Below, piece by piece: positions 1 to 64,000 of a stretch of 64,000 nt of DNA; the first letter of the stretch is position 1; each line of letters starts with the position of its first letter. The position numbers were made by a program, and so were the translations under genes. Below the pieces are notes generated by a model, which was not told the origin of the DNA, did not search any database, and saw nothing but the letters and a program-made list of their open reading frames with translations. The stretch comes from Deltaproteobacteria bacterium (GTDB lineage: Bacteria > Myxococcota > JADLHZ01): NCBI GenBank assembly GCA_020848545.1, contig JADLHZ010000104.1, positions 1 to 64,000 on the forward strand, read 5' to 3'.

Positions 1-146
1 GCACCGAGATGGTGATGCCGGGCGACAACGTCTCGATCGACGTCGAGCTGATCACCCCGATCGCCATGGAAGACGGCCTGCGCTTTGCCATCCGCGAAGG
101 CGGCCGCACCGTCGGCGCCGGCGTCGTTGCGAAGATCACGGAATAA
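1..146 (+). CDS. tuf: Elongation factor Tu, C-terminal end (partial)
   Basis: The window opens inside this gene; the reading frame begins at base 3 and stops at TAA 144-146. The visible 47 residues start [16 protein letters not shown] and end [10 protein letters not shown], which is the highly conserved C-terminal beta-barrel (domain 3) of EF-Tu. EF-Tu carries aminoacyl-tRNA to the ribosome as a GTP complex. Its place directly before rpsJ is the common fusA-tuf-rpsJ arrangement. The rest of the gene lies outside the window. Confidence 0.97.
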
Positions 147-159
147 AGGACGAAGAGAC

Positions 160-470
<311 letters not shown>

Positions 471-474
<4 letters not shown>

Positions 475-1106
475 AAGTCGAAGTCTACAGCATCGAGAAG
501 AAGAAGGTCGGGGACGTCGAGCTCGCCGACGACGTCTTCGGCGCGCACGTGAACAAGGCGTTGTTCTACGAGGTGGTCAAAAGCCAGCTCGCGTCGCGCC
601 GCCGCGGCACGCACGACACGAAGACCAAGGCGGAAGTGCGCGGCGGCGGCAAGAAGCCGTGGAAGCAGAAGCACACCGGCCGCGCCCGTACCGGCTCCAC
701 GCGTAACCCGCACTGGGTGGGCGGCGGCGTCGCGTTCGGCCCGAAGCCGCGCGACTACAGCTACCGCGTGCCGGCGAAGGTGCGCCAAGGCGCGCTGCGC
801 TCGGCGCTCTCCTTGCGTCTCAAAGAGAAGACGCTGACGATCATCGACTCGCTCGATCTCAAGGGCGCGAAAACGAGCCAGGTGGCGGACTTCCTCGCGA
901 AGTTCGACGCCGAGAGCGCGCTCATCGTCGACCAGAAGAACGACAACTTGATGAAGAGCACGCGCAACCTCCAGAAGGCGAAGTTCCTGCCGGAGGGCGG
1001 CGTCAACGTGTACGACATCCTGCGCTACAAGCACCTCTTCATCACGAAGCAGGCCGCGCAAAAATTGAGCGAGAAGCTCCAGGGCGCTGAAGGGCAAAAG
1101 TCATGA
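471..1106 (+). CDS. rplD: 50S ribosomal protein L4
   Basis: Large-subunit protein L4 (211 residues), which lines the peptide exit tunnel and in several bacteria autoregulates the S10 operon. The internal loop region is recognisable by [19 protein letters not shown] and [19 protein letters not shown]. The length is normal for the family. The start overlaps rpsJ by 4 bases (ATGA) and the stop overlaps rplW by 4 bases, so the three genes are one translational unit. rplC, which normally precedes rplD, is missing. Confidence 0.97.
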
Positions 1107-1429
1107 GCGAAGAGAAGAGCGTCATTTCCAAGAAGGTGAAGGTGGGCCTGCACGAGATCATCGTGCGCCCGCTGATCAACGAGAAGTCGCAGCAGCTGCG
1201 CGACCTCCGCAACCAGTACGTCTTCGAAGTCGCGCAGACCGCGAGCAAGGACGACGTCAAGGCGGCGGTGCAGAAGTTCTTCAACGTCAAAGTGACCGAC
1301 GTTCGTACTCTGATCAACCACGGCAAGAAGCGCCGCGTGGGTCAAACGATCGGCCGTCGCTCGAACTGGAAGAAGGCGATCGTGACGCTGGCCCAAGGCC
1401 AGACGATCGACTTCTTCGCTCAGGCTTAA
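1103..1429 (+). CDS. rplW: 50S ribosomal protein L23
   Basis: Large-subunit protein L23 (108 residues), located at the tunnel exit where it docks trigger factor and SRP. It shows the family pattern of an early [11 protein letters not shown] segment, then NQYVFEVA, a short loop and [15 protein letters not shown]. The N-terminus carries about 15 extra residues rich in Lys/Glu before the core. The ATG overlaps the rplD stop (ATGA). An AAGGAGAG-type ribosome-binding site for rplB follows directly. Confidence 0.97.
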
Positions 1430-1439
1430 GGAGAGAGTC

Positions 1440-2261
<822 letters not shown>

Positions 2262-2282
2262 GAAGAGGAAGAGGAAACAGCC

Positions 2283-2591
2283 ATGGCACGTTCAGTCAAG
2301 AAGGGTCCGTTCATCGACAAGCACCTGCTCACGCGCGTGCAGGCCATGAACGCTCAAAAGAAGAAGGCGATGATCAAGACCTGGTCGCGCCGCTCGACGA
2401 TTCTGCCGGAGTTCATCGGCCACACGGTCGCGGTGCACAACGGCAAGAAGTTCATTCCGGTCTTCGTCACCGAGAACATGGTGGGTCACAAGCTCGGCGA
2501 ATTCGCGCCGACGCGCACCTTCCACGGTCACTCGGGCGACAAGAAGGTCAAGACCGCGGGCGCTCCGGGCGCTGCGCCGGCGCAAGGTTGA
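2283..2591 (+). CDS. rpsS: 30S ribosomal protein S19
   Basis: Small-subunit protein S19 (102 residues) of the 30S head, contacting S13 and the A-site finger. It begins [16 protein letters not shown] and has the conserved [21 protein letters not shown]-type core and the [18 protein letters not shown] ending. A short Ala/Pro/Gly tail of about 12 residues extends beyond the usual end. It lies 21 bases after rplB and 10 bases before rplV. Confidence 0.97.
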
Positions 2592-2601
2592 GGAGGACGT
2601 C

Positions 2602-3006
2602 ATGTCGAAGCGACAAAAATTGAAGACGCAAGCGCGTCGTGAAGCGAAGAAGGCGGCGCCGCCGCGGGCCGAGCTGCGCCTGCTGCGCATGCCGGCGAGC
2701 AAAGTGCGCCTGGTCGTCGACCTCGTGCGCGGCAAGCCGGTCGAGGAAGCGTTGAACATCCTGACGTTCACCGCCAAAGGCGCGTCGCGTCCTTTGGCGA
2801 AGCTGCTCCGTTCGGCGGTGGCGAACGCCGACGCCAAGGGCGGCTACGACATCGACGAGCTGATCCTCGCCGACGCGCAGGTCGGTGAAGCGCCGCAGAT
2901 GAAGCGCTTCCGTCCGCGCGCGATGGGCCGGGCCAACCGGATCTTGAAGCGCACCTGCCACGTCACCTTCGTTTTGGACAAGCGCAGCGCCGCCAAGAAA
3001 GCGTAA
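2602..3006 (+). CDS. rplV: 50S ribosomal protein L22
   Basis: Large-subunit protein L22 (134 residues), whose hairpin lines the exit tunnel. The family signature is clear: LRMPASKVRLVVDLVRGK near residue 30, a NADAKGGYDIDEL-like middle, and the C-terminal MKRFRPRAMGRANRI hairpin region. It has a basic N-terminal extension of about 20 residues. This is the last gene of the 5' part of the S10 operon: its stop (TAA 3004-3006) is only 3 bases from the stop of a convergent minus-strand gene, and rpsC, normally next, lies 13.3 kb downstream. Confidence 0.96.
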   Translation: MSKRQKLKTQARREAKKAAPPRAELRLLRMPASKVRLVVDLVRGKPVEEALNILTFTAKGASRPLAKLLRSAVANADAKGGYDIDELILADAQVGEAPQMKRFRPRAMGRANRILKRTCHVTFVLDKRSAAKKA

Positions 3007-3009
3007 TCG

Positions 3010-3555
3010 TCACTTCCTCTTCGGCAGCATCGCGGGCGGGTTGATCAACGCGCCGTCGATCGCCGGTCCTTCCGTACAGCTCGACGCAAAGTCGTAGAGC
3101 ACTCTGCACGCGACCTGCTTGCCGTCGGCGCCCGCGTCGTGCAGGCACAGCTGCACCGAATTCTTCTTCTCGCTACAGCGATACTGCAAGGTGAGCTTCA
3201 GCGTGGCGCCGGGCTCGAGCTTCGTGTCGAGCTGCGTCGTGCGCGGCAGCGTCGTGTCATCCCAGCGCTTGCGGCAACTCGAAAGCGTCTTCGTGTGGAT
3301 CGCCTCGATCTGGAGGTGCACATGAAAATCGCCCATCTTCATCGCGGTCACGCGGTAGGGGCCGTCGATCACGATCGGGTGCCGCTGGTTCGGGCCATCG
3401 AAGGTCAAACGCAGCCGCGGCTTCTTGTCGACTTCGATCGCGTCGAGGCACAGCTCCTGCCCACTCGGCCTCAGCGTATAGTGCCCCGCCGGCAGCCGCC
3501 ACCCCGGATCATCCGTCGCCGCCATGAACGCTCCGAGTAGAAGGATCGACAGCAC
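3010..3555 (-). CDS. Hypothetical exported protein
   Basis: A 181-residue protein of unknown function. It begins MLSILLLGAFMAA, a short signal peptide, and the mature part is a beta-rich small domain with six or so cysteines (for example LCLDAIEV, SSCRKRW, QYRCSEK, QLCLHD, QVACRVL, ASSCTEG), which suggests disulfides and a periplasmic or secreted location. It is convergent with rplV at 3-base spacing, with no recognisable terminator between them. It is probably co-transcribed with the two minus-strand genes upstream (3611-5218). No family is recognised. Confidence 0.7.
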   Translation of the reverse strand: MLSILLLGAFMAATDDPGWRLPAGHYTLRPSGQELCLDAIEVDKKPRLRLTFDGPNQRHPIVIDGPYRVTAMKMGDFHVHLQIEAIHTKTLSSCRKRWDDTTLPRTTQLDTKLEPGATLKLTLQYRCSEKKNSVQLCLHDAGADGKQVACRVLYDFASSCTEGPAIDGALINPPAMLPKRK

Positions 3556-3610
3556 GACAATGGTTTGCCAGATCCCACGAAAAGGGACCGGGGAAGTTTT
3601 CGGTCGCGGC

Positions 3611-4213
3611 TCAGCGCTGGACCACGAAGGCGCCGTCCTTCACGCGGACGACGAGACGCAGCGTCGCGGCCTTCTTCACGGACGGCGCGTCTTCGTAGAT
3701 CTTCCACGTCGCGGTCGAAGGCTGCGCCGGCAGCTTGCAGAGCAGGTGCAGACCGCCGCGCAGGCTCCGAACGGACGATTGCGGCAAGTCGGGGTCGCGC
3801 GGGCAGGGATCGTCGTAGAAGAACGCGAACGCACCCGTCTCGTCGTACGCGAGGCTCGGCCCGCTGCGCGCCTTGAAGAGATACAGCGTGTCGACGACCA
3901 GCGGCGGGTCCATGGTGTCGGTGGCGATGAGCCAAGCGACATGCACGTCGAGGCCGCTGCCGCCGGACATCCACCCGAGGACGAGCACGTAGCCGTCGGG
4001 AAGTGCGAGGGCGCGCGTGAACAACGGCAGGCCGCCGTCACCGACGTCGAGCGTCGTCTTGCGCGTACCGAGCTCGTCCGTGATCGCGAGGACGACGCGC
4101 TTCGCCTTGTGCATCGTGCCGCCGCTGGCGTCGTCGTAGGTGATGCGAAAGCCGAGATCTTTGAGCTCGACGGCCGGCGTGCGCGCGAAGAGGAGCAGCG
4201 TCAAGAGGAGCAT
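3611..4213 (-). CDS. Hypothetical exported protein
   Basis: A 200-residue protein of unknown function starting MLLLTLLLFARTPAVE, a likely signal peptide. The mature part is predicted to be mainly beta strands with no recognisable catalytic motif; two cysteines (DDPCPRD and LLCKLPAQ) could pair. The start lies 3 bases after the stop of the membrane-protein gene upstream (4217-5218), so the two are probably co-expressed. No homologue is recognised. Confidence 0.65.
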   Translation of the reverse strand: MLLLTLLLFARTPAVELKDLGFRITYDDASGGTMHKAKRVVLAITDELGTRKTTLDVGDGGLPLFTRALALPDGYVLVLGWMSGGSGLDVHVAWLIATDTMDPPLVVDTLYLFKARSGPSLAYDETGAFAFFYDDPCPRDPDLPQSSVRSLRGGLHLLCKLPAQPSTATWKIYEDAPSVKKAATLRLVVRVKDGAFVVQR

Positions 4214-4216
4214 CGA

Positions 4217-5218
4217 TCACCCCTTCAGCGGCGACGTCGGCGCCCGTTCGAGCCAGTACTGCGCCGACCAAAACAGCCACGCGTTGAGGAAGATGGCGAA
4301 CGCAGAGGCGCCGTACTCCGTGTACGCGCCGAAGAAGTTCGGGATCACGTGCGGCAAGATGAGCCATTCGACGACGCCGAAAGCGGCGCCGACCGCTGCG
4401 GCGCGATCGAGCGGCACCTTCGATCCGCGCAGCGTGAAGTACCCGACGCTGATGATTGCCCACGCCGTCGCGGCCTGCACGAACGAGATGAGCTGATACA
4501 GGCCGATGTAGCGCATCGCGAAGTTGCAAAACGCGACGAAGGCACCGGCGCCCAAGCCGAAGCGTGCCATCGCGCCCATGCGATCGCGATGGAAGGGCCA
4601 GGCGCCGAACATCGCTGTCGCGGTCCACGTGCCCAGGCTCGCGAGCACGAACCAGAACATGCCGCCGTAGTAGGGGATGATGCGGTAGATGATGAAGCAG
4701 ACGAGGGCGATCAGCGCGGCGGTCTGCGCCGCTTTCACCAGTGTGTTCTTGAGATCGAAGGGCGGCGCTGCGGCCGTGGCGGTCGCGCGCGGTGGCGTCA
4801 CGGGATACGACGGCGGCGCCGGCCGCTCTTCCGGCGGAGGCTGTGGTCGCGACGGCGCGATGGGCGTGGCGGGCGCCTCCGACATCGGCGGTGCCGCTGC
4901 CACGCTCGCGTTCCCGCCGAAACGCCGCACGATCTCGGCTGCGTCGTCGGCGCGCAGCTTCTGTAAGCGCACGCTGCCGCCCGCGGTGCGCAAGTGCACT
5001 TCCTTGCCGAGGAAGCCCTCGCGCACCTCCGCGCCATCGGCGCCGGCGTAGGGGTAGTCGCCTTTGACGACGAGGCTGCCCAAGCGATCCTCGACGACGA
5101 CCGCACGATCCGGCGTGAGCACGATCGACTGCTTGAACACGTCCTCCGACGCGATCACACGATCGATCGGCAAGTCTCGCCCGAAGTGGGCACGCAAGGC
5201 AGCGGCGAGGTCGCTCAT
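4217..5218 (-). CDS. Hypothetical membrane protein with N-terminal cytosolic domain
   Basis: 333 residues when started at the ATG at 5218 (MSDLAAALRAHFGRD); the open frame continues upstream but would run through the divergent cyclic-nucleotide-binding gene. Residues 1-105 form a soluble alpha/beta part. A Pro/Ala-rich linker follows (about 110-155), then five to six hydrophobic segments from about 165 to 325, such as AALIALVCFIIYRIIPY and FVLASLGTWTATAMFG. The protein is probably in the inner membrane. No family is recognised. It is transcribed divergently from the gene at 5297, with 78 bases between them. Confidence 0.7.
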   Translation of the reverse strand: MSDLAAALRAHFGRDLPIDRVIASEDVFKQSIVLTPDRAVVVEDRLGSLVVKGDYPYAGADGAEVREGFLGKEVHLRTAGGSVRLQKLRADDAAEIVRRFGGNASVAAAPPMSEAPATPIAPSRPQPPPEERPAPPSYPVTPPRATATAAAPPFDLKNTLVKAAQTAALIALVCFIIYRIIPYYGGMFWFVLASLGTWTATAMFGAWPFHRDRMGAMARFGLGAGAFVAFCNFAMRYIGLYQLISFVQAATAWAIISVGYFTLRGSKVPLDRAAAVGAAFGVVEWLILPHVIPNFFGAYTEYGASAFAIFLNAWLFWSAQYWLERAPTSPLKG

Positions 5219-5296
5219 CGCCCTCAATGTCTCATGACGGAACAGGTGCCGCGCGGAAATTTTGCTGTAAAGTGACCTTGAACGTTGGGGGCGCCA

Positions 5297-5959
5297 ATGG
5301 CCGCGTTGAGCTTCAGCAAAGTTTTCCCGGGACTCTCGTCGAGCGACGTAGATATCTTGCGCAAGGCCTGCCAGCCGATCGAGCTCGCCGCCGGCCAGCG
5401 CTTGTTCAACGAGGGCGATCTCGGCGATTCGATGCTGATCATCGAGAGCGGCGCCATTGAAGTCTACAAGCAGATCCACGGTGACCAAGAGCGCGTGCTC
5501 GCGTCCTTTCATACCGGCGACATCTTCGGCGAGATGAGCTTCGTCGACGGCAGAAGGCGCAGCGCCGGCGCGCGGGCCACCGAGGCCAGCGTGCTCGCGG
5601 CGCTCGGGCGGCCGAAGTTCGAGCAGATCTCGCGCGAGCACCCGAAGCTCGCGGCGATCTGTTTTGCGAACCTGGCCAGCCTGCTCGCCGATCGCCTGCG
5701 TTCCGCCAACGAGATCTATCGAGACGCCGTCGCCGCGTACCTCGACGCCACCGGAGCGAAGAAGCTCGGGCTCGCGTCGCTCGTCGAGGGCATGAAGCCA
5801 GTGCTCTTGTTGACGAGCCGCGGCGAAACGCTCTCGGGCCGCGTGCTCGACGTCGTCGAAGGCGTCGGCGGCAGCGGCTGGGTGATCCACTTTCGTGACG
5901 ATAAGAATCGCTTGTCGTGGGTCCCATATCACGCCGTCGCGCGGATCGAAGTCCTGTAG
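5297..5959 (+). CDS. Cyclic-nucleotide-binding domain protein without DNA-binding domain
   Basis: A 220-residue protein; the ATG at 5297 follows a GGGGG stretch, and an in-frame TTG at 5285 is less likely. Residues 15-125 are a CRP-type cyclic-nucleotide-binding domain with a phosphate-binding cassette at about 74-94 (GDIFGEMSFVDG then RRRSAGARA), including the expected Glu and Arg-Ser-Ala. After the dimer-like helix the last 60 residues are beta-rich, ending SWVPYHAVARIEVL, with no helix-turn-helix. It therefore looks like a ligand sensor acting on a protein partner, not a transcription factor. It stands 57 bases before the antiporter-like/DabA genes on the same strand, so it may regulate that complex; that link is inference. 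Confidence 0.85.
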   Translation: MAALSFSKVFPGLSSSDVDILRKACQPIELAAGQRLFNEGDLGDSMLIIESGAIEVYKQIHGDQERVLASFHTGDIFGEMSFVDGRRRSAGARATEASVLAALGRPKFEQISREHPKLAAICFANLASLLADRLRSANEIYRDAVAAYLDATGAKKLGLASLVEGMKPVLLLTSRGETLSGRVLDVVEGVGGSGWVIHFRDDKNRLSWVPYHAVARIEVL

Positions 5960-6016
5960 GGGCTTGATTAACCAACGAGAAAATCACTAGGTACCCACCT
6001 ATCGATCGGAGGTCCG

Positions 6017-7519
6017 GTGCAGGTCTTGGTCCGTGCTTGGCTTGCGTCGGTGCCCGCGCTGAGCATCCTTTTGTGGATGCCGGTCGTCGCGATGTTGATC
6101 ATCGCCGTCGTGCCCGCTTCGCGCGGCCGTTTGCTTCGCACCCTCGCGCTGACGGGGACCGCGTCGACGCTCGCGTGGTCGATCTTCATCACGGTCGGCT
6201 TCGACGCGTCACTGGCGACCTTGCAGCTCGTTGAGCGGAGGCCGTGGGCGCCGGAGATGGGCATGAGCTACGCGCTCGGCGTCGACGGCTTGGCGCTCCC
6301 GCTCGTGTTGCTGACGACGCTCATGGGCTTCGTCGCGATGCTCGTGGCGGTGCGCCAGCGCGATCAAGCGAAGATCTTCTTCGCGTGGCTGCTCGTGCTC
6401 GAGTTCGCCGTGCTCGGCGTTTTCCTCTCGCAGGACTGGTTCCTCTTCTACGTATTCTGGGAGATCACCCTGATCCCCATGTTCTTCCTCATCGGCATGT
6501 GGGGCGGCGAGAAGCGCGTGCTCGCGTCAGTCACGTTCTTTCTCTACACCTTCGCGGGCTCCATCGTGATGCTCGTCTCGATGCTCGCGGTGCACGTGTA
6601 CCTGCCGAGCCACAGCTTCGACATGGTGGCCGACCTCGCCGCCCGCGACACCTGGGACGCGGCGTTTCAAACGAAGATCTTCGCCGGCTTCTTGCTCGGC
6701 TTTGCCGTGAAGCTACCTATCGTGCCCCTGCACGGCTGGCTGCCGCTCGCGCACGTCGAAGCGCCGACGCCGGCGAGCATGTTCCTCTCGGCGGTCCTCT
6801 TGAAAATGGGCGCGTACGGGATCATGCGCTCGGGTCAGATGCTTCCGCTCGGGCTCGAAGCGTTGGCGCCGGTCCTGTCGATCTTCGCCGTCGTCAACAT
6901 CGGTTACGGCGCGGTGCTCGCTTGGCGCCGCACGGATCTGAAGGCGATGGTCGCGTTCTCGTCGGTGAGTCACATGGGCATCGTCATCCTCGGCATCGCC
7001 GCGTTGAACGAGCGCGGTTTCGTCGGCGCCAGCATGACCATGCTCACGCACGGCCTGACGAGCGGTGCGTTGTTCTTGCTCGTCGGCGCGATCTACGAGC
7101 GCACGCACTCGCGCCAGCTCGAGGATCTCGTCGGCATCGGCGCGCGCGTCCCGGTCTACGCAGCGTTCATGGCCCTCGCGCTGCTCGCGAACATGGGCAT
7201 GCCGGGCTTCGCCGGCTTCATCGCCGAGCTCAACGCCATGCTCGGCGCGCTCGCGCGATTCGGCGCGTGGGCACTTTGTGCGACGATCGGCGTGCTGATC
7301 ACCGCCGCCTATTGCCTGCGCAACATCGGTCGCATGTTCTTCTCGAAGGGCTACAAAGGCGCCGACGTCACCGACTTGTCGAGCAGCGAAACGATTGGCG
7401 CGGCCATCCTTGTCGGACTTTGCCTCGTCATCGGCATCGTGCCGTCACCGCTGCTCGGCGTCATTCGGCCGACGGTGCAGGCGATGCTGCCGGCGATCGA
7501 GCAAGACGGGCTGCGGTAG
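6017..7519 (+). CDS. NuoM-like proton-conducting membrane subunit
   Basis: A 500-residue polytopic protein of the proton-translocating antiporter family (NuoL/M/N, MrpA/D, DabB). The GTG at 6017 is supported by GGAGG at 6009-6013. Residues important in NuoM are kept: Glu149 in FYVFWEITLIPMF (E. coli Glu144), Lys232 in VKLPIVPLHGWLP, Lys263 in LLKMGAYGIM and Glu404 in GFIAELNAM. It should thus be competent for proton movement across the inner membrane. It is the first of five tightly packed genes, with DabA-like next (12 bases). Length and motifs are closest to NuoM, but no other Nuo subunits are nearby, so complex I membership is unlikely. Confidence 0.88.
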   Translation: MQVLVRAWLASVPALSILLWMPVVAMLIIAVVPASRGRLLRTLALTGTASTLAWSIFITVGFDASLATLQLVERRPWAPEMGMSYALGVDGLALPLVLLTTLMGFVAMLVAVRQRDQAKIFFAWLLVLEFAVLGVFLSQDWFLFYVFWEITLIPMFFLIGMWGGEKRVLASVTFFLYTFAGSIVMLVSMLAVHVYLPSHSFDMVADLAARDTWDAAFQTKIFAGFLLGFAVKLPIVPLHGWLPLAHVEAPTPASMFLSAVLLKMGAYGIMRSGQMLPLGLEALAPVLSIFAVVNIGYGAVLAWRRTDLKAMVAFSSVSHMGIVILGIAALNERGFVGASMTMLTHGLTSGALFLLVGAIYERTHSRQLEDLVGIGARVPVYAAFMALALLANMGMPGFAGFIAELNAMLGALARFGAWALCATIGVLITAAYCLRNIGRMFFSKGYKGADVTDLSSSETIGAAILVGLCLVIGIVPSPLLGVIRPTVQAMLPAIEQDGLR

Positions 7520-7531
7520 GAGACGGCAGGC

Positions 7532-10500
7532 GTGCAGTGGAAACGGCAAGTCGAGGGCTTTCCGCTCAACGACGCGCAGCGCCAGCGCCTGCGTGAGATC
7601 GTGGCCCATGCCGGGCACTTGCTTCCGGGCCAAGGCCCGATGCGCACCTTCATCCATCACAACACGCTGCACGGGCTGCAGCATTTGGCCTTCGATCGGG
7701 CGCTCGCCGAGGCGGAAGCGCGGAGTCTCGGCTCCGGTTACCTCTCGCTTTCTGAGTTCCGCGCGCATTACCTGAGGGGCCGCATCGCCGATCGTGACGT
7801 CGACGCCGCGCTCATCGCCGCCGGAGTCACGGATCCCGAGCAGCGGCGCCTGCGCCTGCAAATCATGTTACACGAGCCGCTCGTTCTGCCGCGCCAGACG
7901 TGGGCGTCAGACGCCGCGATCGACACGCCACCCGTTTTCGACGACGGCCCGGCGGTCGCGCTCAGCCCGGCGCAGCACGATGCGCTCGAGGCCGCCCTGA
8001 CCGATCGCGCCGCCTCGGCGGCGGAAGGCGTGCAGCGCGCGCTCGCCCGACGCGCGCTCGCAGATCTCGAGAAGGGATGCCTCGGGCGCGAGGGCTTCAC
8101 GGCGCTCGCGACCTTGGCGTCGCTCGACGCCGGCTCCGTCAGCGCCAAGGTCTACGCCGAGCTCGAGCGTCACGATCCGCGGGAGGCGATGCGACGGTAC
8201 GCGCAACGGCAAGTGGCCGCTACGTTCGCCGGGTTGAGCCGCGGCGAGACACTCGGCGGCCTCGTGCGCGCGCTGACCGGTGAGGACATCGAGGCGGCGA
8301 TCGATGAGCGTATGATCGAGCTGCTGCAGGCGTTTTGCGACGAGGGTCTCGCGGCGTGGGCGATGCCTCATCGCGAGCACGGCTTCTTCTCGGCTTGGCG
8401 TACGCTCAAAGGCGACAAGCTCGCCCTCAGCGTGCGCTTCGACGCCGGCGGCCTGCTCGCCGAGTGGCCGCTCGTCCCCGCCGACGCCGTGATCTACGGG
8501 CTGCGCTTGCTCGGCGTCGACGAAGCGGCGTGGGGCGCGTACTTGACCGCGTTGCTCGTACGCCTGCGAGGCTTCGGCGGCATGATCGCGTGGCGCGCGT
8601 CGCAAAAAGCGTACGCGCGGCAGCAGAAAGAGCCCATCGACCTCGTCGAGCTCTTGGCGGTGCGCTTGTTCTATGAAGTGTCTGCGTTGCAACGCGCGTG
8701 TGCCGAGCACTGGCACGAGGACGCCGAGATCTCCGCGCTGCGCGCGTACTTCAGCCGCCGCAGCCACGAATTGCTCGTGCGGCAAGAGCTGTTCGCCGGC
8801 CGCTTGCCGGAGCCGATCGCCGAGGACGCGCGCACGCTCATCGAAAGCAAAGAAGCGCCGTACCGCACGGCGGCGAAGTGGCTGCGGCTCGCCGATACCT
8901 TATGGGCGGCGTGCGATCCGGCGGTGCGAGCAGAGCTCGCGAGCGGCGAATCGCGCGAGAATGCGCGGCGCACGGCAGCGATCGCGCTGGCGGCAAAGCG
9001 TCCAGAGAGCGAGCTCTCCGGCGAAGTGGCGCAGTTCTCCCGCGACGCGCAGCGCGCGATTTGGCAGCGCGCGTACGAGATCAACTATCGTGATGCCGTG
9101 CTTGCAGCGTTGCAAGGCGAGCCCGGTCCTTGGCACGTGCGCGAACGGCGGCCAGCCGCGCAGGTCGTCTTCTGCATCGACGAGCGCGAGGAGGGCTTTC
9201 GCCGGCACTTGGAGGAGCTCGATCGCGAGATCGAGACGCTCGGCGCGGCAGGGTTCTTCGGGGTCGCGATGTATTTTCGCGGCGCGTTCAGCGAGAGCAC
9301 CGACGCGCTCTGTCCGGTCGTCGTCGAGCCCGTGCACCTCCTGCGGGAGCAAGCCGTCGACGCGCGCGCGTTTGCGCGAGCCGGCTTCGTCAGCGGCTGG
9401 AAGAAGCTGCTCTTCGACATCGTTCGTCACGCCAAGAACGACGCGCTCGTCGGCGCCGTCGTCACCCACGTCGCGGCGTGGCTCGCGCTCGTGCCGCTCG
9501 TCGGCGCGCTCCTGTTCCCGCGCGCGGCGCGTCGGGCCATCTCCCGCCTCGAGGATGCCCTGGCGCCGCCGGTCGTCACGACGATCGCGCTGGACGCCAA
9601 GGAGCCCGTCGAGCACGAGGGCGGTCTGCGCGCCGGCTTCTCGCTCGACGAACAAGCCGATCGCGTCGAAGGCACCTTGCGCAACGTCGGTCTCTTTGGG
9701 GGCCCCGTCGACGTTCTTGCGCGGCTCGTCGTGCTTTGCGCGCACGGCTCGAGCAGCGTGAACAACCCGCATCTCTCGGCGTACGACTGCGGCGCGTGCG
9801 GCGGAAAGCATGGTGGCCCAAACGCCCGGGCGTTCGCGCGCATGGCGAATCACCCCGGCGTGCGCGAGCGCTTGCGGACGCGTGGCCTCGCCCTCCCGAC
9901 CGACACCTGGTTCGTCAGCGCCGAGCACAACACCTGCAGCGAAGAAATCGTCTACTTCGATGTCGATCGCGTTCCGCCCGGACATGCCGCCGACCTCGCG
10001 CGCTTGCGCACCGCGATGGACGCCGCCCGTGAGCGCTCGGCGCACGAGCGGTGCCGGCGCTTCGTGTCGGCGTCGCTCGCGATCTCGGCCCCGGCCGCGC
10101 TTCGTCACGTCGAGGCCCGCGCGCTCGATCCGAGCCAAGCGCGGCCCGAGCTCGGTCACGCGACGAACGCCTCGTGCCTCGTCGGGCGCCGTTCGCTCGC
10201 CGCTGGACGCTTCTTCGATCGCCGTCTGTTCCTCGTCTCTTACGATCCGCGCACCGACTCGGACGGCCGCATCTTGGAGCGCATCCTGCTGGCGGTGGGT
10301 CCGGTCGGCGCCGGCATCAGCCTCGAGTACTACTTTTCGACGGTCGATCCTCTCCGCTACGGCTGTGACACGAAGCTCGCCCACAACATCTCGGGCCTCG
10401 TCGGCGTCGTCGAAGGCGCCCGCAGCGATCTCCGCACGGGCCTGCCGCGACAAATGACTGAGATCCACGAGCCGATGCGCCTGCTCCTCATCGTCGAAGC

Positions 10501-10753
10501 GAAGCCAGCGGTGCTCGGCGCGATCTACGAGCGGCAGCCGCCGATCAAAGAGCTCGTCGGCAACGGGTGGGTACAGCTCGCCGTCGTCGATCCGGACACG
10601 CGCGCGATCTCGGTGTTCGTCGAGGGCCAGGGCTTCGTCGACTGGAAGGGCACTATAGAGGCGCTGCCGACCGTCGCGCGATCCCGTGATTGGTACGCGA
10701 ACCACCGAGACTTCTTGCCGCCCTGTCGCGTGACCGGAGGCGTCGATGCTTGA
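7532..10753 (+). CDS. dabA: DUF2309 / DabA-like inorganic-carbon uptake subunit
   Basis: A 1073-residue protein of the UPF0753/DUF2309 family. DabA is the cytosolic beta-carbonic-anhydrase-like subunit of DAB complexes, thought to hydrate CO2 one-way using energy from the membrane partner. The four zinc ligands reported for DabA have counterparts here: Cys548 and Asp550 in VVFCIDEREEGF, His738 in LCAHGSSSVNN and Cys753 in YDCGACGGKHGG. The 15-residue His-Cys spacing agrees with the family. The N-terminal FIHHNTLHG motif is also typical. The protein is longer than many DabAs (about 800-900). The start is GTG with a TAGGAGA site overlapping the previous stop. The stop overlaps the next ATG by 8 bases. 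Confidence 0.92.
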   Translation: MQWKRQVEGFPLNDAQRQRLREIVAHAGHLLPGQGPMRTFIHHNTLHGLQHLAFDRALAEAEARSLGSGYLSLSEFRAHYLRGRIADRDVDAALIAAGVTDPEQRRLRLQIMLHEPLVLPRQTWASDAAIDTPPVFDDGPAVALSPAQHDALEAALTDRAASAAEGVQRALARRALADLEKGCLGREGFTALATLASLDAGSVSAKVYAELERHDPREAMRRYAQRQVAATFAGLSRGETLGGLVRALTGEDIEAAIDERMIELLQAFCDEGLAAWAMPHREHGFFSAWRTLKGDKLALSVRFDAGGLLAEWPLVPADAVIYGLRLLGVDEAAWGAYLTALLVRLRGFGGMIAWRASQKAYARQQKEPIDLVELLAVRLFYEVSALQRACAEHWHEDAEISALRAYFSRRSHELLVRQELFAGRLPEPIAEDARTLIESKEAPYRTAAKWLRLADTLWAACDPAVRAELASGESRENARRTAAIALAAKRPESELSGEVAQFSRDAQRAIWQRAYEINYRDAVLAALQGEPGPWHVRERRPAAQVVFCIDEREEGFRRHLEELDREIETLGAAGFFGVAMYFRGAFSESTDALCPVVVEPVHLLREQAVDARAFARAGFVSGWKKLLFDIVRHAKNDALVGAVVTHVAAWLALVPLVGALLFPRAARRAISRLEDALAPPVVTTIALDAKEPVEHEGGLRAGFSLDEQADRVEGTLRNVGLFGGPVDVLARLVVLCAHGSSSVNNPHLSAYDCGACGGKHGGPNARAFARMANHPGVRERLRTRGLALPTDTWFVSAEHNTCSEEIVYFDVDRVPPGHAADLARLRTAMDAARERSAHERCRRFVSASLAISAPAALRHVEARALDPSQARPELGHATNASCLVGRRSLAAGRFFDRRLFLVSYDPRTDSDGRILERILLAVGPVGAGISLEYYFSTVDPLRYGCDTKLAHNISGLVGVVEGARSDLRTGLPRQMTEIHEPMRLLLIVEAKPAVLGAIYERQPPIKELVGNGWVQLAVVDPDTRAISVFVEGQGFVDWKGTIEALPTVARSRDWYANHRDFLPPCRVTGGVDA

Positions 10754-12686
10754 GCTCTTCGTCGCCGCGTCGCCTATCGCCAGCCTCGGCGCCGCGTTGC
10801 TCATCGCGCTCGGCTGCACGCGAAGGACGCCCGAGCGCCGCGTCTACGTCATCGCGCTCGTGCCGCTGCTTTATGCCTCAGCGTTGGCCGTCGCGCTCTT
10901 CGTTTCCGTCGCCGGCGATCCGACGCCGCGCGACCTCCGGCTCGCGCGTTGGATCGATCGCGGCAAGCTGACGATCGATGTCGGCCTGTACCTCGATTGG
11001 CTGTCGGCCGCGCTCTTTCTGCTGGTGAGCCTGGCGGTGACCTTCGCGGCGCGCTTCTCGCGCGACTACTTGCACCGCGAAGCTGGTTACCGCCGTTACT
11101 TCGCCGTGCTCGCGCTCTTTCACGCGGCGATGAGCTGCGCGGTGCTCGCGCGAGACTACCTCTGGCTATTCGTCGGCTGGGAGATCGCTGGGTTCTGCTC
11201 GTACCTCTTGATCGGCTTCTTCCACGATCGCCCGCGCGCCGTCCGGGCCGCGACGAAGGCGATCGTGACGAAGCGCATCGGCGACGTTGCGTTCCTCGCG
11301 GCGATCGCGCTGATGGCGACTGGCAGCGCCAGTGTCGCGTTCTCGGACGTGCATCGTTCCACGCTCCCTCCCGGCCTTGCAGCGGCGATCGGCGCGTGCT
11401 TGTTGGTCGCGGCAGCAGCGAAGAGCGCGCAGCTGCCGTTCAGCGCGTGGGTGGGCAACGCCGTCGAAGGGCCAACGCCGTCGAGCGCGCTGTTCTACGG
11501 CGGCGTCATGGTGAGCGGCGGTGTCTATTTGCTTGCACGCAGCGAGCCGATCTTGCCCGAGAGCGTGCTCGTCGCCACGGCGATCGTCGGAGGCTTGACC
11601 GCGTTCGCGTGCACGCTCGTGCGCATGACCTTGAGCGACGTGAAGTCGCAGCTCGCGTATACAACGGCGGCGCAGCTCGGCCTCATGTTCGTGTGCATCG
11701 CCTTCGCCGCGGTGCCGCTCGCCATCGTTCACCTCGTGGCGAACGCCGTGTGGCAGATGCGCGCGTTTTATTTTGCGCCGTCGGCCCTGCAGACGATCGA
11801 ATCCGAGCCTCCCGGCCGCCAAGAGCCCGAGCCTGGCGGCCTGTGGATTGGCCACGGCGTCATCGTTCTCCTCGCGTCGGTGCCGGTGTTCTCGGCCATC
11901 GTCGTGCGCGGCGGGCATGCACCACCCGGCTACGAGCTCTCAGAGATGCCGCGCCTCGCCTGGATGTTCGCCTGCATCGTGCTTTGCTTCATCCTCGGCC
12001 TCGGCTTTTACCTCGCGAGCTTCATGCGCCGTCGCTTCGACACTCGTCGGCCCGCGCATGTTGCCGTCGCGTGGGGGTTGCTGCTGGCGATGACGGCGCT
12101 CGCGCTCGCGTCGGTGCTCGTACCGGTGAAGGCGTTCGCCGCGTGGGACAACGGCAGCGCACCAGGCATTGCGGACGAACCACTGTGGGCGCTCGCGGTG
12201 CGCTCGGTGCTCATCGTGCTGCTCGTCGCCGATTGGTCGCGGGCGGTGCAGCTGCTTGCACGGCCGGCGAACCCGAGCCGCCTCTACGCTGCCGCGCACC
12301 AGCGCTTCTGGATGGATCAAGTCTACGCGCGCTTGTTCATCGAGCCGCTCTACGTGCTCGCGCGGATCGTGCATCGCATCGACACGCGTCTCGTCGAACG
12401 GCTGCTCGGGTCGGCGCGCAGAGAGACGGCGCCCCGGCCCTCACGCGAGGGATCGGCGGACGAGGACGGGCCGCGCGGAGACGGCTTCGTCGGTCAATCG
12501 TTCACCGCCGCCGCGACGATGGTGAAGACGCTCGAAGGGTGGCTGGAGAGCGCGTTGCGCGACGGCGTTCCGCTCGCGAGCTCGCTGGTTGGCGCGCGCT
12601 TCGCCCGTCTCGATCGCGTGTTCGCCCATCCGCTCGCGCCGCTCTTGCTCATCGCCGCGGTGCTCTTGCTCGTGTGGGTGCTCTGA
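10746..12686 (+). CDS. NuoL-like membrane subunit (DabB-like candidate)
   Basis: A 646-residue multi-pass protein resembling NuoL and DabB, the membrane partner of DabA. Glu146 (WLFVGWEIAGFCSYLLIG) and Lys226 (AKSAQLPFSAWVGNAVEGP) are kept. Several NuoL channel residues are changed: the His of SALIHAATMV is Tyr251 (SALFYGGVMV), and the HxxxHxxxK of the central half-channel reads His329, Asn333, Gln337. An Arg/Pro-rich cytosolic loop at about 550-590 precedes a last helix. It overlaps dabA (8 bases) and the next gene (TGATG), so the complex is probably made in fixed proportion. Of the four antiporter-like proteins here it is the most likely direct DabA partner by adjacency, but this is inference. 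Confidence 0.87.
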   Translation: MLELFVAASPIASLGAALLIALGCTRRTPERRVYVIALVPLLYASALAVALFVSVAGDPTPRDLRLARWIDRGKLTIDVGLYLDWLSAALFLLVSLAVTFAARFSRDYLHREAGYRRYFAVLALFHAAMSCAVLARDYLWLFVGWEIAGFCSYLLIGFFHDRPRAVRAATKAIVTKRIGDVAFLAAIALMATGSASVAFSDVHRSTLPPGLAAAIGACLLVAAAAKSAQLPFSAWVGNAVEGPTPSSALFYGGVMVSGGVYLLARSEPILPESVLVATAIVGGLTAFACTLVRMTLSDVKSQLAYTTAAQLGLMFVCIAFAAVPLAIVHLVANAVWQMRAFYFAPSALQTIESEPPGRQEPEPGGLWIGHGVIVLLASVPVFSAIVVRGGHAPPGYELSEMPRLAWMFACIVLCFILGLGFYLASFMRRRFDTRRPAHVAVAWGLLLAMTALALASVLVPVKAFAAWDNGSAPGIADEPLWALAVRSVLIVLLVADWSRAVQLLARPANPSRLYAAAHQRFWMDQVYARLFIEPLYVLARIVHRIDTRLVERLLGSARRETAPRPSREGSADEDGPRGDGFVGQSFTAAATMVKTLEGWLESALRDGVPLASSLVGARFARLDRVFAHPLAPLLLIAAVLLLVWVL

Positions 12687-14176
12687 TGGAGTGGTTGCTC
12701 TTCGCGCTCGTCGTCGTGCCGATCTTGATCGCTTTGATCGTCGCGCGGGCGCCGAGCGATCACGCCGCAGCGCGCCTGACATTGTTCGCAGCGCTCGCCG
12801 AGCTCGGGTTGTCCGCCATCGCGGCCGCCGAGGTCGTCTACGACGGCGCGCTGACGCACGAAGGTGAGCAGTTCCTCGGCTGGTCGTGGCACTTGGATGG
12901 CCTCGCCTTGATGTTCGTGCCGCTCAGCGCCATCGCCACGCTGCTCGTCGTCGTGCAAAAGGAGCGCGAGAGCCGCAGCTACTACGCGACCGTGCTCGGC
13001 CTCGAGGCGGCGACGATGGCGATGTTCTGCTCGCTCGACCTCGGCGTCATCTGGCTCGCCTTCGTGGCGCAAGGGCTGCTCGGGTATGCGCTGCTGCGGC
13101 TGCCAGGCGAGCAAGGCGCGGACGCCGAGCGCAGGGACGCCGCCCGACACTTCTTGCAGATTGTCGCGATCAGCGCGGCGCTCTTGCTCGGCGCTGTCGC
13201 TTGGCTCGGCGCCCGCACGTCTGCTGATCTCGGAGCGCTGCGGCTTGATCTGCCGAACCTCGTGGCCCTACAGCTCGACGACGAAACACAGCGTATTCTG
13301 TTCGCCGTGATGATCTGCGCGCTCGGCTTGCGCGTGCCGATCTTTCCCTTTCACGGCTGGTTGCCCAAGGTGCTCGCGCACAGCCCGACCGTGGTCACCG
13401 CGGTGTTCCTGCTCGGCATCAAGTCGTGCGCCTTCGTCATGCTGCGCTTCGTCTGGCCAATCTGCGCCGGCGCGGCCGAGGCGCACTGGACCTTCCTCGC
13501 CTGGCTCGGGGCGATCGGCACGATTTACGCGGGCCTCGTCGCGCTCGTGCAGGAAGACGTGCGGCTCTGGCTCGGCTACTCGGCGGTGTCGCAGATGGGC
13601 ATCATCTTGCTGGCCATGAGCGCGCACAACGACGACGCGATCGGCGGGGCGCTCTTGCAGCTCGGCAGCCACGGCCTCTCGACCGCCGGCCTCGCGTTCT
13701 TGAGCGCATCGATCTCGACCCGCACGAAGACGATGCTCCTGACGCGCATGCCGGCGCTCGCCCGCGCGATGCCGAAGCTCTCGGTGATGTTCCTGCTCAT
13801 CGCGCTCGGCAGCCTGAGCATGCCCGGCACCAGCGGCTTCAACGGTGAGCACCTGATCTTGCTCGGCGCGCTCGAGCGGCACTGGATGGTCGCGGCGGCG
13901 GCGGGCCTCGGATCGCTGATGACGGCGGCCTACCTCATCATCTACTATCAGCGCGCGTTCTTTGTCGCCGGAGAGTCGGCGGGTCGCACGTTCAGCGATC
14001 TCGATCGCAAGGAGTGGCTCGTGTGCGGCACGATCGTGACGATCGTCTTCGCGCTCGGCCTGCTCAGCTCGCCGTTGCTGAGCGCGATGCACCACGCGGT
14101 GCGCGGGGCGTTCTCGGGCGTCGCCATGCTCGCGCCATCCCCGGATGTCAGCGTCACGAAGGGGGCGCCACGATGA
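12686..14176 (+). CDS. NuoM/NuoN-like membrane subunit with altered key residues
   Basis: A 496-residue antiporter-family protein; the ATG at 12686 shares TGATG with the previous stop. The helix that carries the essential Glu in NuoM reads VIWLAFVAQGLLGYAL, with Ala128 at the Glu position. The first channel Lys is Arg (LGLRVPIFPFHGWLPK). The second Lys (GIKSCAFVML) and the late Glu (GFNGEHLIL) are kept. This subunit may therefore be structural or have changed proton coupling. Its stop overlaps the next start (ATGA). It is a NuoM/N paralogue by fold; the exact subtype cannot be settled by eye. Confidence 0.85.
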   Translation: MEWLLFALVVVPILIALIVARAPSDHAAARLTLFAALAELGLSAIAAAEVVYDGALTHEGEQFLGWSWHLDGLALMFVPLSAIATLLVVVQKERESRSYYATVLGLEAATMAMFCSLDLGVIWLAFVAQGLLGYALLRLPGEQGADAERRDAARHFLQIVAISAALLLGAVAWLGARTSADLGALRLDLPNLVALQLDDETQRILFAVMICALGLRVPIFPFHGWLPKVLAHSPTVVTAVFLLGIKSCAFVMLRFVWPICAGAAEAHWTFLAWLGAIGTIYAGLVALVQEDVRLWLGYSAVSQMGIILLAMSAHNDDAIGGALLQLGSHGLSTAGLAFLSASISTRTKTMLLTRMPALARAMPKLSVMFLLIALGSLSMPGTSGFNGEHLILLGALERHWMVAAAAGLGSLMTAAYLIIYYQRAFFVAGESAGRTFSDLDRKEWLVCGTIVTIVFALGLLSSPLLSAMHHAVRGAFSGVAMLAPSPDVSVTKGAPR

Positions 14177-15579
14177 ACGTGCCGTTGCTCGGCCTCATCG
14201 TCTTCTTGCCGATGATCTTCGCCGCGGCCGTGTGGCTCATGCCGGACGAACGCTGGCGACGCCTGCTCGGGCGCGCTGCGGTGACGATGAACCTCGGGCT
14301 GACGCTCGTCGCCGTCGCGCGTTTTTCGGTTCACGAGCCCGGCTTGCAGCTCGTCGAGCGTGCAGAGTGGGTCTCTGCGCTCGGCGCGAGCTACGCCCTC
14401 GGCGTCGACGGTGTCAGCCTGCCGTTTTTGGTGTTGACGGCGCTGCTCGCGGGCCTCGTCGTCTGGCAAAAGGGCGCGCTCGGTCCGGCCCGAACAGCGT
14501 TGCCGGCGCTCTTGCTGCTGCAAGGTGCGCTCACTGGCGTGTTCGTCGCCCGCGATCTGCTCCTCTTCTTCGTGTTTTGGGAGCTGACGATCGTGCCCGT
14601 CTTCATCCTCACGAGCACCGCCGGCCTTGGGCCGATGCGCCTGGACGCCGCGCTGAAGTACGCCCTCTACATGTTCGTCGCGTCGGCGTTCTTGATGGCC
14701 GCGGTGCTGCTCGTGGGCGTCGAGGCGAAGACCTTCGATCTGGCCGCGTTGGCCGCGACGCCGCTCGATGGCGACCTCCAGACGGCCTTGTTCTTCCTCT
14801 TGTTGGCCGGCTTCGGCGTCAAGGCTGGCCTGGTGCCCTTGCACACGTGGCTGCCGCGCTTGCTCGCGGACGCGCCGGTCGGCGCCGCAGTCATGACGGT
14901 CGGGCTCAAGATCGGCGCCTACGGCATCATGTGTGTGCTCCTGCCGCTGACGCCGGACGCGACGCGTCGCTTTGGCTGGATCGGCTGCGCGCTCGGGGTG
15001 GGGACGGCGCTCTACGGCGGGCTCGGAACGTTCTACCAGGCGAACCTGCGGCGCTTCGTCGGCTACGCGAGCGTCAGCCACGCCGGCCTCGTCGTGCTCG
15101 GCATCTTCATCCAGTCGAACGAAGGCACCGGCGGCGCGTTGATGATGCTCGTCTCGGCGGGCCTCACCTCATCGGCGCTCGTGTTCATCGCGGCGTTCAT
15201 GCGCGCCCGTGGCGGTAGCGCCGATCGGACGGCGTTCTCGGGCATGGCGTCTGTGTGGCCTCGGCTGACTGTGTGCTTCGTGCTCGCGCTCGTCGCCAGC
15301 ATCGGGCTCCCCGGCACGAGCGGCTTCATCGGCGAGCAGCTCATCTTGGTTGCAGCGTTGGCCGAGAACGCCTTCTTGGCATTGGCCGCGCTCGGCTCGT
15401 CGCTCGTCGCCGGTGTCTACGCGTATTCTCTGCTCGAGAAGACCTGCTTCGGCCCCGCGCGCGCCGAGCACCGAGCGTTTGCCGATCTCGATGGGCGGGA
15501 GCTGGCGACGCTGGCGATCTTGTGCGCGCTGACTGTGCTCATCGGCTTTTCGCCGCGGGTGTTGCTCTCTCTCGTCTAG
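14173..15579 (+). CDS. NuoM-like proton-conducting membrane subunit
   Basis: A 468-residue antiporter-family protein. Unlike its upstream neighbour it keeps the canonical set: Glu in FFVFWELTIVPVF, Lys in GVKAGLVPLHTWLPR, Lys in VGLKIGAYGIM, and Glu in GFIGEQLIL. The start overlaps the previous stop (ATGA). The stop (TAG 15577-15579) overlaps by 4 bases the stop of the convergent DUF1648 gene. It is the last gene of the DabA-containing run. With four antiporter-like proteins beside a single DabA, the set resembles a multi-channel arm and not the simple two-gene DabAB pair. Confidence 0.87.
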   Translation: MNVPLLGLIVFLPMIFAAAVWLMPDERWRRLLGRAAVTMNLGLTLVAVARFSVHEPGLQLVERAEWVSALGASYALGVDGVSLPFLVLTALLAGLVVWQKGALGPARTALPALLLLQGALTGVFVARDLLLFFVFWELTIVPVFILTSTAGLGPMRLDAALKYALYMFVASAFLMAAVLLVGVEAKTFDLAALAATPLDGDLQTALFFLLLAGFGVKAGLVPLHTWLPRLLADAPVGAAVMTVGLKIGAYGIMCVLLPLTPDATRRFGWIGCALGVGTALYGGLGTFYQANLRRFVGYASVSHAGLVVLGIFIQSNEGTGGALMMLVSAGLTSSALVFIAAFMRARGGSADRTAFSGMASVWPRLTVCFVLALVASIGLPGTSGFIGEQLILVAALAENAFLALAALGSSLVAGVYAYSLLEKTCFGPARAEHRAFADLDGRELATLAILCALTVLIGFSPRVLLSLV

Positions 15580-16064
15580 ACCGCTGCTGGCTTGCGGAAG
15601 CGACGCGTGAGCGCCACGATCCATGCGACCGTGAAGGCGAGGAACGCGCCGAGCACGATCCCGGGAAACGGCAGGCGCCCGTCGCCGCCTTCGTTGGCCC
15701 GGAACGTCATCTCAAAGACCGTCACGAGCAGCACGCCGACCCCGGCGGCGAAGACGTCCATGTAGACGCCCATCACGGCGAGCGAGGCCTCTTTGCGCTC
15801 CGGCGCGAGCCAGTAGTCCCTGTTCGGCATGTTGATCAGCGACGTCGGCAGGATGCGCATCAGCCGTGGTATCAGCGCGAAGAGTCCGAGCACGAAGCCG
15901 CTGGTGCCGAGGTAGAAGGCGACGAGGCCTTGCTTCGACATCCAATCGTTCGGGTTGCCAGCGAGGTCGTAGTGCGACGCCATCCTGTCGGGCAGCGCCG
16001 GGTAGTGGATGAAGAGCTGAATGCCGATCGCCGCGGCGAGCAACAGATAGATGAGCTTCGTCAT
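15576..16064 (-). CDS. DUF1648 family membrane protein
   Basis: A 162-residue inner-membrane protein. The N-terminal helix is followed by HYPALPDRMASHYDLAGNPNDW, given here as HYPALPDRMASHYDLAG plus NPNDW, the DUF1648 signature also found in SdpI-like immunity proteins. Three further hydrophobic segments follow (about 48-65, 97-117 and 132-152). DUF1648 function is not well defined. It is convergent with the last antiporter-like gene (4-base overlap) and divergent from rpsC, with 265 bases between. Confidence 0.83.
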   Translation of the reverse strand: MTKLIYLLLAAAIGIQLFIHYPALPDRMASHYDLAGNPNDWMSKQGLVAFYLGTSGFVLGLFALIPRLMRILPTSLINMPNRDYWLAPERKEASLAVMGVYMDVFAAGVGVLLVTVFEMTFRANEGGDGRLPFPGIVLGAFLAFTVAWIVALTRRFRKPAAV

Positions 16065-16329
16065 GATCGTTCCCCTCCGCGCGCGATATTGGCACCAGGC
16101 CTCGGCACAAGCGAGATTTCGGTGCGGATCGCACTTCGCCCGCGAAAAATCGTGCCACGCCCCTAGACAACGCCCACATGAACACGTAAGAGCGCCGCCT
16201 CATTTGTCTGATGCGCGTTTGCGGTGGCTGCTCGTCCGGGCCAAACGAAGCGCGAAACGGCGGTAGCGCGCTGCGTTGCCGGTGGTGAAGAAGAAATTGT
16301 CGGAGCGTGACTCCGGCGCTGGAGAGGCT
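16065..16329 (+). promoter_or_regulatory. Intergenic region before rpsC, inferred promoter region
   Basis: These 265 bases lie between the divergent DUF1648 gene and rpsC. Because rpsC is cut off from the 5' half of the S10 operon, the rpsC-to-map genes must have their own promoter, and this is the only space for it unless reads pass through the preceding plus-strand genes. No convincing -35/-10 pair was found by eye; TTGGCA at 16089 lacks a good partner. A GGAGAGG site at 16321-16327 precedes the rpsC ATG. No leader hairpin of obvious L4-binding type was seen. Confidence 0.35.
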
Positions 16330-16977
16330 ATGGGTCAAAAAGTCCATCCGATCGGTCTGCGCCTTGGAATCAACAAGTCCTGGGACTCCAAGTGGTACGC
16401 CGAGAAGGAATTCGCCAAGTGGCTGCACGAAGACATCCGCATCCGCACCTTCGTGAAGGAGCACTTGGAAGCCGCCGGTATCGCCAAAGTCGAGATCGAG
16501 CGCGCGGCCAATAAGGTCAAGGTCAACGTTTACACCGCGCGTCCTGGCATCGTCATCGGCAAGAAGGGCGCCGGCGTCGAGCAGTTGAAGCGCGAAGTGC
16601 AAGGCCTCTCGGAGAACGAGGTCTTCGTCAACATCCACGAAATTCGCAAAGCCGAGACCGACGCCCAGCTCGTCGCCGAGAACGTCGCGATGCAGCTCGA
16701 GCGCCGCGTGGCCTTCCGCCGCGCGATGAAGAAGGCCGTGCAGACGGCGTTGAAGTTCGGCGCCAAGGGCATCAAGATCTTCCTCGCCGGCCGCTTGGGT
16801 GGCTCGGAAATGGCGCGCCGCGAGTGGTACCGTGAAGGCCGCGTTCCGCTGCACACGCTGCGCGCGGACATCGACTACGGCACCGCCGAAGCGACGACCA
16901 CCTACGGCATCATCGGCGTCAAGGTTTGGATCTTCAAGGGCGAAGTTTTGCCGGGTGGGACCAAACCGCAGTCTTAG
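16330..16977 (+). CDS. rpsC: 30S ribosomal protein S3
   Basis: Small-subunit protein S3 (215 residues), at the mRNA entry tunnel. It starts [20 protein letters not shown], holds the type II KH domain ([20 protein letters not shown] at about residues 75-95) and the C-terminal [20 protein letters not shown] motif. The ATG at 16330 follows GGAGAGG; an in-frame ATG at 16276 would add 18 residues that do not fit the family. This is the first gene of the 3' part of the split S10 operon. The L22 gene it normally follows is 13.3 kb upstream. Confidence 0.97.
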
Positions 16978-17025
16978 TTCCGAGTCTTATTAGGACCGCC
17001 GCGAAGCGGCAGTGAGGAGAGTACG

Positions 17026-17442
17026 ATGCTTGCTCCAGCGAGAGTCAAATATCGCAAGCAGATGAAGGGCCGCATGAAGGGCTCGGCCTTGCGCGGCGGC
17101 ACGCTCGCGTTCGGCGACTACGGTCTGCAAGCGCTCGAGTGCGGCTGGATGACCCAGCGCCAGATCGAGGCGAGCCGTATTACGATCGCGCGCCACATCA
17201 AGCGCAGCGGCAAGGTTTGGATCCGGATCTTCCCGGACAAGCCGATCTGCAAGAAGCCGCTCGAGACCCGCATGGGTCACGGCAAAGGCGCGCCGGAAGG
17301 CTGGGTCGCGGTGATCAAGCCGGGGCGCATGCTCTTCGAAATGAACGGTGTGGATGAGCCAACGGCGCGTAAGGCGCTGACGCTCGCGGCGGCGAAGATT
17401 GGCATTCCGACCAAGATCGTCATCCGGAAGGAAGGCCTATGA
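17026..17442 (+). CDS. rplP: 50S ribosomal protein L16
   Basis: Large-subunit protein L16 (138 residues), near the A site. Conserved blocks include [16 protein letters not shown], the [21 protein letters not shown] helix region (shown as [13 protein letters not shown]), [19 protein letters not shown] and [13 protein letters not shown] small hairpin, GCCGC-GAA-GCGGC at 16998-17010, lies in the 48-base gap before it, just ahead of the GAGGAGAG ribosome-binding site. The stop overlaps the rpmC start (ATGA). Confidence 0.97.
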
Positions 17443-17792
17443 TCGAGCTCGAGACCTTGAAAACGCAATCCGTCGGTGAGCTCGTGAAGCTCGCGCGCAA
17501 GCTGCAGGACGAGCTGTTCCAGGCGAAGTTCCAGCACGCGACGCAGCAGCTGAAGACGCCGCACAAGCTGCGTGAGCTGAAGAAAGACATCGCCCGCGTG
17601 AAGACCATCGCGACGCAGCGCCGTCACGAAGCGCTCGCCGGTAAGCCGGTGACGCCGAAGCCGGTCAAAGCTGCGGCTCCGAAGGTGGACGACGCATCGA
17701 AGTCCCCGGCGGGGGGGAAGGCGCCGAAGGCCGCCAAGGCACCGAAGGCTGACAAGCCGGCCGCGAAGGCCGCGAAGAAGAAGGGAGCCTGA
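17439..17792 (+). CDS. rpmC: 50S ribosomal protein L29 with long basic tail
   Basis: Large-subunit protein L29 near the tunnel exit. Residues 1-66 are the normal two-helix core ([20 protein letters not shown] and [16 protein letters not shown]). The remaining 50 residues are a Lys/Ala/Pro-rich low-complexity tail ending AKAAKKKGA, making the protein nearly twice the usual 60-70 residues. Similar tails occur here on L17 and, shorter, L30. The start overlaps rplP, and rpsQ begins 2 bases after the stop. Confidence 0.95.
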
Positions 17793-17794
17793 GC

Positions 17795-18088
17795 ATGGCG
17801 ACGCAAGCGAAACCGCAAGCAGAAAAAGGTGGCGAGCGCCATCGCAAGACGCGCATCGGCGTCGTCGTGTCCGACAAGATGGACAAGACGGTCGTCGTCG
17901 AGGTCGCCCGCCGCATCAAGCACGCCGTCTACGGCAAGTTCTTGAAGCGCCGCGAACGCTACCAGGCGCACGACGAGAACAACGAGTCGAAGGTCGGCGA
18001 TCAAGTGATGATCGAAGAGACGCGGCCGATGAGCCGGCACAAGCGCTGGCGCGTCAAGTCGACGTTGAAGAAGGCCGTCGAGACCTAA
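17795..18088 (+). CDS. rpsQ: 30S ribosomal protein S17
   Basis: Small-subunit primary 16S rRNA binder S17 (97 residues). The OB-fold core is recognisable from [32 protein letters not shown] and [19 protein letters not shown]. The first 17 residues are an extra basic/Gln-rich extension. It follows rpmC by 2 bases and precedes rplN by 26. Confidence 0.97.
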
Positions 18089-18114
18089 GGTCGAGCAAGG
18101 AAGAGGATAAGACC

Positions 18115-18483
18115 ATGATTCAAATGCAAACGGTGCTCGACGCCGCCGACAACTCGGGCGCGAAGAGCTTGATGTGCGTGAAGGTGCTCGGCGGCTCGCG
18201 CCGGCGCTACGCCAGCATCGGCGACGTCATTGTGTGCTCGGTGCAAGAAGCGTTGCCGGGCTCGAAGGTGAAGAAGGGCGAAGTCGTCCGCGCGGTCATC
18301 GTGCGGACGGCCAAAGAGATCGGCCGTCCGGATGGCTCGTACATCCGCTTCGACACGAACTCCGCGGTGCTCATCAACAAAGACGGCGAGCCGATCGGCA
18401 CGCGCATCTTCGGGCCAGTCGCCCGCGAGCTGCGCGCCAAGAAGTTCATGAAGATCATCTCGCTCGCGCCGGAGGTTCTCTAG
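18115..18483 (+). CDS. rplN: 50S ribosomal protein L14
   Basis: Large-subunit protein L14 (122 residues), at the subunit interface. Highly conserved: [19 protein letters not shown] at the start, [20 protein letters not shown] in the middle and [13 protein letters not shown] toward the end. Length is exactly typical. The ribosome-binding site of rplX (GGAGG, 18471-18475) lies within its last codons. Confidence 0.98.
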
Positions 18484-18485
18484 TC

Positions 18486-18800
18486 ATGGCTGCACGCATC
18501 AAGAAGGGCGACACGGTCGTCGTCATCAGCGGCAAAGAGAAGGGCAAGCAGGGCAAGGTGCTCGAAGTCGGCGCCGAGCGCGTGATGATCGAGGGCCTCG
18601 TCCCGATCAAGCGCCACCTGAAGCCGGGCCGCAGCCAAGCGAACCCGCAAGGCGGCATCGTCGAGAAGAACGGCACCATTCACATCTCGAACGTGATGCC
18701 GGTCGACCCGAAGACCAAGAAGGGCACGCGCGTCAACGTCAAGACGCTCGGCGACGGCAAGAAGGTGCGCGTCGGCAAGAGCGGCGAGCAGCTCGCTTAA
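18486..18800 (+). CDS. rplX: 50S ribosomal protein L24
   Basis: Large-subunit assembly initiator L24 (104 residues) with a KOW motif: [20 protein letters not shown] at residues 5-24. The ATG at 18486 is 2 bases after the rplN stop; longer upstream open frame is a shadow of rplN. The later segment [16 protein letters not shown] is also typical. Confidence 0.97.
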
Positions 18801-18827
18801 TCGACCCGATACGTTGAGGAGAGACAC

Positions 18828-19370
18828 GTGGCAACGCGACTGAAGAAACGTTACGACGAGACGATTGTGCCGGCGCTCATGAAAGAGTTCGGCTTCAAGA
18901 ACAAGATGCAGGTTCCGCACATCGACAAGATCGTGCTGAATATCGGCCTCGGCGAGGCCGTGCAGAACGTCAAGCTGATCGACTCGGCGGTGGCCGAGAT
19001 GGCGGCGATCACCGGCCAAAAGCCGATGGTGACCAAGGCGAAGAAGGCGATCGCGACCTTCAAGCTGCGTAAGGGCATGCCGATCGGCGTCATGGTCACG
19101 CTGCGCAAGGACCGCATGTACGAGTTCTTGGACCGCCTGATCAACGTGGCGCTGCCGCGCGTGCGCGACTTCAAGGGTATCTCACCGAAGGGCTTCGACG
19201 GCCGCGGCAACTACACCTTCGGCATCAAAGAGCAGATCATTTTCCCCGAGATCAATTACGACAAGGTCGACAAGATCAAGGGCATGAACATTTCGATCGT
19301 GACGAATGCCACGGCCGACGAGCATGGGCGCGCGCTGCTGAAGCACTTCGGCATGCCGTTCCGGCAGTAA
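18828..19370 (+). CDS. rplE: 50S ribosomal protein L5
   Basis: Large-subunit 5S-rRNA-binding protein L5 (180 residues). The GTG start at 18828 is preceded by GAGGAGAG. Conserved blocks: [38 protein letters not shown] (part), and [20 protein letters not shown]. Length is normal. Confidence 0.97.
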
Positions 19371-19385
19371 GGAAAGGGAAGAACC

Positions 19386-19571
19386 ATGGCGAAACTATCC
19401 AAAGTCGTCAAAGATTCGCGCCCCGCGAAGTTCAGCACGCGGCAGCACAACCGCTGCCAAATCTGCGGTCGTTCGGGTGCGTTTCTTCGCAAGTTCAGAA
19501 TGTGCCGTCTTTGTTTCCGTCAGCGGGCGCTCAAAGGCGAGATCCCGGGCGTGATCAAGGCGTCGTGGTGA
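19386..19571 (+). CDS. rpsN: 30S ribosomal protein S14, zinc type
   Basis: Short form of small-subunit S14 (61 residues). Two Cys pairs, CQIC and CRLC, form the four-Cys zinc site, marking this as the C+ (S14Z) type. The C-terminal [11 protein letters not shown] is the family ending. A stem-loop (19581-19595) lies between it and rpsH. Confidence 0.97.
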
Positions 19572-19580
19572 AGCTGTCTG

Positions 19581-19595
19581 AGCGACCGAGTCGCT
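19581..19595 (+). other. Short stem-loop in rpsN-rpsH gap
   Basis: Perfect 6-bp stem AGCGAC-CGA-GTCGCT, 10 bases after the rpsN stop and 16 before rpsH. A near copy of the same sequence (GCGAC-CGG-GTCGC) lies before rpmD, and the string GCGACCGAG also occurs in the rplO-secY gap. There is no T tract, so it is not a Rho-independent terminator. An mRNA processing or stability element is possible but unproven. Confidence 0.5.
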
Positions 19596-19610
19596 TTAGT
19601 GAGGTGACAA

Positions 19611-20009
19611 ATGGCAACAACTGATCCCGTCGGTGACATGTTGACTCGCATCCGCAACGCCTCGCAGCAAGGGCACGAGTACGTGCACATGCCGTCGAGC
19701 AAGCTGAAGGCCGCGATCGCCAACGTGCTGAAGAGCGAAGGCTTCATCCGCGACTTCCGCATCCAAGCCCAGGGCCAATTTCCGGTCCTCGACATCCACT
19801 TGAAGTACGACGACCACAAGAAGCCGGTCATCGAGACGATCAAGCGCCTGTCGAAGCCGGGTCTGCGTCGCTACACCGGCGTCGCCGACATCCCGAAGGT
19901 GCAGAGCGGTTTTGGCGTCGTGATTCTGTCGACCCCGCAGGGTGTCTTGTCGGACCGCGAAGCGCGCAAGCGCAAAGTGGGCGGCGAGCTCCTCTGCTCG
20001 ATCGCGTAA
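19611..20009 (+). CDS. rpsH: 30S ribosomal protein S8
   Basis: Small-subunit protein S8 (132 residues), a primary 16S rRNA binder and in E. coli the spc-operon repressor. It has DPVGDMLTRIRNASQQGH near the start, IKRLSKPGLRRYTGVADIPK in the middle, and the C-terminal VVILSTPQGVLSDREARK signature. It is preceded by GTGAGGTG. Confidence 0.97.
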   Translation: MATTDPVGDMLTRIRNASQQGHEYVHMPSSKLKAAIANVLKSEGFIRDFRIQAQGQFPVLDIHLKYDDHKKPVIETIKRLSKPGLRRYTGVADIPKVQSGFGVVILSTPQGVLSDREARKRKVGGELLCSIA

Positions 20010-20036
20010 GCGTAAGCGGAAGGCTAGGAGAATCCC

Positions 20037-20576
20037 ATGTCGCGTATTGGTAAAAAAGTGATCACGCTGCCCGCGGGCGTGAAAGTGACGGCGAAGGGCA
20101 GCACCGTGCACGTCGAGGGCCCGAAGGGCAAGCTCGACGGCATCCTGCCGGCCGGCGTCGAAGTCAAAGTCACGGGTCAGCAGGTGAACGTCGTGTTGAC
20201 GTCGACCGAGCGCACCGGCGGCGCCATCCATGGCCTCGCCCGCTCGCTCCTCGCCAACATGATCGAAGGCGTCACCAGCACCTACTCGAAGACGCTCGAG
20301 ATCAACGGCGTTGGTTATCGCGCCGAAGTGAAGGGCGCGTCGATCAACCTGACGCTCGGCTTCTCGCACCCGGTCGTGTTTGCGTTGCCGAAGGGCATCA
20401 CGGCCGAGGTCGACAAGCAGACGAAGATCGTCATCAAGGGCGTCGACAAGCAGCTCGTCGGCCAGGTGGCGGCGCAGATCCGCGCGATCAAGCCGCCGGA
20501 GCCCTACCAGGGCAAGGGCATCAAGTACGCGGACGAAGTGATCCGTCGCAAAGAAGGCAAGGCCGGCGCCAAGTAA
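20037..20576 (+). CDS. rplF: 50S ribosomal protein L6
   Basis: Large-subunit protein L6 (179 residues) near the GTPase centre. It begins MSRIGKKVITLPAGVKV, has LLANMIEGVTSTYSKTLEI in the centre, and ends with the PEPYQGKGIKYADEVIRRKEG signature (shown in part). Length is normal. The ATG follows a TAGGAGAA site. Confidence 0.97.
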   Translation: MSRIGKKVITLPAGVKVTAKGSTVHVEGPKGKLDGILPAGVEVKVTGQQVNVVLTSTERTGGAIHGLARSLLANMIEGVTSTYSKTLEINGVGYRAEVKGASINLTLGFSHPVVFALPKGITAEVDKQTKIVIKGVDKQLVGQVAAQIRAIKPPEPYQGKGIKYADEVIRRKEGKAGAK

Positions 20577-20597
20577 TTGGCGGGCTAGGAGATTCGT

Positions 20598-20978
20598 ATG
20601 GCACTGCAGAGAAAATCGCTCGACACGAAGACCGTGCAACGGTTGAACCGCAAGGCGCGCATTCGCAAGCGCGTCGCCGGCACCGCGGAGCGCCCGCGCC
20701 TCACGGTGTTCAAGAGCGGCAAGCACACCTACGCGCAAGTCATCGACGACGTGAGCGGCAAGACGCTCGCGTCGGCTTCGACGATGGCCAAGGCGTTGAA
20801 GAGCGCGACCAAGGAATTGAAGCCGGCCGACGCCGCCAAGCAAGTGGGCGAAGCGATCGCGGCGGCGTGCAAGGCGGCGAACATCACGCAGGTGGCGTTC
20901 GACCGCAACGGCTACCCGTATCACGGCCGCGTGAAGGTGCTCGCCGAAGCGGCGCGCGAAAAAGGTCTTTCGTTCTAA
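20598..20978 (+). CDS. rplR: 50S ribosomal protein L18
   Basis: Large-subunit 5S-rRNA binder L18 (126 residues). Conserved features: [20 protein letters not shown] near residue 17, [20 protein letters not shown], and the closing [20 protein letters not shown]. It is in the standard place between L6 and S5. RBS: TAGGAG. Confidence 0.97.
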
Positions 20979-21005
20979 TTCGATCGTTCAGGACAGGAGT
21001 GACAC

Positions 21006-21524
21006 GTGGCAGAGCGTGACAACAGAGGTAGAGATCAAGAAGACAGCGAGTTCGTCGATCGCGTCGTTCATTTGAACCGCGTCGCGAAGGTCGTCAAAGG
21101 CGGCCGGCGCTTCAGCTTCTCGGCGCTCGTCGTCGTCGGCAACGGCGCTGGCAAGGTCGGCATCGGCCTCGGCAAGGCGAACGAAGTTCCCGAAGCCATC
21201 CGTAAGGGCGGCGAGCAGGCGAAGAAGAACGTCTTCGAAGTGCCGCTGATCAACGGAACGATCCCGCACGAAGTGCTCGGCGAGTACGGCGCCGGCAGCG
21301 TGCTGTTGAAGCCGGCCTCGGAAGGTACGGGCGTCATCGCCGGCGGCGCGGTGCGCGCGGTCGTCGAGTCGGCCGGCATCCACAACATCCTCACGAAGTC
21401 GCTCGGCACCTCGAACCCGCACAACGTCGTCAAGGCGACGGTGCGCGGCTTGAAGCGGCTGAAGAACATCGAGCAAGTGGCGCGCGCGCGCGGCGTCAGC
21501 GTCGAGCACATTCGCGGCGAGTGA
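21006..21524 (+). CDS. rpsE: 30S ribosomal protein S5
   Basis: Small-subunit protein S5 (172 residues), part of the mRNA helicase site. The GTG start at 21006 follows CAGGAG. It contains the double-stranded-RNA-binding region ([20 protein letters not shown]), [20 protein letters not shown] and the C-terminal EPVLRA-like region as [21 protein letters not shown] short acidic/basic N-terminal extension is present. Confidence 0.97.
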
Positions 21525-21541
21525 CCTCGAGTCGCCGTTGT

Positions 21542-21554
21542 GCGACCGGGTCGC
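21542..21554 (+). other. Short stem-loop in rpsE-rpmD gap
   Basis: Stem GCGAC-CGG-GTCGC, 5 bp, 17 bases after the rpsE stop. It nearly matches the stem-loop between rpsN and rpsH. A second overlapping pairing (GGCGA with TCGCC) spans the rpsE stop codon itself. No T run follows. Confidence 0.45.
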
Positions 21555-21581
21555 CGTCTAGGGTCTAGGAAGGACAGTGTC

Positions 21582-21845
21582 ATGAACGCGAAGAAATTTT
21601 TCCGCATCAAGCAGATCGGCAGCTCGGCGGGCCGCTTGCCGGTGCACCGCCGCACGATCGAGGCGCTCGGCTTTCGCCACGTCGGCGACGTCGTCGAGAT
21701 CGCCGACACGCCGCAGATCCGCGGCATGCTGACGCAAGTGCACTACCTGCTCGAGATCACGCCGGTCGCCGGCACGCTGCAGAAGAAGGCAAACCCGATG
21801 CGTGAGAAGCGCCGGGCACTCAAGGCGAAGGCCAAGAAGGGTTAA
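21582..21845 (+). CDS. rpmD: 50S ribosomal protein L30 with C-terminal extension
   Basis: Large-subunit protein L30 (87 residues when started at ATG 21582, which has AAGGACAG upstream). The core has IKQIGSSAGRLPVHRRTIEA, then LGFRHVGDVVEIADTPQIRG. About 27 residues beyond the normal end form a Lys/Arg-rich tail (MREKRRALKAKAKKG). It sits in its normal place between S5 and L15. Confidence 0.95.
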   Translation: MNAKKFFRIKQIGSSAGRLPVHRRTIEALGFRHVGDVVEIADTPQIRGMLTQVHYLLEITPVAGTLQKKANPMREKRRALKAKAKKG

Positions 21846-21850
21846 TCGTC

Positions 21851-22306
21851 ATGTCGACCACGCTCAATAAGATGAAGGCGCCGAAGGGCGCGAACAAGAA
21901 GATGAAGCGCGTCGGCCGCGGCGAGTCCTCGGGCCACGGCAAGACCTCGACCCGCGGCGGCAAGGGCCAGACCGCGCGCAAAGGCAACAGCAAGCCGCGC
22001 CTCGGCTTCGAAGGCGGCCAGACGCCGTACTACCGTCGCTTGCCGAAGCGCGGGTTCAAGAACTTCCGTCGCGAAGACTTCGCGGTCGTCAACGTCGACA
22101 CGCTCGAAGCGTCGTACAAAGCGGGCGAGACCGTCGATGAAGCGTCGCTCCGCGAGAAGGGCCTCGTCCACGGCCGCGCCGACGGCGTGCGCATTCTCGG
22201 CGACGGCGCTCTTGCAAAGAAGCTGACTGTGAAGGCAAGAGGTTTCTCGGCTTCGGCGAAAGAGAAAATTGAGAAGGCTGGCGGAACCGTAGAAATCGTA
22301 AAGTAA
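21851..22306 (+). CDS. rplO: 50S ribosomal protein L15
   Basis: Large-subunit protein L15 (151 residues), a late assembly protein. The Gly/Lys-rich N-terminal half (KRVGRGESSGHGKTSTRGGK) and FEGGQTPYYRRLPKRGFKN are diagnostic. The globular C-terminal part ends KIEKAGGTVEIVK. It begins 5 bases after rpmD. A 160-base gap with hairpins separates it from secY. Confidence 0.97.
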   Translation: MSTTLNKMKAPKGANKKMKRVGRGESSGHGKTSTRGGKGQTARKGNSKPRLGFEGGQTPYYRRLPKRGFKNFRREDFAVVNVDTLEASYKAGETVDEASLREKGLVHGRADGVRILGDGALAKKLTVKARGFSASAKEKIEKAGGTVEIVK

Positions 22307-22378
22307 AGTAGTTTGAGCGAGCCGCCGGAAGTTCGAGGCGGGTTCAGCTACGAGGCGCGACCGAGCGAGCAGCACAGG

Positions 22379-22393
22379 CGTAGCGGAGCTACG
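22379..22393 (+). other. Stem-loop in rplO-secY gap
   Basis: Perfect stem CGTAGC-GGA-GCTACG in the 160-base space between rplO and secY. It is flanked by repeated GAGCGA/GCGACCGAGC strings (for example at about 22358 and 22406), which could allow alternative pairings. No T tract follows, so termination is not implied. It may influence secY expression, since the gap is unusually long for this operon. Confidence 0.45.
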
Positions 22394-22466
22394 TCGAGCA
22401 GCGGAGCGACCGAGCAACGAAGTAGATGGGCCCGCATCGGACTTCCCTTCGAAAACGGTAGGTACA

Positions 22467-23783
22467 ATGGCCTCTGGATTTTGGAACATCGGTAAAATTC
22501 CTGAGCTGCGCAAACGCCTGATTTTCACGGTCGTTTTGCTCGCGGTCTATCGCATCGGCATCTTCATCACGACGCCCGGTGTCGACCGCGTCGTCATGCA
22601 TAAGTACGTGAGCAGCCAGCGCGGCACGCTCCTCGGCTTCATCAACTTCTTCTCGGGCGGCGCGCTCGAGCAGCTGTCGATCTTCGCCCTCGGCATCATG
22701 CCGTACATCTCGGCGTCGATCATTCTGCAGCTCTTGACCGTCGTCGTTCCGACGCTCGAGCGCTTGCAGAAAGAAGGCGAGCAGGGGCGCCAGAAGATCA
22801 CCCAGTACACCCGCTACGGCGCCGTGCTCATCGCCATCGCGCAGGGCTTCTCGATCGCCGTGTACCTCGAAGGCCTGAAGGTCGACGCCGCGCGCGTCGT
22901 CAGCGAGCCGAGCTGGGGCTTTCGCTTGCTCACCGTGCTGACGCTCACCGCCGGCACCGCGTTCCTCATGTGGCTCGGGGAGCAGATCACCGAGCGCGGC
23001 ATCGGCAACGGCACCTCGCTGATCATCTTCGCCGGCATCGTCGCGCGTCTGCCGCAAGCGGTCGCGCAGACGGTCGACTACGTGAAGAACGATCTCATCC
23101 AGCCGGTGACCATGCTCGGCCTCACGGTGCTGATGGTCGGCGTCATCGCCGCGATCATCTTCTTCGAGCGCGGGCAGCGGCGCATCCCAGTGCAGTACGC
23201 GCGCCGGCTGGTCGGACGAAAGATGTACGGCGGCCTGCAGAGCCACCTGCCGCTCAAGGTGAACAGCTCCGGCGTCATCCCGCCGATCTTCGCGTCGTCC
23301 GTGCTGATGTTCCCGGCGACGGTCGGCAACTTGATTCAGGCGAAGTGGATGGAAGACCTGCAACGGGCGATTCAGCCGGGCGGGCTCCTCTACAACGTGC
23401 TCTTCGCCGGCCTCATCATGTTCTTCTGCTATTTCTACACGGCCGTGTCGTTCAACCCGATCGACGTCGCCGACAACATGAAGAAGAACGGCGGCTACAT
23501 CCCGGGCATCCGCCCCGGCAAGAAGACCGCCGAGTACATCGATCACGTGCTCAGCCGCATCACCTTCGGCGGCGCGCTGTACATCTCGGCGATCTGCCTG
23601 TTGCCTTCGCTGCTCGCAGACAATTTCAAGGTGCCGTTCTACTTCGGTGGCACCGGCCTCTTGATCGTCGTCGGGGTCGCGCTCGACACCGTGAATCAGA
23701 TTGAGTCGCACCTGATCACGCGGCACTACGACGGCTTTGCCGGCGCCAAGGGTCCGCGCATTCGCGGCCGGCGGGCGTCCTGA
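22467..23783 (+). CDS. secY: Protein translocase subunit SecY
   Basis: The pore subunit of the SecYEG channel in the inner membrane (438 residues, ten hydrophobic segments). Typical features: N-terminal [20 protein letters not shown], the plug region after [21 protein letters not shown] in TM2, and the cytosolic loops RIPVQYARR and [20 protein letters not shown]. It follows rplO after 160 bases and precedes adk by 32, the normal spc-operon order. Confidence 0.97.
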
Positions 23784-23815
23784 TTCTGGCACTTCTGGCC
23801 TGAGGAGAAGCGATC

Positions 23816-24457
23816 GTGCGCGTCGTCTTTTTAGGACCACCGGGCGCAGGCAAAGGCACGCAGGCCAAGCGCCTCGCCGCGCACGAGGGCATCCCGCAAA
23901 TCTCGACCGGCGACATCATCCGCGAAGCGATCCGCAGCGGGAGTGAGCTCGGCAAGGAGTTCAAGGGTTATAGCGAGCGCGGTGAGCTCGTACCGGACGA
24001 GCTCGTCGTCCGCTTGGTCGCCGCGCGCCTCGATCAACCCGACTGCAAGATGGGCTTCATCCTCGATGGCTTCCCGCGCACGGTGCCCCAGGCGAAGGCC
24101 CTGGAGCAGCTCCTCGACGAACGCCGGATGCCACTGTCGGCTGTCATCTTCTTCGACGTGTCCGACGACGAGGTCGTGCATCGGCTCTCCGGCCGGCGCA
24201 CGTGCACGAAGTGCGCTCGCATCTTTCACGTCGAGATGGAGCCGTACAAAGGCGGGCCGTGCGCGCAGGGAGGCCAGTGCGACGTCGTGCAGCGCGCGGA
24301 CGACAAGGCCGAGGTCGTGGCCGAGCGCTTGCGCGTTTATCGCGAGCAGACGGCGCCACTCGTTGCGTACTACCAGGCGCAGGGCAAGCTGACGCGCCTC
24401 GACGGCGGCAAGTCGCAGAACGACGTCGAGACTGCCCTCAACCGCGTCGTCACCTGA
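23816..24457 (+). CDS. adk: Adenylate kinase
   Basis: Adenylate kinase (213 residues), which interconverts ATP + AMP and 2 ADP in the cytosol. It starts at GTG 23816 after GAGGAGAA. Seen: the P-loop GPPGAGKGTQ at residues 7-16, the AMP-binding STGDIIREAI region, GFILDGFPRTVPQA, and a long LID domain with Cys-x2-Cys (CTKC) and two later Cys (GPCAQGGQC), suggesting a zinc-binding lid. It is the standard partner of secY in the spc operon. Confidence 0.96.
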   Translation: MRVVFLGPPGAGKGTQAKRLAAHEGIPQISTGDIIREAIRSGSELGKEFKGYSERGELVPDELVVRLVAARLDQPDCKMGFILDGFPRTVPQAKALEQLLDERRMPLSAVIFFDVSDDEVVHRLSGRRTCTKCARIFHVEMEPYKGGPCAQGGQCDVVQRADDKAEVVAERLRVYREQTAPLVAYYQAQGKLTRLDGGKSQNDVETALNRVVT

Positions 24458-24561
24458 AAAAACGCCGATCTCGGGCCATCTGCTTCGCTGCTTGGTCGTT
24501 CCGCCTAGGTGTGACTCGGCGCAACGTTGACGCCTCGATCTCGGTGTGCCAGCGAGAGCGC

Positions 24562-25314
24562 GTGATCGTTCTGAAGTCCAAAGACGAGATCGCCGTGATG
24601 CGCGAGGCGAACCTGCACGTCTACGAGACGCTCAACGCGCTCGAGCAGGCCGCGGTGCCCGGCGCGACCACGTGGGATCTCGATCGCATCGCCGCCGACG
24701 AGCTGAAGAAGCGTGGTTTGAAGAGCCCCTTCCTCGGCTACCACGGCTATCCGTGCGTGTTGTGCACGTCGGTGAACGAGGTGGTCGTCCACGGGATCCC
24801 GTCGAAGAAGGTGAAGCTCAAAGAGGGCGACATCATCGGCATCGACTTCGGCGTCATCCACAAAGGGTACGTCGGCGATTCGGCGCGGACGGTCGGCGTC
24901 GGCAAGATCGCTCCGGCGGCGCAAGCGCTGATCGACGTGACGCGAGAGGCGCTCGAGGTCGCGATCCGCGCGGCTCAGCCCGGCGCGCGGGTCAACGACA
25001 TCGGCGCGGCGGTGTCGGCGTTCGTCGAAGAGAAGCGCTACAGCGTGGTCGAGGAGTTCGTCGGCCACGGCATCGGCACGCGCATGCACGAAGAGCCGCA
25101 GGTGCCGAACTACTATCTGCGCAGCGCCACCACGCGGCTGCGGCCAGGGCTCGTCGTCGCGCTCGAGCCGATGGTGAACATCGGCAAGAAGCACACGCAC
25201 ACGCTCGCCGACGGCTGGACCGCGGTGACGGACGATGCCTCGTTGAGCGCGCACTTCGAGCACTCGGTGGCGATCACCGAGGACGGCCCCGTCGTGCTGT
25301 CGCGGCCGGCGTAG
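24562..25314 (+). CDS. map: Methionine aminopeptidase
   Basis: Type I methionine aminopeptidase (about 250 residues), which removes the initiator Met from nascent proteins. GTG 24562 gives the usual beginning (V)IVLKSKDEIAVMREA; an in-frame GTG at 24544 is an alternative. Metal ligands are visible: Asp in IGIDFGVIHKG, Asp in YVGDSARTVG, His in GHGIGTRMHEEP, Glu in VALEPMV and Glu in FEHSVAIT. It lies 104 bases after adk and is followed by a strong terminator. infA, often next, is not present. Confidence 0.94.
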   Translation: MIVLKSKDEIAVMREANLHVYETLNALEQAAVPGATTWDLDRIAADELKKRGLKSPFLGYHGYPCVLCTSVNEVVVHGIPSKKVKLKEGDIIGIDFGVIHKGYVGDSARTVGVGKIAPAAQALIDVTREALEVAIRAAQPGARVNDIGAAVSAFVEEKRYSVVEEFVGHGIGTRMHEEPQVPNYYLRSATTRLRPGLVVALEPMVNIGKKHTHTLADGWTAVTDDASLSAHFEHSVAITEDGPVVLSRPA

Positions 25315-25335
25315 ATCGGCCAGGCATCAAGATGA

Positions 25336-25365
25336 CCGCCGATGCACGAAGGCGGCCTTTTTTTT
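25336..25365 (+). terminator. Rho-independent terminator after map
   Basis: Stem CCGCC (25336-25340) and GGCGG (25351-25355) around a 10-base loop, followed by CC and eight T residues (25358-25365). It lies 21 bases after the map stop and before rpmJ, so it should end the transcript coming from the spc genes. The rpmJ-rpsM-rpsK-rpsD-rpoA-rplQ genes then need their own promoter in 25366-25454. Confidence 0.85.
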
Positions 25366-25454
25366 GCCCGCTCCTTGAAGGGCCAGATCTGCTGTGATAT
25401 GCCGCCGCGCTCTCGTTTTGTAGCGGGAATAGTGGCCTTTTCGGAGAGACGACA

Positions 25455-25568
25455 ATGAAGGTTCGCGCATCGGTCAAGCGCATTTGCGACAAATGCAAAG
25501 TGGTCAAACGCAAGGGGATTGTCCGCATCATCTGCGAAAACCCCCGGCACAAGCAAAGGCAGGGTTGA
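25455..25568 (+). CDS. rpmJ: 50S ribosomal protein L36
   Basis: The smallest large-subunit protein (37 residues), [19 protein letters not shown] at its start. It has the zinc-ribbon ligands Cys11, Cys14, Cys27 and His32 (CDKC, then CENPRH). The start follows GGAGAG. The rpsM ATG lies 3 bases after the stop. The gene is 114 bases long. Confidence 0.97.
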
Positions 25569-25571
25569 TTC

Positions 25572-25946
25572 ATGGCTCGACTTGCAGGCGTAGACTTGCC
25601 GCGAAACAAGCGGATCGAAGTGGCGCTCCGGTACATTTACGGCGTGGGGCCGTCGAACAGCCGGGTCATCCTCGATCAGGCGAAGATCTCCTACGACAAG
25701 CGCACCGACGACATGACCGAGGACGACATCGCGAAGATCCGCGAGATCCTCGAGCGTCAGTATAAGGTCGAAGGCGATCTGCGCCGCGAGGTGCAGCTGA
25801 ACATCAAGCGCCTGATGGACCTCGGCTGCTACCGCGGCCTCCGTCACCGTAAGGGCCTGCCGGTCCGCGGCCAGCGCACGCACACGAATGCGCGCACCCG
25901 CAAGGGCCCGAAGCGCATGGTCAAACGCAACACTCCCGTCGGCTAA
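25572..25946 (+). CDS. rpsM: 30S ribosomal protein S13
   Basis: Small-subunit head protein S13 (124 residues), contacting the P-site tRNA. Conserved: [19 protein letters not shown] at the start, [11 protein letters not shown], and the C-terminal [19 protein letters not shown] tail. It lies in the standard alpha-operon place between L36 and S11. Confidence 0.97.
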
Positions 25947-25960
25947 GGTTGGGCTAAACA

Positions 25961-26377
25961 ATGGCAGATACACCCGCAGCAACAGCACCCGCGTCGACCA
26001 ACAAGCCGAAAGGCAAGAAGGTCAAGAAGAACATCCAGAGCGGCACGGCGCACATCAACGCCACGTTCAACAACACCATCGTCACGATCGCCGATGTCTC
26101 GGGCAACGTTGTGTCGTGGTCGAGCGCCGGCTCGAAGGGCTTCAAGGGCTCGCGTAAGAGCACGCCCTTCGCCGCGCAAGTCGCCGCTGAAGACGCCGCG
26201 AGGAAGGCGCAGGAGCACGGCATGCGCTCCGTCGCGGTGTTCATCAAGGGCCCGGGCGCCGGCCGCGAGGCCGCGCTGCGCTCGCTGCAATCGTCGGGCT
26301 TCCGCATTTCCATGATCCGCGATGTCACGCCGGTTCCGCACAACGGCTGCCGTCCTGCCAAGCGTCGCCGCGTCTAG
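25961..26377 (+). CDS. rpsK: 30S ribosomal protein S11
   Basis: Small-subunit platform protein S11 (138 residues). It has [38 protein letters not shown] and the C-terminal [18 protein letters not shown] signature. The first 22 residues are an Ala/Pro/Lys-rich extension. Confidence 0.97.
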
Positions 26378-26396
26378 TCGACAACGGAGAATTACT

Positions 26397-27023
26397 GTGG
26401 CTCGTTATAAAGAAGCAAAATGCCGTCTCTGCCGCCGCGAGAACGTGAAGTTGTTCTTGAAGGGCGAGCGTTGTTACACCGACAAGTGCGCGATGGAGCG
26501 CCGTCCTTACCCACCGGGACAGCACGGCCAAGCGCGCGCGAAGATCTCGGAGTACGGTCTGCAGCTGCGCGAGAAGCAGAAGATGCGCCGCATCTACAAC
26601 GTGCTCGAGAAGCAGTTCCGCGGCTACTACCACGAAGCCACGCGTAAGAAGGGCATCACCGGCGAGCAGCTCATTCAGTTGCTCGAGCGCCGCCTGGACA
26701 ACGTCGTCTACCGCATGGGCTTCGCGAACAACCGCGACGAAGCGCGCCAGTTCATTCGCCACGGGCACTTCAAGCTCAACGGCAAGAAGGTGAACATTCC
26801 GTCGCTCAGCGTGCGCGCCAACGACGCGATCGCTGTGATCGACTCGTCGAAGTCGAACACGCACATCATGTCGGCCGTGGCGAACGTGGAGAAGCGTGGC
26901 GTGCCGGGCTGGCTCGAGCTCGATCCGGCCAAGATGACCGGCAAGGTTGCCGCGTTGCCGTCGCGTGAAGACGTGACGATGCCGATGCAAGAGCAGCTCG
27001 TCGTCGAGCTCTACTCGAAGTAG
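26397..27023 (+). CDS. rpsD: 30S ribosomal protein S4
   Basis: Small-subunit assembly initiator S4 (208 residues); in E. coli it represses the alpha operon. The GTG at 26397 follows GGAGAA and gives [18 protein letters not shown]. The CRLC pair together with CYTDKC suggests the zinc-containing type. The S4 RNA-binding domain is at about residues 98-160 ([20 protein letters not shown] in part). The open frame upstream is a shadow of rpsK. Confidence 0.97.
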
Positions 27024-27118
27024 TCGTGTGAAAATGGGCGTGTCGGACGGAGGCATGCTTCCGTTGTGCGCCTTGGGCCCCTTTACCTTTTTAACCTGCT
27101 GACTCTGGGAGCAACGCA

Positions 27119-28117
<999 letters not shown>

Positions 28118-28136
28118 TATAGATGCGTCGTGGGAG

Positions 28137-28158
28137 CGCGCCTCATGGTGAGGACGCG
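28137..28158 (+). other. Stem-loop between rpoA and rplQ
   Basis: CCTCA-TGG-TGAGG, extended by CGCG/CGCG with one bulged A, giving about nine paired bases 20 bases after the rpoA stop. No T run follows directly, so a strong terminator is not indicated; it could trim or attenuate the transcript before rplQ. Confidence 0.4.
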
Positions 28159-28207
28159 TTGATAGAGTTGGTTTTCGCCTTTTTTGGAAAGGCCGCGGAG
28201 CGGCACA

Positions 28208-28705
28208 ATGAGACATCAGAATATTCACCGTAAATTTGGCCGCGAAGCGCAGCACCGTATGGCGATGCTTCGCAACCAGGTCACGAGCGTCCTCGAGCAC
28301 GAGCGCATCACCACGACCGACATGAAGGCGAAGGAAGTTCGCAAGATGGTCGAGAAGGTGATCACCTTGGGCAAGCGCGGCGACGTGCATGCGCGCCGGC
28401 TCGCGTTCAAGACCGTGCGCAACCGCGAGGTGATCCAAAAGCTCTTCGGTGAGATCGCCGAGCGCTTCCGCACCCGCCCCGGTGGCTACACGCGCATCCT
28501 GAAGATCGGCAACCGCGTCGGCGACGCCGCGCCGATGTCGATCCTCGAGCTCTTGAAGGCCGACGGCGCCAGCGAAGGCCAGGCGGACAAGCCGGCCAAG
28601 GAAGCCAAGCCGAAGAAGGACGCCGGCGAGGCGAAGGCGAAGAAGGCGGCGAAGTCGGCCGACAAGAGCGAAGAGAAGGCGTCGAAGAAGAAGACGAAGA
28701 AGTAA
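28208..28705 (+). CDS. rplQ: 50S ribosomal protein L17 with long basic tail
   Basis: Large-subunit protein L17 near the tunnel exit (165 residues from ATG 28208). The core has [20 protein letters not shown] and the family block [17 protein letters not shown]. From about residue 118 on there is a Lys/Ala/Glu-rich tail ending KKKTKK, about 45 residues beyond the normal end. It is the last gene of the ribosomal supercluster. Confidence 0.96.
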
Positions 28706-29164
28706 GTCGTCGCTTCCGTTCTGCCCGCCCGCCTCCCCCCCTCCTGCAATTCAAGAACAAGGCGAGCACGTGAACTCGAGCACGAGTCGCGAGCACGAAC
28801 TGCCGTGCACAAAAGATCGTCTACGAGCTCTTGTACGCGGTCATTCGTGCTCGGTCTTTCGTGCTCGTGCTCGCGACTCGTGCTCGCGATACGTGCTCGC
28901 GATACGCGCTACGTGCACAAGTGTCCCCTCAGCCGTCGATCGGAGACGAGCCGATACCACCGTCGCGCGCGCGGCGTGAATGTTCGCCTCGCCCGCGCGT
29001 CAGAGCAGCAGCGTGCACGATCTTCATTCATTTCTCTCCGCACTTTTGACTCGCACTCGACTCCGCGTTAGACCCCGCTGCACTTTTCCATGCGGAAAAA
29101 GGCAGCGTAGCGTAGGTTCAACAAGTTCCCCGGCTGGGGACGATAGGAAATTTGGAGGATACGA
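28706..29164 (+). other. 459-base non-coding region with CGAGCAC/GTGCTCG repeats
   Basis: No credible gene: the short open frames here are low-complexity Arg/Ser-rich translations of repeats. The 5' half is packed with the heptamer CGAGCAC on one side and its reverse complement GTGCTCG on the other. The 3' end holds the ribosome-binding site GGAGG (29154-29158) of the lipoprotein gene. TTGACT at 29046 with TAGACC 17 bases further is a weak promoter candidate for it. No clear T-tract terminator for rplQ was found, though the repeat fold may serve. Confidence 0.6.
28777..28886 (+). repeat. 22-bp inverted repeat built from CGAGCAC units
   Basis: The left arm at 28777-28798 and the right arm at 28865-28886 are exact reverse complements over 22 bases, separated by 66 bases. 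Three to five further GTGCTCG copies with CGATAC spacers follow the right arm (to about 28915). The RNA would form a long stem. It lies between rplQ and the lipoprotein genes. Confidence 0.8.
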
Positions 29165-29752
29165 ATGCGATTGACGATGAAGAGCTTTTTGACGGTGGCG
29201 GCGTTCTCGATGGTCGTGGGTTGCGGGGACGACAAGCCCGCCCCGCAAGCAGCTCCGATTGTCCAGTCCGGGCCGGAGTGGGTGACGAAGGGCTCAGGCG
29301 CGTTCGGCGCTGAGGGCGCCAAGGTGTTCTACGGTGTCGGCGTCGCGTCGAACATCAAGAACATCGCGCTCCTGCAGACGACCGCGGACAACCGTGCCCG
29401 CGCGGAAATCACGAAGATCTTCGAGACCTACTCGGCGTCGCTCATGAAGGATTACATGGCGAGCACGTCGGATGGCGACAAGGTGAGCGAAGAGCAGAAC
29501 GTCGAGAACGCGATCAAGACCTTCAGCGCGCAGACCCTCTCGGGCGTGCAGATCGTCGATCGTTGGAAGGACCGTGAGACGGGCGCCATGTACTCGCTCG
29601 CGCGCCTCGACCTGCAAGCGTTCTCGGACAGCATCGGCAAGATGAAGGAGCTCTCCGCGAAGGCGAAGGACTACATCAAGCAGAATGCCGAGCGCGTGCA
29701 CGCCGACCTCGAGAAAGAGGAAGCGAAGGCCGAAGCCCGCAAGGCGCAGTAA
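29165..29752 (+). CDS. LPP20-family lipoprotein
   Basis: A 195-residue outer-membrane lipoprotein candidate. GGAGG 6 bases before ATG 29165 decides the start; the signal peptide ends with the lipobox MVVGC. The following WVTKGSGAFGAEGAKVFYGV and the helix LLQTTADNRARAEITKIFET are the LPP20 pattern (the family includes Helicobacter Lpp20 and Vibrio FlgP). The C-terminus is a charged helix rich in Lys/Glu/Ala. A strong terminator follows, so it can be transcribed alone. It has a paralogue at 29908. Confidence 0.85.
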   Translation: MRLTMKSFLTVAAFSMVVGCGDDKPAPQAAPIVQSGPEWVTKGSGAFGAEGAKVFYGVGVASNIKNIALLQTTADNRARAEITKIFETYSASLMKDYMASTSDGDKVSEEQNVENAIKTFSAQTLSGVQIVDRWKDRETGAMYSLARLDLQAFSDSIGKMKELSAKAKDYIKQNAERVHADLEKEEAKAEARKAQ

Positions 29753-29798
29753 TCAGCACAGGGTGTCAATGCACTGTGTGAATCGCTGAAATGAAAAA

Positions 29799-29837
29799 GG
29801 GCCCGAAGCGTTGCGAAACCTTCGGGCCCTTTTTTTT
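29799..29837 (+). terminator. Rho-independent terminator
   Basis: Ten-pair stem GGGCCCGAAG (29799-29808) with CTTCGGGCCC (29820-29829), an 11-base loop and eight T residues (29830-29837). Five A residues before the stem extend pairing and could let it work on the other strand too. A second small hairpin, AGACG-TCG-CGTCT followed by T residues (29839-29855), comes right after, a tandem backup. Confidence 0.95.
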
Positions 29838-29907
29838 CAGACGTCGCGTCTTTTTCAGGCGAAACGGACGACGACTGATAGCATTCGAGATCGGGAGAGC
29901 ATCGCAC

Positions 29908-30525
29908 ATGAAACACCGGATCGGCTTCACCGCGTCACTCGGGATCGTTCTTCTCGGCACCGGTTTGTGCGCCGCCTTCAGCGCCTGTGGCGGTGGCAGC
30001 GCGCCGCCGCCGCGCGCCAACGCCGCGAACGATCCGAACGTGCCTCCGTGGGTCGACCGCGTACCCGACGTGAAGGGCAAGATCTGCGCGCTCGGCTCGG
30101 CGGAGCCGACGTTCTTCCGCGAAGATGGCAAGGTCTACGCGGCCGAAAACGCGCGTACGCAGCTCGCGTCGACGCTGAGCCTGCGCGTCGAGAGCGTGAT
30201 GATCGACATTCAATCGACCAACAGCGGCGAGAACTACGTCGACCAGCAGTACGTGACCCAAGCGCAGAGCTTCGCCACCGATGCGGTGGTGCAAGGCGCG
30301 CAAGTGATCTCGTACTGGTACGATGAGACCGGGACGCGCGGCCGCCAACGTGCGACCTACGCGCTCGCGTGTCTCGATACGAATAGCTCGGTCGCCGAGC
30401 TGAATAACCGCCTACAGCAGGCCTATCCGCAGAACGAAAAGACCAACCAAAAAATCCGCGAGCGCGCGAAGGCCGCGTTCGACGATCTCGAGAAGGAAGA
30501 GGCCAAGCACGCCAAAAACAAGTGA
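29908..30525 (+). CDS. LPP20-family lipoprotein (second copy)
   Basis: 205 residues from ATG 29908, which gives MKHRIGFTASLGIVLLGTG and the lipobox FSAC. The open frame runs back to 29791 but would start inside the terminator. PPWVDRVPDVKGKICALGSA and AENARTQLASTLSLRVESVM follow the LPP20 pattern (surface beta strand then long helix). It is related to the lipoprotein at 29165 but with a clearly different sequence. Both proteins end in a Lys/Glu-rich helix. Location: outer membrane, probably facing the periplasm. Confidence 0.83.
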   Translation: MKHRIGFTASLGIVLLGTGLCAAFSACGGGSAPPPRANAANDPNVPPWVDRVPDVKGKICALGSAEPTFFREDGKVYAAENARTQLASTLSLRVESVMIDIQSTNSGENYVDQQYVTQAQSFATDAVVQGAQVISYWYDETGTRGRQRATYALACLDTNSSVAELNNRLQQAYPQNEKTNQKIRERAKAAFDDLEKEEAKHAKNK

Positions 30526-30578
30526 GCGTGCGCCTCTTCGAGACCTTCGTTTTGACCGGACCGTGAAAGGGTAAAACC

Positions 30579-31667
30579 ATGCAGCGTGCGTTCTTGTTAG
30601 TCGTATTCGCGTTTTCTTTGAGCGTCGCGAGCCGCGCCGGGGCGATGAGCCCGCGCGACATCTATCAGAAGAGCGGCGCCGCGGTGGTGCTGATCCTCTC
30701 GTCGGACGACGGCAAGACGGGCTCGGGTGGCACCGGGTCGATCATCACGAAGGACGGCAAAGTCGTCACCAACGCGCACGTGATTCTGAACGCGAGCGGG
30801 CAGCCGTACAAGACGACCTACGTGTTCCTGAAGCCGGCGAAGGTCAGCGGCGACAACGCGCAGGACTTGAAGCTGCGCTACACGGCGACGGTGAAGGCCT
30901 ACAGCCCGCCGGCCGAGCTCGATCTGGCGATCCTTCAGCTGGAAAACGCGCCGGCCGATCCGCCGACGGTGCAGTTCGGCGATCCGAGCGACGTCAACAT
31001 CGGAGATCCCGTGGTCGCCGTGGGCCATCCCGAGCAAGGTGGCTTGTGGACGCTGACGACGGGCACCGTCTCGACGATGATCCAGAACTTCGATCGCATC
31101 AAAGGCAAGCACGTGTTCCAGACCGAGGCGAGCTTCAACCGCGGCAACTCGGGCGGACCGCTCTTCGACGAGTACGGCAACATCATCGGCATCAATACGA
31201 TGATCGCGCGCAAGGCCGCCGACGGGTTGGCGATCACCGCGGTCAACTTCTCGCTGAAGTCGAGCGTCGCGGTCGATTGGTTGAAGACGCAGCAGCTCAC
31301 GCTCGCGTACGCGACGAAGCCGGCGGGATCCGAGGCCGTCGCCGCGAACGTCGCGCCAAATACGGCGAAGCAGCCTGAAGCGAAGAAGCCGGAGGCCGTG
31401 GCGACCGCCGCGCCACCGCCGGCCGCGAAGGAGGCGCCACCCGCCGCCGTCGAGCAACCGCCGCCAGCCGAAGCGAAGGCCTCGAACGAGGTGGCGAACA
31501 AGAGCGCCGTGCCGGCGAACGACCTGCCGAAGAACGCGAAGATCGAGACGCAAAAACGCCCGTACAGCATCGACAAGCTGCTCAAGGACCAGATGAAGGA
31601 CCTCGAGGACATGATGGGCGAGATGAGCGGGAAGACGAAGAAGAAGCTCGGCAAGAAGGGTTTCTAG
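30579..31667 (+). CDS. Exported trypsin-like serine protease
   Basis: A 362-residue protein with a signal peptide (cut near SRAGA, residue 22) and an S1/HtrA-like protease domain at about 30-235. The triad is visible: His67 in VVTNAHVIL, Asp115 in AELDLAILQ and Ser191 in NRGNSGGPLFDEYG. There is no PDZ domain. Residues 250-320 are Ala/Pro-rich, a flexible or wall-spanning linker, and the C-terminus is a Lys-rich helix (MKDLEDMMGEMSGKTKKK). It probably acts in the periplasm, perhaps on the neighbouring lipoproteins; that is inference from position. Confidence 0.87.
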   Translation: MQRAFLLVVFAFSLSVASRAGAMSPRDIYQKSGAAVVLILSSDDGKTGSGGTGSIITKDGKVVTNAHVILNASGQPYKTTYVFLKPAKVSGDNAQDLKLRYTATVKAYSPPAELDLAILQLENAPADPPTVQFGDPSDVNIGDPVVAVGHPEQGGLWTLTTGTVSTMIQNFDRIKGKHVFQTEASFNRGNSGGPLFDEYGNIIGINTMIARKAADGLAITAVNFSLKSSVAVDWLKTQQLTLAYATKPAGSEAVAANVAPNTAKQPEAKKPEAVATAAPPPAAKEAPPAAVEQPPPAEAKASNEVANKSAVPANDLPKNAKIETQKRPYSIDKLLKDQMKDLEDMMGEMSGKTKKKLGKKGF

Positions 31668-31694
31668 GCGCGGCGAAGTCGGCCTCAAACGACC

Positions 31695-31730
31695 GGCGAC
31701 GGCGACGGCGACGGCAACGGCGACGGCACG
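31695..31730 (+). repeat. GGCGAC hexanucleotide tandem repeat
   Basis: Five or six head-to-tail GGCGAC units (one reads GGCAAC, the last GGCACG) between the protease stop (31667) and the CsgG-like ATG (31771). Hexamer tracts can change copy number by slippage and so alter promoter or leader spacing. No evidence of variation is visible in a single sequence. Confidence 0.8.
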
Positions 31731-31770
31731 ACGAGCAGCACGACCTTCAACGTCGCTCGAAAGTGCCCCG

Positions 31771-32946
31771 ATGCGAATCACCTCTACTCTTTTTCTTCTC
31801 GCCAGCGTCGCGATCGCCACGCCGGCGCTCGCGGCCAAAGACAAACCGATCGTCGTCATCTTGCCCTTCGAAGCGCCGCGCGCGGGTGAGGCGTACGAGC
31901 TCGGCTTGAACGCGGTCGAGTACTTCACCGTGCAGCTCGTCGACGGCAAGAAGGTGCGTGTGCTCGAGCGCAGCAAGCTCGACAAGGTGCTGAAGGAGCA
32001 CGAGCTCAACATGAGCGGCTTCGTCGACCCGTCGACGATCAAACGTCAGCTCGGCAAGGCGCTCGCGGCAGACTTTTGCGTCATGGGCCGGATCAGCGCG
32101 CTCGGCGACGCGTGGTCGCTGTCCGCGCGGCTCGTCAACATCGAGACGGCCGAGATGGAGGTCGCCAAGGAAGTGTCGTTCCGTGATCTCGCGTCGCTGC
32201 GCGTCGCCATCAAGATCCTGGCGAAGCAGTTCATCGGCGAGATCACCGGCGAAGCGGTCGCCAAGTCCGCTGCCGAGGGCATGCTCGCGACCGATCCGAA
32301 GCACTTCTACGCGGCCGCCGAGCTGCTCACCGGCTACCTTCAGCGCTTGGTGCCTACGGTCGAAGGCGAAGTGGCCGAGGTGCAGACCGACGACAAGACC
32401 GTCAGCGTGTCGAGCAAGTCGGCGTTCGGCCAGATCCCGCTCGGCACGCGCCTCGAGGTGTTTCACGACGAGGTCAGTGGCAAGAACAAGGTCGGCGAGA
32501 TCTTCGTGAGCAAGGTGGAGGCGGGCGAGAAGACGCTCGTCGCGGCGTATACGAAGAAGTCGCTCGGCGACACGCTGCAGATGGGCGACATCGTTTCGAC
32601 CAAGAAGTACAAGGCGCGCGTCGGCATCGGCAACATCGTCGACGAGGCGGAGGACAACGAAGCGCTGGTGAAGAAGTTTCGCGAGAGCGTCGCCGAGCGG
32701 TTGTCGGACATGGAGCGCATGGGCTCGGTCGACTACGACGAGCTTGGCGAGATGCTGCTCAACGCCTACGGCACTGGCGGCAGCGCCAAAGAGAAGCAGA
32801 TGAAGGATCTGCACAAGAAGGGCGTCGACTTCATCGTCGTCGGAAAGTTCTACGGGCGGCCCGGCGATCGCCGCACCGACTTCAAGGTGTACAACGCCTA
32901 CACGGGCAAGATCGCGCTCGAGGTGAAGATCGACACCCGCCTTTGA
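31771..32946 (+). CDS. CsgG/FlgT-like exported protein
   Basis: A 391-residue protein with a Sec signal peptide (MRITSTLFLLASVAIATPALA) lacking a lipobox Cys. The region about 25-160 matches the CsgG/LpoB-type fold: IVVILPFEA, NAVEYFTVQLVDGKKVRVLE, LERSKLDKVLKEHELNMSGF, then FCVMGRISALGDAWSLSARL. A central beta domain (about 195-285) resembles the FlgT C-terminal domain, ending LQMGDIV. A final domain (FIVVGKFYGR) repeats the CsgG-like theme. CsgG forms the curli secretion pore, while FlgT is a flagellar H-ring protein; which role applies here is unknown. It is in one cluster with LPP20, LpoB-like and COG3014-like genes. Confidence 0.75.
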   Translation: MRITSTLFLLASVAIATPALAAKDKPIVVILPFEAPRAGEAYELGLNAVEYFTVQLVDGKKVRVLERSKLDKVLKEHELNMSGFVDPSTIKRQLGKALAADFCVMGRISALGDAWSLSARLVNIETAEMEVAKEVSFRDLASLRVAIKILAKQFIGEITGEAVAKSAAEGMLATDPKHFYAAAELLTGYLQRLVPTVEGEVAEVQTDDKTVSVSSKSAFGQIPLGTRLEVFHDEVSGKNKVGEIFVSKVEAGEKTLVAAYTKKSLGDTLQMGDIVSTKKYKARVGIGNIVDEAEDNEALVKKFRESVAERLSDMERMGSVDYDELGEMLLNAYGTGGSAKEKQMKDLHKKGVDFIVVGKFYGRPGDRRTDFKVYNAYTGKIALEVKIDTRL

Positions 32947-33053
32947 CGTCGCAAGCTTCGGCGCGTTCTCGGGCGTGATTTCGTGACACTGCTAACCTTG
33001 CACATCGAAAAACATCAGGTACAAACACCGATTCATAAAGGGAGCCAAATAAC

Positions 33054-33650
33054 ATGAAGACCAGATGGTTGAGCTTGCTGCTTGTGGGCCTCGTTGTCAG
33101 CTGCGGTGATGACAAGAAGGTGACGCGCGTCTCGGAGAGCGAGGTCACCGACATCAGCGACAAATGGAACGACACCGACTCGCGCCTCGTCGCGCAAGAG
33201 ATGATCTCGAGCTGCCTCGGCGACGGCTGGGTCGACAACGCGACCAAAGAGCTCGGCAAGAAGCCGGTCGTCATCGTGCAGCTCATCAAGAACAAGGCGA
33301 GCGAGCACATCGCGGTCGGCACCTTCGCCAAGGACCTCGAGCGCATGCTGATTAAAGACGGCCGCATCAAGTTCGTCGCCTCGGCGAGCGAGCGCGAGAG
33401 CATCCGCGCCGAGCGCGCCGACCAAGCCGACAACGCGTCGGACGACACCATGAATAGCGGCGGCAAGGAGCTCGGCGCCAACTTCGCGCTGAAGGGCTCG
33501 ATCGAAGTCATCAACCAACGCGACGGCGGCACCCAGGTGAAGTTCTACCAGGTGAACCTCGAGCTGATCAGCCTCTCGGACAACAGCAAGGCGTGGATCG
33601 GGGACAAGAAGATCAAGAAGGTGATCAATCAAGCCGGCGCCAAGTGGTAA
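33054..33650 (+). CDS. LpoB-like lipoprotein (penicillin-binding-protein activator family)
   Basis: A 198-residue lipoprotein; the signal peptide ends with lipobox VVSC (Cys18 or so). The mature part follows the LpoB/PF13036 pattern: KKPVVIVQLIKNKASEHIAV, then LERMLIKDGRIKFVASASER, GANFALKGSIEVINQRDG and YQVNLELISLSDNSKAWIG. In enterobacteria LpoB activates PBP1b from the outer membrane, but many LpoB-like proteins occur in organisms without that pair, so function is not certain. It precedes the COG3014-like gene by 38 bases; probably co-transcribed. Confidence 0.85.
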   Translation: MKTRWLSLLLVGLVVSCGDDKKVTRVSESEVTDISDKWNDTDSRLVAQEMISSCLGDGWVDNATKELGKKPVVIVQLIKNKASEHIAVGTFAKDLERMLIKDGRIKFVASASERESIRAERADQADNASDDTMNSGGKELGANFALKGSIEVINQRDGGTQVKFYQVNLELISLSDNSKAWIGDKKIKKVINQAGAKW

Positions 33651-33688
33651 CGAGCGCGTAGTCAAACTTCAGCCGAAAGGATCCTTCC

Positions 33689-35077
33689 GTGAAATCGTCT
33701 CGTTCTATCACGCAGCTCCATAGCGTTGCGCTCGGGCTCTGCCTCGGCGCCGCCCTCTCCGCGTGCGGCGTCAACTCGCAGAACAACTACGAGCAGATGC
33801 GCGGCATGCTCGTCGAGCAGAAGTTCTCTGACGCCGCCAACTGGATCGAAGGCAACAAGGACAAGATCTACGGAGAGAACAACGCCGTCCTGTTCTACAT
33901 GGACAAGATGATGGCGCTGCACCTCGCCAAGCAATACAAAGAGTCGAACGAGCTCGTTCAGAAGGCCGACGAGAAGATCGAGGCGCTGTATACCGAGAGC
34001 GTGTCGAAGAACATCGGCGCGTTCCTCACGAACGACAACGTGCTTCCGTACGAAGGTGAAGAGTTCGAGAAGGTGCTGATCCACTTGGTCGGCGCCTTGA
34101 ACTTCACTGGCCTTGGCGACAAAGAAGGCGCGCTCGTCGAAGCCCGCCGCGTCGAAGAGAAGCTGACGCAGCTCAACGATCGGATCACGAAGGGTGCCAA
34201 AGACGAGAAGGACGAAGCGGCCAAGGCGCGCGCGCAGTACTCGGAAGACGCGTTCGTGCGCTGGTTCATCGGCTGCATGTACGAGACCGAGGCCGACCAG
34301 CAGAGCCTGAACGACGCGCTCATCGCCTACAAGAAGGCGCTCGAGGCGTACGAAAAATCTTACACGCCGAAGTACAAGACGCCGGTGCCGACCTTGCTCG
34401 TGCAGGACTACGCGCGCGCGGCCGAGGCGCTCCGCTTCGACGAAGACCTCGCGGCGCTGAAGAAGAAGTTCCCGAACCTCAGCTATCCAAAGCCGGCGGA
34501 CACCAAAGACAAGGGCGAGATCGTGCTCCTCCACTTGAACGGCGAAGCGCCGTACAAGATCGAGAAGACCTGGGAGACTGTGGCCGACAGCAAGGCGATC
34601 AAGGTCGCGTACCCAGAGTATGCGATGAAGACGAAGAGCATCGCTTACGCCACGCTCAGCGTCTCCGGCACCGAGTCGAAGACCGAGACCTTCGAAGACG
34701 TCGCCGCGATCGCCGTGCAAAGCTTGGCCGATCGCATGGGCCGCGTGAAGGCCAAGATGATCGCGCGCGCGATCGCCAAGTTCATCGCCGCCAAGGCCGC
34801 GGAAGTCGCGACCGAGCAAGCGGGCGGTGGCGGCCTCGGCAAGCTGATGGGCGCCGCGGTGTCCGTCGCTGGTGCGGCGACCGAGAAGGCCGACGTGCGC
34901 AGCTGGCTGCTCCTGCCGGCGACGATCGACATCGCCAAGGCCTACATTCCGGCCGGCAAGCACAACGTCACGGTCACCTTCCACTCCGCCGCGGGCGGCG
35001 TCGTGCGGACGGAGACGATCCCGGACGTGGAAGTCAAACCCGGTAAGAAAGTCTTCCTGAACCTCCGCACGTTCTGA
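33689..35077 (+). CDS. COG3014-like lipoprotein
   Basis: A 462-residue lipoprotein; start GTG 33689 (after AAAGGATC), signal peptide ending with lipobox LSAC. The mature N-terminal part (40-270) is helical and TPR-like, with YEQMRGMLVEQKFSDAANWI and KEGALVEARRVEEKL. The C-terminal part is beta-rich with NVTVTFHSAAGGVV. This arrangement is that of the COG3014 family, commonly encoded beside LpoB-like and LPP20-like lipoproteins. Function unknown; probably a structural part of an outer-membrane complex. It is convergent with the barrel-protein gene (24 bases). Confidence 0.75.
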   Translation: MKSSRSITQLHSVALGLCLGAALSACGVNSQNNYEQMRGMLVEQKFSDAANWIEGNKDKIYGENNAVLFYMDKMMALHLAKQYKESNELVQKADEKIEALYTESVSKNIGAFLTNDNVLPYEGEEFEKVLIHLVGALNFTGLGDKEGALVEARRVEEKLTQLNDRITKGAKDEKDEAAKARAQYSEDAFVRWFIGCMYETEADQQSLNDALIAYKKALEAYEKSYTPKYKTPVPTLLVQDYARAAEALRFDEDLAALKKKFPNLSYPKPADTKDKGEIVLLHLNGEAPYKIEKTWETVADSKAIKVAYPEYAMKTKSIAYATLSVSGTESKTETFEDVAAIAVQSLADRMGRVKAKMIARAIAKFIAAKAAEVATEQAGGGGLGKLMGAAVSVAGAATEKADVRSWLLLPATIDIAKAYIPAGKHNVTVTFHSAAGGVVRTETIPDVEVKPGKKVFLNLRTF

Positions 35078-35101
35078 TCTCGGCCACGTTCACGGCCACG
35101 A

Positions 35102-36727
35102 TCAAAAGCTAAATCGGCAACGTAAGAACACCTGCGACGAACCGTTCTCCGGTTTGCCGAACTTGTGCGTGCTGCTCTTGGCGATGAACAGGAGCGCTCC
35201 GGCGTAGATCTCGAGGCCGGCGAAGGGTTTTAGGATGAGCGCGGGAAAGAGCACGGCTGAGGCGTCGGCGGCCAGGTTGACGACGCCGCTCAAGCGCAGC
35301 GTGTAGTCCTCGCCGAACGGCTTGATGTCGATGTTGCTCATCAAATAGTGCTTCAAGAAGTCGGTGCCGAACTCGTCGACGAAGCCGTAGATGTACTGCG
35401 CGTTCACGTAGAGCCACTTCGCAAAGGTGTAGTCGAGCCCGGCGGTGGCTTTGACGAACGGCGTCTTCCGGATGACGGGGCAGGGGCGCGCTTCGCTGCA
35501 CGGGAGCGCGCGCCCGTAGAGGCTTTGCAGCAGTGTGGCGTCAGCGTCCGGGCCGTAGTCGACCGAGAAGTTCACCGCCTCCGGAATGAACAAGCCAATC
35601 TCGCCCCAAAAGCCGAGGCCGCCGAGCTTCTCGATCGACGTCGTGAAGTCGAGGCCGACCATGTGAAAGCGCGGGTAGGTGAGATCGATCACCGTCACGG
35701 TGTCGACGCGCGACGGCAGGAACGAGCCCGGCGCCTGCTCGCGCAGCGTGGTCACCGTCGCGTGCGTGGGCGACGGCAGGTCCCAGTAGGCGTAAGCATA
35801 CGAGAGCGACGCGTCGATGTTGAGGAACGAGCCTTTGATCTTCGCGCCGGCCATGCCGTTTTGGATCGTCGGCGCCGGCGGCTTCGGCAGCGGCACCACG
35901 GTGTTGTTGATCGGAAAGCCGAAGGTCTCCTGCGTGTTCGCTTGGAACGCCTGCAGGTCGGCGAGCGCGCGCTGATCGCGGGGATCGGCCACGGTCGCGC
36001 CGCCCGAGAACGCTGCCGGCGCCGTGGTTGGCAAGCGCGAGGGACGAAACACCGGGATGTAGATGGCGGTGAACGACAGATCGATCGGCGTCTGGTAGCG
36101 CGCGAGGATCATCTGGTTCGAGATCGGCCGGCCGAAGGTCAACGGATCGTAGAAGTCGCGCGCGTTCAGCACGTTCGTCGGGTTGAAGAAGTCGCTCGTG
36201 CCCCACACCGCGGTCTGCCGGCCGAGCTTGAAGTCGAGGCCCGGCGCCACGTTCGTCAGCTCGATGAAGGCGTCGTCGAGCTCGATCCAGAACGGATCGA
36301 TCTTCGTGCGGTCGAGCAGGTCATTGAACTCGGCCGTGCGGGCGATGCCGGTGAAGAGGGGCCGCGCCTGGGCCACGGCCTTCACATGCTCGCCGACAGC
36401 GACCGTCAGGCGCCCCATGATCTGCGTCTCGTTGCGCACGTAGGTGCTTTGCCGCTCGATGTTGTTGCGCTCGAAGACGACGAAGCGAAGGTCGTTCTGG
36501 ATGAAGCCGCGGCCGCTGATCTCGAAGGGTCCGAGCGAATACGAGCCGGAGAACGCGTCGTTGGCGCTCTCCTCGGCAGGTGGCGCGGCTTCGGGCTCGC
36601 TCGGCGCCGACGCTGGCTGCGACGCGGCCTCACTCGGCGGCGTCGGTGGAATGGCGAGCGAAGGCGGCGCCGCCGGCGGAGCATCGGCGTTCAGAAGAGC
36701 GCAGGCGAGGAGCGTCCAAGAGAGCAT
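35102..36727 (-). CDS. Predicted outer-membrane beta-barrel protein
   Basis: A 541-residue exported protein. After the signal peptide (cut near residue 15) there is a Pro/Ala-rich linker (16-55), then a beta-rich barrel domain with alternating patterns, e.g. GPFEISGRGFIQNDLRFVVF and LGRQTAVWGTSDFFNPTNVL. The chain ends LRCRFSF with a final Phe, typical of barrels inserted by BamA. The WGTSDFFNPTN motif resembles DUF1302/alginate-export-type porins, a moderate guess. AAGGAA precedes the ATG on the minus strand. Substrate unknown. Confidence 0.8.
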   Translation of the reverse strand: MLSWTLLACALLNADAPPAAPPSLAIPPTPPSEAASQPASAPSEPEAAPPAEESANDAFSGSYSLGPFEISGRGFIQNDLRFVVFERNNIERQSTYVRNETQIMGRLTVAVGEHVKAVAQARPLFTGIARTAEFNDLLDRTKIDPFWIELDDAFIELTNVAPGLDFKLGRQTAVWGTSDFFNPTNVLNARDFYDPLTFGRPISNQMILARYQTPIDLSFTAIYIPVFRPSRLPTTAPAAFSGGATVADPRDQRALADLQAFQANTQETFGFPINNTVVPLPKPPAPTIQNGMAGAKIKGSFLNIDASLSYAYAYWDLPSPTHATVTTLREQAPGSFLPSRVDTVTVIDLTYPRFHMVGLDFTTSIEKLGGLGFWGEIGLFIPEAVNFSVDYGPDADATLLQSLYGRALPCSEARPCPVIRKTPFVKATAGLDYTFAKWLYVNAQYIYGFVDEFGTDFLKHYLMSNIDIKPFGEDYTLRLSGVVNLAADASAVLFPALILKPFAGLEIYAGALLFIAKSSTHKFGKPENGSSQVFLRCRFSF

Positions 36728-36760
36728 CGAGGTTTCCTTATGATTTCAGACCGCGGCGAG

Positions 36761-37192
36761 CTAACGCGCCGGGCCGCGCCGCGCGACGATGGCGTCGACA
36801 TATTTGCGGATCGCCGCGCGATCATCGGCGCGGACTTCGGTGAACTTCACGCCCATGCCGAGGCCGTCCGTCGCGCGGGCGGCGCTGACGACCTCGCCGC
36901 GCACTTGCACGCTCGCGTCGGTGCCGGGCAGGCCGAAGCGCAGCGTGACCTTGGTGCCGACGGCGTGCGGGATCGACTGGTCGAAGAACACGCCGCCCTC
37001 GGACAGGTCGCAGGAGCGGCGGAAGTACACTTCATCGCCGCGCACTTCCTCCATCCAGAGATCGATCGCGACGCGAACGTCGGTGCGGCGATCGTCGCCC
37101 TTTCGGCGATCGATCCGGGCCGCGTCGCGACGCTCCGCCGCGGTCGGGTTGCTCGTGAGGCGGCGGTCCCTATGGCGACGTTGCTTGCTCAT
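36761..37192 (-). CDS. PilZ domain protein
   Basis: A 143-residue cytosolic protein with a PilZ domain. The c-di-GMP-binding residues are present: R36-x3-R40 in DRRTDVR and the D62-x-S64-x2-G67 motif in CDLSEGGVFFD. The first 30 residues are very basic and probably disordered. C-di-GMP binding is thus likely, linking this locus to surface or motility control. It is 33 bases upstream of the barrel-protein gene on the same strand, so the two may share a transcript. Confidence 0.88.
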   Translation of the reverse strand: MSKQRRHRDRRLTSNPTAAERRDAARIDRRKGDDRRTDVRVAIDLWMEEVRGDEVYFRRSCDLSEGGVFFDQSIPHAVGTKVTLRFGLPGTDASVQVRGEVVSAARATDGLGMGVKFTEVRADDRAAIRKYVDAIVARRGPAR

Positions 37193-37375
37193 GACGTGAC
37201 CCGCTTAGTCGCGGGTGCTGGGGTGCCGTCAAGGTTTGCGGGAAATCGTAGGCGGTGACCGCGATCACGAAGCGGCACGTGGCGCATCGTTTGTGCTTCG
37301 CGCTGACACCTGACCGTCGCCTTCGCGTACAGATCGCCGAGCAGTCAACGCCGAGCAGTCAACAGGAGGCAACGA

Positions 37376-37930
37376 ATGCGTGAAGCGGGCGATTTCGATT
37401 TCCTCTCCGTGCTCTCGCGATCCTGGCAAATCTGGCGCCGGGCTCCACACGTCCACTTGCTCGTCGGGCTGGTGTTGCCGCTCGGGTCGATCGTGTCCTT
37501 CGGCGCGCTGCTCGGCCCGATCTCGGTCGGCTACTTTCGCTACTTGCGGGCGCTGTCCCAGGATCGCGCGCCTGAGACCGCGATCCTCTTCTCTGGCTTC
37601 GATGGAGACATGGGCCTCTCGATGAAGACCGGCCTCGCGCTGCTCTGGGGCACGATCGCAGGGCTCCTGGTGGGGGTCCTACCGGGCCTGCTCTTCCTCA
37701 TGGTCTTCGGCTTCGCCGTGCGCTCGGTGGCCGATGGCGCCACGAGCGTGCGTGCGGCGATGCGGGCGTCGCTCGAGCTGTTCAAGTACCGGACGGTGAT
37801 CGTCTCCGAGCTCTGGGGGATGGCGCTCGCGCTGCAGATCGTCGGCCTGGCGAGCGTCGTGCTGGCGCCGTTGACGAGCGGGGTCGTCGCGGTGGTCTTG
37901 AGCGAGGGCCGCGAGCGCCTCTTCCTCTAG
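37376..37930 (+). CDS. Small membrane protein of unknown function
   Basis: A 184-residue inner-membrane protein with about four hydrophobic segments, at residues 28-50, 83-110 and 140-175 (e.g. LLVGLVLPLGSIVSFGALLG). The start ATG 37376 follows GGAGGCAACG. It begins FDFLSVLSRSWQIWRR. The arrangement resembles small DUF975/glycerophosphoryl-type membrane domains but no family is firmly recognised. A divergent promoter region of 183 bases separates it from the PilZ gene. Confidence 0.7.
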   Translation: MREAGDFDFLSVLSRSWQIWRRAPHVHLLVGLVLPLGSIVSFGALLGPISVGYFRYLRALSQDRAPETAILFSGFDGDMGLSMKTGLALLWGTIAGLLVGVLPGLLFLMVFGFAVRSVADGATSVRAAMRASLELFKYRTVIVSELWGMALALQIVGLASVVLAPLTSGVVAVVLSEGRERLFL

Positions 37931-37979
37931 CTCGCAAGGTCTGGGAAACAAATGTCGCCCTCCGTCCGATGACGTTTAC

Positions 37980-39701
37980 GTGCAACAGTGCCTGCTCTTG
38001 CTCACCCCGATGCTCTTCGGTGCGGCGGCCCCCATCGCCGATCCGGAGCCGCTCATCGTCGACTCCGCGCACCAAAAGGCGATGCGCGGCGAGATCGACG
38101 ACGCGGTCCCCACCTCACCTACGCCTGCGAGTCCGCCGTCGCCCGCGCGCAGCGAGCCGAACCGCGTCCATACGGGGGTCGTCTACGGTTACTTTCCAGC
38201 AGGCTACACGCTGACGCAGATCAAAGGATGGGACGAGCTGACGCACATCGTGTGGTTCGGCCCCACGATCAACTCGAGCGGCTCCATGGGCAGCACGGCG
38301 GGCCTCGGCGGTGCGACGTACAAGGCGCTCCGCGAAGAGACGCGGGCGCGCGGCATTGCGCTCGTCATCGGCCTCATCAACTTCAACACCGAAGCGAACC
38401 CGAGCTCGGTCGCGACCTTGCTCGCCAACAAGACGACAGCCGTCGCCACGATGAAGAAGCTCGTCACCGACTACGACGCCGACGGTGTCAGCCTCGACTT
38501 CGAGGTCGTGCCGGAAGCGAGCAAGCAAGCGTACGTCGACTTCTTGCGAGCGACGTCCGACGCCCTCCACGCGATCCACCCAGATTACTCGGTGTCATCC
38601 GCGATTCCGCCCCCGACCGGCTGGAAGGGCTACGACTACGTCGGCATCTTGCAGAACAGCGACCTCGCGTTCGTCATGGCCTACGACTATTACTGGAAGG
38701 GCGCACCGACGGCGGGACCGGTGACGCCGAAGAACGACGGCACGAAGTGGGGCCCGACGAACTTGACGACGTCGCTGGCGAAGCTCGACGTGGCGGTCGG
38801 CGACTTGAAGGCGAAGCTCGTCATCGGCCTGCCTTGGTACGGCTACAGCTGGCCGACGAGCTCGACGAGCGTGCCGTCATCGACGGTGGCGCGCCCGGAA
38901 GCGCCGACCTACGCGCCGACGTGCGCCAGCGGAAAGAGCCGCATCGCCTCCGGCAGCTACGACACCGCGTCCGAGCAGCCCTACGCGGCGTACTACGACG
39001 CCTACGGCGCGCGGCAGATGTGGCTCGACGACGTCGCCTCGTTCGCCAAGAAGATGGACCTCGTGAAGTCCCACGACTTCGGCGGCGTCGGCATGTTTCA
39101 GATCGGCTATGAAGGCGACGACCCGGCGTTTTGGACGGCGATCTCCGAACGCTACACCACGATCGACGCGCCGCCCGTCGCGAAGATCGTGGCCCCGAGC
39201 ACGATCGTCGTCGGCGAGCCTGCGAGCTTGGACGCCACCGGCTCATCCGATCCCGAAGGCGACGCGCTGACCTTCGCGTGGACTTCGAGCGGCGGTGCGC
39301 TCGTCAACGTCATGGCGAGCAAGGCGACGTTGACCGCGAGCGCGCCCGGCAAGATCACCGTGCACCTGGCCGTCAGCGACGCGCGCCAAACGAGCGCGCC
39401 GGTTGACCACGAGATCACCGTCGTCGCCGCGGCGGGCAAGGTCAGCGGCGGCGGCGCGCCAACAGGTGCGGAGCCTTCGGGAACGAGCTCGACGCAGGCG
39501 CAGCCGAACGAAGACCTCGGCCGTCAGTCGATCAACGCGCGCCATGGGACCATCCGCGGCGGCTGCAACGGCGCCGGCGCATCCACGTTCGCGTGGCTCT
39601 TTGTGGCGCTCGTGCTCGCGCTCAGAGGGCGACGAGGCCCTCGTAGGTCTCCGGCCGGCGGTCGCGATAGAACTGCCACGTCTGCCGCACTTCATCGATG
39701 A
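37980..39701 (+). CDS. Exported GH18 chitinase-like glycosidase with PKD-like domain and MYXO-CTERM-like tail
   Basis: 573 residues from GTG 37980 (no good ribosome-binding site; start uncertain). Signal peptide, Pro/Ser linker, then a GH18 barrel at about 60-390. The active-site strand reads DGVSLDFE at residues 168-175: the catalytic Glu175 and the adjacent Asp173 are kept, but the first middle Asp of DGxDxDxE is Ser171. A PKD/Ig-like domain (about 395-480) and a Ser/Gly linker follow. The end is GGCNGAGASTFAWLFVALV plus an Arg cluster, a MYXO-CTERM-like sorting tail. The last 80 bases overlap the convergent nitrilase-type gene. Expected role: surface chitin or peptidoglycan-type glycan hydrolysis. 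Confidence 0.85.
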   Translation: MQQCLLLLTPMLFGAAAPIADPEPLIVDSAHQKAMRGEIDDAVPTSPTPASPPSPARSEPNRVHTGVVYGYFPAGYTLTQIKGWDELTHIVWFGPTINSSGSMGSTAGLGGATYKALREETRARGIALVIGLINFNTEANPSSVATLLANKTTAVATMKKLVTDYDADGVSLDFEVVPEASKQAYVDFLRATSDALHAIHPDYSVSSAIPPPTGWKGYDYVGILQNSDLAFVMAYDYYWKGAPTAGPVTPKNDGTKWGPTNLTTSLAKLDVAVGDLKAKLVIGLPWYGYSWPTSSTSVPSSTVARPEAPTYAPTCASGKSRIASGSYDTASEQPYAAYYDAYGARQMWLDDVASFAKKMDLVKSHDFGGVGMFQIGYEGDDPAFWTAISERYTTIDAPPVAKIVAPSTIVVGEPASLDATGSSDPEGDALTFAWTSSGGALVNVMASKATLTASAPGKITVHLAVSDARQTSAPVDHEITVVAAAGKVSGGGAPTGAEPSGTSSTQAQPNEDLGRQSINARHGTIRGGCNGAGASTFAWLFVALVLALRGRRGPRRSPAGGRDRTATSAALHR

Positions 39702-40494
39702 GCGAGAGATCGAGGTCTGCCACGACGAGCTCGTCCTTGTCCTCGCTCGCCTCGACCAAGATCTTCCCGCGCGGGTTCACGAAGTAGCTCGAGCCGTAGA
39801 ACCGGCCGATGTTCCACGGCGCCTCGGTGCCCACGCGGTTGATCGCGCCGACGTAGTAGCCGTTGGCCACGGCGTGCGCCGGCTGCTCGAGCTTCCAGAG
39901 GTACTGCGAGAGCCCGGCCACCGTCGCTGACGGGTTGTAGACGATCTCGGCGCCGTTCAAGCCCAAGAGCCGCGCGCCTTCCGGGAAGTGGCGGTCGTAG
40001 CAAATGTACACGCCGATCGTGGCGTAGCGCGTCTTGAACACCGGGTAGCCCAGGTTTCCAGGCTTGAAGTAGTACTTCTCCCAAAACCCGCTGGTCTGCG
40101 GGATGTGCTGCTTGCGATACTTGCCTAGGACACTGCCGTCGGCGTCGATGACCACGGCGGTATTGTAATAGACGCCACGGATGTCCTCTTCGTAGATGGG
40201 AACGACGATCACCATCTGGTGCTTCTTCGCGAGCTCTTGCATCAGCTTCGTCGTCGGGCCCGGGATCGGCTCGGCCGCCGCGTACCAGCGCTTGTCTTGG
40301 CTCGGGCAGAAGTAGGGGCCGTTGAAGATCTCCTGCAGGCAGAGGATCTGCACGCCCTTCTTGGCGGCTTCTTCGATGAGCGGCAGATGCTTCTCGAGCA
40401 TCGCCTTTTGGATCTTCTCGACCGGCTGCGACTCGTCGTTGATCGGATTGCTGCACTGAATCAGACCGCTCTTCACTACGCCCAAGTTGCCCAT
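39622..40494 (-). CDS. Nitrilase-family C-N hydrolase (beta-ureidopropionase/N-carbamoylputrescine amidase-like)
   Basis: A 290-residue cytosolic enzyme. GAGGG upstream favours ATG 40494 (MGNLGVVKSGLIQCSNPIND) over the in-frame ATG at 40530. The catalytic triad of the superfamily is visible: Glu55 (LCLQEIFNGPYFCPS), Lys128 (GKYRKQHIPQ) and Cys165 (GVYICYDRHFPEGAR). The FNGPYFCP and HIPQTSGFWEKYYF stretches resemble beta-ureidopropionase and N-carbamoylputrescine amidohydrolase. The substrate is probably an N-carbamoyl compound. It is not adjacent to other pyrimidine or polyamine genes. Its 3' end overlaps the chitinase gene by 80 bases. Confidence 0.9.
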   Translation of the reverse strand: MGNLGVVKSGLIQCSNPINDESQPVEKIQKAMLEKHLPLIEEAAKKGVQILCLQEIFNGPYFCPSQDKRWYAAAEPIPGPTTKLMQELAKKHQMVIVVPIYEEDIRGVYYNTAVVIDADGSVLGKYRKQHIPQTSGFWEKYYFKPGNLGYPVFKTRYATIGVYICYDRHFPEGARLLGLNGAEIVYNPSATVAGLSQYLWKLEQPAHAVANGYYVGAINRVGTEAPWNIGRFYGSSYFVNPRGKILVEASEDKDELVVADLDLSLIDEVRQTWQFYRDRRPETYEGLVAL

Positions 40495-40585
40495 GTTTGC
40501 CCTCGCAAGACGAAAGCGCGCAGCTGCCATGGGCGATGCGGAAGATCAACGCCGTCGCGGGCAAACGCTGGCATAACTGAAGGCG

Positions 40586-41337
40586 ATGGACGGCTTCGAG
40601 AAGACGAGCTTCAATGGCGCCTTCGACGTGTACCAGCGCGGGCGTGGGCCGGGCGTCTTGCTCCTGCCGGAGCTGCCGGGCATCACGCCGCCTGTCACCG
40701 CGCTCGCGACGCGCATCGCCGGCGAAGGCTTCACCGTCGCGATCCCTCACCTCTTCGGCCCGATCGCCCCGTTCAGCAACCTGGGCGCGGCGAAGACCTT
40801 CCTCCAGCTCTGCGTGCGCAAGGAGTTCGCGCTGCTCGCGAGCCATCGCGCGAGCCCGATCACCGATACCTTGCGCGCGCTCTCGAAGCAGCTCCACGAG
40901 CGGTGCGGTGGCCGCGGCGTCGGCGCCATCGGCTTGTGCATGACCGGCAACTTCGCGCTCACACTGATGCTCGATCCGTGGGTGCTGGCGCCGGTCGTCG
41001 CGCATCCGGGCCTGCCGGTGCCGATCGGAAAGCGGCGCAAAGCGGGCTGCATGCGGCGCCGGAGACGCTCGCGGTGATCCGTGAGCGTGGCGCCGAGGTG
41101 CTCGGCCTCAGGTTCACCCACGATCCTTTGTGTCCGCGCGAGCGCTTCTCGACGCTCGCGGCCGCGTTCGGCGACGCGTTCGAAGTCATCGAGATCGACT
41201 CGGGCCCACAAAACACGCACGGCTTCACCACGAAGTCGCACTCGGTGCTCGGCCGCGATCGCGTCGACACACCGGGGCATCCGACCGCCGCGGCCACCGA
41301 GCGCGTGCTCGCGTTTCTGCGCGCGAAGCTGCGCTAG
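40586..41337 (+). pseudogene. Dienelactone hydrolase family protein, frameshifted
   Basis: The first frame (40586-41077) encodes 150 or so residues up to GLPVPIGK with nucleophile Cys118 in GAIGLCMTGNFAL, the DLH GxCxG motif. The frame is lost near 41031; adding one base (GGAAAG followed by an extra G) restores SGLHAAPETLAVIRERG and continues to the stop at 41337, with the catalytic Asp in THDPLCP and His in NTHGFTT. Without that base the first frame ends in an Arg-rich tail. This is either a recent 1-base deletion or a sequence error. The intact protein would be a 250-residue alpha/beta hydrolase. Confidence 0.8.
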
Positions 41338-41344
41338 AGGGCGC

Positions 41345-42217
41345 TCACTTTCGCCAGAGCTCGCCAGCGAACAGAAAGGCGAGCACGATTTGCGGAAACG
41401 CCTGCGTCGTCTCTTGGCCCGTCCGGTAGCGGTGCTGAAGATACCACTGCACGATCAGCCCGAGCGACGGGCGATCGAACGCTGCGCCCGGCCGGTTGAA
41501 GAACTCGTAGAGCGCGATCGGCCCGACCCGATGCTGCGAGTTGAGGCCGCCAAAGCCCGGGCTCACCCGCGGGGCGTCTTCGAGCGAATGTGCCAGCGAG
41601 TGCCTGACCCCGGCGATGAGGCCGAAGTTCGTCACGTACAGCACGTCGGCGTCGTGCTGCAGGAAGAAGCCGTGCATCGGCACGAGCATGTCGACGCCTG
41701 GCTCGTAGAAGACGTTTTCACCGGGCTGTCCCCGCATGTCGTAACGGAAGAACTGCAGCTGTGCGCGGACAGCGATCGGCCCGACTTTGGCTTGCACGAG
41801 GATCGAGAGCGTGAGCCGCCCGCCGGCCATCGGGCGGTTCTGCCGCGCCGCCGCCAGCGCCGCCCGCGTCGCGTCGGAGACCTCGTGCTCGGGCGAGTCG
41901 AGCGCGAGCACGTTCTGCAGGACGCCGAAGTAGCCGACGAATTCGTAGGCGGCGTAGAGCTGTAGCGCCGCCAGCGGCGTGAGCTCGAGGCTCGGACCGA
42001 AGCGCGCGTTCGCGGGCGTCAGCTCGGTGGTCACGCCGGCGCTGAAGTTCGCTGGTTGAAACAACGGCGACTCGCTGTCGAACAGCCGGTGGCGGTAGGC
42101 GAGACGGAGCTGATCGGTGACGCCGAGCGGGTTCAGGCGCGCGGCGAAGAGGTTGGTGTAGACCAGCGAGTGCTCCGGCAGCGGCGCGGCGGCCAGCACG
42201 AGCCAGAGCGCGATCAT
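41345..42217 (-). CDS. Exported protein, probable outer-membrane location
   Basis: 290 residues from ATG 42217 (MIALWLVLAAAPLPEHS; an in-frame ATG at 42235 is an alternative). A signal peptide is followed by a long beta-rich chain with amphipathic stretches such as LRLAYRHRLFDSESPLFQ and VAQLQFF-like AVRAQLQFFRYDM. The gene ends FLFAGELWRK. No family was recognised; an outer-membrane barrel is possible. It lies 35 bases downstream of the giant lipoprotein gene on the same strand. Confidence 0.65.
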   Translation of the reverse strand: MIALWLVLAAAPLPEHSLVYTNLFAARLNPLGVTDQLRLAYRHRLFDSESPLFQPANFSAGVTTELTPANARFGPSLELTPLAALQLYAAYEFVGYFGVLQNVLALDSPEHEVSDATRAALAAARQNRPMAGGRLTLSILVQAKVGPIAVRAQLQFFRYDMRGQPGENVFYEPGVDMLVPMHGFFLQHDADVLYVTNFGLIAGVRHSLAHSLEDAPRVSPGFGGLNSQHRVGPIALYEFFNRPGAAFDRPSLGLIVQWYLQHRYRTGQETTQAFPQIVLAFLFAGELWRK

Positions 42218-42251
42218 GTGAGCGCCGTAGAACATCGGACTTTGCTGACTC

Positions 42252-45200
42252 TCATGGGGGCAGGTCGTAGCGAAACACGAAGCGATCGCCGCTCGAGATG
42301 AAGAGCTTCGTCGGCGCCACAGGATCGTCGAAGCTGAATTGGTTCGCCATGTTGCCGATCGAGAAAGTGGAGACGGCCGGGTTCAGCCGGGTATCGTCGC
42401 ACCAATCGGCGGTGCCCCCGAGCCGCCGACAGAACAGCCCACCGCCACGAATGTAGAACAAGCGGTTGGCGTCGCGCGGATCGAAGGCGAAGTTCGCCGC
42501 TGGCTCCGACGCAGCAGAGAAGGTCGCGCCGGTCACGCTGCCGAGACCGGTGGCGCCTGATGGCCCAGGCTCGCCGATCCAGCGGAGCTTCGAGCTATAT
42601 TGCCCGCCAGAGTAGATCTGCTCCATGATGTAGAGTCGATCATCGGCGGCGCGATAGTTGAGATAGCACGGGCCCAACAGCAGACAGGCCGCCGGCAAGG
42701 GCATCGCAGGCGTGACCGGGCCGCTCGGCGCGTCCGGCGCCGACCCACTGGCCGAGCCGCCCATGAGATTCTTGACGGTGAGCGCACCAAAATCGAAGAG
42801 CGAGAGGTGCGTCTGCACGGCGTGCCCCAAGGTCGGGTAGCCGCCAATCAGAAAGAGGCCCTGGTTCTTGAAGGTGAAGTTCTGCACGCCACCAAAGACA
42901 TAGAGAGATCCCTCGCGCGGATCTCTGCCGTCGAGAAAGTCCTCCCAAAACGCGTAGCCCCCAGCCTGGACGCGCTCGAGCGTATGCGCGCTGCTCATGC
43001 GTACGACCGTCGTCCGCGCCCGCAGCCAGACCCCACCGCTCACCGGGTCGAACGCGAGCGGGTAGCCATCGCCGCCCGAGTACGGCGGGCCCATCGACTG
43101 CGTTGCGTCGAGCGCAGTGCCGTTTGCCGGGATGGCATCGTTGCCCTGTTGGTTGCCCCAAAGGACCTCGACCGCCCCTATCGTTGAGCCGCCCGAATCG
43201 TCCTCTACACGCGCAAACAACGGCGCCTGGCGGTCGTTGAAATAGAGGCCGCGCAAGAACCCGGGCGTGTCAGTGTTCTTCCACGCGATGCCGCCGAATC
43301 GGCCGCGCACGACGTTGCGTGCGAGCCCGTCCGAAAAGAACGGCAGCGACCCAAAAATCGTGCGCACCGTTGCCGCGGCGTCGCGGTAGCGGATGCGGTA
43401 GGTCGCGTAGTGACTGACGCCCGGTCCGTCAGTGAAGAAGACGGTGCCGTCGGCCGCGGCGGCCATCCCGAAGTACGCGTTGACGCAGGCGAGGGTGGCG
43501 TTGACTCCGTCGCGCACGCAGTCGCCGCTGCCGGCGCCGTTCGCGTACAGACCGATCTGCACCTCGCCCGTGGGGCCGCTCGGGCCGCTTGGGCCGCTCG
43601 CGAACTCGTAGATGCCATCATAGCCAGGCGGGCTCGCGGACGTGAAGACATGGTGCGTCTGCGGGTGAAGAAAAACGAGGCCGCTCGCCGGATGCGGGAT
43701 GCTCGTCGCGAAGATGTTGCCGCCGATCACCTTGTAGACGCGGTCCGAGTTGTAGAGCGAGTAATAGACGACGGCGCCCACAACTGGGTCAGTGTATGCG
43801 CCAAGACCGGCGAGCACCGCGTATTGGCCTTGTGAAAGGACCGTGGTCAGCGCCGGGAACGGACCAGCGCCCGGGCCGGGATCGGTGGCGCCTCCGACGC
43901 AGCTTCCGGCGACCTGCGAGACTGCGGTCACGGTGCCGTCGGAGGCCCGCGTCGCACGCATGAGGCGCAGCGGCGTCGGCGTTCCGAGGTCGTAGCCAGC
44001 GGTAATGAAGGCCCCGGGCGCGCAGCTCGTGAAATAGTGGAGCGCGTCGAGCTCATCGAGCGTAAAAGAGCCGAACAGGACGAAGGCGGTGTCCTTGCTG
44101 GCGCCCGCGTTGGGATCGGTGGCGCCGACCCCTCCCAAAAGGCGCGTCACCTGATTCGTCTCCAGATCGATCTGATAGAAGGCGGAGCTGGCCTGCACCG
44201 TGCTTCCGGCCGCGGCAACGAGCAGCACGAGCCTTCCGGCGGAGTCGAACCAGAGGTTCGAGGTCCCGACCCGGGCATCTGCCGGCAGCGGGCCCGAGTC
44301 CGGCAGGTTCGTCGGGCCGTACTCGAGCAAGCGCGAGACGCGGCCGGTGCGCGCATTGAGCTTGAGGACGCCGACGCCTTCGCTCATCGCGTAGATGTCG
44401 TTGGTCTTTGGGCTGATGGCGAAGTTGTTCCAGCGTGGCGTCGACAGCTCCGCGCTGAGGGCGCCGCCCCCGATCCCAACATCGTCCGTGCCGAGATAGA
44501 TCGACCAAGCAGGCGTATTCTGCGCATCGGAGGTGACCGCGATGCTGGTGTTGCCGTTCTTGTCGGCAGCGCGGATGCGCACGCGAAAGTAGCCGCTGCT
44601 CGGCGCAAGAAAGCCAGGGTAGCTGTCCGTGTAATCGCCGGTGCTGCCGGTCGGCCCGTAGGCGGGCGTGATGAGCTGCCAGTTCGTGTCGTTGGTCGTA
44701 TAGGCGAGCTCGATCGGCTGGTCGGTCAAGCCTTCAACGTCCGTGACCCGCCAGTCGATCGACACCGGCGCGCCGAGCGCATAGCTTCGCCCGCCGCCCG
44801 CGTCGTGAACCGAAAAGGAGCGAACGACGGGCGGGTTCCCTACGAAGTAGTCGATGGTGTCGAAACCCGCGCCATTCGGGTTGACGTTCGCCGCGTCGTC
44901 TTTGGCCCAAGCGCAGATCTTCTTGTTGCCGTCGAGCGGAGTGAGCAGCAGCGCAAGGGACTGACTCGCCGCCCCAGGGTCACGCCAGGCATCGTCGGCG
45001 TAGTGCACCGCGCAAGCTGTCCCCGGGGGCACTTCGCGCAGGCGAAAACGAAACGCTGTTGGCTTAGTGTCACTCGCGGTCACCGCCGTCGTCGTGAAGA
45101 TCGTCGCAGTCGAGGCATCGCCGCCGTTGATGACGACCGAGGTGACCGTCGGCGGCGTGCCGTCGACCGAAAACGCGACGCTCGCGCTCGCTTGTTGACC

Positions 45201-46769
45201 GAGGAGGTCGATGGCGCTCAGCCGGAGCTGATAGTCGCCTTCGAGCGCCGGCGTCGTCCAGGCAAGACTGCCTGTGTTCGCCACCGCGCTCGCGATGGGC
45301 TGCCAATTCGCCCCGGCGTCGTTCGAGAGCTCGAGCACGAGGGGCGTCGCACCAAAATGCGCATCGAGCGCCGTCCATGTGATGTTGAGCGGGAGGTTCG
45401 GCTTGTAAGCGACGCCCGCGCCTGGCACCGTCAAGGCGACGCTCGGCGCCAGGCTGTCGAAGTCGACGTTCGCGCTCGTCGCTGTGAGCGAGACATTGCC
45501 CGCTGCGTCTTTGAACCACCCGTGCAAAGTGTGGACGCCTTGCGTGGGCGCGAGCGCGATGGTGAACGCGCCTGCCGCGGTGGAGCAGTCTTGCCAGCCG
45601 GTGGCATCGGGCGCCGGCCTCGTCGCGTTCTCCGAAACCAACACGAACGGCGCATCGGCACAGCTCGACACGGTGACGGCGACGTTCGCGATCGCCGTGA
45701 GCCCGGTGGCGCCAATCGCGTGCGGCAAAGGCAGCGTGGCGTCGATGACCAGGCTCCCCTGCGTCACCAAGGCGCTGTTGCCGGCGGCGTCGAAAAGACG
45801 GGCCGAGAGGCTCGCTCCCGTGATGTCGGTCTGCGGGATGTCGAGCAGGATCGCGGCGCTGCTTTCAGCCACCGCGACGTGCTGCGACGCGAGCGTGCTG
45901 CCGCCGGCGCTCAACGTGAGCTCGAGCGCCCCGAGGCCATAGGCGTCACTCGCGAGATAGGCGACGCTCAGGACCTCACCGCCAGGCAACACGGACGCTA
46001 GCGGCGAGAGGGTGAGCTGCGGCGCCGTCGTGTCCAGTGTCAGCGGTACGGACACCGGCGCCGGCGTCGCGTTGGAGACCTCGTCACGCGCCCACACGAA
46101 GAGCGTGTGCGGACCGTCGACATCTTCGAGCAGGATGGAGGGCGCAGCCGCGCGCGTCCCATGCGCGACGCACGGCTGCCAGAACCACTCGGGCGCCGCT
46201 GCGGCAACGAGGGTGGCGTCCTCGACGAGAATGAGCGCCGCGGCGTCAGCGCAGCTCGGGATGACGAGCGAGACAGCGCGCTGGTTCGTGAGCGCCGGCA
46301 CGTCGAGCAGAAAGCTCGGGACAGTCGGGCTCGTCGAATCGACGCTGAACGCGGCGCTCACCGCGCGGCCGAGCTTTCCCTGCGCGTCGATCGCGACCAA
46401 GGAAAAACGCGCGCCGTCGACGTCGTCGCGCGGCAGCTCGAAGCTGCCTTGCGTCGCGGCGGGATCGACGCTGATGAACGAGGTCACAGACTCGCCGTCG
46501 CGCGCGTATTGCAGCTGCGCGGCGACGAGCTCGTGTTGCGCCGTCAGCGTGTAGTCGAAGGTCCAGCTCGCACCGCCCTGCAGCTTCGCCGGCGGCGCCG
46601 ACAACAGGACGATCGGCGCGTCCGGATCGCCGACGCCCTGCCCGCCACCAGCCACCGATCCGCCTCCGAGCGCGACCCCCTCGAGCGGCACATAGCTGCG
46701 GGGGGCAATGCGACAAGCCGCGACACCGAGGCTGCCAATGAGCACGAATGTCGCGAGTCTGATGAACAC
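42252..46769 (-). CDS. Giant exported lipoprotein with Ig-like and propeller-like repeats
   Basis: A 1505-residue lipoprotein: MFIRLATFVLIGSLGVAAC ends in a lipobox. Residues about 45-650 hold repeated Ig-like units with recurring phrases FSVDSTSPTVPSF, LTLDTTAPQLTLSP, FSVDGTPPTVTSV and DEVSN/DAAGN turns. The part from about 790 to 1500 resembles NHL/TolB-type propeller repeats (e.g. TNDIYAMSEGVGVLKLNART, GFLRGLYFNDRQ, LFISSGDRFVFRYDLPP). Several Cys pairs occur in the Ig region. It probably forms a surface adhesin or sensor on the outer membrane. Large exported repeat proteins of this kind are common in Myxococcota. Confidence 0.8.
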   Translation of the reverse strand: MFIRLATFVLIGSLGVAACRIAPRSYVPLEGVALGGGSVAGGGQGVGDPDAPIVLLSAPPAKLQGGASWTFDYTLTAQHELVAAQLQYARDGESVTSFISVDPAATQGSFELPRDDVDGARFSLVAIDAQGKLGRAVSAAFSVDSTSPTVPSFLLDVPALTNQRAVSLVIPSCADAAALILVEDATLVAAAAPEWFWQPCVAHGTRAAAPSILLEDVDGPHTLFVWARDEVSNATPAPVSVPLTLDTTAPQLTLSPLASVLPGGEVLSVAYLASDAYGLGALELTLSAGGSTLASQHVAVAESSAAILLDIPQTDITGASLSARLFDAAGNSALVTQGSLVIDATLPLPHAIGATGLTAIANVAVTVSSCADAPFVLVSENATRPAPDATGWQDCSTAAGAFTIALAPTQGVHTLHGWFKDAAGNVSLTATSANVDFDSLAPSVALTVPGAGVAYKPNLPLNITWTALDAHFGATPLVLELSNDAGANWQPIASAVANTGSLAWTTPALEGDYQLRLSAIDLLGQQASASVAFSVDGTPPTVTSVVINGGDASTATIFTTTAVTASDTKPTAFRFRLREVPPGTACAVHYADDAWRDPGAASQSLALLLTPLDGNKKICAWAKDDAANVNPNGAGFDTIDYFVGNPPVVRSFSVHDAGGGRSYALGAPVSIDWRVTDVEGLTDQPIELAYTTNDTNWQLITPAYGPTGSTGDYTDSYPGFLAPSSGYFRVRIRAADKNGNTSIAVTSDAQNTPAWSIYLGTDDVGIGGGALSAELSTPRWNNFAISPKTNDIYAMSEGVGVLKLNARTGRVSRLLEYGPTNLPDSGPLPADARVGTSNLWFDSAGRLVLLVAAAGSTVQASSAFYQIDLETNQVTRLLGGVGATDPNAGASKDTAFVLFGSFTLDELDALHYFTSCAPGAFITAGYDLGTPTPLRLMRATRASDGTVTAVSQVAGSCVGGATDPGPGAGPFPALTTVLSQGQYAVLAGLGAYTDPVVGAVVYYSLYNSDRVYKVIGGNIFATSIPHPASGLVFLHPQTHHVFTSASPPGYDGIYEFASGPSGPSGPTGEVQIGLYANGAGSGDCVRDGVNATLACVNAYFGMAAAADGTVFFTDGPGVSHYATYRIRYRDAAATVRTIFGSLPFFSDGLARNVVRGRFGGIAWKNTDTPGFLRGLYFNDRQAPLFARVEDDSGGSTIGAVEVLWGNQQGNDAIPANGTALDATQSMGPPYSGGDGYPLAFDPVSGGVWLRARTTVVRMSSAHTLERVQAGGYAFWEDFLDGRDPREGSLYVFGGVQNFTFKNQGLFLIGGYPTLGHAVQTHLSLFDFGALTVKNLMGGSASGSAPDAPSGPVTPAMPLPAACLLLGPCYLNYRAADDRLYIMEQIYSGGQYSSKLRWIGEPGPSGATGLGSVTGATFSAASEPAANFAFDPRDANRLFYIRGGGLFCRRLGGTADWCDDTRLNPAVSTFSIGNMANQFSFDDPVAPTKLFISSGDRFVFRYDLPP

Positions 46770-46847
46770 GGTTCTTCGAGTGTATCGAGGCGCCGATGCA
46801 ACGCAATCCCTATGCGGGGAGACCGCTGCAACGGACGCGCGCGGTGA

Positions 46848-48153
46848 CTACCCGTCCTTGCCGACGGTCGCCGGCGCGGCGCGGAATCGCAGGACAATCC
46901 GTGCGCCGCCGCCCGCTCTGCCCGTCACGACCAGGTCGCCACCCCACTGCCGCAAAGACTCGCGGACAAGCGCGAGACCGAGGCCCGAGCTCGTGCCTCG
47001 ATTGACCGAGAACGTCGAAGTGTCCGAGTCCGCCGTCCCGCTCCAAAGCGTTGGGCCGTTGTCCTCGACGGACAGGAGTACGCTGTCGGCGTCGGACGTG
47101 ACGCTCGTCCACACCTCGGGGCGAACCGTGGCGGCGGACCGCTCGGCCACGCTGACCAGCAACTGCTTGATGATCCGACGCAGCTGGGGAGCGAACGCCA
47201 TGACGTGCAGTGGCCCGTCGGCGAGCGCATCATGAACCAGAAGTCCGCGCGGTTTCTCTTCGGCGATCACTCCGCGCACCAACGCGACGAGCTCGCAGTG
47301 CTCTGCATCGCGATCGACCGGGACGAACGCGCTGAGCTCTCGCATCACGGCGGTGATGCGTTTGGTGCTCAGCTCGGCTTCGGCGACGAGCTCTCGCAGC
47401 TCACGGTCGGACACATGACCGCCCCGAAGCGCTTCGGCGAGCGCCTTCAAGTTGACGGTCAGAACGACGAGCGGGTTGTTCACCTCGTGCCCCAGGCCAG
47501 CGGCGAGCATGCCGAGCAGCGCGAGTTGCTCCGCGCGGGCCCGCGCCGCGTCGCTCTCGGCGGCGTCGTTGAGTGCGCGCAACCGGGCTCGATTCAGCGC
47601 AAGCTCCGCCGCGAGCGCGCGTCGACCCAAGATCGCCGCGTAGATCGCGATCGCGGCTCCACCGGCAAGCGCCGCCGCCCACTTGGCGAGCTCGGCTGCG
47701 CCTGCGCCGCTCTGCACGACGAGTGCGAGCCCGACGACGAAGGTGGTCATCGAGGTCGCGATCGCGACTTCGAGGGCGCCGCTGAAGAGGACCTCGACGA
47801 CAATCGGCAAAGATAAGGAAAAAGGCGAACGCGACCCCGTTGGCGCCGCCATGATACTGGAGCAGAGCCGCGTAATAGAGCGGCGCTGACACCCCGACGA
47901 CCATCAGCAAACGCTCGCCTCGGTTCTTGGCCGATCGCGCGAGACCATGCGCGACGAGGAGCGCTGTCGCTGCCCACGTGATCCTCACGAAGATCGATCC
48001 TCGATCGACGCCGAGAAAGGCCACGTCGATGATCCCGAAGAGCACGAGCGCGGCAGCGCCAAACCTCAGCGCGAAGACCCTGCGGCGATTGAGCAGAGCG
48101 GCCGCGGCGTCGAGGAAGTCGTCATCCGCCGTGACTTTCGCTTCCGTGGTCAT
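46848..48153 (-). pseudogene. Membrane sensor histidine kinase, frameshifted
   Basis: Two overlapping frames together make one kinase of about 434 residues. The N-terminal frame (from ATG 48153) has several membrane helices up to GGANGVAFAFFLIF; the C-terminal frame continues LPIVVEVLFSGALEVA to the stop at 46848. The switch lies between about 47803 and 47823, near a run of five A on the plus strand, and removing one base joins the frames. The kinase part has the H-box His in GLGHEVNNPLVVL, and ATP-binding G boxes VEDNGPTLW and SGLGLALVRESL. There is no response regulator next to it. Either a real inactivation or a sequence error. Confidence 0.82.
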
Positions 48154-48269
48154 AGCCTAGCGCCGACGGGCGGACTCATCGCGGGCGAAACTTCGCTCAA
48201 CAGCGTCACCAACGCAAGTGGGCCCAAGCTCATCGGACGCGAAGCCGTCGCTGCCTCGACGGCAGAGAT

Positions 48270-49052
48270 TCAGACCGCCGCCTCGAAGGCGCGTACGAAG
48301 CGGTCGACGTCGTTCGGTTTGCCGATGACCGCGATGTCTGCCTGGCGCGAGAACAGCCCGTAAGACATTGACACGCGCACCTCGACCTCGGGGAAGCCGG
48401 TGGCGAATTGCTCGATGTGCTTGCGCAGGTTGCCGAGGACGAGCCAGCCAGCGTCGATGCTCAAGACGCGGGTGCACGACGCCGGCTCGGCGGGAGGTCG
48501 CCGAGCCACCGAATCCGACAAGCTCGGCCGGGGTGACTCGACGCGGCAAGTTCCGGCGCTCGCTTCTCCGGGCGCGCGGATCCCGCCACGAAGCTGGGCG
48601 CTGCGAATCAGCGCGGCCGCGTCGGCCGGGCTGTCCTCTGAAAACTCGGCCCACAACGCAGGGTAGGCTGCGCGCAATGCCGGCAGCCAGTGCTCCGTGC
48701 ACAACTGGTAGCCGGAGCCGGTCGCCAATTTGTGCGCCAAGAGCTCGAAGACATTTCGACCGTTGGCATCTCTCTCTCGACCGTCGATGCCCGCCTTCGC
48801 AAACGCCGCAACCACGGCCGTGAGCTCGTACTCGGGCGGCCGCTCATCCAACGCCCAGTACTGTAGGGTGCGCTGGTAGGGATAGGCCCCGGCCCAGGCC
48901 ATCAGCGGCGTTTCCCCGCGGTCGTTGCGGACGGCGGGATCGTGACCGGATTCGAGCAGGTCTCGTGCTTGCTTGACGTTCGTGAGACCGAACCACCGGG
49001 GACTCGCCGGCGCCCCGGTTGGCCATACACTCTCGGGTGAAGTCACTTTCAT
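48270..49052 (-). CDS. Ankyrin-repeat-like protein
   Basis: A 260-residue protein. The N-terminal half has ankyrin-type signatures (NVKQARDLLESGHDPAVRND, RGETPLMAWA, GIDGRERDANGRNVFELLAH). The second half is different, with a Ser/Pro/Arg linker and LRKHIEQFATGFPEVEVRVS. There is no signal peptide, so it is probably cytosolic. It is upstream of the histidine kinase on the same strand with 116 bases between. Ligand unknown. Confidence 0.68.
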   Translation of the reverse strand: MKVTSPESVWPTGAPASPRWFGLTNVKQARDLLESGHDPAVRNDRGETPLMAWAGAYPYQRTLQYWALDERPPEYELTAVVAAFAKAGIDGRERDANGRNVFELLAHKLATGSGYQLCTEHWLPALRAAYPALWAEFSEDSPADAAALIRSAQLRGGIRAPGEASAGTCRVESPRPSLSDSVARRPPAEPASCTRVLSIDAGWLVLGNLRKHIEQFATGFPEVEVRVSMSYGLFSRQADIAVIGKPNDVDRFVRAFEAAV

Positions 49053-49192
49053 CGCCAGGGTTATCGACAGATGGTCACCGAGAAAAGCTCATATTCGTTA
49101 GGACGACGGTTCGAGCTTGGGCGGCGACAGCAGCGGCGCACGTGTGACGCGGCGCACAGCTTGTGTCCTCGACTTGATGCCAGGGGAGGTCC

Positions 49193-51733
49193 ATGCCGCG
49201 ATGCTTCATCTTATTCTCGCTGTTGACCTCTTGCCGAGCACCCGCCGAGCTCACCGATCCAAGTGCCGGCGACGTGCTCATTGTCAGCGAGCGCACGGAG
49301 CTCGGCGCGGGTGAGCATGTGTATCGCGCGCTTCACGTCGGCGCCGGTGCTGTGCTCGTCGTCACCGGAGACGCCCGCTTCGAGGTCACAGAAGACAGCG
49401 TGATCGAGGGCGCGCTCGAGCACACGGGATGCAAGCTCGAGCTCGGAGGCAGCGGCAGCTACGCGCTCATCGGGCGTATCGAGCAGACCGCGCCGATCGA
49501 TGCCGATGGCTGCGGTGTCTCGGTGTTTGCGCGACACACTCTCGGGCGCGAACTGGTGCCGGTCGAGATCGCAGCGCCCTCGTTGACGATGAGCGAGCCG
49601 ACGGCGCGTCTTCTGACTTCTCCGAGCACGTGCCGGCTCGAAAGCGATCGGCTGTTTGTCACGGTGGCAGAAGAGACGACGTTTCGCCTGGAAGGCGACG
49701 AAGGCGCCGGCGTCACCTGGACGATCGCTGACGTGGCGCAGGCGGCCGTCTCGACCTCGCTCGTATGGACGCCGGCAGCGCCGGGCGCATACCGCGTCGT
49801 TGCCGCGACCACGGCCTGCGCGGCCGAGATCACGGTGGTCGCGCACGCTCCGGCGGCGGCGGCGGCGCATCCCGCGATCGCGATCGCGTTGCCCGCGCTA
49901 CCGATGGTCGCTGGCGCCGTGGCTCTCGTCGCGCGCTACGCGCTCTCAGCCAGCGGCGACGCCGCCAGCGACGATCCGACGATCGCGTGGTCGATCGATG
50001 GCGTCGAAGCTGGGGCCGGGGAGCAACTCGTGACAGCGCTCGCGCCTGGCGTGCATCGCGTCGTCGCGACGCTGACGGAGCCTGACGGCCAGACCGCCGT
50101 CGCTGCTGGCCAGATCGACGTCGTCGCGGAAACAACCGCGCGCAGCGCCGCGCGACAAGCAGCGACCGATCCTTGTGCACAAGCAGCGGCGGTGCACTTC
50201 CGCGCAACCCCAGCGCAAGCAGTGGACGGGCGGAGCGCCGGTTCGGTGTCGATCGCGTGGGCCGGCTCGCAGGCGCTTGCGGGGACGAGCACGCTCGTCG
50301 CGCAGATCGGCGCCGGAGCCGCGAGCGTTGCCGGCCAGGAGCGCGCCATCGGCCAAGCCGGCGGCATTGGCGGCGCGGTCTCGCTCACCGCGAAGGGCCG
50401 CCTCGTTGTGTGCTCGGGCGCGGCGCTCACTGCCGGCGACGGCGGCGCCGGCGGCGACGTGAGCGCCAGAGCTCCGGCAGGCGGCTTCGCGAGCGCGACT
50501 GCCGGGCCAGGTGGTCGCGGCGGACCGCTGCGTCTCGTCGCAACAGGCGGTGTCGACATCCGTGCCGGCGCGACCCTGCGCACCGGCTCTGGCGGTCGCG
50601 GCGGTGACGCAGAGGTCAGCGCGGAGGCCGGCGTTGACGCCTGCGCCCGCACGGCGCAATCCGTCGGCGGCAGCAACCAGGCGGTGGGCGCGCGCGGCGG
50701 CGCGGCTGGCGATCTGTTTCTCTCGCAACGGGCGACAGCCGGCGCGCTCGCCGCGAGCGTTGGCGGTCGTGGCGGAGGCGCCATCGCCGAAGCGGGTGAT
50801 GGCGGCGTCGCTGATCCGTGTGATGGGCTGGCCGAGTCCGGCGCTGGCGGCGCGGCGACGGCCCGCGCAGGCGAAGGCGGGCTCGGCTTGCTCGATGCGC
50901 TCGGTCTCACGCCCGTGATGAGCGCGGGGCGCGGCGGGGACGCCGGCCAGGCCCAGGCGCTCGCCGGCGACGCAGGCGTGTCGCGCGCGGCGTCGCTCGC
51001 GCCGTGCGACGGCCTCGCGCAACACGCGGTCGCGGCAGCTGGCGGCGACGCCGTCGCCGTCGCGGCGCGCCCGGGGCTGGGGCTCGTCGCCGGTGCGGCG
51101 GCGCTTTCGCTCGCGCGGGGCGGCTCGAGCGGCGCTGCGACCGCGCTCGGCGTTCGCGGGTGCGATGCGTGCGGCGATTTGGCGAGCGCGCGCCCCGTTC
51201 TGGCCGAGGTCGAGCGCGGCGGGCATGCGACGGTGATCGATCAGAAGCCGCGGCGTCTGGCAGGGCCCACGGTCGAACCAACCTTGCAAGCGAAGTCCGG
51301 CGCGGGGGGCAAGGCGAAGGCTGTCGCGGGCCCGGGCGGGACGTGTTTCGTTTGTCAGGACGGACCGCCGGGCGACGGCATTGCGGATGGCCGCGGTGGC
51401 CACGGCGCACGCGCAGAGGCCCGCGCTGGTTCCGGTGGCGACGCGCAGGCGCAAGCCGCGCACGCGCAGAAACTCTACGGCCCGAACGGTGTTGCCGAGG
51501 CGGTCGCCGGCGGCGGCGGTGTCGGCGCGGTATGCGCGCCAGTGGCTGGCCCTGGTGTGGACAAGGGCGGCCCAGGCGGCAACGGCGGCAACGCGAAGGC
51601 GCGCGCTGGGCAAGGTCTCCATAATCCCGCGGGTACCGCTACCGCCGCGCCCGGGCTCCCGGGGCTCGGCGGACCACACGTGGTTGGGCCGTCGCAGAGC
51701 GGCGATCCCGGCGTGCCCGGCAGCGCCGAGTGA
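49193..51733 (+). CDS. Gly/Ala-rich low-complexity surface lipoprotein
   Basis: An 846-residue protein; MPRCFILFSLLTSC carries a possible lipobox (LLTSC, Cys14). Residues about 20-320 are beta-rich, with an Ig/PKD-like segment near 225-315 (GASDDPTIAWSIDGVEAG-like). From about residue 323 onward the chain is dominated by GGxGG and AxAxAG repeats, e.g. GGAGGDVSARAPAGG and GRGGDAGQAQALAGD, with occasional Cys (CGACGD-like CDACGD). This resembles Gly-rich beta-roll or PGRS-like proteins. The function is unknown; a structural or adhesive surface layer is the natural guess. Long antisense open frames here are compositional. Confidence 0.8.
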   Translation: MPRCFILFSLLTSCRAPAELTDPSAGDVLIVSERTELGAGEHVYRALHVGAGAVLVVTGDARFEVTEDSVIEGALEHTGCKLELGGSGSYALIGRIEQTAPIDADGCGVSVFARHTLGRELVPVEIAAPSLTMSEPTARLLTSPSTCRLESDRLFVTVAEETTFRLEGDEGAGVTWTIADVAQAAVSTSLVWTPAAPGAYRVVAATTACAAEITVVAHAPAAAAAHPAIAIALPALPMVAGAVALVARYALSASGDAASDDPTIAWSIDGVEAGAGEQLVTALAPGVHRVVATLTEPDGQTAVAAGQIDVVAETTARSAARQAATDPCAQAAAVHFRATPAQAVDGRSAGSVSIAWAGSQALAGTSTLVAQIGAGAASVAGQERAIGQAGGIGGAVSLTAKGRLVVCSGAALTAGDGGAGGDVSARAPAGGFASATAGPGGRGGPLRLVATGGVDIRAGATLRTGSGGRGGDAEVSAEAGVDACARTAQSVGGSNQAVGARGGAAGDLFLSQRATAGALAASVGGRGGGAIAEAGDGGVADPCDGLAESGAGGAATARAGEGGLGLLDALGLTPVMSAGRGGDAGQAQALAGDAGVSRAASLAPCDGLAQHAVAAAGGDAVAVAARPGLGLVAGAAALSLARGGSSGAATALGVRGCDACGDLASARPVLAEVERGGHATVIDQKPRRLAGPTVEPTLQAKSGAGGKAKAVAGPGGTCFVCQDGPPGDGIADGRGGHGARAEARAGSGGDAQAQAAHAQKLYGPNGVAEAVAGGGGVGAVCAPVAGPGVDKGGPGGNGGNAKARAGQGLHNPAGTATAAPGLPGLGGPHVVGPSQSGDPGVPGSAE

Positions 51734-51760
51734 TCCCGCTTCGCGACGCGTGAAGCTTCG

Positions 51761-53215
51761 TCAGCGTCTGCGTTGATCGGGGAGCCGATTGGATCGCGCG
51801 ATCTCGGCGAACAGCTCGGCAGACGCCGTACGCACCCGGTCGCCGCTTTCGGCATCGACTCGATACAGGCCGAATCGCGGCCAGCTGCCCAGCGCCCATT
51901 CCCAATTGTCAGTCAAGCTCCAGTGGAAGTAGCCCTGAAGTGCCGCGCCCTGCTCGATCGCCTTGTGGGCGAAGGCGAGGTGGTCAACGATGAACTCGGG
52001 CCGTCGATCGTCGCGCTCGTCCGCGAGTCCGTTCTCGGTGATATAGAGCGGTAGTCCGGGGTGGCGCATGGAGATACGAATCAGCAGCTCATATATCCCC
52101 TGCGGGAATATCTCCCAGTTCATGTCGCTGACCGGCCACCGCACCTGGCGGCGCTCGAAGTCCAAGGGGCTTCTGCCCGGAACGACCTCGACCACCCGCC
52201 GCGTGAAGTAGTTGACGCCAAGCCAATCGAGCGTGGTCGCTGGCTCGAGCGCAGGCCTCTTGCCAGCGTCGAGCCAGGGGACCATCGCGATGTCACTCTT
52301 ACCAAGCACCAGAGCGTCTAGCAGTGCCCAATTGAAGAGATGATCGAGATGGCGACAGACGAGCCGATCGAGCAGAAGTCCCCGCGGCGTAAGCGCGGTG
52401 AAGAAGTAGATCTGGCCGACGCTCGAGCGCTTGGGAGCGCCGTTGAAGTCCTTGACGTCGAGGGCGTGGAGTACGCGATAGGCCCGCGCATGCACCGCGA
52501 GCATGGTCGCGAACATCGCCCGTGCGCGCCGTAGCGATTTCTGGTGAGGCGGGATTTGGCCTGCGAGGTACCCAGCCAACGGATAGAGCTGGGCGTCGAT
52601 CATCGTGCTCCACCGATCGACCCACGGGCCGAGGCGTCGCGCAGCTTCGGCCACCATCGCCTCGAAGCGCTCGAGCGTGGTCGGGTTCTCCCATCCCCCG
52701 GCGCGGCTTGCCCACAGCGGCAGCGTGTAGTGCCATAGGTTCACGAAGGTCACGAAGCCCATCTCTTCTTTGCACGCGCGAACCATGCGCTCGTACTGGG
52801 CCCACGCAGCTTCGTCGTAGCGCCCCGGAGCGGGCTCGAGCCGGCTCCATTCGAGCCCGAACCGATGCGCGGTGTGGCCGTCGTCCTTGGCGCGCTGGAA
52901 GTCTTCGCGCCATCGCTGCCAGAAATTCGTACCGAGCGCGTAGGTGGCGCCGCGGTCGATCGGCGAGGGCGACTGGTGGATCCACGCGTGCCAGTCGTTC
53001 TGCGTGTTGCCGCCCTCGTGTTGAAAGGCGTCCTCTGCAGCCCCCCAGAGGAACCCGAGGGGGAAGCGCTGTCCCGCGATCGGCAATTTTTGGCTCGGGG
53101 AAGGGCGTCGCAGGAACCCCCACACCGCGATCGCTAAAAGCGTGCCCAGCGCTAGCCCCGCGAGCACGGGAGGATCCCATAGCGCGCCACGAAGTCGAGC
53201 TGGTCCCGCCAGCAT
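51761..53215 (-). CDS. Membrane-anchored GH1 family glycosidase-like protein
   Basis: 484 residues from ATG 53215, which overlaps the upstream esterase stop by 64 bases. One N-terminal helix (PPVLAGLALGTLLAIAVWGF) anchors it. The GH1 barrel begins FPLGFLWGAAEDAFQHEGG and the nucleophile Glu394 is in LYITENGLADERDD. The acid/base position, normally T-x-N-E-P, reads STMIDAQLY: Asp207 replaces Glu and the Asn is Ile. The end has WSLTDNWEWALG as usual. It may be inactive, weakly active, or a transglycosidase. The chain length is normal for GH1. Confidence 0.85.
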   Translation of the reverse strand: MLAGPARLRGALWDPPVLAGLALGTLLAIAVWGFLRRPSPSQKLPIAGQRFPLGFLWGAAEDAFQHEGGNTQNDWHAWIHQSPSPIDRGATYALGTNFWQRWREDFQRAKDDGHTAHRFGLEWSRLEPAPGRYDEAAWAQYERMVRACKEEMGFVTFVNLWHYTLPLWASRAGGWENPTTLERFEAMVAEAARRLGPWVDRWSTMIDAQLYPLAGYLAGQIPPHQKSLRRARAMFATMLAVHARAYRVLHALDVKDFNGAPKRSSVGQIYFFTALTPRGLLLDRLVCRHLDHLFNWALLDALVLGKSDIAMVPWLDAGKRPALEPATTLDWLGVNYFTRRVVEVVPGRSPLDFERRQVRWPVSDMNWEIFPQGIYELLIRISMRHPGLPLYITENGLADERDDRRPEFIVDHLAFAHKAIEQGAALQGYFHWSLTDNWEWALGSWPRFGLYRVDAESGDRVRTASAELFAEIARSNRLPDQRRR

Positions 53216-54231
53216 CGGCGTGCGGAAGCGAGCGCAAGGTGTACATGGAAGGCGTGCAACTGGCGAGCGTACACGCGCAGCTCGCTCGGAACGCCAGCGC
53301 GAGCGCAAGCGGCGTGCATCCTCGTCGCGTCGTCCTTGAGGTGATCCCATTCACCGACGGTGAGGAAGAACGCCGGCAGCGGGCGCACGGATCGAGGTCC
53401 GCGCTCGAAAGCGACGAGCGGGTCCAGGAGATCCGTGAGCGCGCCGAGCTCGTCGGTGGGAGCATAGAGGTCGGCAAGCTCTTCGTAGCGATCTCGTAAG
53501 AACCACCCCAACGAGAAGCGTTCGCCAAGTCGCCGCGCGTTCGTGACCTCGAGCACGCCCGAGGCGGCGAGCACGACGCGGGGGACGACCCCGGTCTCGA
53601 ACACGGTGCGCGCGAATGGCTCGTCGCGCTCCGAACAAGCGAGCAGAGCCAGCCCGGTGACGAGGTTCGCGCCCGCGCTCTCGCCGGCGAGCACGAATCG
53701 GGACAGGTCCCCGCCGAGCTCCCCGGCATGCGCTGCCGCGAAGGCGTAGGCTTGCGCGAGGTCCGCCAGGGCCGCGGGAAAGCGATGCTGCGGCGCCCGG
53801 CGATAGGTCGCGCTGAACACCAGGAAACCAGCGCGCGCGAGCATCGCGCCGATGGGCCAGGCGCTCGCCTTGCTGCCTGCCCAGAAGCCGCCGCCGTGGA
53901 CGTAGAGCAACACGGGCAGCTGGCCGGACACCGCCCGCGCACGAAAGATATCCAAGCGCCGATCGGCGTCGTTCGAGCCGGAATAGTCGACGTCGGCGGT
54001 CATCTCGACCCGTCCGAGACGAAGGCGCGAGCGTCGCCCGAGCCCCTCGACCGCGAGCATCGCCGAGGCCACGAGCTCGAGCGCCCCGCGCCCCGCCCAG
54101 CGACGCCAGGCGAGCCACCGCGGGACGCGCGGCGGCATTCCGAGGAAGGTGCGTTCCGCCTTCGTCACATCGCTCAGAGATTCGCCCACCATCGAACGGC
54201 GCATTGTCGTGCGATTCGGCCACGCGCGCAA
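53152..54231 (-). CDS. Alpha/beta hydrolase, hormone-sensitive-lipase type
   Basis: A 359-residue esterase/lipase. The HGGG oxyanion motif is at residues 112-115 (LYVHGGGFWAGS), the nucleophile Ser185 in GESAGANL, the acidic residue in LTVGEWDHLKDD and the His in QLHAFHVHLAL. This is the HSL/acetyl-esterase family. The first 60 residues are variable; ATGs at residues 10 and 14 are possible starts. Its 3' end overlaps the GH1 gene, so the pair is probably translationally linked and may act on the same glycolipid or acylated sugar (inference). Confidence 0.88.
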   Translation of the reverse strand: MRAWPNRTTMRRSMVGESLSDVTKAERTFLGMPPRVPRWLAWRRWAGRGALELVASAMLAVEGLGRRSRLRLGRVEMTADVDYSGSNDADRRLDIFRARAVSGQLPVLLYVHGGGFWAGSKASAWPIGAMLARAGFLVFSATYRRAPQHRFPAALADLAQAYAFAAAHAGELGGDLSRFVLAGESAGANLVTGLALLACSERDEPFARTVFETGVVPRVVLAASGVLEVTNARRLGERFSLGWFLRDRYEELADLYAPTDELGALTDLLDPLVAFERGPRSVRPLPAFFLTVGEWDHLKDDATRMHAACARAGVPSELRVYARQLHAFHVHLALASARRCWRDQLDFVARYGILPCSRG

Positions 54232-54341
54232 CCCCCGCGAGGTCGGCCTGGCGTCGATGGCACCGGCGGAAGACGGGCAACGGCCGTCGAGTTGCTGAGC
54301 GCTCGGGCGGCGGCTAGGCTACGAGGGGCGCGGAGGCGACG

Positions 54342-56069
54342 ATGACCGAACGCACGATGGCTCTTCTTCTTGCCTGCGCGTGCTTTGCCACCGCGGCGGG
54401 CTGCCGCGCAGCGTCGAGCGCATCGCCAGTCGGATCGAACGTCGACGCCGCCGCGCCGCCGACGCCAGATCCACAACTCGACCCAAGCCCGAATCCCGAT
54501 CCGAACGTTTGCACGGTGCCCGGAACCGGGGCCTGCACGAGCGCCCCCGCGGCGATCCCGTGCCCCGATCCCGTGCTCGGCGCGACCGTCTATTACGTCT
54601 GCGATTGCGGGGCCGGGGCCGATCCGAACTGCGTTCCCGGAGACGACGCGGCCGCGGGCACCTCCGCCGCTGCTCCCTGGCGTAGCTACTCGAGAGCGCG
54701 GCAGGCGTTCGGGGGCCTGCCGGCCGGAGGAACGATCGCGTTTTGCCGCGGGGGCTCCTTCGACGCGACCGGCGCGTCGTCTCGACGCTGGGTCGCGACC
54801 GCCTGCCGCGCCGATGCCCCGTGCACGGTGCGCGCCTATGCCCCGGCATGGGGCGGCGGCAACGAACCCCGCCCCATCCTGCACGCGGGCGGAGAGAACC
54901 TGTTCGCGCTCGAGGATTCCGGCGAGCCCGACACAGAGGCCGGCTTCGTCTTTCTCGATCTGGATCTCCGCGGCGACGGCGGCGGCTGGGCCTTCTTCCT
55001 CTACAACGACGTCGACGACGTGATGCTCTGCAACCTCGCCATCTCCCAGTTCGAGATCGGCGTGCACGTGGGCGGGGCCAACGCGGGCGGCACCGGCGAC
55101 GGCAAGAACGAGCGCGTCACGCTGCGAAACTCCGAGGTGACGGGAAACGCCGGACAGGGCTGGCTGGGAAGCTGCAGTGGCTGCGCCATCGAGTACTCGC
55201 GCTTCGACAACAACGGCTTCGCGCAGGCGGTCTTCAGCCACAACATCTACCTCTCGGGGTCCAACGGCGCCTACGCGATCGGCGAGCGCGTCGTCGGCAA
55301 CACGCTGTCACGCTCGGCCTTCGTCGGCGGCGCCTGCCAGGGCGTGTCGCTCGTGGTGCACGGGCGGCACCGCGGCTTGCTCGTCGAGGGTAACACCGTC
55401 TTCGAGGATCCGGGCACGGCCGGCGACGGATGCTGGGGGATTGCGGTCGACCCGGGCTACAGCGAGGCCGAGGGGTTCGAGGACGTCGTCATCACCCGCA
55501 ACGTCGTGCGCGACGTGGGCAACATCGGCATCGGCGTCGCGGCCTGCGCGCGGTGCACGATCGAGAACAACGTCGTCATCAAGAATACCTCCGGGGTTGG
55601 AATCGCCGCGCCCGACCGAGCCCGCGGGGTCGACGACCTCGCTCAGGACGCCGTCGTCGTTCGCAATAACTCGATCTTTCTCGGAATGGACGGCACCGGC
55701 ATCCGCCTGAACGCAGATGGGGCCGGCCACCATGCGGTATCGAACGCCATCCTCGCCCCGGGCGGCGCATGCTTCGACGCAGACCTCGCGCCAGGCGCCT
55801 ACGCCATGTTCGACTACAACGTCTGCCAGGCCGGCGTCTGGGAAGAGGCGGCGGGCGCGCTCACCGCGTGGCAGGCCGCGACAGGACACGACGCCCACTC
55901 GTTGTCGGCGGATCCCGGCTTCGCGAGCACCGTCGCTCCGGTCGATCTCTCGTCGGCGAGCGCGTCGTCGGCCATCGTCGATCACGGTCATCCGTCGGCA
56001 AGCGCGCCCCTGACGGCCATCGGTGCGGCGCGCTCGTCCCCGCCGGACGCCGGCGCACACGAACGCTGA
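54342..56069 (+). CDS. Exported parallel beta-helix lipoprotein
   Basis: 575 residues. The start at ATG 54342 is fixed by GGAGG five bases upstream; the signal peptide ends in the lipobox TAAGC. A Pro/Asp-rich linker and a Cys-rich segment follow. Residues about 150-500 are right-handed beta-helix repeats of about 22 residues (NSEVTGNAGQGWLGSCSGC, NVVRDVGNIGIGVAACARCT, NNVVIKNTSGVGIA). Such folds often bind or cleave polysaccharides, but no catalytic motif could be named. Proposed location: outer membrane surface. Confidence 0.8.
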   Translation: MTERTMALLLACACFATAAGCRAASSASPVGSNVDAAAPPTPDPQLDPSPNPDPNVCTVPGTGACTSAPAAIPCPDPVLGATVYYVCDCGAGADPNCVPGDDAAAGTSAAAPWRSYSRARQAFGGLPAGGTIAFCRGGSFDATGASSRRWVATACRADAPCTVRAYAPAWGGGNEPRPILHAGGENLFALEDSGEPDTEAGFVFLDLDLRGDGGGWAFFLYNDVDDVMLCNLAISQFEIGVHVGGANAGGTGDGKNERVTLRNSEVTGNAGQGWLGSCSGCAIEYSRFDNNGFAQAVFSHNIYLSGSNGAYAIGERVVGNTLSRSAFVGGACQGVSLVVHGRHRGLLVEGNTVFEDPGTAGDGCWGIAVDPGYSEAEGFEDVVITRNVVRDVGNIGIGVAACARCTIENNVVIKNTSGVGIAAPDRARGVDDLAQDAVVVRNNSIFLGMDGTGIRLNADGAGHHAVSNAILAPGGACFDADLAPGAYAMFDYNVCQAGVWEEAAGALTAWQAATGHDAHSLSADPGFASTVAPVDLSSASASSAIVDHGHPSASAPLTAIGAARSSPPDAGAHER

Positions 56070-56289
56070 ATGCCGGTGACCGCAGCCGAGACAGGTCCGG
56101 TCACGCTGCCTGCCCGCGCCCGGATCAGGTAGGTGCGCGGCGCTGCCGGCTCCAGAGTCGGGTAGGTCAAGAGCGAGACCTTGACGAACCTGAGGCTCGT
56201 GCACGGTGGGGACGATGGGGCTTGCGATGACGCGACGGGTCGGTCACATCTCTTACGCGTTTGCGATGCCTTATGTACAATGCGTGTCG

Positions 56290-59200
56290 ATGCGCTCTCT
56301 GTGGGTTGTACTTTCCGCGCTGCTCGGCGCGTGCTGGGTGGCGCCGCTACGCGAGGCCCCAGAGGCCACGACGCCCACCCGCCACCTCGTCCTCGACGAA
56401 GGCAATCCGCCGCCGAAGTTTGTCGCCTACTCGCCCGCGAGCCCGAACGATTCCCGTCGCACGATCCTGATCGGCGAGAGCGAAGCCGGCAGCGTCGTGC
56501 ACGTCTTCAAGGGCGAGGAGTGCTCGGAGACCTCGCCGGCGCAAGCGCTCGCGGGGACCGACGGACGCTTTCAACTCGCCGTCGAGGGGGATGCGAACTC
56601 GACCACCGCGTTTGCGGCATTCGCCGAGTTCGGCGACGGCACGACATCGGCCTGTGTCGGCATGAGCGCCTACACCCACGACGACCTTCCGCCCGTGCTC
56701 GACGCCTCGGCCCCGGCCGTCGGTAGAGACCCCGCGCCGATCGTCACGATCTCGAGCGAGCCGGGCGTTCGCGTGTCGCTGTATTCCGCGCCCGACTGTC
56801 AAGGATCGTCGAGCGCATCCGAAGTGATCGGCGCCGGCGGCAGCGCGACGCTAACAGGCGCCGCCGTCCTCGAGCACACGACGCCACTCAGCATTCGGGC
56901 TCTGGACAATGCCGGCAACAGTGCTTGCGTGAACCTCTCATACGTCCATGACTCCGGACCGCCGGCCGTCGTAGCAACCATCGTCGCCGACGCGGCCTCT
57001 CCCGACACCGAGCTGCGCTTCGAAGTGACGGCGCTCGATCCAGCGAAAGTTGCGGGCGGCGCGGGAAGTGGCGTCGTCGAGGTCGAGGCGTGCGTGTCGC
57101 TCGATCCACTTGGCTGCGCTTCTGGGTTCGCGGCGACGCACAGCGAAAAGACGAGTGATGAAAACGCACTCATCGAGGCAAGCGGCCTTCTGCCTGATAC
57201 TCATTACTACGGGCGCGTTCGGGCGCGAGACGCCGCGGGCAACGCGAGCGAAACGGGGCTCCTCGGCCTGCGCACCGCAGGCGACCGCGGCGTGCGCGCC
57301 ATCGCTGTCGGTGATCTCTACATATGCGCGCTGATGGCCAACGGCCGCGTCAACTGCCTCGGCCAAAACACCTCGGCGCAAGTCGGCCTGCCGCCGGCGG
57401 CTGGCTACGTCACGACGCCGAACCTGATTCGCCTCGAAGACGGCACGCCCCTCGAACGCGCCGTCGACATCGCCGCGGGCCCCGAGCACGCCTGCGCGCT
57501 CACCTCGGACGGGAACGTCTACTGTTGGGGCGGCAACAACGAGGGCCAGCTCGGGGACCGCTACATCTCCGCGACCGGAGCGCCAAGGCCGTGGGCGGCG
57601 CAGGCCAACCACATCAATAACCCCCCTGTTCTGGCGATCGCCGTCGGGGACGCGAGCAGCTGCTTCTTACACGTCGACGGCCGCGTGCGCTGCTTCGGGG
57701 CTGCGAGCCTCGGTCAAGTTGGGCGCGGCGGGGCCTGCGACAATACGTCCTCAACGCCGTGTCTCTCCCCGCAGCTACTGACGTCGTCGGGCGCGGCCCC
57801 TGTGTCGACGATGGTCGGACCGGATCTCGACGCGGTCATCCAAATCGTCGGCAACCGCGAGCACTACTGCGCGCTACGCTCGTCCGGCGATGTCTGGTGC
57901 TGGGGCAGAAACGACAAAGCGCAGCTCGGCATCGGCGACACGAACACGCGAGCGAAGGCCAATCCGGTCGCCGGCTTCGGCGCGGCCGTCGCGCTAACGA
58001 CGACGCGCTTCAACACCTGCGCGCTCGGCGCCGACGGAGCCGTCCGCTGCTCGGGCGACAACGCCGGTAGCGGCATCCTCGGCGTCTCGCCAGCGACGCT
58101 CCCGCTGGCGACCACCCCGGCCCTGCTGCCGGGTCTGAGCGCGACCGAGCTTCGTGGCGGAAATCATTTCCTCTGTGCCCGGCAAATAGACGGCGAGCTG
58201 CGCTGCCTTGGTCAGAACGTCGGCGGCGCGCTCGGCAATCCCAGCTTCCCCGTCGGCGTTGGGGCGGTGACACCGCAGACGGTGATGGCGAGCGGCGTAG
58301 CGCAGCGCGCCGGCCGGATCGCCTGCGGCAGGTATGCGTGCTGCGCGCTCGAGGGCGGCCGAACCTCTTGCTGGGGTGAATCGCCGTTCGATGGCAGCGC
58401 GGTCACGTCGGCGCAGCCGATCACATGGCCGAAGACTCCGTCGGGCGTTGAGCGCGTGGCGGCGGGCGCCGCACACGCCTGCGCGCTGCTGACGTCAGGC
58501 GAGCTCCAGTGCTGGGGTGACTCGACCCTCGGCCAAGCCGGCATCGTCGGCCCGGCACCGGTGCTCTTCCCGCGCTCGATCACTTCATCGCGCCGCTACC
58601 GAGAGGTCGTCGCGGGGACCAACCACACGTGCGCGCTCGGCGACGACGGGTTCGTTGATTGCTTTGGCGACAGCACGTACGGCCAGGCCGGCGTCTCGGC
58701 GAGCATCGCCAGCGCGCTGCAACAAACCGAGCGTGCGCGCGCGATCGCGGCCGGCGCGCGGCACACCTGCCTCCTCGGCGCGACGGGAGTCGTCCGGTGT
58801 TTCGGAGACAACGGCTCAGGCCAGCTCGGCCGGGTCAGCGCGACGACCCACGTGCCCGGGGACATGGCGGGCAGCGCCGGTACGCGCGCCCTGGGGCTTG
58901 GCAGCGATCACTCCTGCATCCTGCTCGCGACCGGCGGCGTCTCTTGCGCCGGCAAGAACACGAGTGGCCAGCTCGGCGACAACGGCGGCCCCGGAGGGAC
59001 CACGCTCGTCTCGGCGCTCGACGAGGCAAGCGGCCTCGCCCTCGCAGCCATCGCCGAGCTCTTGGTAGGCGGCGCCCGCTCGTGCGCCCGGCGCCCGAAC
59101 GGCGGACTCGCGTGTTGGGGCGAAAACGCCGGCGGCGGTCTCGCGGTGGGCAGCGGAGCGGCAACCGTGTTGCGCGCCCGCACGGTGACCGGCGCGACGG

Positions 59201-59499
59201 AGACGCGCATTTGCGCCGGGGGCGCTCGTCATACCTGCGGCTTTCCGAGCGGGTGTTTTGGCGCCAATGACTTTGGCGCGATCGGGCTCGGCGCTTCCGC
59301 CGTGGCGACGGCGCCGGTTGGGCTCGCGTTGCCGCTGGCGTTCGGCCCGCGCGGCGTGGCGCTCGGGACCGACACGACGTTCGTCACCGGGGCGGGGGGT
59401 CGCTTGGTCGTCCTCGGCAGAAACGACCGAGGGCAGCTTGGCCTCGGCGAGGCCATTGCGGAGCTCGCCGAGCCGACGGAGTTGGCGCATGTTCCGTAG
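56290..59499 (+). CDS. Lipoprotein with about 14 RCC1-like repeats
   Basis: 1069 residues from ATG 56290, which gives MRSLWVVLSALLGAC with a clear lipobox; longer open frame upstream is discarded. Residues 40-330 have Ig-like units and an FN3-type segment. From about 335 to the end there are some 14 repeats of about 52 residues with the RCC1 pattern HxCAL..GxVxCWGxNxxGQLG, e.g. HACALTSDGNVYCWGGNNEG and HTCALGDDGFVDCFG. Most repeats hold two Cys, likely a disulfide per blade. Fourteen is twice seven, fitting two seven-bladed propellers. The stop overlaps the next start by 11 bases. Confidence 0.85.
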   Translation: MRSLWVVLSALLGACWVAPLREAPEATTPTRHLVLDEGNPPPKFVAYSPASPNDSRRTILIGESEAGSVVHVFKGEECSETSPAQALAGTDGRFQLAVEGDANSTTAFAAFAEFGDGTTSACVGMSAYTHDDLPPVLDASAPAVGRDPAPIVTISSEPGVRVSLYSAPDCQGSSSASEVIGAGGSATLTGAAVLEHTTPLSIRALDNAGNSACVNLSYVHDSGPPAVVATIVADAASPDTELRFEVTALDPAKVAGGAGSGVVEVEACVSLDPLGCASGFAATHSEKTSDENALIEASGLLPDTHYYGRVRARDAAGNASETGLLGLRTAGDRGVRAIAVGDLYICALMANGRVNCLGQNTSAQVGLPPAAGYVTTPNLIRLEDGTPLERAVDIAAGPEHACALTSDGNVYCWGGNNEGQLGDRYISATGAPRPWAAQANHINNPPVLAIAVGDASSCFLHVDGRVRCFGAASLGQVGRGGACDNTSSTPCLSPQLLTSSGAAPVSTMVGPDLDAVIQIVGNREHYCALRSSGDVWCWGRNDKAQLGIGDTNTRAKANPVAGFGAAVALTTTRFNTCALGADGAVRCSGDNAGSGILGVSPATLPLATTPALLPGLSATELRGGNHFLCARQIDGELRCLGQNVGGALGNPSFPVGVGAVTPQTVMASGVAQRAGRIACGRYACCALEGGRTSCWGESPFDGSAVTSAQPITWPKTPSGVERVAAGAAHACALLTSGELQCWGDSTLGQAGIVGPAPVLFPRSITSSRRYREVVAGTNHTCALGDDGFVDCFGDSTYGQAGVSASIASALQQTERARAIAAGARHTCLLGATGVVRCFGDNGSGQLGRVSATTHVPGDMAGSAGTRALGLGSDHSCILLATGGVSCAGKNTSGQLGDNGGPGGTTLVSALDEASGLALAAIAELLVGGARSCARRPNGGLACWGENAGGGLAVGSGAATVLRARTVTGATETRICAGGARHTCGFPSGCFGANDFGAIGLGASAVATAPVGLALPLAFGPRGVALGTDTTFVTGAGGRLVVLGRNDRGQLGLGEAIAELAEPTELAHVP

Positions 59500-62400
59500 C
59501 ATGCTCGCGTTCGTGTTGATCGTGCGGGCGACGGCCGTCGCGGCGGCGCCGATCTCATTGCTCGCCGACCTCAACGATTCGCCGGTGATATCGCAGTTTC
59601 CAACGGGTTTCGTGCCGGTGGGCGCCGAGACGTTCTTCTTTGCCGCCAACCAGCTCTGGGCCACCGACGGCACGCCGGCCTCACGACGCGCCATTGCGCT
59701 GACCGGGGGCGCGGTCCCGACGCTCGGCGCGCGGGTCGTCTCGAACGGCAAGCTCTACTTTCTCGCGTCGAGCCAAGCGACCGGCACGGAGCTGTGGGTG
59801 AGCGATGGGACGGGCGCAGGCACGCACCTCGTGAAGGACCTCTGCGCCGGCGCTTGCAGCCCGAGCATCGAGGCGCTTACGGCGCTGAATGGCGACGTCT
59901 ATTTCGTCGGGCCCGGCGTGACGGCGGGGCGCAAAGCCGTGTTTCGCGTCGCGCCGGCCGACGACGACTGCACTCTGCTCAACGAAGGCTTCGAAACCAC
60001 GCAGATCGGCGGCATGGTCGCGTTCGGCGGACGCCTCGTTCTCGCGAGCGACGCCGTCGGCTACTCGGGCACGGAAAAGCAACTCTGGGCGATCGATCCG
60101 GTCTCGCCAGGCGCGCCCGTGAACCTGTGCACCGCAAACACCAGCTGCGACCCGAACAACCTATTTGTCGCGGCCGCGAGCGTCCTGCTGTTTTCAGGCA
60201 AGGACGGCAACGGCGTCGAGCTCTGGCGCGCGACGAGCGTCGCCGCCGGCAACGCCGTCCTCTACCAGGACATCGCCGCCGGCGCCCCCTCCAGCTTGAC
60301 CGCGGATCCCCGCTTCGTCGTGACAGCGAATGGCACCGTCTTCTTCACGACGGGCGGAAGCTCGCCCCATCTCTACAGGCTCTCGAACCCGGCTGGCGCA
60401 GGCCCCGCGGTGGACCGCACAGCCACGCTCACGAAGATCCGGCCGCCGCGCGCCGTCGTCGGCGATCGCTTGTTCTTCGCCGCGGAAGGCGGCGTCGTGG
60501 GGGTCGAGCTCTACACGATCGATACCGTCGCCCTGTCTCCGTCCTTCGTCAAAGAGCTTCGCCCCGGCGTCAGCGACGCGTTCGATCTGGATACCTCGAT
60601 CGTGGCTGGTCCAGTGCCCGGGACGGCGATCTTTTCTGCCACGGACGGCGTCGGCGACGGTTTGTACTCGAGCGACGGAACCGCCGGTGGAACGGTGCTT
60701 CTCAAGAAGCCGTTTCACGTCTCGAGCGGGAGCGTCACGCGCGCGGGGGCGCGCGTGTACATGACGGCGACCGGCCCGGACGCCGGCGGGTGGATCAGTG
60801 ACGGCACCGCCAATGGCACGGTGAGCCTCGGTACGTTCGCGTACCAAGACGAGGGCTCGGACCCGAGGTTGTTTGCCAGCGGCGCGGGTTTCGCGTGGTT
60901 TTCGGCCAGGGCGGCCGACGGCCTCGAGCGATTCTATTCCGTGCGCTTGCGCGATCGCGTCCTCAAACCGATCGGCGAATACTTCGAGCCCCTCACCGCC
61001 TTCGTCAACGACTTCTACGTATCCTTGCGCGCGCTGCCCGTGAGGATGGTCGGCATTGCGCGAGACCGACGCGATGCGCGAATGAAGCTCATCGGTGGCG
61101 ACGGCGACCGCGTCGTGGTGCTCGCCGGCGTGGGTGGCACGATCGGCGCGACGGAGGCGAGCTACGTCGAGCTCGGAGGAAACGGCCTCGCGTACTCGCG
61201 CGCGACCATCGCTGGCGAGCAGAAGCTGATTGAGACCGACGGTACGCCTCAGGGCACGCGCGTCGTCGCCGCCGCCGGGACGGTGGATCGCGTGATCGGC
61301 AGTGACAACGGACGGTTGTTCTTCTCGCGGCGCACCGCTGGCGGATCGGAGCTGTACGCGTACGACCTCGGCGCGGGCACGGTGGCTTTGCTCGGCTCCT
61401 CGACGTTCAAGTACCCCGCCGGCGCGGGGATTGTGGCTGGGCGCGCGTTCATCTGCCTCGGCGACGATCCGAACACGCCGTCGACCTTCGAGTACCTGGT
61501 GAGCGACGGCGTCAGCACGCAAGTTTCTGCGACCTGCCAGACGCCGACCGGCGCCCGCTTCGGACCGAACGCGCTCGCCCGCACCGAAGGGGGCAACCTG
61601 GTCGTCGATCTCGGCGCCGGGCCGTTCGTGCTGGTGGCTGCGGCGGACAGCCCGAAAGTGCTCGGCGCGCTCCCGGGCCAGCTCTTCTTCTTGCGCACGG
61701 TTGCGGGCGTCGGCAGCGAGCTATGGGCGAGCGATGGCAGCCCAGCAAACACGCGCATGGTCGCCGAGATCGTGGCGGGGGCGGGTTCCCCTGTGCTCAC
61801 CAGCTTCTTGGCGCTGGAGGACGTCGGCCGCGTGCTCTTCACGGCAGGCGACGACGCGGCCGACCGCGAGCTGTGGACGAGCGACGGAACGCCTCTCGGC
61901 ACGTTTCGGCTGGCCAACCTGAACGCAACCGCCTCATCGTTCCCAACCGGAACGACGCGCGCCGGCCGCTTCGTACTGTTCTCCGCCGCCGTTGAGGGGG
62001 GGCGTGAGCCGTACGCGCTCGACGTCTACGAGCAATTCGGGCCACACGCCGATCTTTCTTTGCAGTGGCTGGCGAGCGAGGTGCGGGTCGGTGAGGGCTT
62101 CGCGCTCACCGCGCGTGTACACAACGACGGCCCCGACACGGCGCCCGAGGCGTGGCTCGAGATCGAGCTGCCACAGAACGCGACGCTGCTCGCCGTACCT
62201 GCCGGCTGCGCGGTGACGGGCGTCACGCTCGTCTGCGTCCTCGCCAGCCTTGCGCCTGGGGCCGATGCAGACGTTGCCCTCTCGCTGCGCGCCGACGCGG
62301 TGGCGATCGTGACGATGCGCGGCTCGCTCTATGCCCCGCAAAGCCACGATCCTGCCGGCGCCAACGACGTCGCCACGACCAAACTCACGGTGCGAGGCAC

Positions 62401-62932
62401 GGTCGATCTGCGGCTCAGCTCGGACGACGATCTTCGCGGCGCCGTTGCCGGCGACACGGTGACGCTCGCCGTCACCGTCGAGAACCGCGGCGCGACGGCA
62501 GCGACCTTGGTCAGGCTCTCCGTCACGCTGGCGCCGAACACCGAGCTCCCCGCGACCTACAGTGGGCCCTGCGCGGCGCTCGGGCCGACGGCCCTGCGTT
62601 GCCCGCTGGCCGATCTCGACGCCGACGAGCGCCGTGGTTTCGTCCTGCCGCTACGAACGACGAGCACCGACCCAGCGACCTTGTCGTTTTCAGTAGACAG
62701 CGCCGAACCAGACGTCGATCCGAGCAACAACGCGTTGAGCACGCAGCTCGAGGTCGCGGGTCGGGACGTAAAGCGCGTTGGCGAGCTGTCCCCCCCGCCG
62801 CCCGCGACGCGCGCCGGATGCGCCTGTCGGTCCGGGGACAATGGCAACACCTGGATGCTCGTCCTGCTGCTCCTGACACTGAAGCGCCGCCGCCCTCGCT
62901 GCCCATTGGACGCACCTCACCCGGAGAAATAA
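59489..62932 (+). CDS. ELWxxDGT-repeat exported protein with MYXO-CTERM-like tail
   Basis: 1147 residues. ATG 59489 has GGAG eight bases upstream and overlaps the RCC1 gene end; ATG 59501 is an alternative. After a signal peptide (cleaved near VAAAP) there are ELWxxDGTxxGT repeats (LWATDGTPAS, ELWVSDGTGAGTHLVKDL, ELWTSDGTPLGTFRLANL), a propeller-like series to about residue 840. One or two DUF11/CARDB-like domains follow (about 845-1090). The end is GCACRSGDNGNTWMLVLLLL followed by KRRRPR, a Cys-helix-Arg sorting tail. It is expected on the outer membrane. Confidence 0.85.
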   Translation: MFRSMLAFVLIVRATAVAAAPISLLADLNDSPVISQFPTGFVPVGAETFFFAANQLWATDGTPASRRAIALTGGAVPTLGARVVSNGKLYFLASSQATGTELWVSDGTGAGTHLVKDLCAGACSPSIEALTALNGDVYFVGPGVTAGRKAVFRVAPADDDCTLLNEGFETTQIGGMVAFGGRLVLASDAVGYSGTEKQLWAIDPVSPGAPVNLCTANTSCDPNNLFVAAASVLLFSGKDGNGVELWRATSVAAGNAVLYQDIAAGAPSSLTADPRFVVTANGTVFFTTGGSSPHLYRLSNPAGAGPAVDRTATLTKIRPPRAVVGDRLFFAAEGGVVGVELYTIDTVALSPSFVKELRPGVSDAFDLDTSIVAGPVPGTAIFSATDGVGDGLYSSDGTAGGTVLLKKPFHVSSGSVTRAGARVYMTATGPDAGGWISDGTANGTVSLGTFAYQDEGSDPRLFASGAGFAWFSARAADGLERFYSVRLRDRVLKPIGEYFEPLTAFVNDFYVSLRALPVRMVGIARDRRDARMKLIGGDGDRVVVLAGVGGTIGATEASYVELGGNGLAYSRATIAGEQKLIETDGTPQGTRVVAAAGTVDRVIGSDNGRLFFSRRTAGGSELYAYDLGAGTVALLGSSTFKYPAGAGIVAGRAFICLGDDPNTPSTFEYLVSDGVSTQVSATCQTPTGARFGPNALARTEGGNLVVDLGAGPFVLVAAADSPKVLGALPGQLFFLRTVAGVGSELWASDGSPANTRMVAEIVAGAGSPVLTSFLALEDVGRVLFTAGDDAADRELWTSDGTPLGTFRLANLNATASSFPTGTTRAGRFVLFSAAVEGGREPYALDVYEQFGPHADLSLQWLASEVRVGEGFALTARVHNDGPDTAPEAWLEIELPQNATLLAVPAGCAVTGVTLVCVLASLAPGADADVALSLRADAVAIVTMRGSLYAPQSHDPAGANDVATTKLTVRGTVDLRLSSDDDLRGAVAGDTVTLAVTVENRGATAATLVRLSVTLAPNTELPATYSGPCAALGPTALRCPLADLDADERRGFVLPLRTTSTDPATLSFSVDSAEPDVDPSNNALSTQLEVAGRDVKRVGELSPPPPATRAGCACRSGDNGNTWMLVLLLLTLKRRRPRCPLDAPHPEK

Positions 62933-63187
62933 CTACAGCGTGTCCGGTAATTGAAAGGCAAGAAATCAGCGTCAGCGATCGCCGCCAGCAGCGACTGCCC
63001 GCAGCAGCAGCCTCGCTCGCTCCCGGGTGCCTCTCGTCTCTCGCCCTTCGCTTATCCAACCAGAACCATATCCCTTCTCTTCGCCATCTCCCGAATCAAC
63101 TTGTTCAAGTTGAACCCATCATCCTCGCTGAGCGCGCAGCAGGTTTGTTGAAGCCGTACTTCTGGTGCTTGATCGTCCCGTACCAAG

Positions 63188-63925
63188 GTGCTCGATGTTG
63201 GCTGCGGCGTCGGCGGGCCGATGCGGGCGATCGCTCGTTTCTCCGGCGCCACGATCGTCGGGGTCAACAACAACGACTACCAAATCGAGCGCGGCAGGCG
63301 ACAGAATGACGACGCGAACCTGTCACGCCTGTGCAGCTTTCAAAAAGCCGATTTCATGGCCCTGCCGTTCGCCGACGCGAGCTTCGACGCCGTCTACGCC
63401 ATCGAGGCCACTTGCCACGCGCCCGACAAACGCGCGCTGTTCGCGGAGCTCGCTCGCGTCATGAAGCCCGGCGCTCATTTTGCCGGCTACGAATGGTGCA
63501 TGACGGATACCTATCAGGCGGCCAACCAAGAACACCGCGCGATCAAGAAGGGGATCGAAGAGGGAGACGCGCTGCCGGACATCTGGACGATGCCGCACGT
63601 GCTGCATGCGCTCGAGAGCGCGGGCCTCGAGGTGCTCGAGAGTCGTGACTTGGCGCTCGACGCTGACCCACAAACGCCGTGGTACACCCCCTTGGCGGGC
63701 CGTATCAGCTTCTCTGGCTTCAAGCATACCAAGGTCGGCCGCGTTGCCACGCACGTCCTGGTCAGGGCGCTCGAAAGCATGAGGATCGCGCCGCGGGGAT
63801 CGACCGCAACGTCGACCCTGCTGCGTGCAGCCGGCGCGGCCCTCGAGCGTGGCGGCAAGCTCGGCATCTTCACGCCGATGTTCTTCTTCCACGCGCGCAA
63901 GTCGATGGGAAGAAGCAAATCGTAA
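63188..63925 (+). pseudogene. Sterol C-24 methyltransferase-like protein lacking N-terminal part
   Basis: 245 residues beginning at the SAM-binding loop: KVLDVGCGVGGPMRAIARFS (GTG 63188; an in-frame stop lies just upstream at 63170). IVGVNNNDYQIERGRR, AIEATCHAPDK and the C-terminal PWYTPLAGRISF with APRGSTATSTLLRAAGAALE and GGKLGIFTPMFFF are the Erg6/SMT pattern, including the Sterol_MT_C domain. Normal SMTs have about 100 residues before this loop. The 255 bases upstream (62933-63187), of lower GC, show no frame encoding them, so the gene appears 5'-truncated. It could still be translated from the GTG, but no ribosome-binding site is visible. Confidence 0.75.
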
Positions 63926-64000
63926 TGCGAAAAAGGAAGATCCTGTTCATTAACCCGAGCTGCTCGACGGACTTCCTCAATAGCTCCGTGGTCAACGCAG
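63925..64000 (+). CDS. Start of an unknown gene, cut off by window end
   Basis: The ATG at 63925 overlaps the methyltransferase stop (TAATG), so the two are translationally coupled. The 25 visible residues begin MRKRKILFINPSCSTDF. The KILFINP opening is seen in cobalamin-binding radical SAM proteins and in Asp/Glu/hydantoin racemases; too little is visible to choose. Confidence 0.4.
   Translation, partial: MRKRKILFINPSCSTDFLNSSVVNA

Follow-up and report, generated by a model that had tools for sequence, protein, structure and literature searches.

A five-gene operon encoding one DabA and four antiporter-like subunits that looks like an enlarged DAB-type complex

The DNA studied here is a stretch of 64,000 nucleotides from a Deltaproteobacteria bacterium (contig JADLHZ010000104.1, positions 1 to 64,000), hereafter called the window. 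Five genes fill positions 6017-15579 in the order M-DabA-L-M-M:

6017..7519, + strand: g1, NuoM-like antiporter subunit of 500 aa with a GTG start (PF00361 9e-66, TIGR01972 490 bits)
7532..10753, + strand: g2, DabA (DUF2309/PF10070) of 1073 aa (PF10070 1.3e-233 over the full model)
10746..12686, + strand: g3, NuoL/DabB-like subunit of 646 aa (PF00361, profile positions 1-224 of 294 only)
12686..14176, + strand: g4, NuoM-like subunit of 496 aa (PF00361 4.5e-43)
14173..15579, + strand: g5, NuoM-like subunit of 468 aa (PF00361 1.1e-46)

The four membrane proteins all match the Pfam family Proton_antipo_M (E=1e-36 to 9e-66), in agreement with an earlier note on this DNA that had described one DabA with four NuoL/NuoM-like proteins. 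The same note spoke of five overlapping genes. Three junctions do overlap (g2/g3, g3/g4 and g4/g5, by 8, 1 and 4 nt), but g1 and g2 are separated by a 12-nt gap. Because the five genes fill the interval, no further subunit is encoded between them. As the note had also stated, complex I genes (NuoA/H/J/K, electron-transfer, quinone) and Mrp accessory genes are absent from the open reading frames of the operon. The Mrp antiporter set MrpA-G is thus not present: the operon has no MrpB/C/E/F/G, and no space for small subunits.

The operon interrupts the ribosomal S10 operon, where it is located between rplV and rpsC. These two genes are 13.3 kb apart here (window 3006-16327), compared with 9-116 bp in 17 of 17 relatives. 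Besides the five genes, the insert encodes a cyclic-nucleotide-binding protein and a DUF1648 protein, together with unassigned genes on the minus strand. The gene for the cyclic-nucleotide-binding protein (PF00027, 5285-5959) is on the same strand as the operon and 57 bp upstream of it; its product could be a regulator, or the gene could be part of the operon transcript.

The DabA of the window matches the DabA2 structure by sequence (PDB 9rd0_A, 1.8e-61). The family match and the AlphaFold2 model (pLDDT 83.5, pTM 0.84) describe a beta-carbonic-anhydrase-like zinc protein with an enlarged helical domain in its N-terminal part. A Foldseek search of the model against the PDB returned no significant match; as the DAB2 entry, matched by sequence, is likewise absent from that list, this negative result carries no information. 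The following elements were located in g2:

9173..9187, + strand: Cys548 (zinc) and Asp550-x-Arg552 (dyad), equivalents of DabA2 Cys351, Asp353 and Arg355
9362..9514, + strand: finger, residues 611-661, a predicted helical hairpin (AlphaFold2 helices 611-635 and 638-661)
9743..9790, + strand: His738 and Cys753 (zinc), equivalents of DabA2 His524 and Cys539
10157..10159, + strand: His876, at the place of DabA2 Leu658 (alignment column)

Both zinc cysteines and the zinc histidine are invariant across an alignment of 54 DabAs. Among DabAs from operons of the same five-gene order (see below), C548, H738 and C753 are found in 51/51, D550 and R552 in 50/51. Cys548, Asp550, His738 and Cys753 had been listed beforehand as four zinc ligands, and all four are at these positions. 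In the DAB2 structure, however, the ligands are Cys, His and Cys, and an Asp-Arg dyad holds the zinc-bound water (PMC13144422), so that Asp550 is the dyad aspartate and not a ligand.

Two other sites distinguish this DabA from the DAB2 subtype. Leu658 of DabA2 replaces the Gln/His of canonical beta-carbonic anhydrases and is reported to be strictly conserved among DabA2 homologues (PMC13144422). DAB2-type proteins have Leu at this place, whereas His is observed in 51/51 five-gene DabAs (His876 in the window), in 34/35 three-gene DabAs and in 7/7 two-gene DabAs. The second site is finger residue Glu444, essential in DabA2 (PMC13144422). Asp occupies its place in 12 of the 51 five-gene DabAs; in the window protein the hairpin is predicted, but the acidic residue at its tip, which His-type DabAs are not known to require, is replaced by His646. 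Since Glu444 is mostly not kept and Leu658 is replaced by His, the mechanism may differ from that of DAB2. The N-terminal domain also varies with operon type. About 500 residues separate the HHN motif from the first zinc cysteine in three- and five-gene DabAs, versus about 300 in the two-gene and DAB2 types, which makes the domain about 200 residues longer in the former.

To place the operon, 84,980 species genomes were scanned with a DabA alignment, and the best 80 of 547 relatives were taken. In their neighbourhoods the order M-DabA-L-M-M occurs in 51 loci, window included, from at least five phyla; a gene set peculiar to the window is thereby ruled out. Carriers include Nitrosomonas and relatives, Methylomonas and other Methylococcaceae, Thiodiazotropha, Thiothrix, Thiobacillus, Accumulibacter, Rubrivivax, Rubrobacter, Chloroflexota, Acidobacteriota and a Polyangium. 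Among 195 genomes surveyed from the window's own phylum, 45 have a DabA, and the long ones inspected belong to three-gene DabA-L-M operons. The five-gene order is thus rare in this phylum and widely conserved elsewhere. In four loci (L100, L105, L107 and L108; hosts are three Competibacteraceae and that of L107), L and the following M form a single fusion protein of 1000-1045 aa. When pairwise divergences are compared among the five proteins over 50 loci, the correlations are 0.86-0.94, a figure to which shared ancestry contributes. In at least five loci (L097, L133, L145, L148 and L155), a sixth antiporter-like gene, which forms its own clade, follows g5.

Trees were computed with a quick IQ-TREE search, using SH-aLRT support and no bootstrap. 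A single clade (33 rows, SH-aLRT 99) unites the DabAs of five-gene loci and indicates a single origin; the window protein is the first to branch off. Members of this clade labelled otherwise are cut by a contig end, broken, or of the fused L-M form. Five-, three- and two-gene DabAs together make a superclade (59 rows, SH-aLRT 100) apart from the DAB2 type. In the membrane-subunit tree (148 rows), g1 proteins form a clade (22 rows, SH-aLRT 99) that groups with NuoM yet is separate from it. The g4 proteins also form a clade (SH-aLRT 99), and g5 stands beside g4 and the M of three-gene operons (SH-aLRT 98), the exact place of the window's g5 being weak. Finally, g3 groups with all DabB-type proteins (SH-aLRT 99), outside NuoL.

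These trees bear on the relationship with complex I. The host genome has its own nuoE-F-J-K-L-M-N cluster on contig C12 and nuoD on C14. In ten genomes of Methylococcaceae and close kin, four of them Methylomonas isolates, NuoD was found above the cut-off in none. PF00361 has five matches in the Methylomonas methanica genome, namely the four operon subunits and one further DabB. As Methylomonas carries the operon with no detectable NuoD or NuoL/M/N, the four subunits work without complex I. The earlier note had set against its own reading a phylogeny with the four proteins inside true Nuo clades and a displaced nuo operon elsewhere; what the trees and genomes gave instead were position-specific clades and complex-I-free carriers.

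The channel residues suggest a division of labour among the membrane subunits. In g1, E149 (TM5), K232 (TM7), K263 (TM8) and E404 (TM12) make up the NuoM-type set, which is kept in 22/22 g1 proteins. The set is also complete in g5 (E137, K217, K246 and E388) and kept in 23/23. In g4, the TM5 glutamate is lost (V127 in the window; absent in 23/23) and the TM7 lysine is mostly replaced by Arg (Arg216 in the window). The single M of three-gene operons is without the TM5 Glu and the TM8 Lys.

L-type g3 proteins have equivalents of NuoL Glu144, Arg175, Asp178, Lys229, Lys305 and His334 in 24/24 cases (E146, R177, D180, K226, K300 and H329 in the window), and TM12 Lys399/Asp400 in none, window included. 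The L-type profile tracks NuoL to TM10, then skips about 180 residues, over NuoL TM11-14, to the lateral-helix motif. The intervening helices are mostly gone in Proteobacteria, and some remain in the window's g3. A Foldseek search with the g3 model, which is poor at residues 360-510, returns NuoL. In DAB2, the DabA finger enters DabB where the NuoL TM12 residues are replaced (PMC13144422). Because g3 has lost these same residues, it looks like the DabB subunit that would receive the membrane finger of DabA, with g1, g4 and g5 extending the arm. The earlier note had suggested more protons per turnover; two M subunits and L keep channel residues compatible with this, and the middle M does not.

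The window copy itself has peculiarities. Its g3 has N333 and Q337 where NuoL and DabB2 have His and Lys, two residues essential in DAB2 (PMC13144422), and its g3 and g4 sit on long branches of the membrane-subunit tree. Judging from these features of the sequence, this copy could be altered or failing.

With a PF10070 DabA, a Cys-His-Cys and Asp-Arg site and an adjacent NuoL-like g3 of the DabB clade, the operon belongs to the DAB/DAC systems. Its gene order and the position of its DabA inside the five-gene clade assign it to the five-gene class. The closest characterized system is DAB2 of Halothiobacillus neapolitanus (DabA2-DabB2, PDB 9rd0, PMC13144422), which shares the DabA family, the zinc site and dyad, the membrane finger and a NuoL-like partner without the TM12 charges of NuoL. 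In contrast, DAB2 has one antiporter-like subunit instead of four, and in the DAB2-type loci examined the DabB-type gene precedes DabA. The N-terminal domain of DabA2 is shorter by about 200 residues, Leu658 stands in place of His, and the finger has Glu444 where five-gene DabAs have His, Asp or other residues; DabB2 is without the TM5 Glu kept by g3. MpsAB of Staphylococcus aureus likewise uses a DUF2309 protein and a NuoL-like membrane protein to supply inorganic carbon, in a heterotroph, but consists of two proteins only and has been argued to be sodium dependent (cited in PMC13144422).

Operons of this general kind were noted in 2017. The COGNAT paper (PMC5700660) describes DUF2309 genes upstream of a nuoL homologue, often near NuoM and SulP genes, and proposes that how many ions are moved is set by how many membrane subunits there are. 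The five-gene class appears to fall in its DUF2309/COG3002 'clade C', where DabA likewise precedes a NuoL homologue, and NuoM genes, frequently also SulP, are close by. In the text consulted, however, the description is of gene neighbourhood only, with no fixed order, subunit roles, residue pattern or complex-I-free hosts. DUF2309 operons with extra NuoM genes had thus already been noticed, and, relative to that text, the five-gene order, the residue pattern and the complex-I-free hosts are newly described. Our literature search found the class described nowhere beyond this 2017 neighbourhood note, and found no biochemistry for any five-gene complex.

The three-gene DabA-L-M operons of Archangium/Myxococcus and Planctomycetota share the DabA superclade, His at 658 and the enlarged N-terminal domain, but have one M subunit, without g1 and without a g4/g5 pair. 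Cyanobacterial NDH-1MS (CupA/CupB) also joins a complex-I-type arm, with several antiporter-like subunits, to a CO2-hydrating protein. It differs in that it has NDH-1 core subunits, all absent from the window operon, and takes its drive from ferredoxin oxidation. Complex I (NuoL/M/N) and Mrp have homologous membrane subunits; the operon differs from them by the lack of electron-transfer, quinone and Mrp accessory subunits and by subunits that belong to separate clades.

The genes around five-gene operons suggest a function in carbon supply. Neighbours of the 51 operons are SulP (23), a CsoSCA-like carbonic anhydrase (14), beta-carbonic anhydrase (6) and SbtA (4). The RuBisCO large subunit is present in 28 of 50 five-gene carriers and missing from the methanotrophs, Chloroflexota, Acidobacteriota and Polyangium members. 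From neighbours and RuBisCO distribution together, the likely role is inorganic carbon supply, which would serve CO2 fixation in part of the hosts and ordinary carboxylations in the rest, the window host among them. A protein of about 370 aa that adjoins five-gene operons (L153 17886-19007 and 13 other loci) weakly matches the catalytic domain of carboxysome shell carbonic anhydrase (PF20686, 9.8e-7) and is possibly a little-studied carbonic anhydrase.

No carbon-fixation genes were seen in the window, as reported before, and the RuBisCO large subunit was not found in the 8.0 Mb host genome. The same genome has two beta-carbonic anhydrases and a second DAB operon, DabA-L-M (L012 4367-12950; G000 contig C21), located between the GTP-PEPCK and malic enzyme genes. 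This setting is a direct genomic hint to anaplerotic carbon supply. An anaplerotic role is plausible in the RuBisCO-less window host, although autotrophy or methanotrophy is common among carriers of this operon class.

With a single origin and a presence in at least five phyla, the five-gene set appears to be an enlarged and hardly studied form of a CO2-capturing machine that is already known. The enlarged DAB-type complex put forward in the earlier note is well supported by the conserved order, the single DabA clade, the position-specific subunit clades, the L-M fusions and the complex-I-free carriers. From these patterns we infer one physical complex docked at g3, as well as the direction, ion and stoichiometry proposed here. 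The operon probably encodes a DAB-kind membrane complex acting as a membrane-potential-driven one-way carbonic anhydrase with an enlarged arm. In the cytoplasm, DabA would use its buried zinc to convert CO2 into bicarbonate. The helical finger of DabA would insert into g3, standing in for DabB, and g1, g4 and g5 would lengthen the membrane arm in the fashion of complex I; in this arm g1 and g5 would act as complete proton channels, and g4, having lost its glutamate, would be a modified linker. Entry of protons, or possibly sodium, through g3 and the added channels would drive or gate hydration, so that each CO2 may cost more than one ion. In the RuBisCO-less host, the bicarbonate would most likely feed carboxylations of ordinary metabolism. 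CO2 hydration driven by the proton motive force (PMF) is the published model for DAB2 (PMC13144422). By our own estimate, one proton per CO2 is thermodynamically enough at normal PMF, and four channels are therefore not obviously needed. The two beta-carbonic anhydrases and the second DAB operon of the host also count against the proposal.

Alternatively, the operon could encode a sodium-coupled bicarbonate importer whose M subunits move Na+ rather than H+. We regard this as unlikely. All five-gene members retain an intact DabA zinc site, which suits CO2 hydration better than simple symport, the channel residues match the set in proton-pumping NuoM, and DAB2 needs no sodium (PMC13144422). Support comes from the frequent SulP and SbtA neighbours, which are bicarbonate-type carriers, from antiporter-type subunits that can move Na+ in Mrp, and from the sodium dependence argued for staphylococcal MpsAB, as cited in PMC13144422. 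It is distinctly unlikely that DabA and g3 alone constitute the DAB, with g1, g4 and g5 as a separate Mrp-like antiporter removing protons from CO2 hydration. Two-gene DabA-L systems do occur in the same DabA superclade, and g1 and g5 have complete antiporter-type residues, but five phyla keep one gene order, with DabA set among the M genes, four loci encode L and M as one protein, MrpB/C/E/F/G are absent from the operon, and DabAs of the classes that have M subunits possess the longer N-terminal domain. Reverse coupling, in which an exergonic DabA reaction pumps ions outward through the arm, was proposed in 2017 for DUF2309 operons (PMC5700660) and recalls the antiporter subunit number of complex I, an outward pump. 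It is very improbable: DabA is carbonic-anhydrase-like and the energy released by CO2 hydration is too small for pumping several ions, uncoupling impairs DAB2 activity (PMC13144422), and the adjoining genes serve carbon supply. Finally, although NuoM and NuoL are the best database names of the subunits, relocated subunits of the respiratory complex I are ruled out by the position of the four proteins outside Nuo clades and beside their operon counterparts, by the host's own nuoJ-K-L-M-N cluster and nuoD, and by Methylomonas, which carries the operon without complex I.

Beyond the one-way, membrane-potential-driven carbonic anhydrase preferred here, a broader proposal is possible rather than probable. 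The five-gene operons, found in at least five phyla, might define a distinct single-origin class of vectorial carbonic anhydrase whose four-subunit, complex-I-sized arm powers or gates one DabA. Such a class would have a higher ion-to-CO2 gear, would hydrate CO2 at low membrane potential and would use a His-658 site unlike that of DAB2. If true, this would be a second mechanical design of PMF-driven carbonic anhydrase, common to nitrifiers, sulfur oxidisers, methanotrophs, soil Actinomycetota, Chloroflexota and Acidobacteriota. Systems with one, two, four and five antiporter-like subunits and homologous DabAs offer a natural series for testing channel number against coupling stoichiometry. Whether the number of complex-I-type channels sets this stoichiometry is an open question for complex I too, and Methylomonas strains, in which the operon occurs and complex I is not detected, offer a clean background for addressing it.

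Two other gene arrangements were observed. In L101, g1 is fused to DabA; because a normal-looking DabA start lies in the linker, and a stop may have been lost there, this fusion was left out as evidence. Thiothrix fructosivorans (L169 9986-20980) carries a tandem pair of long DabA genes, with an L-type subunit gene after each.
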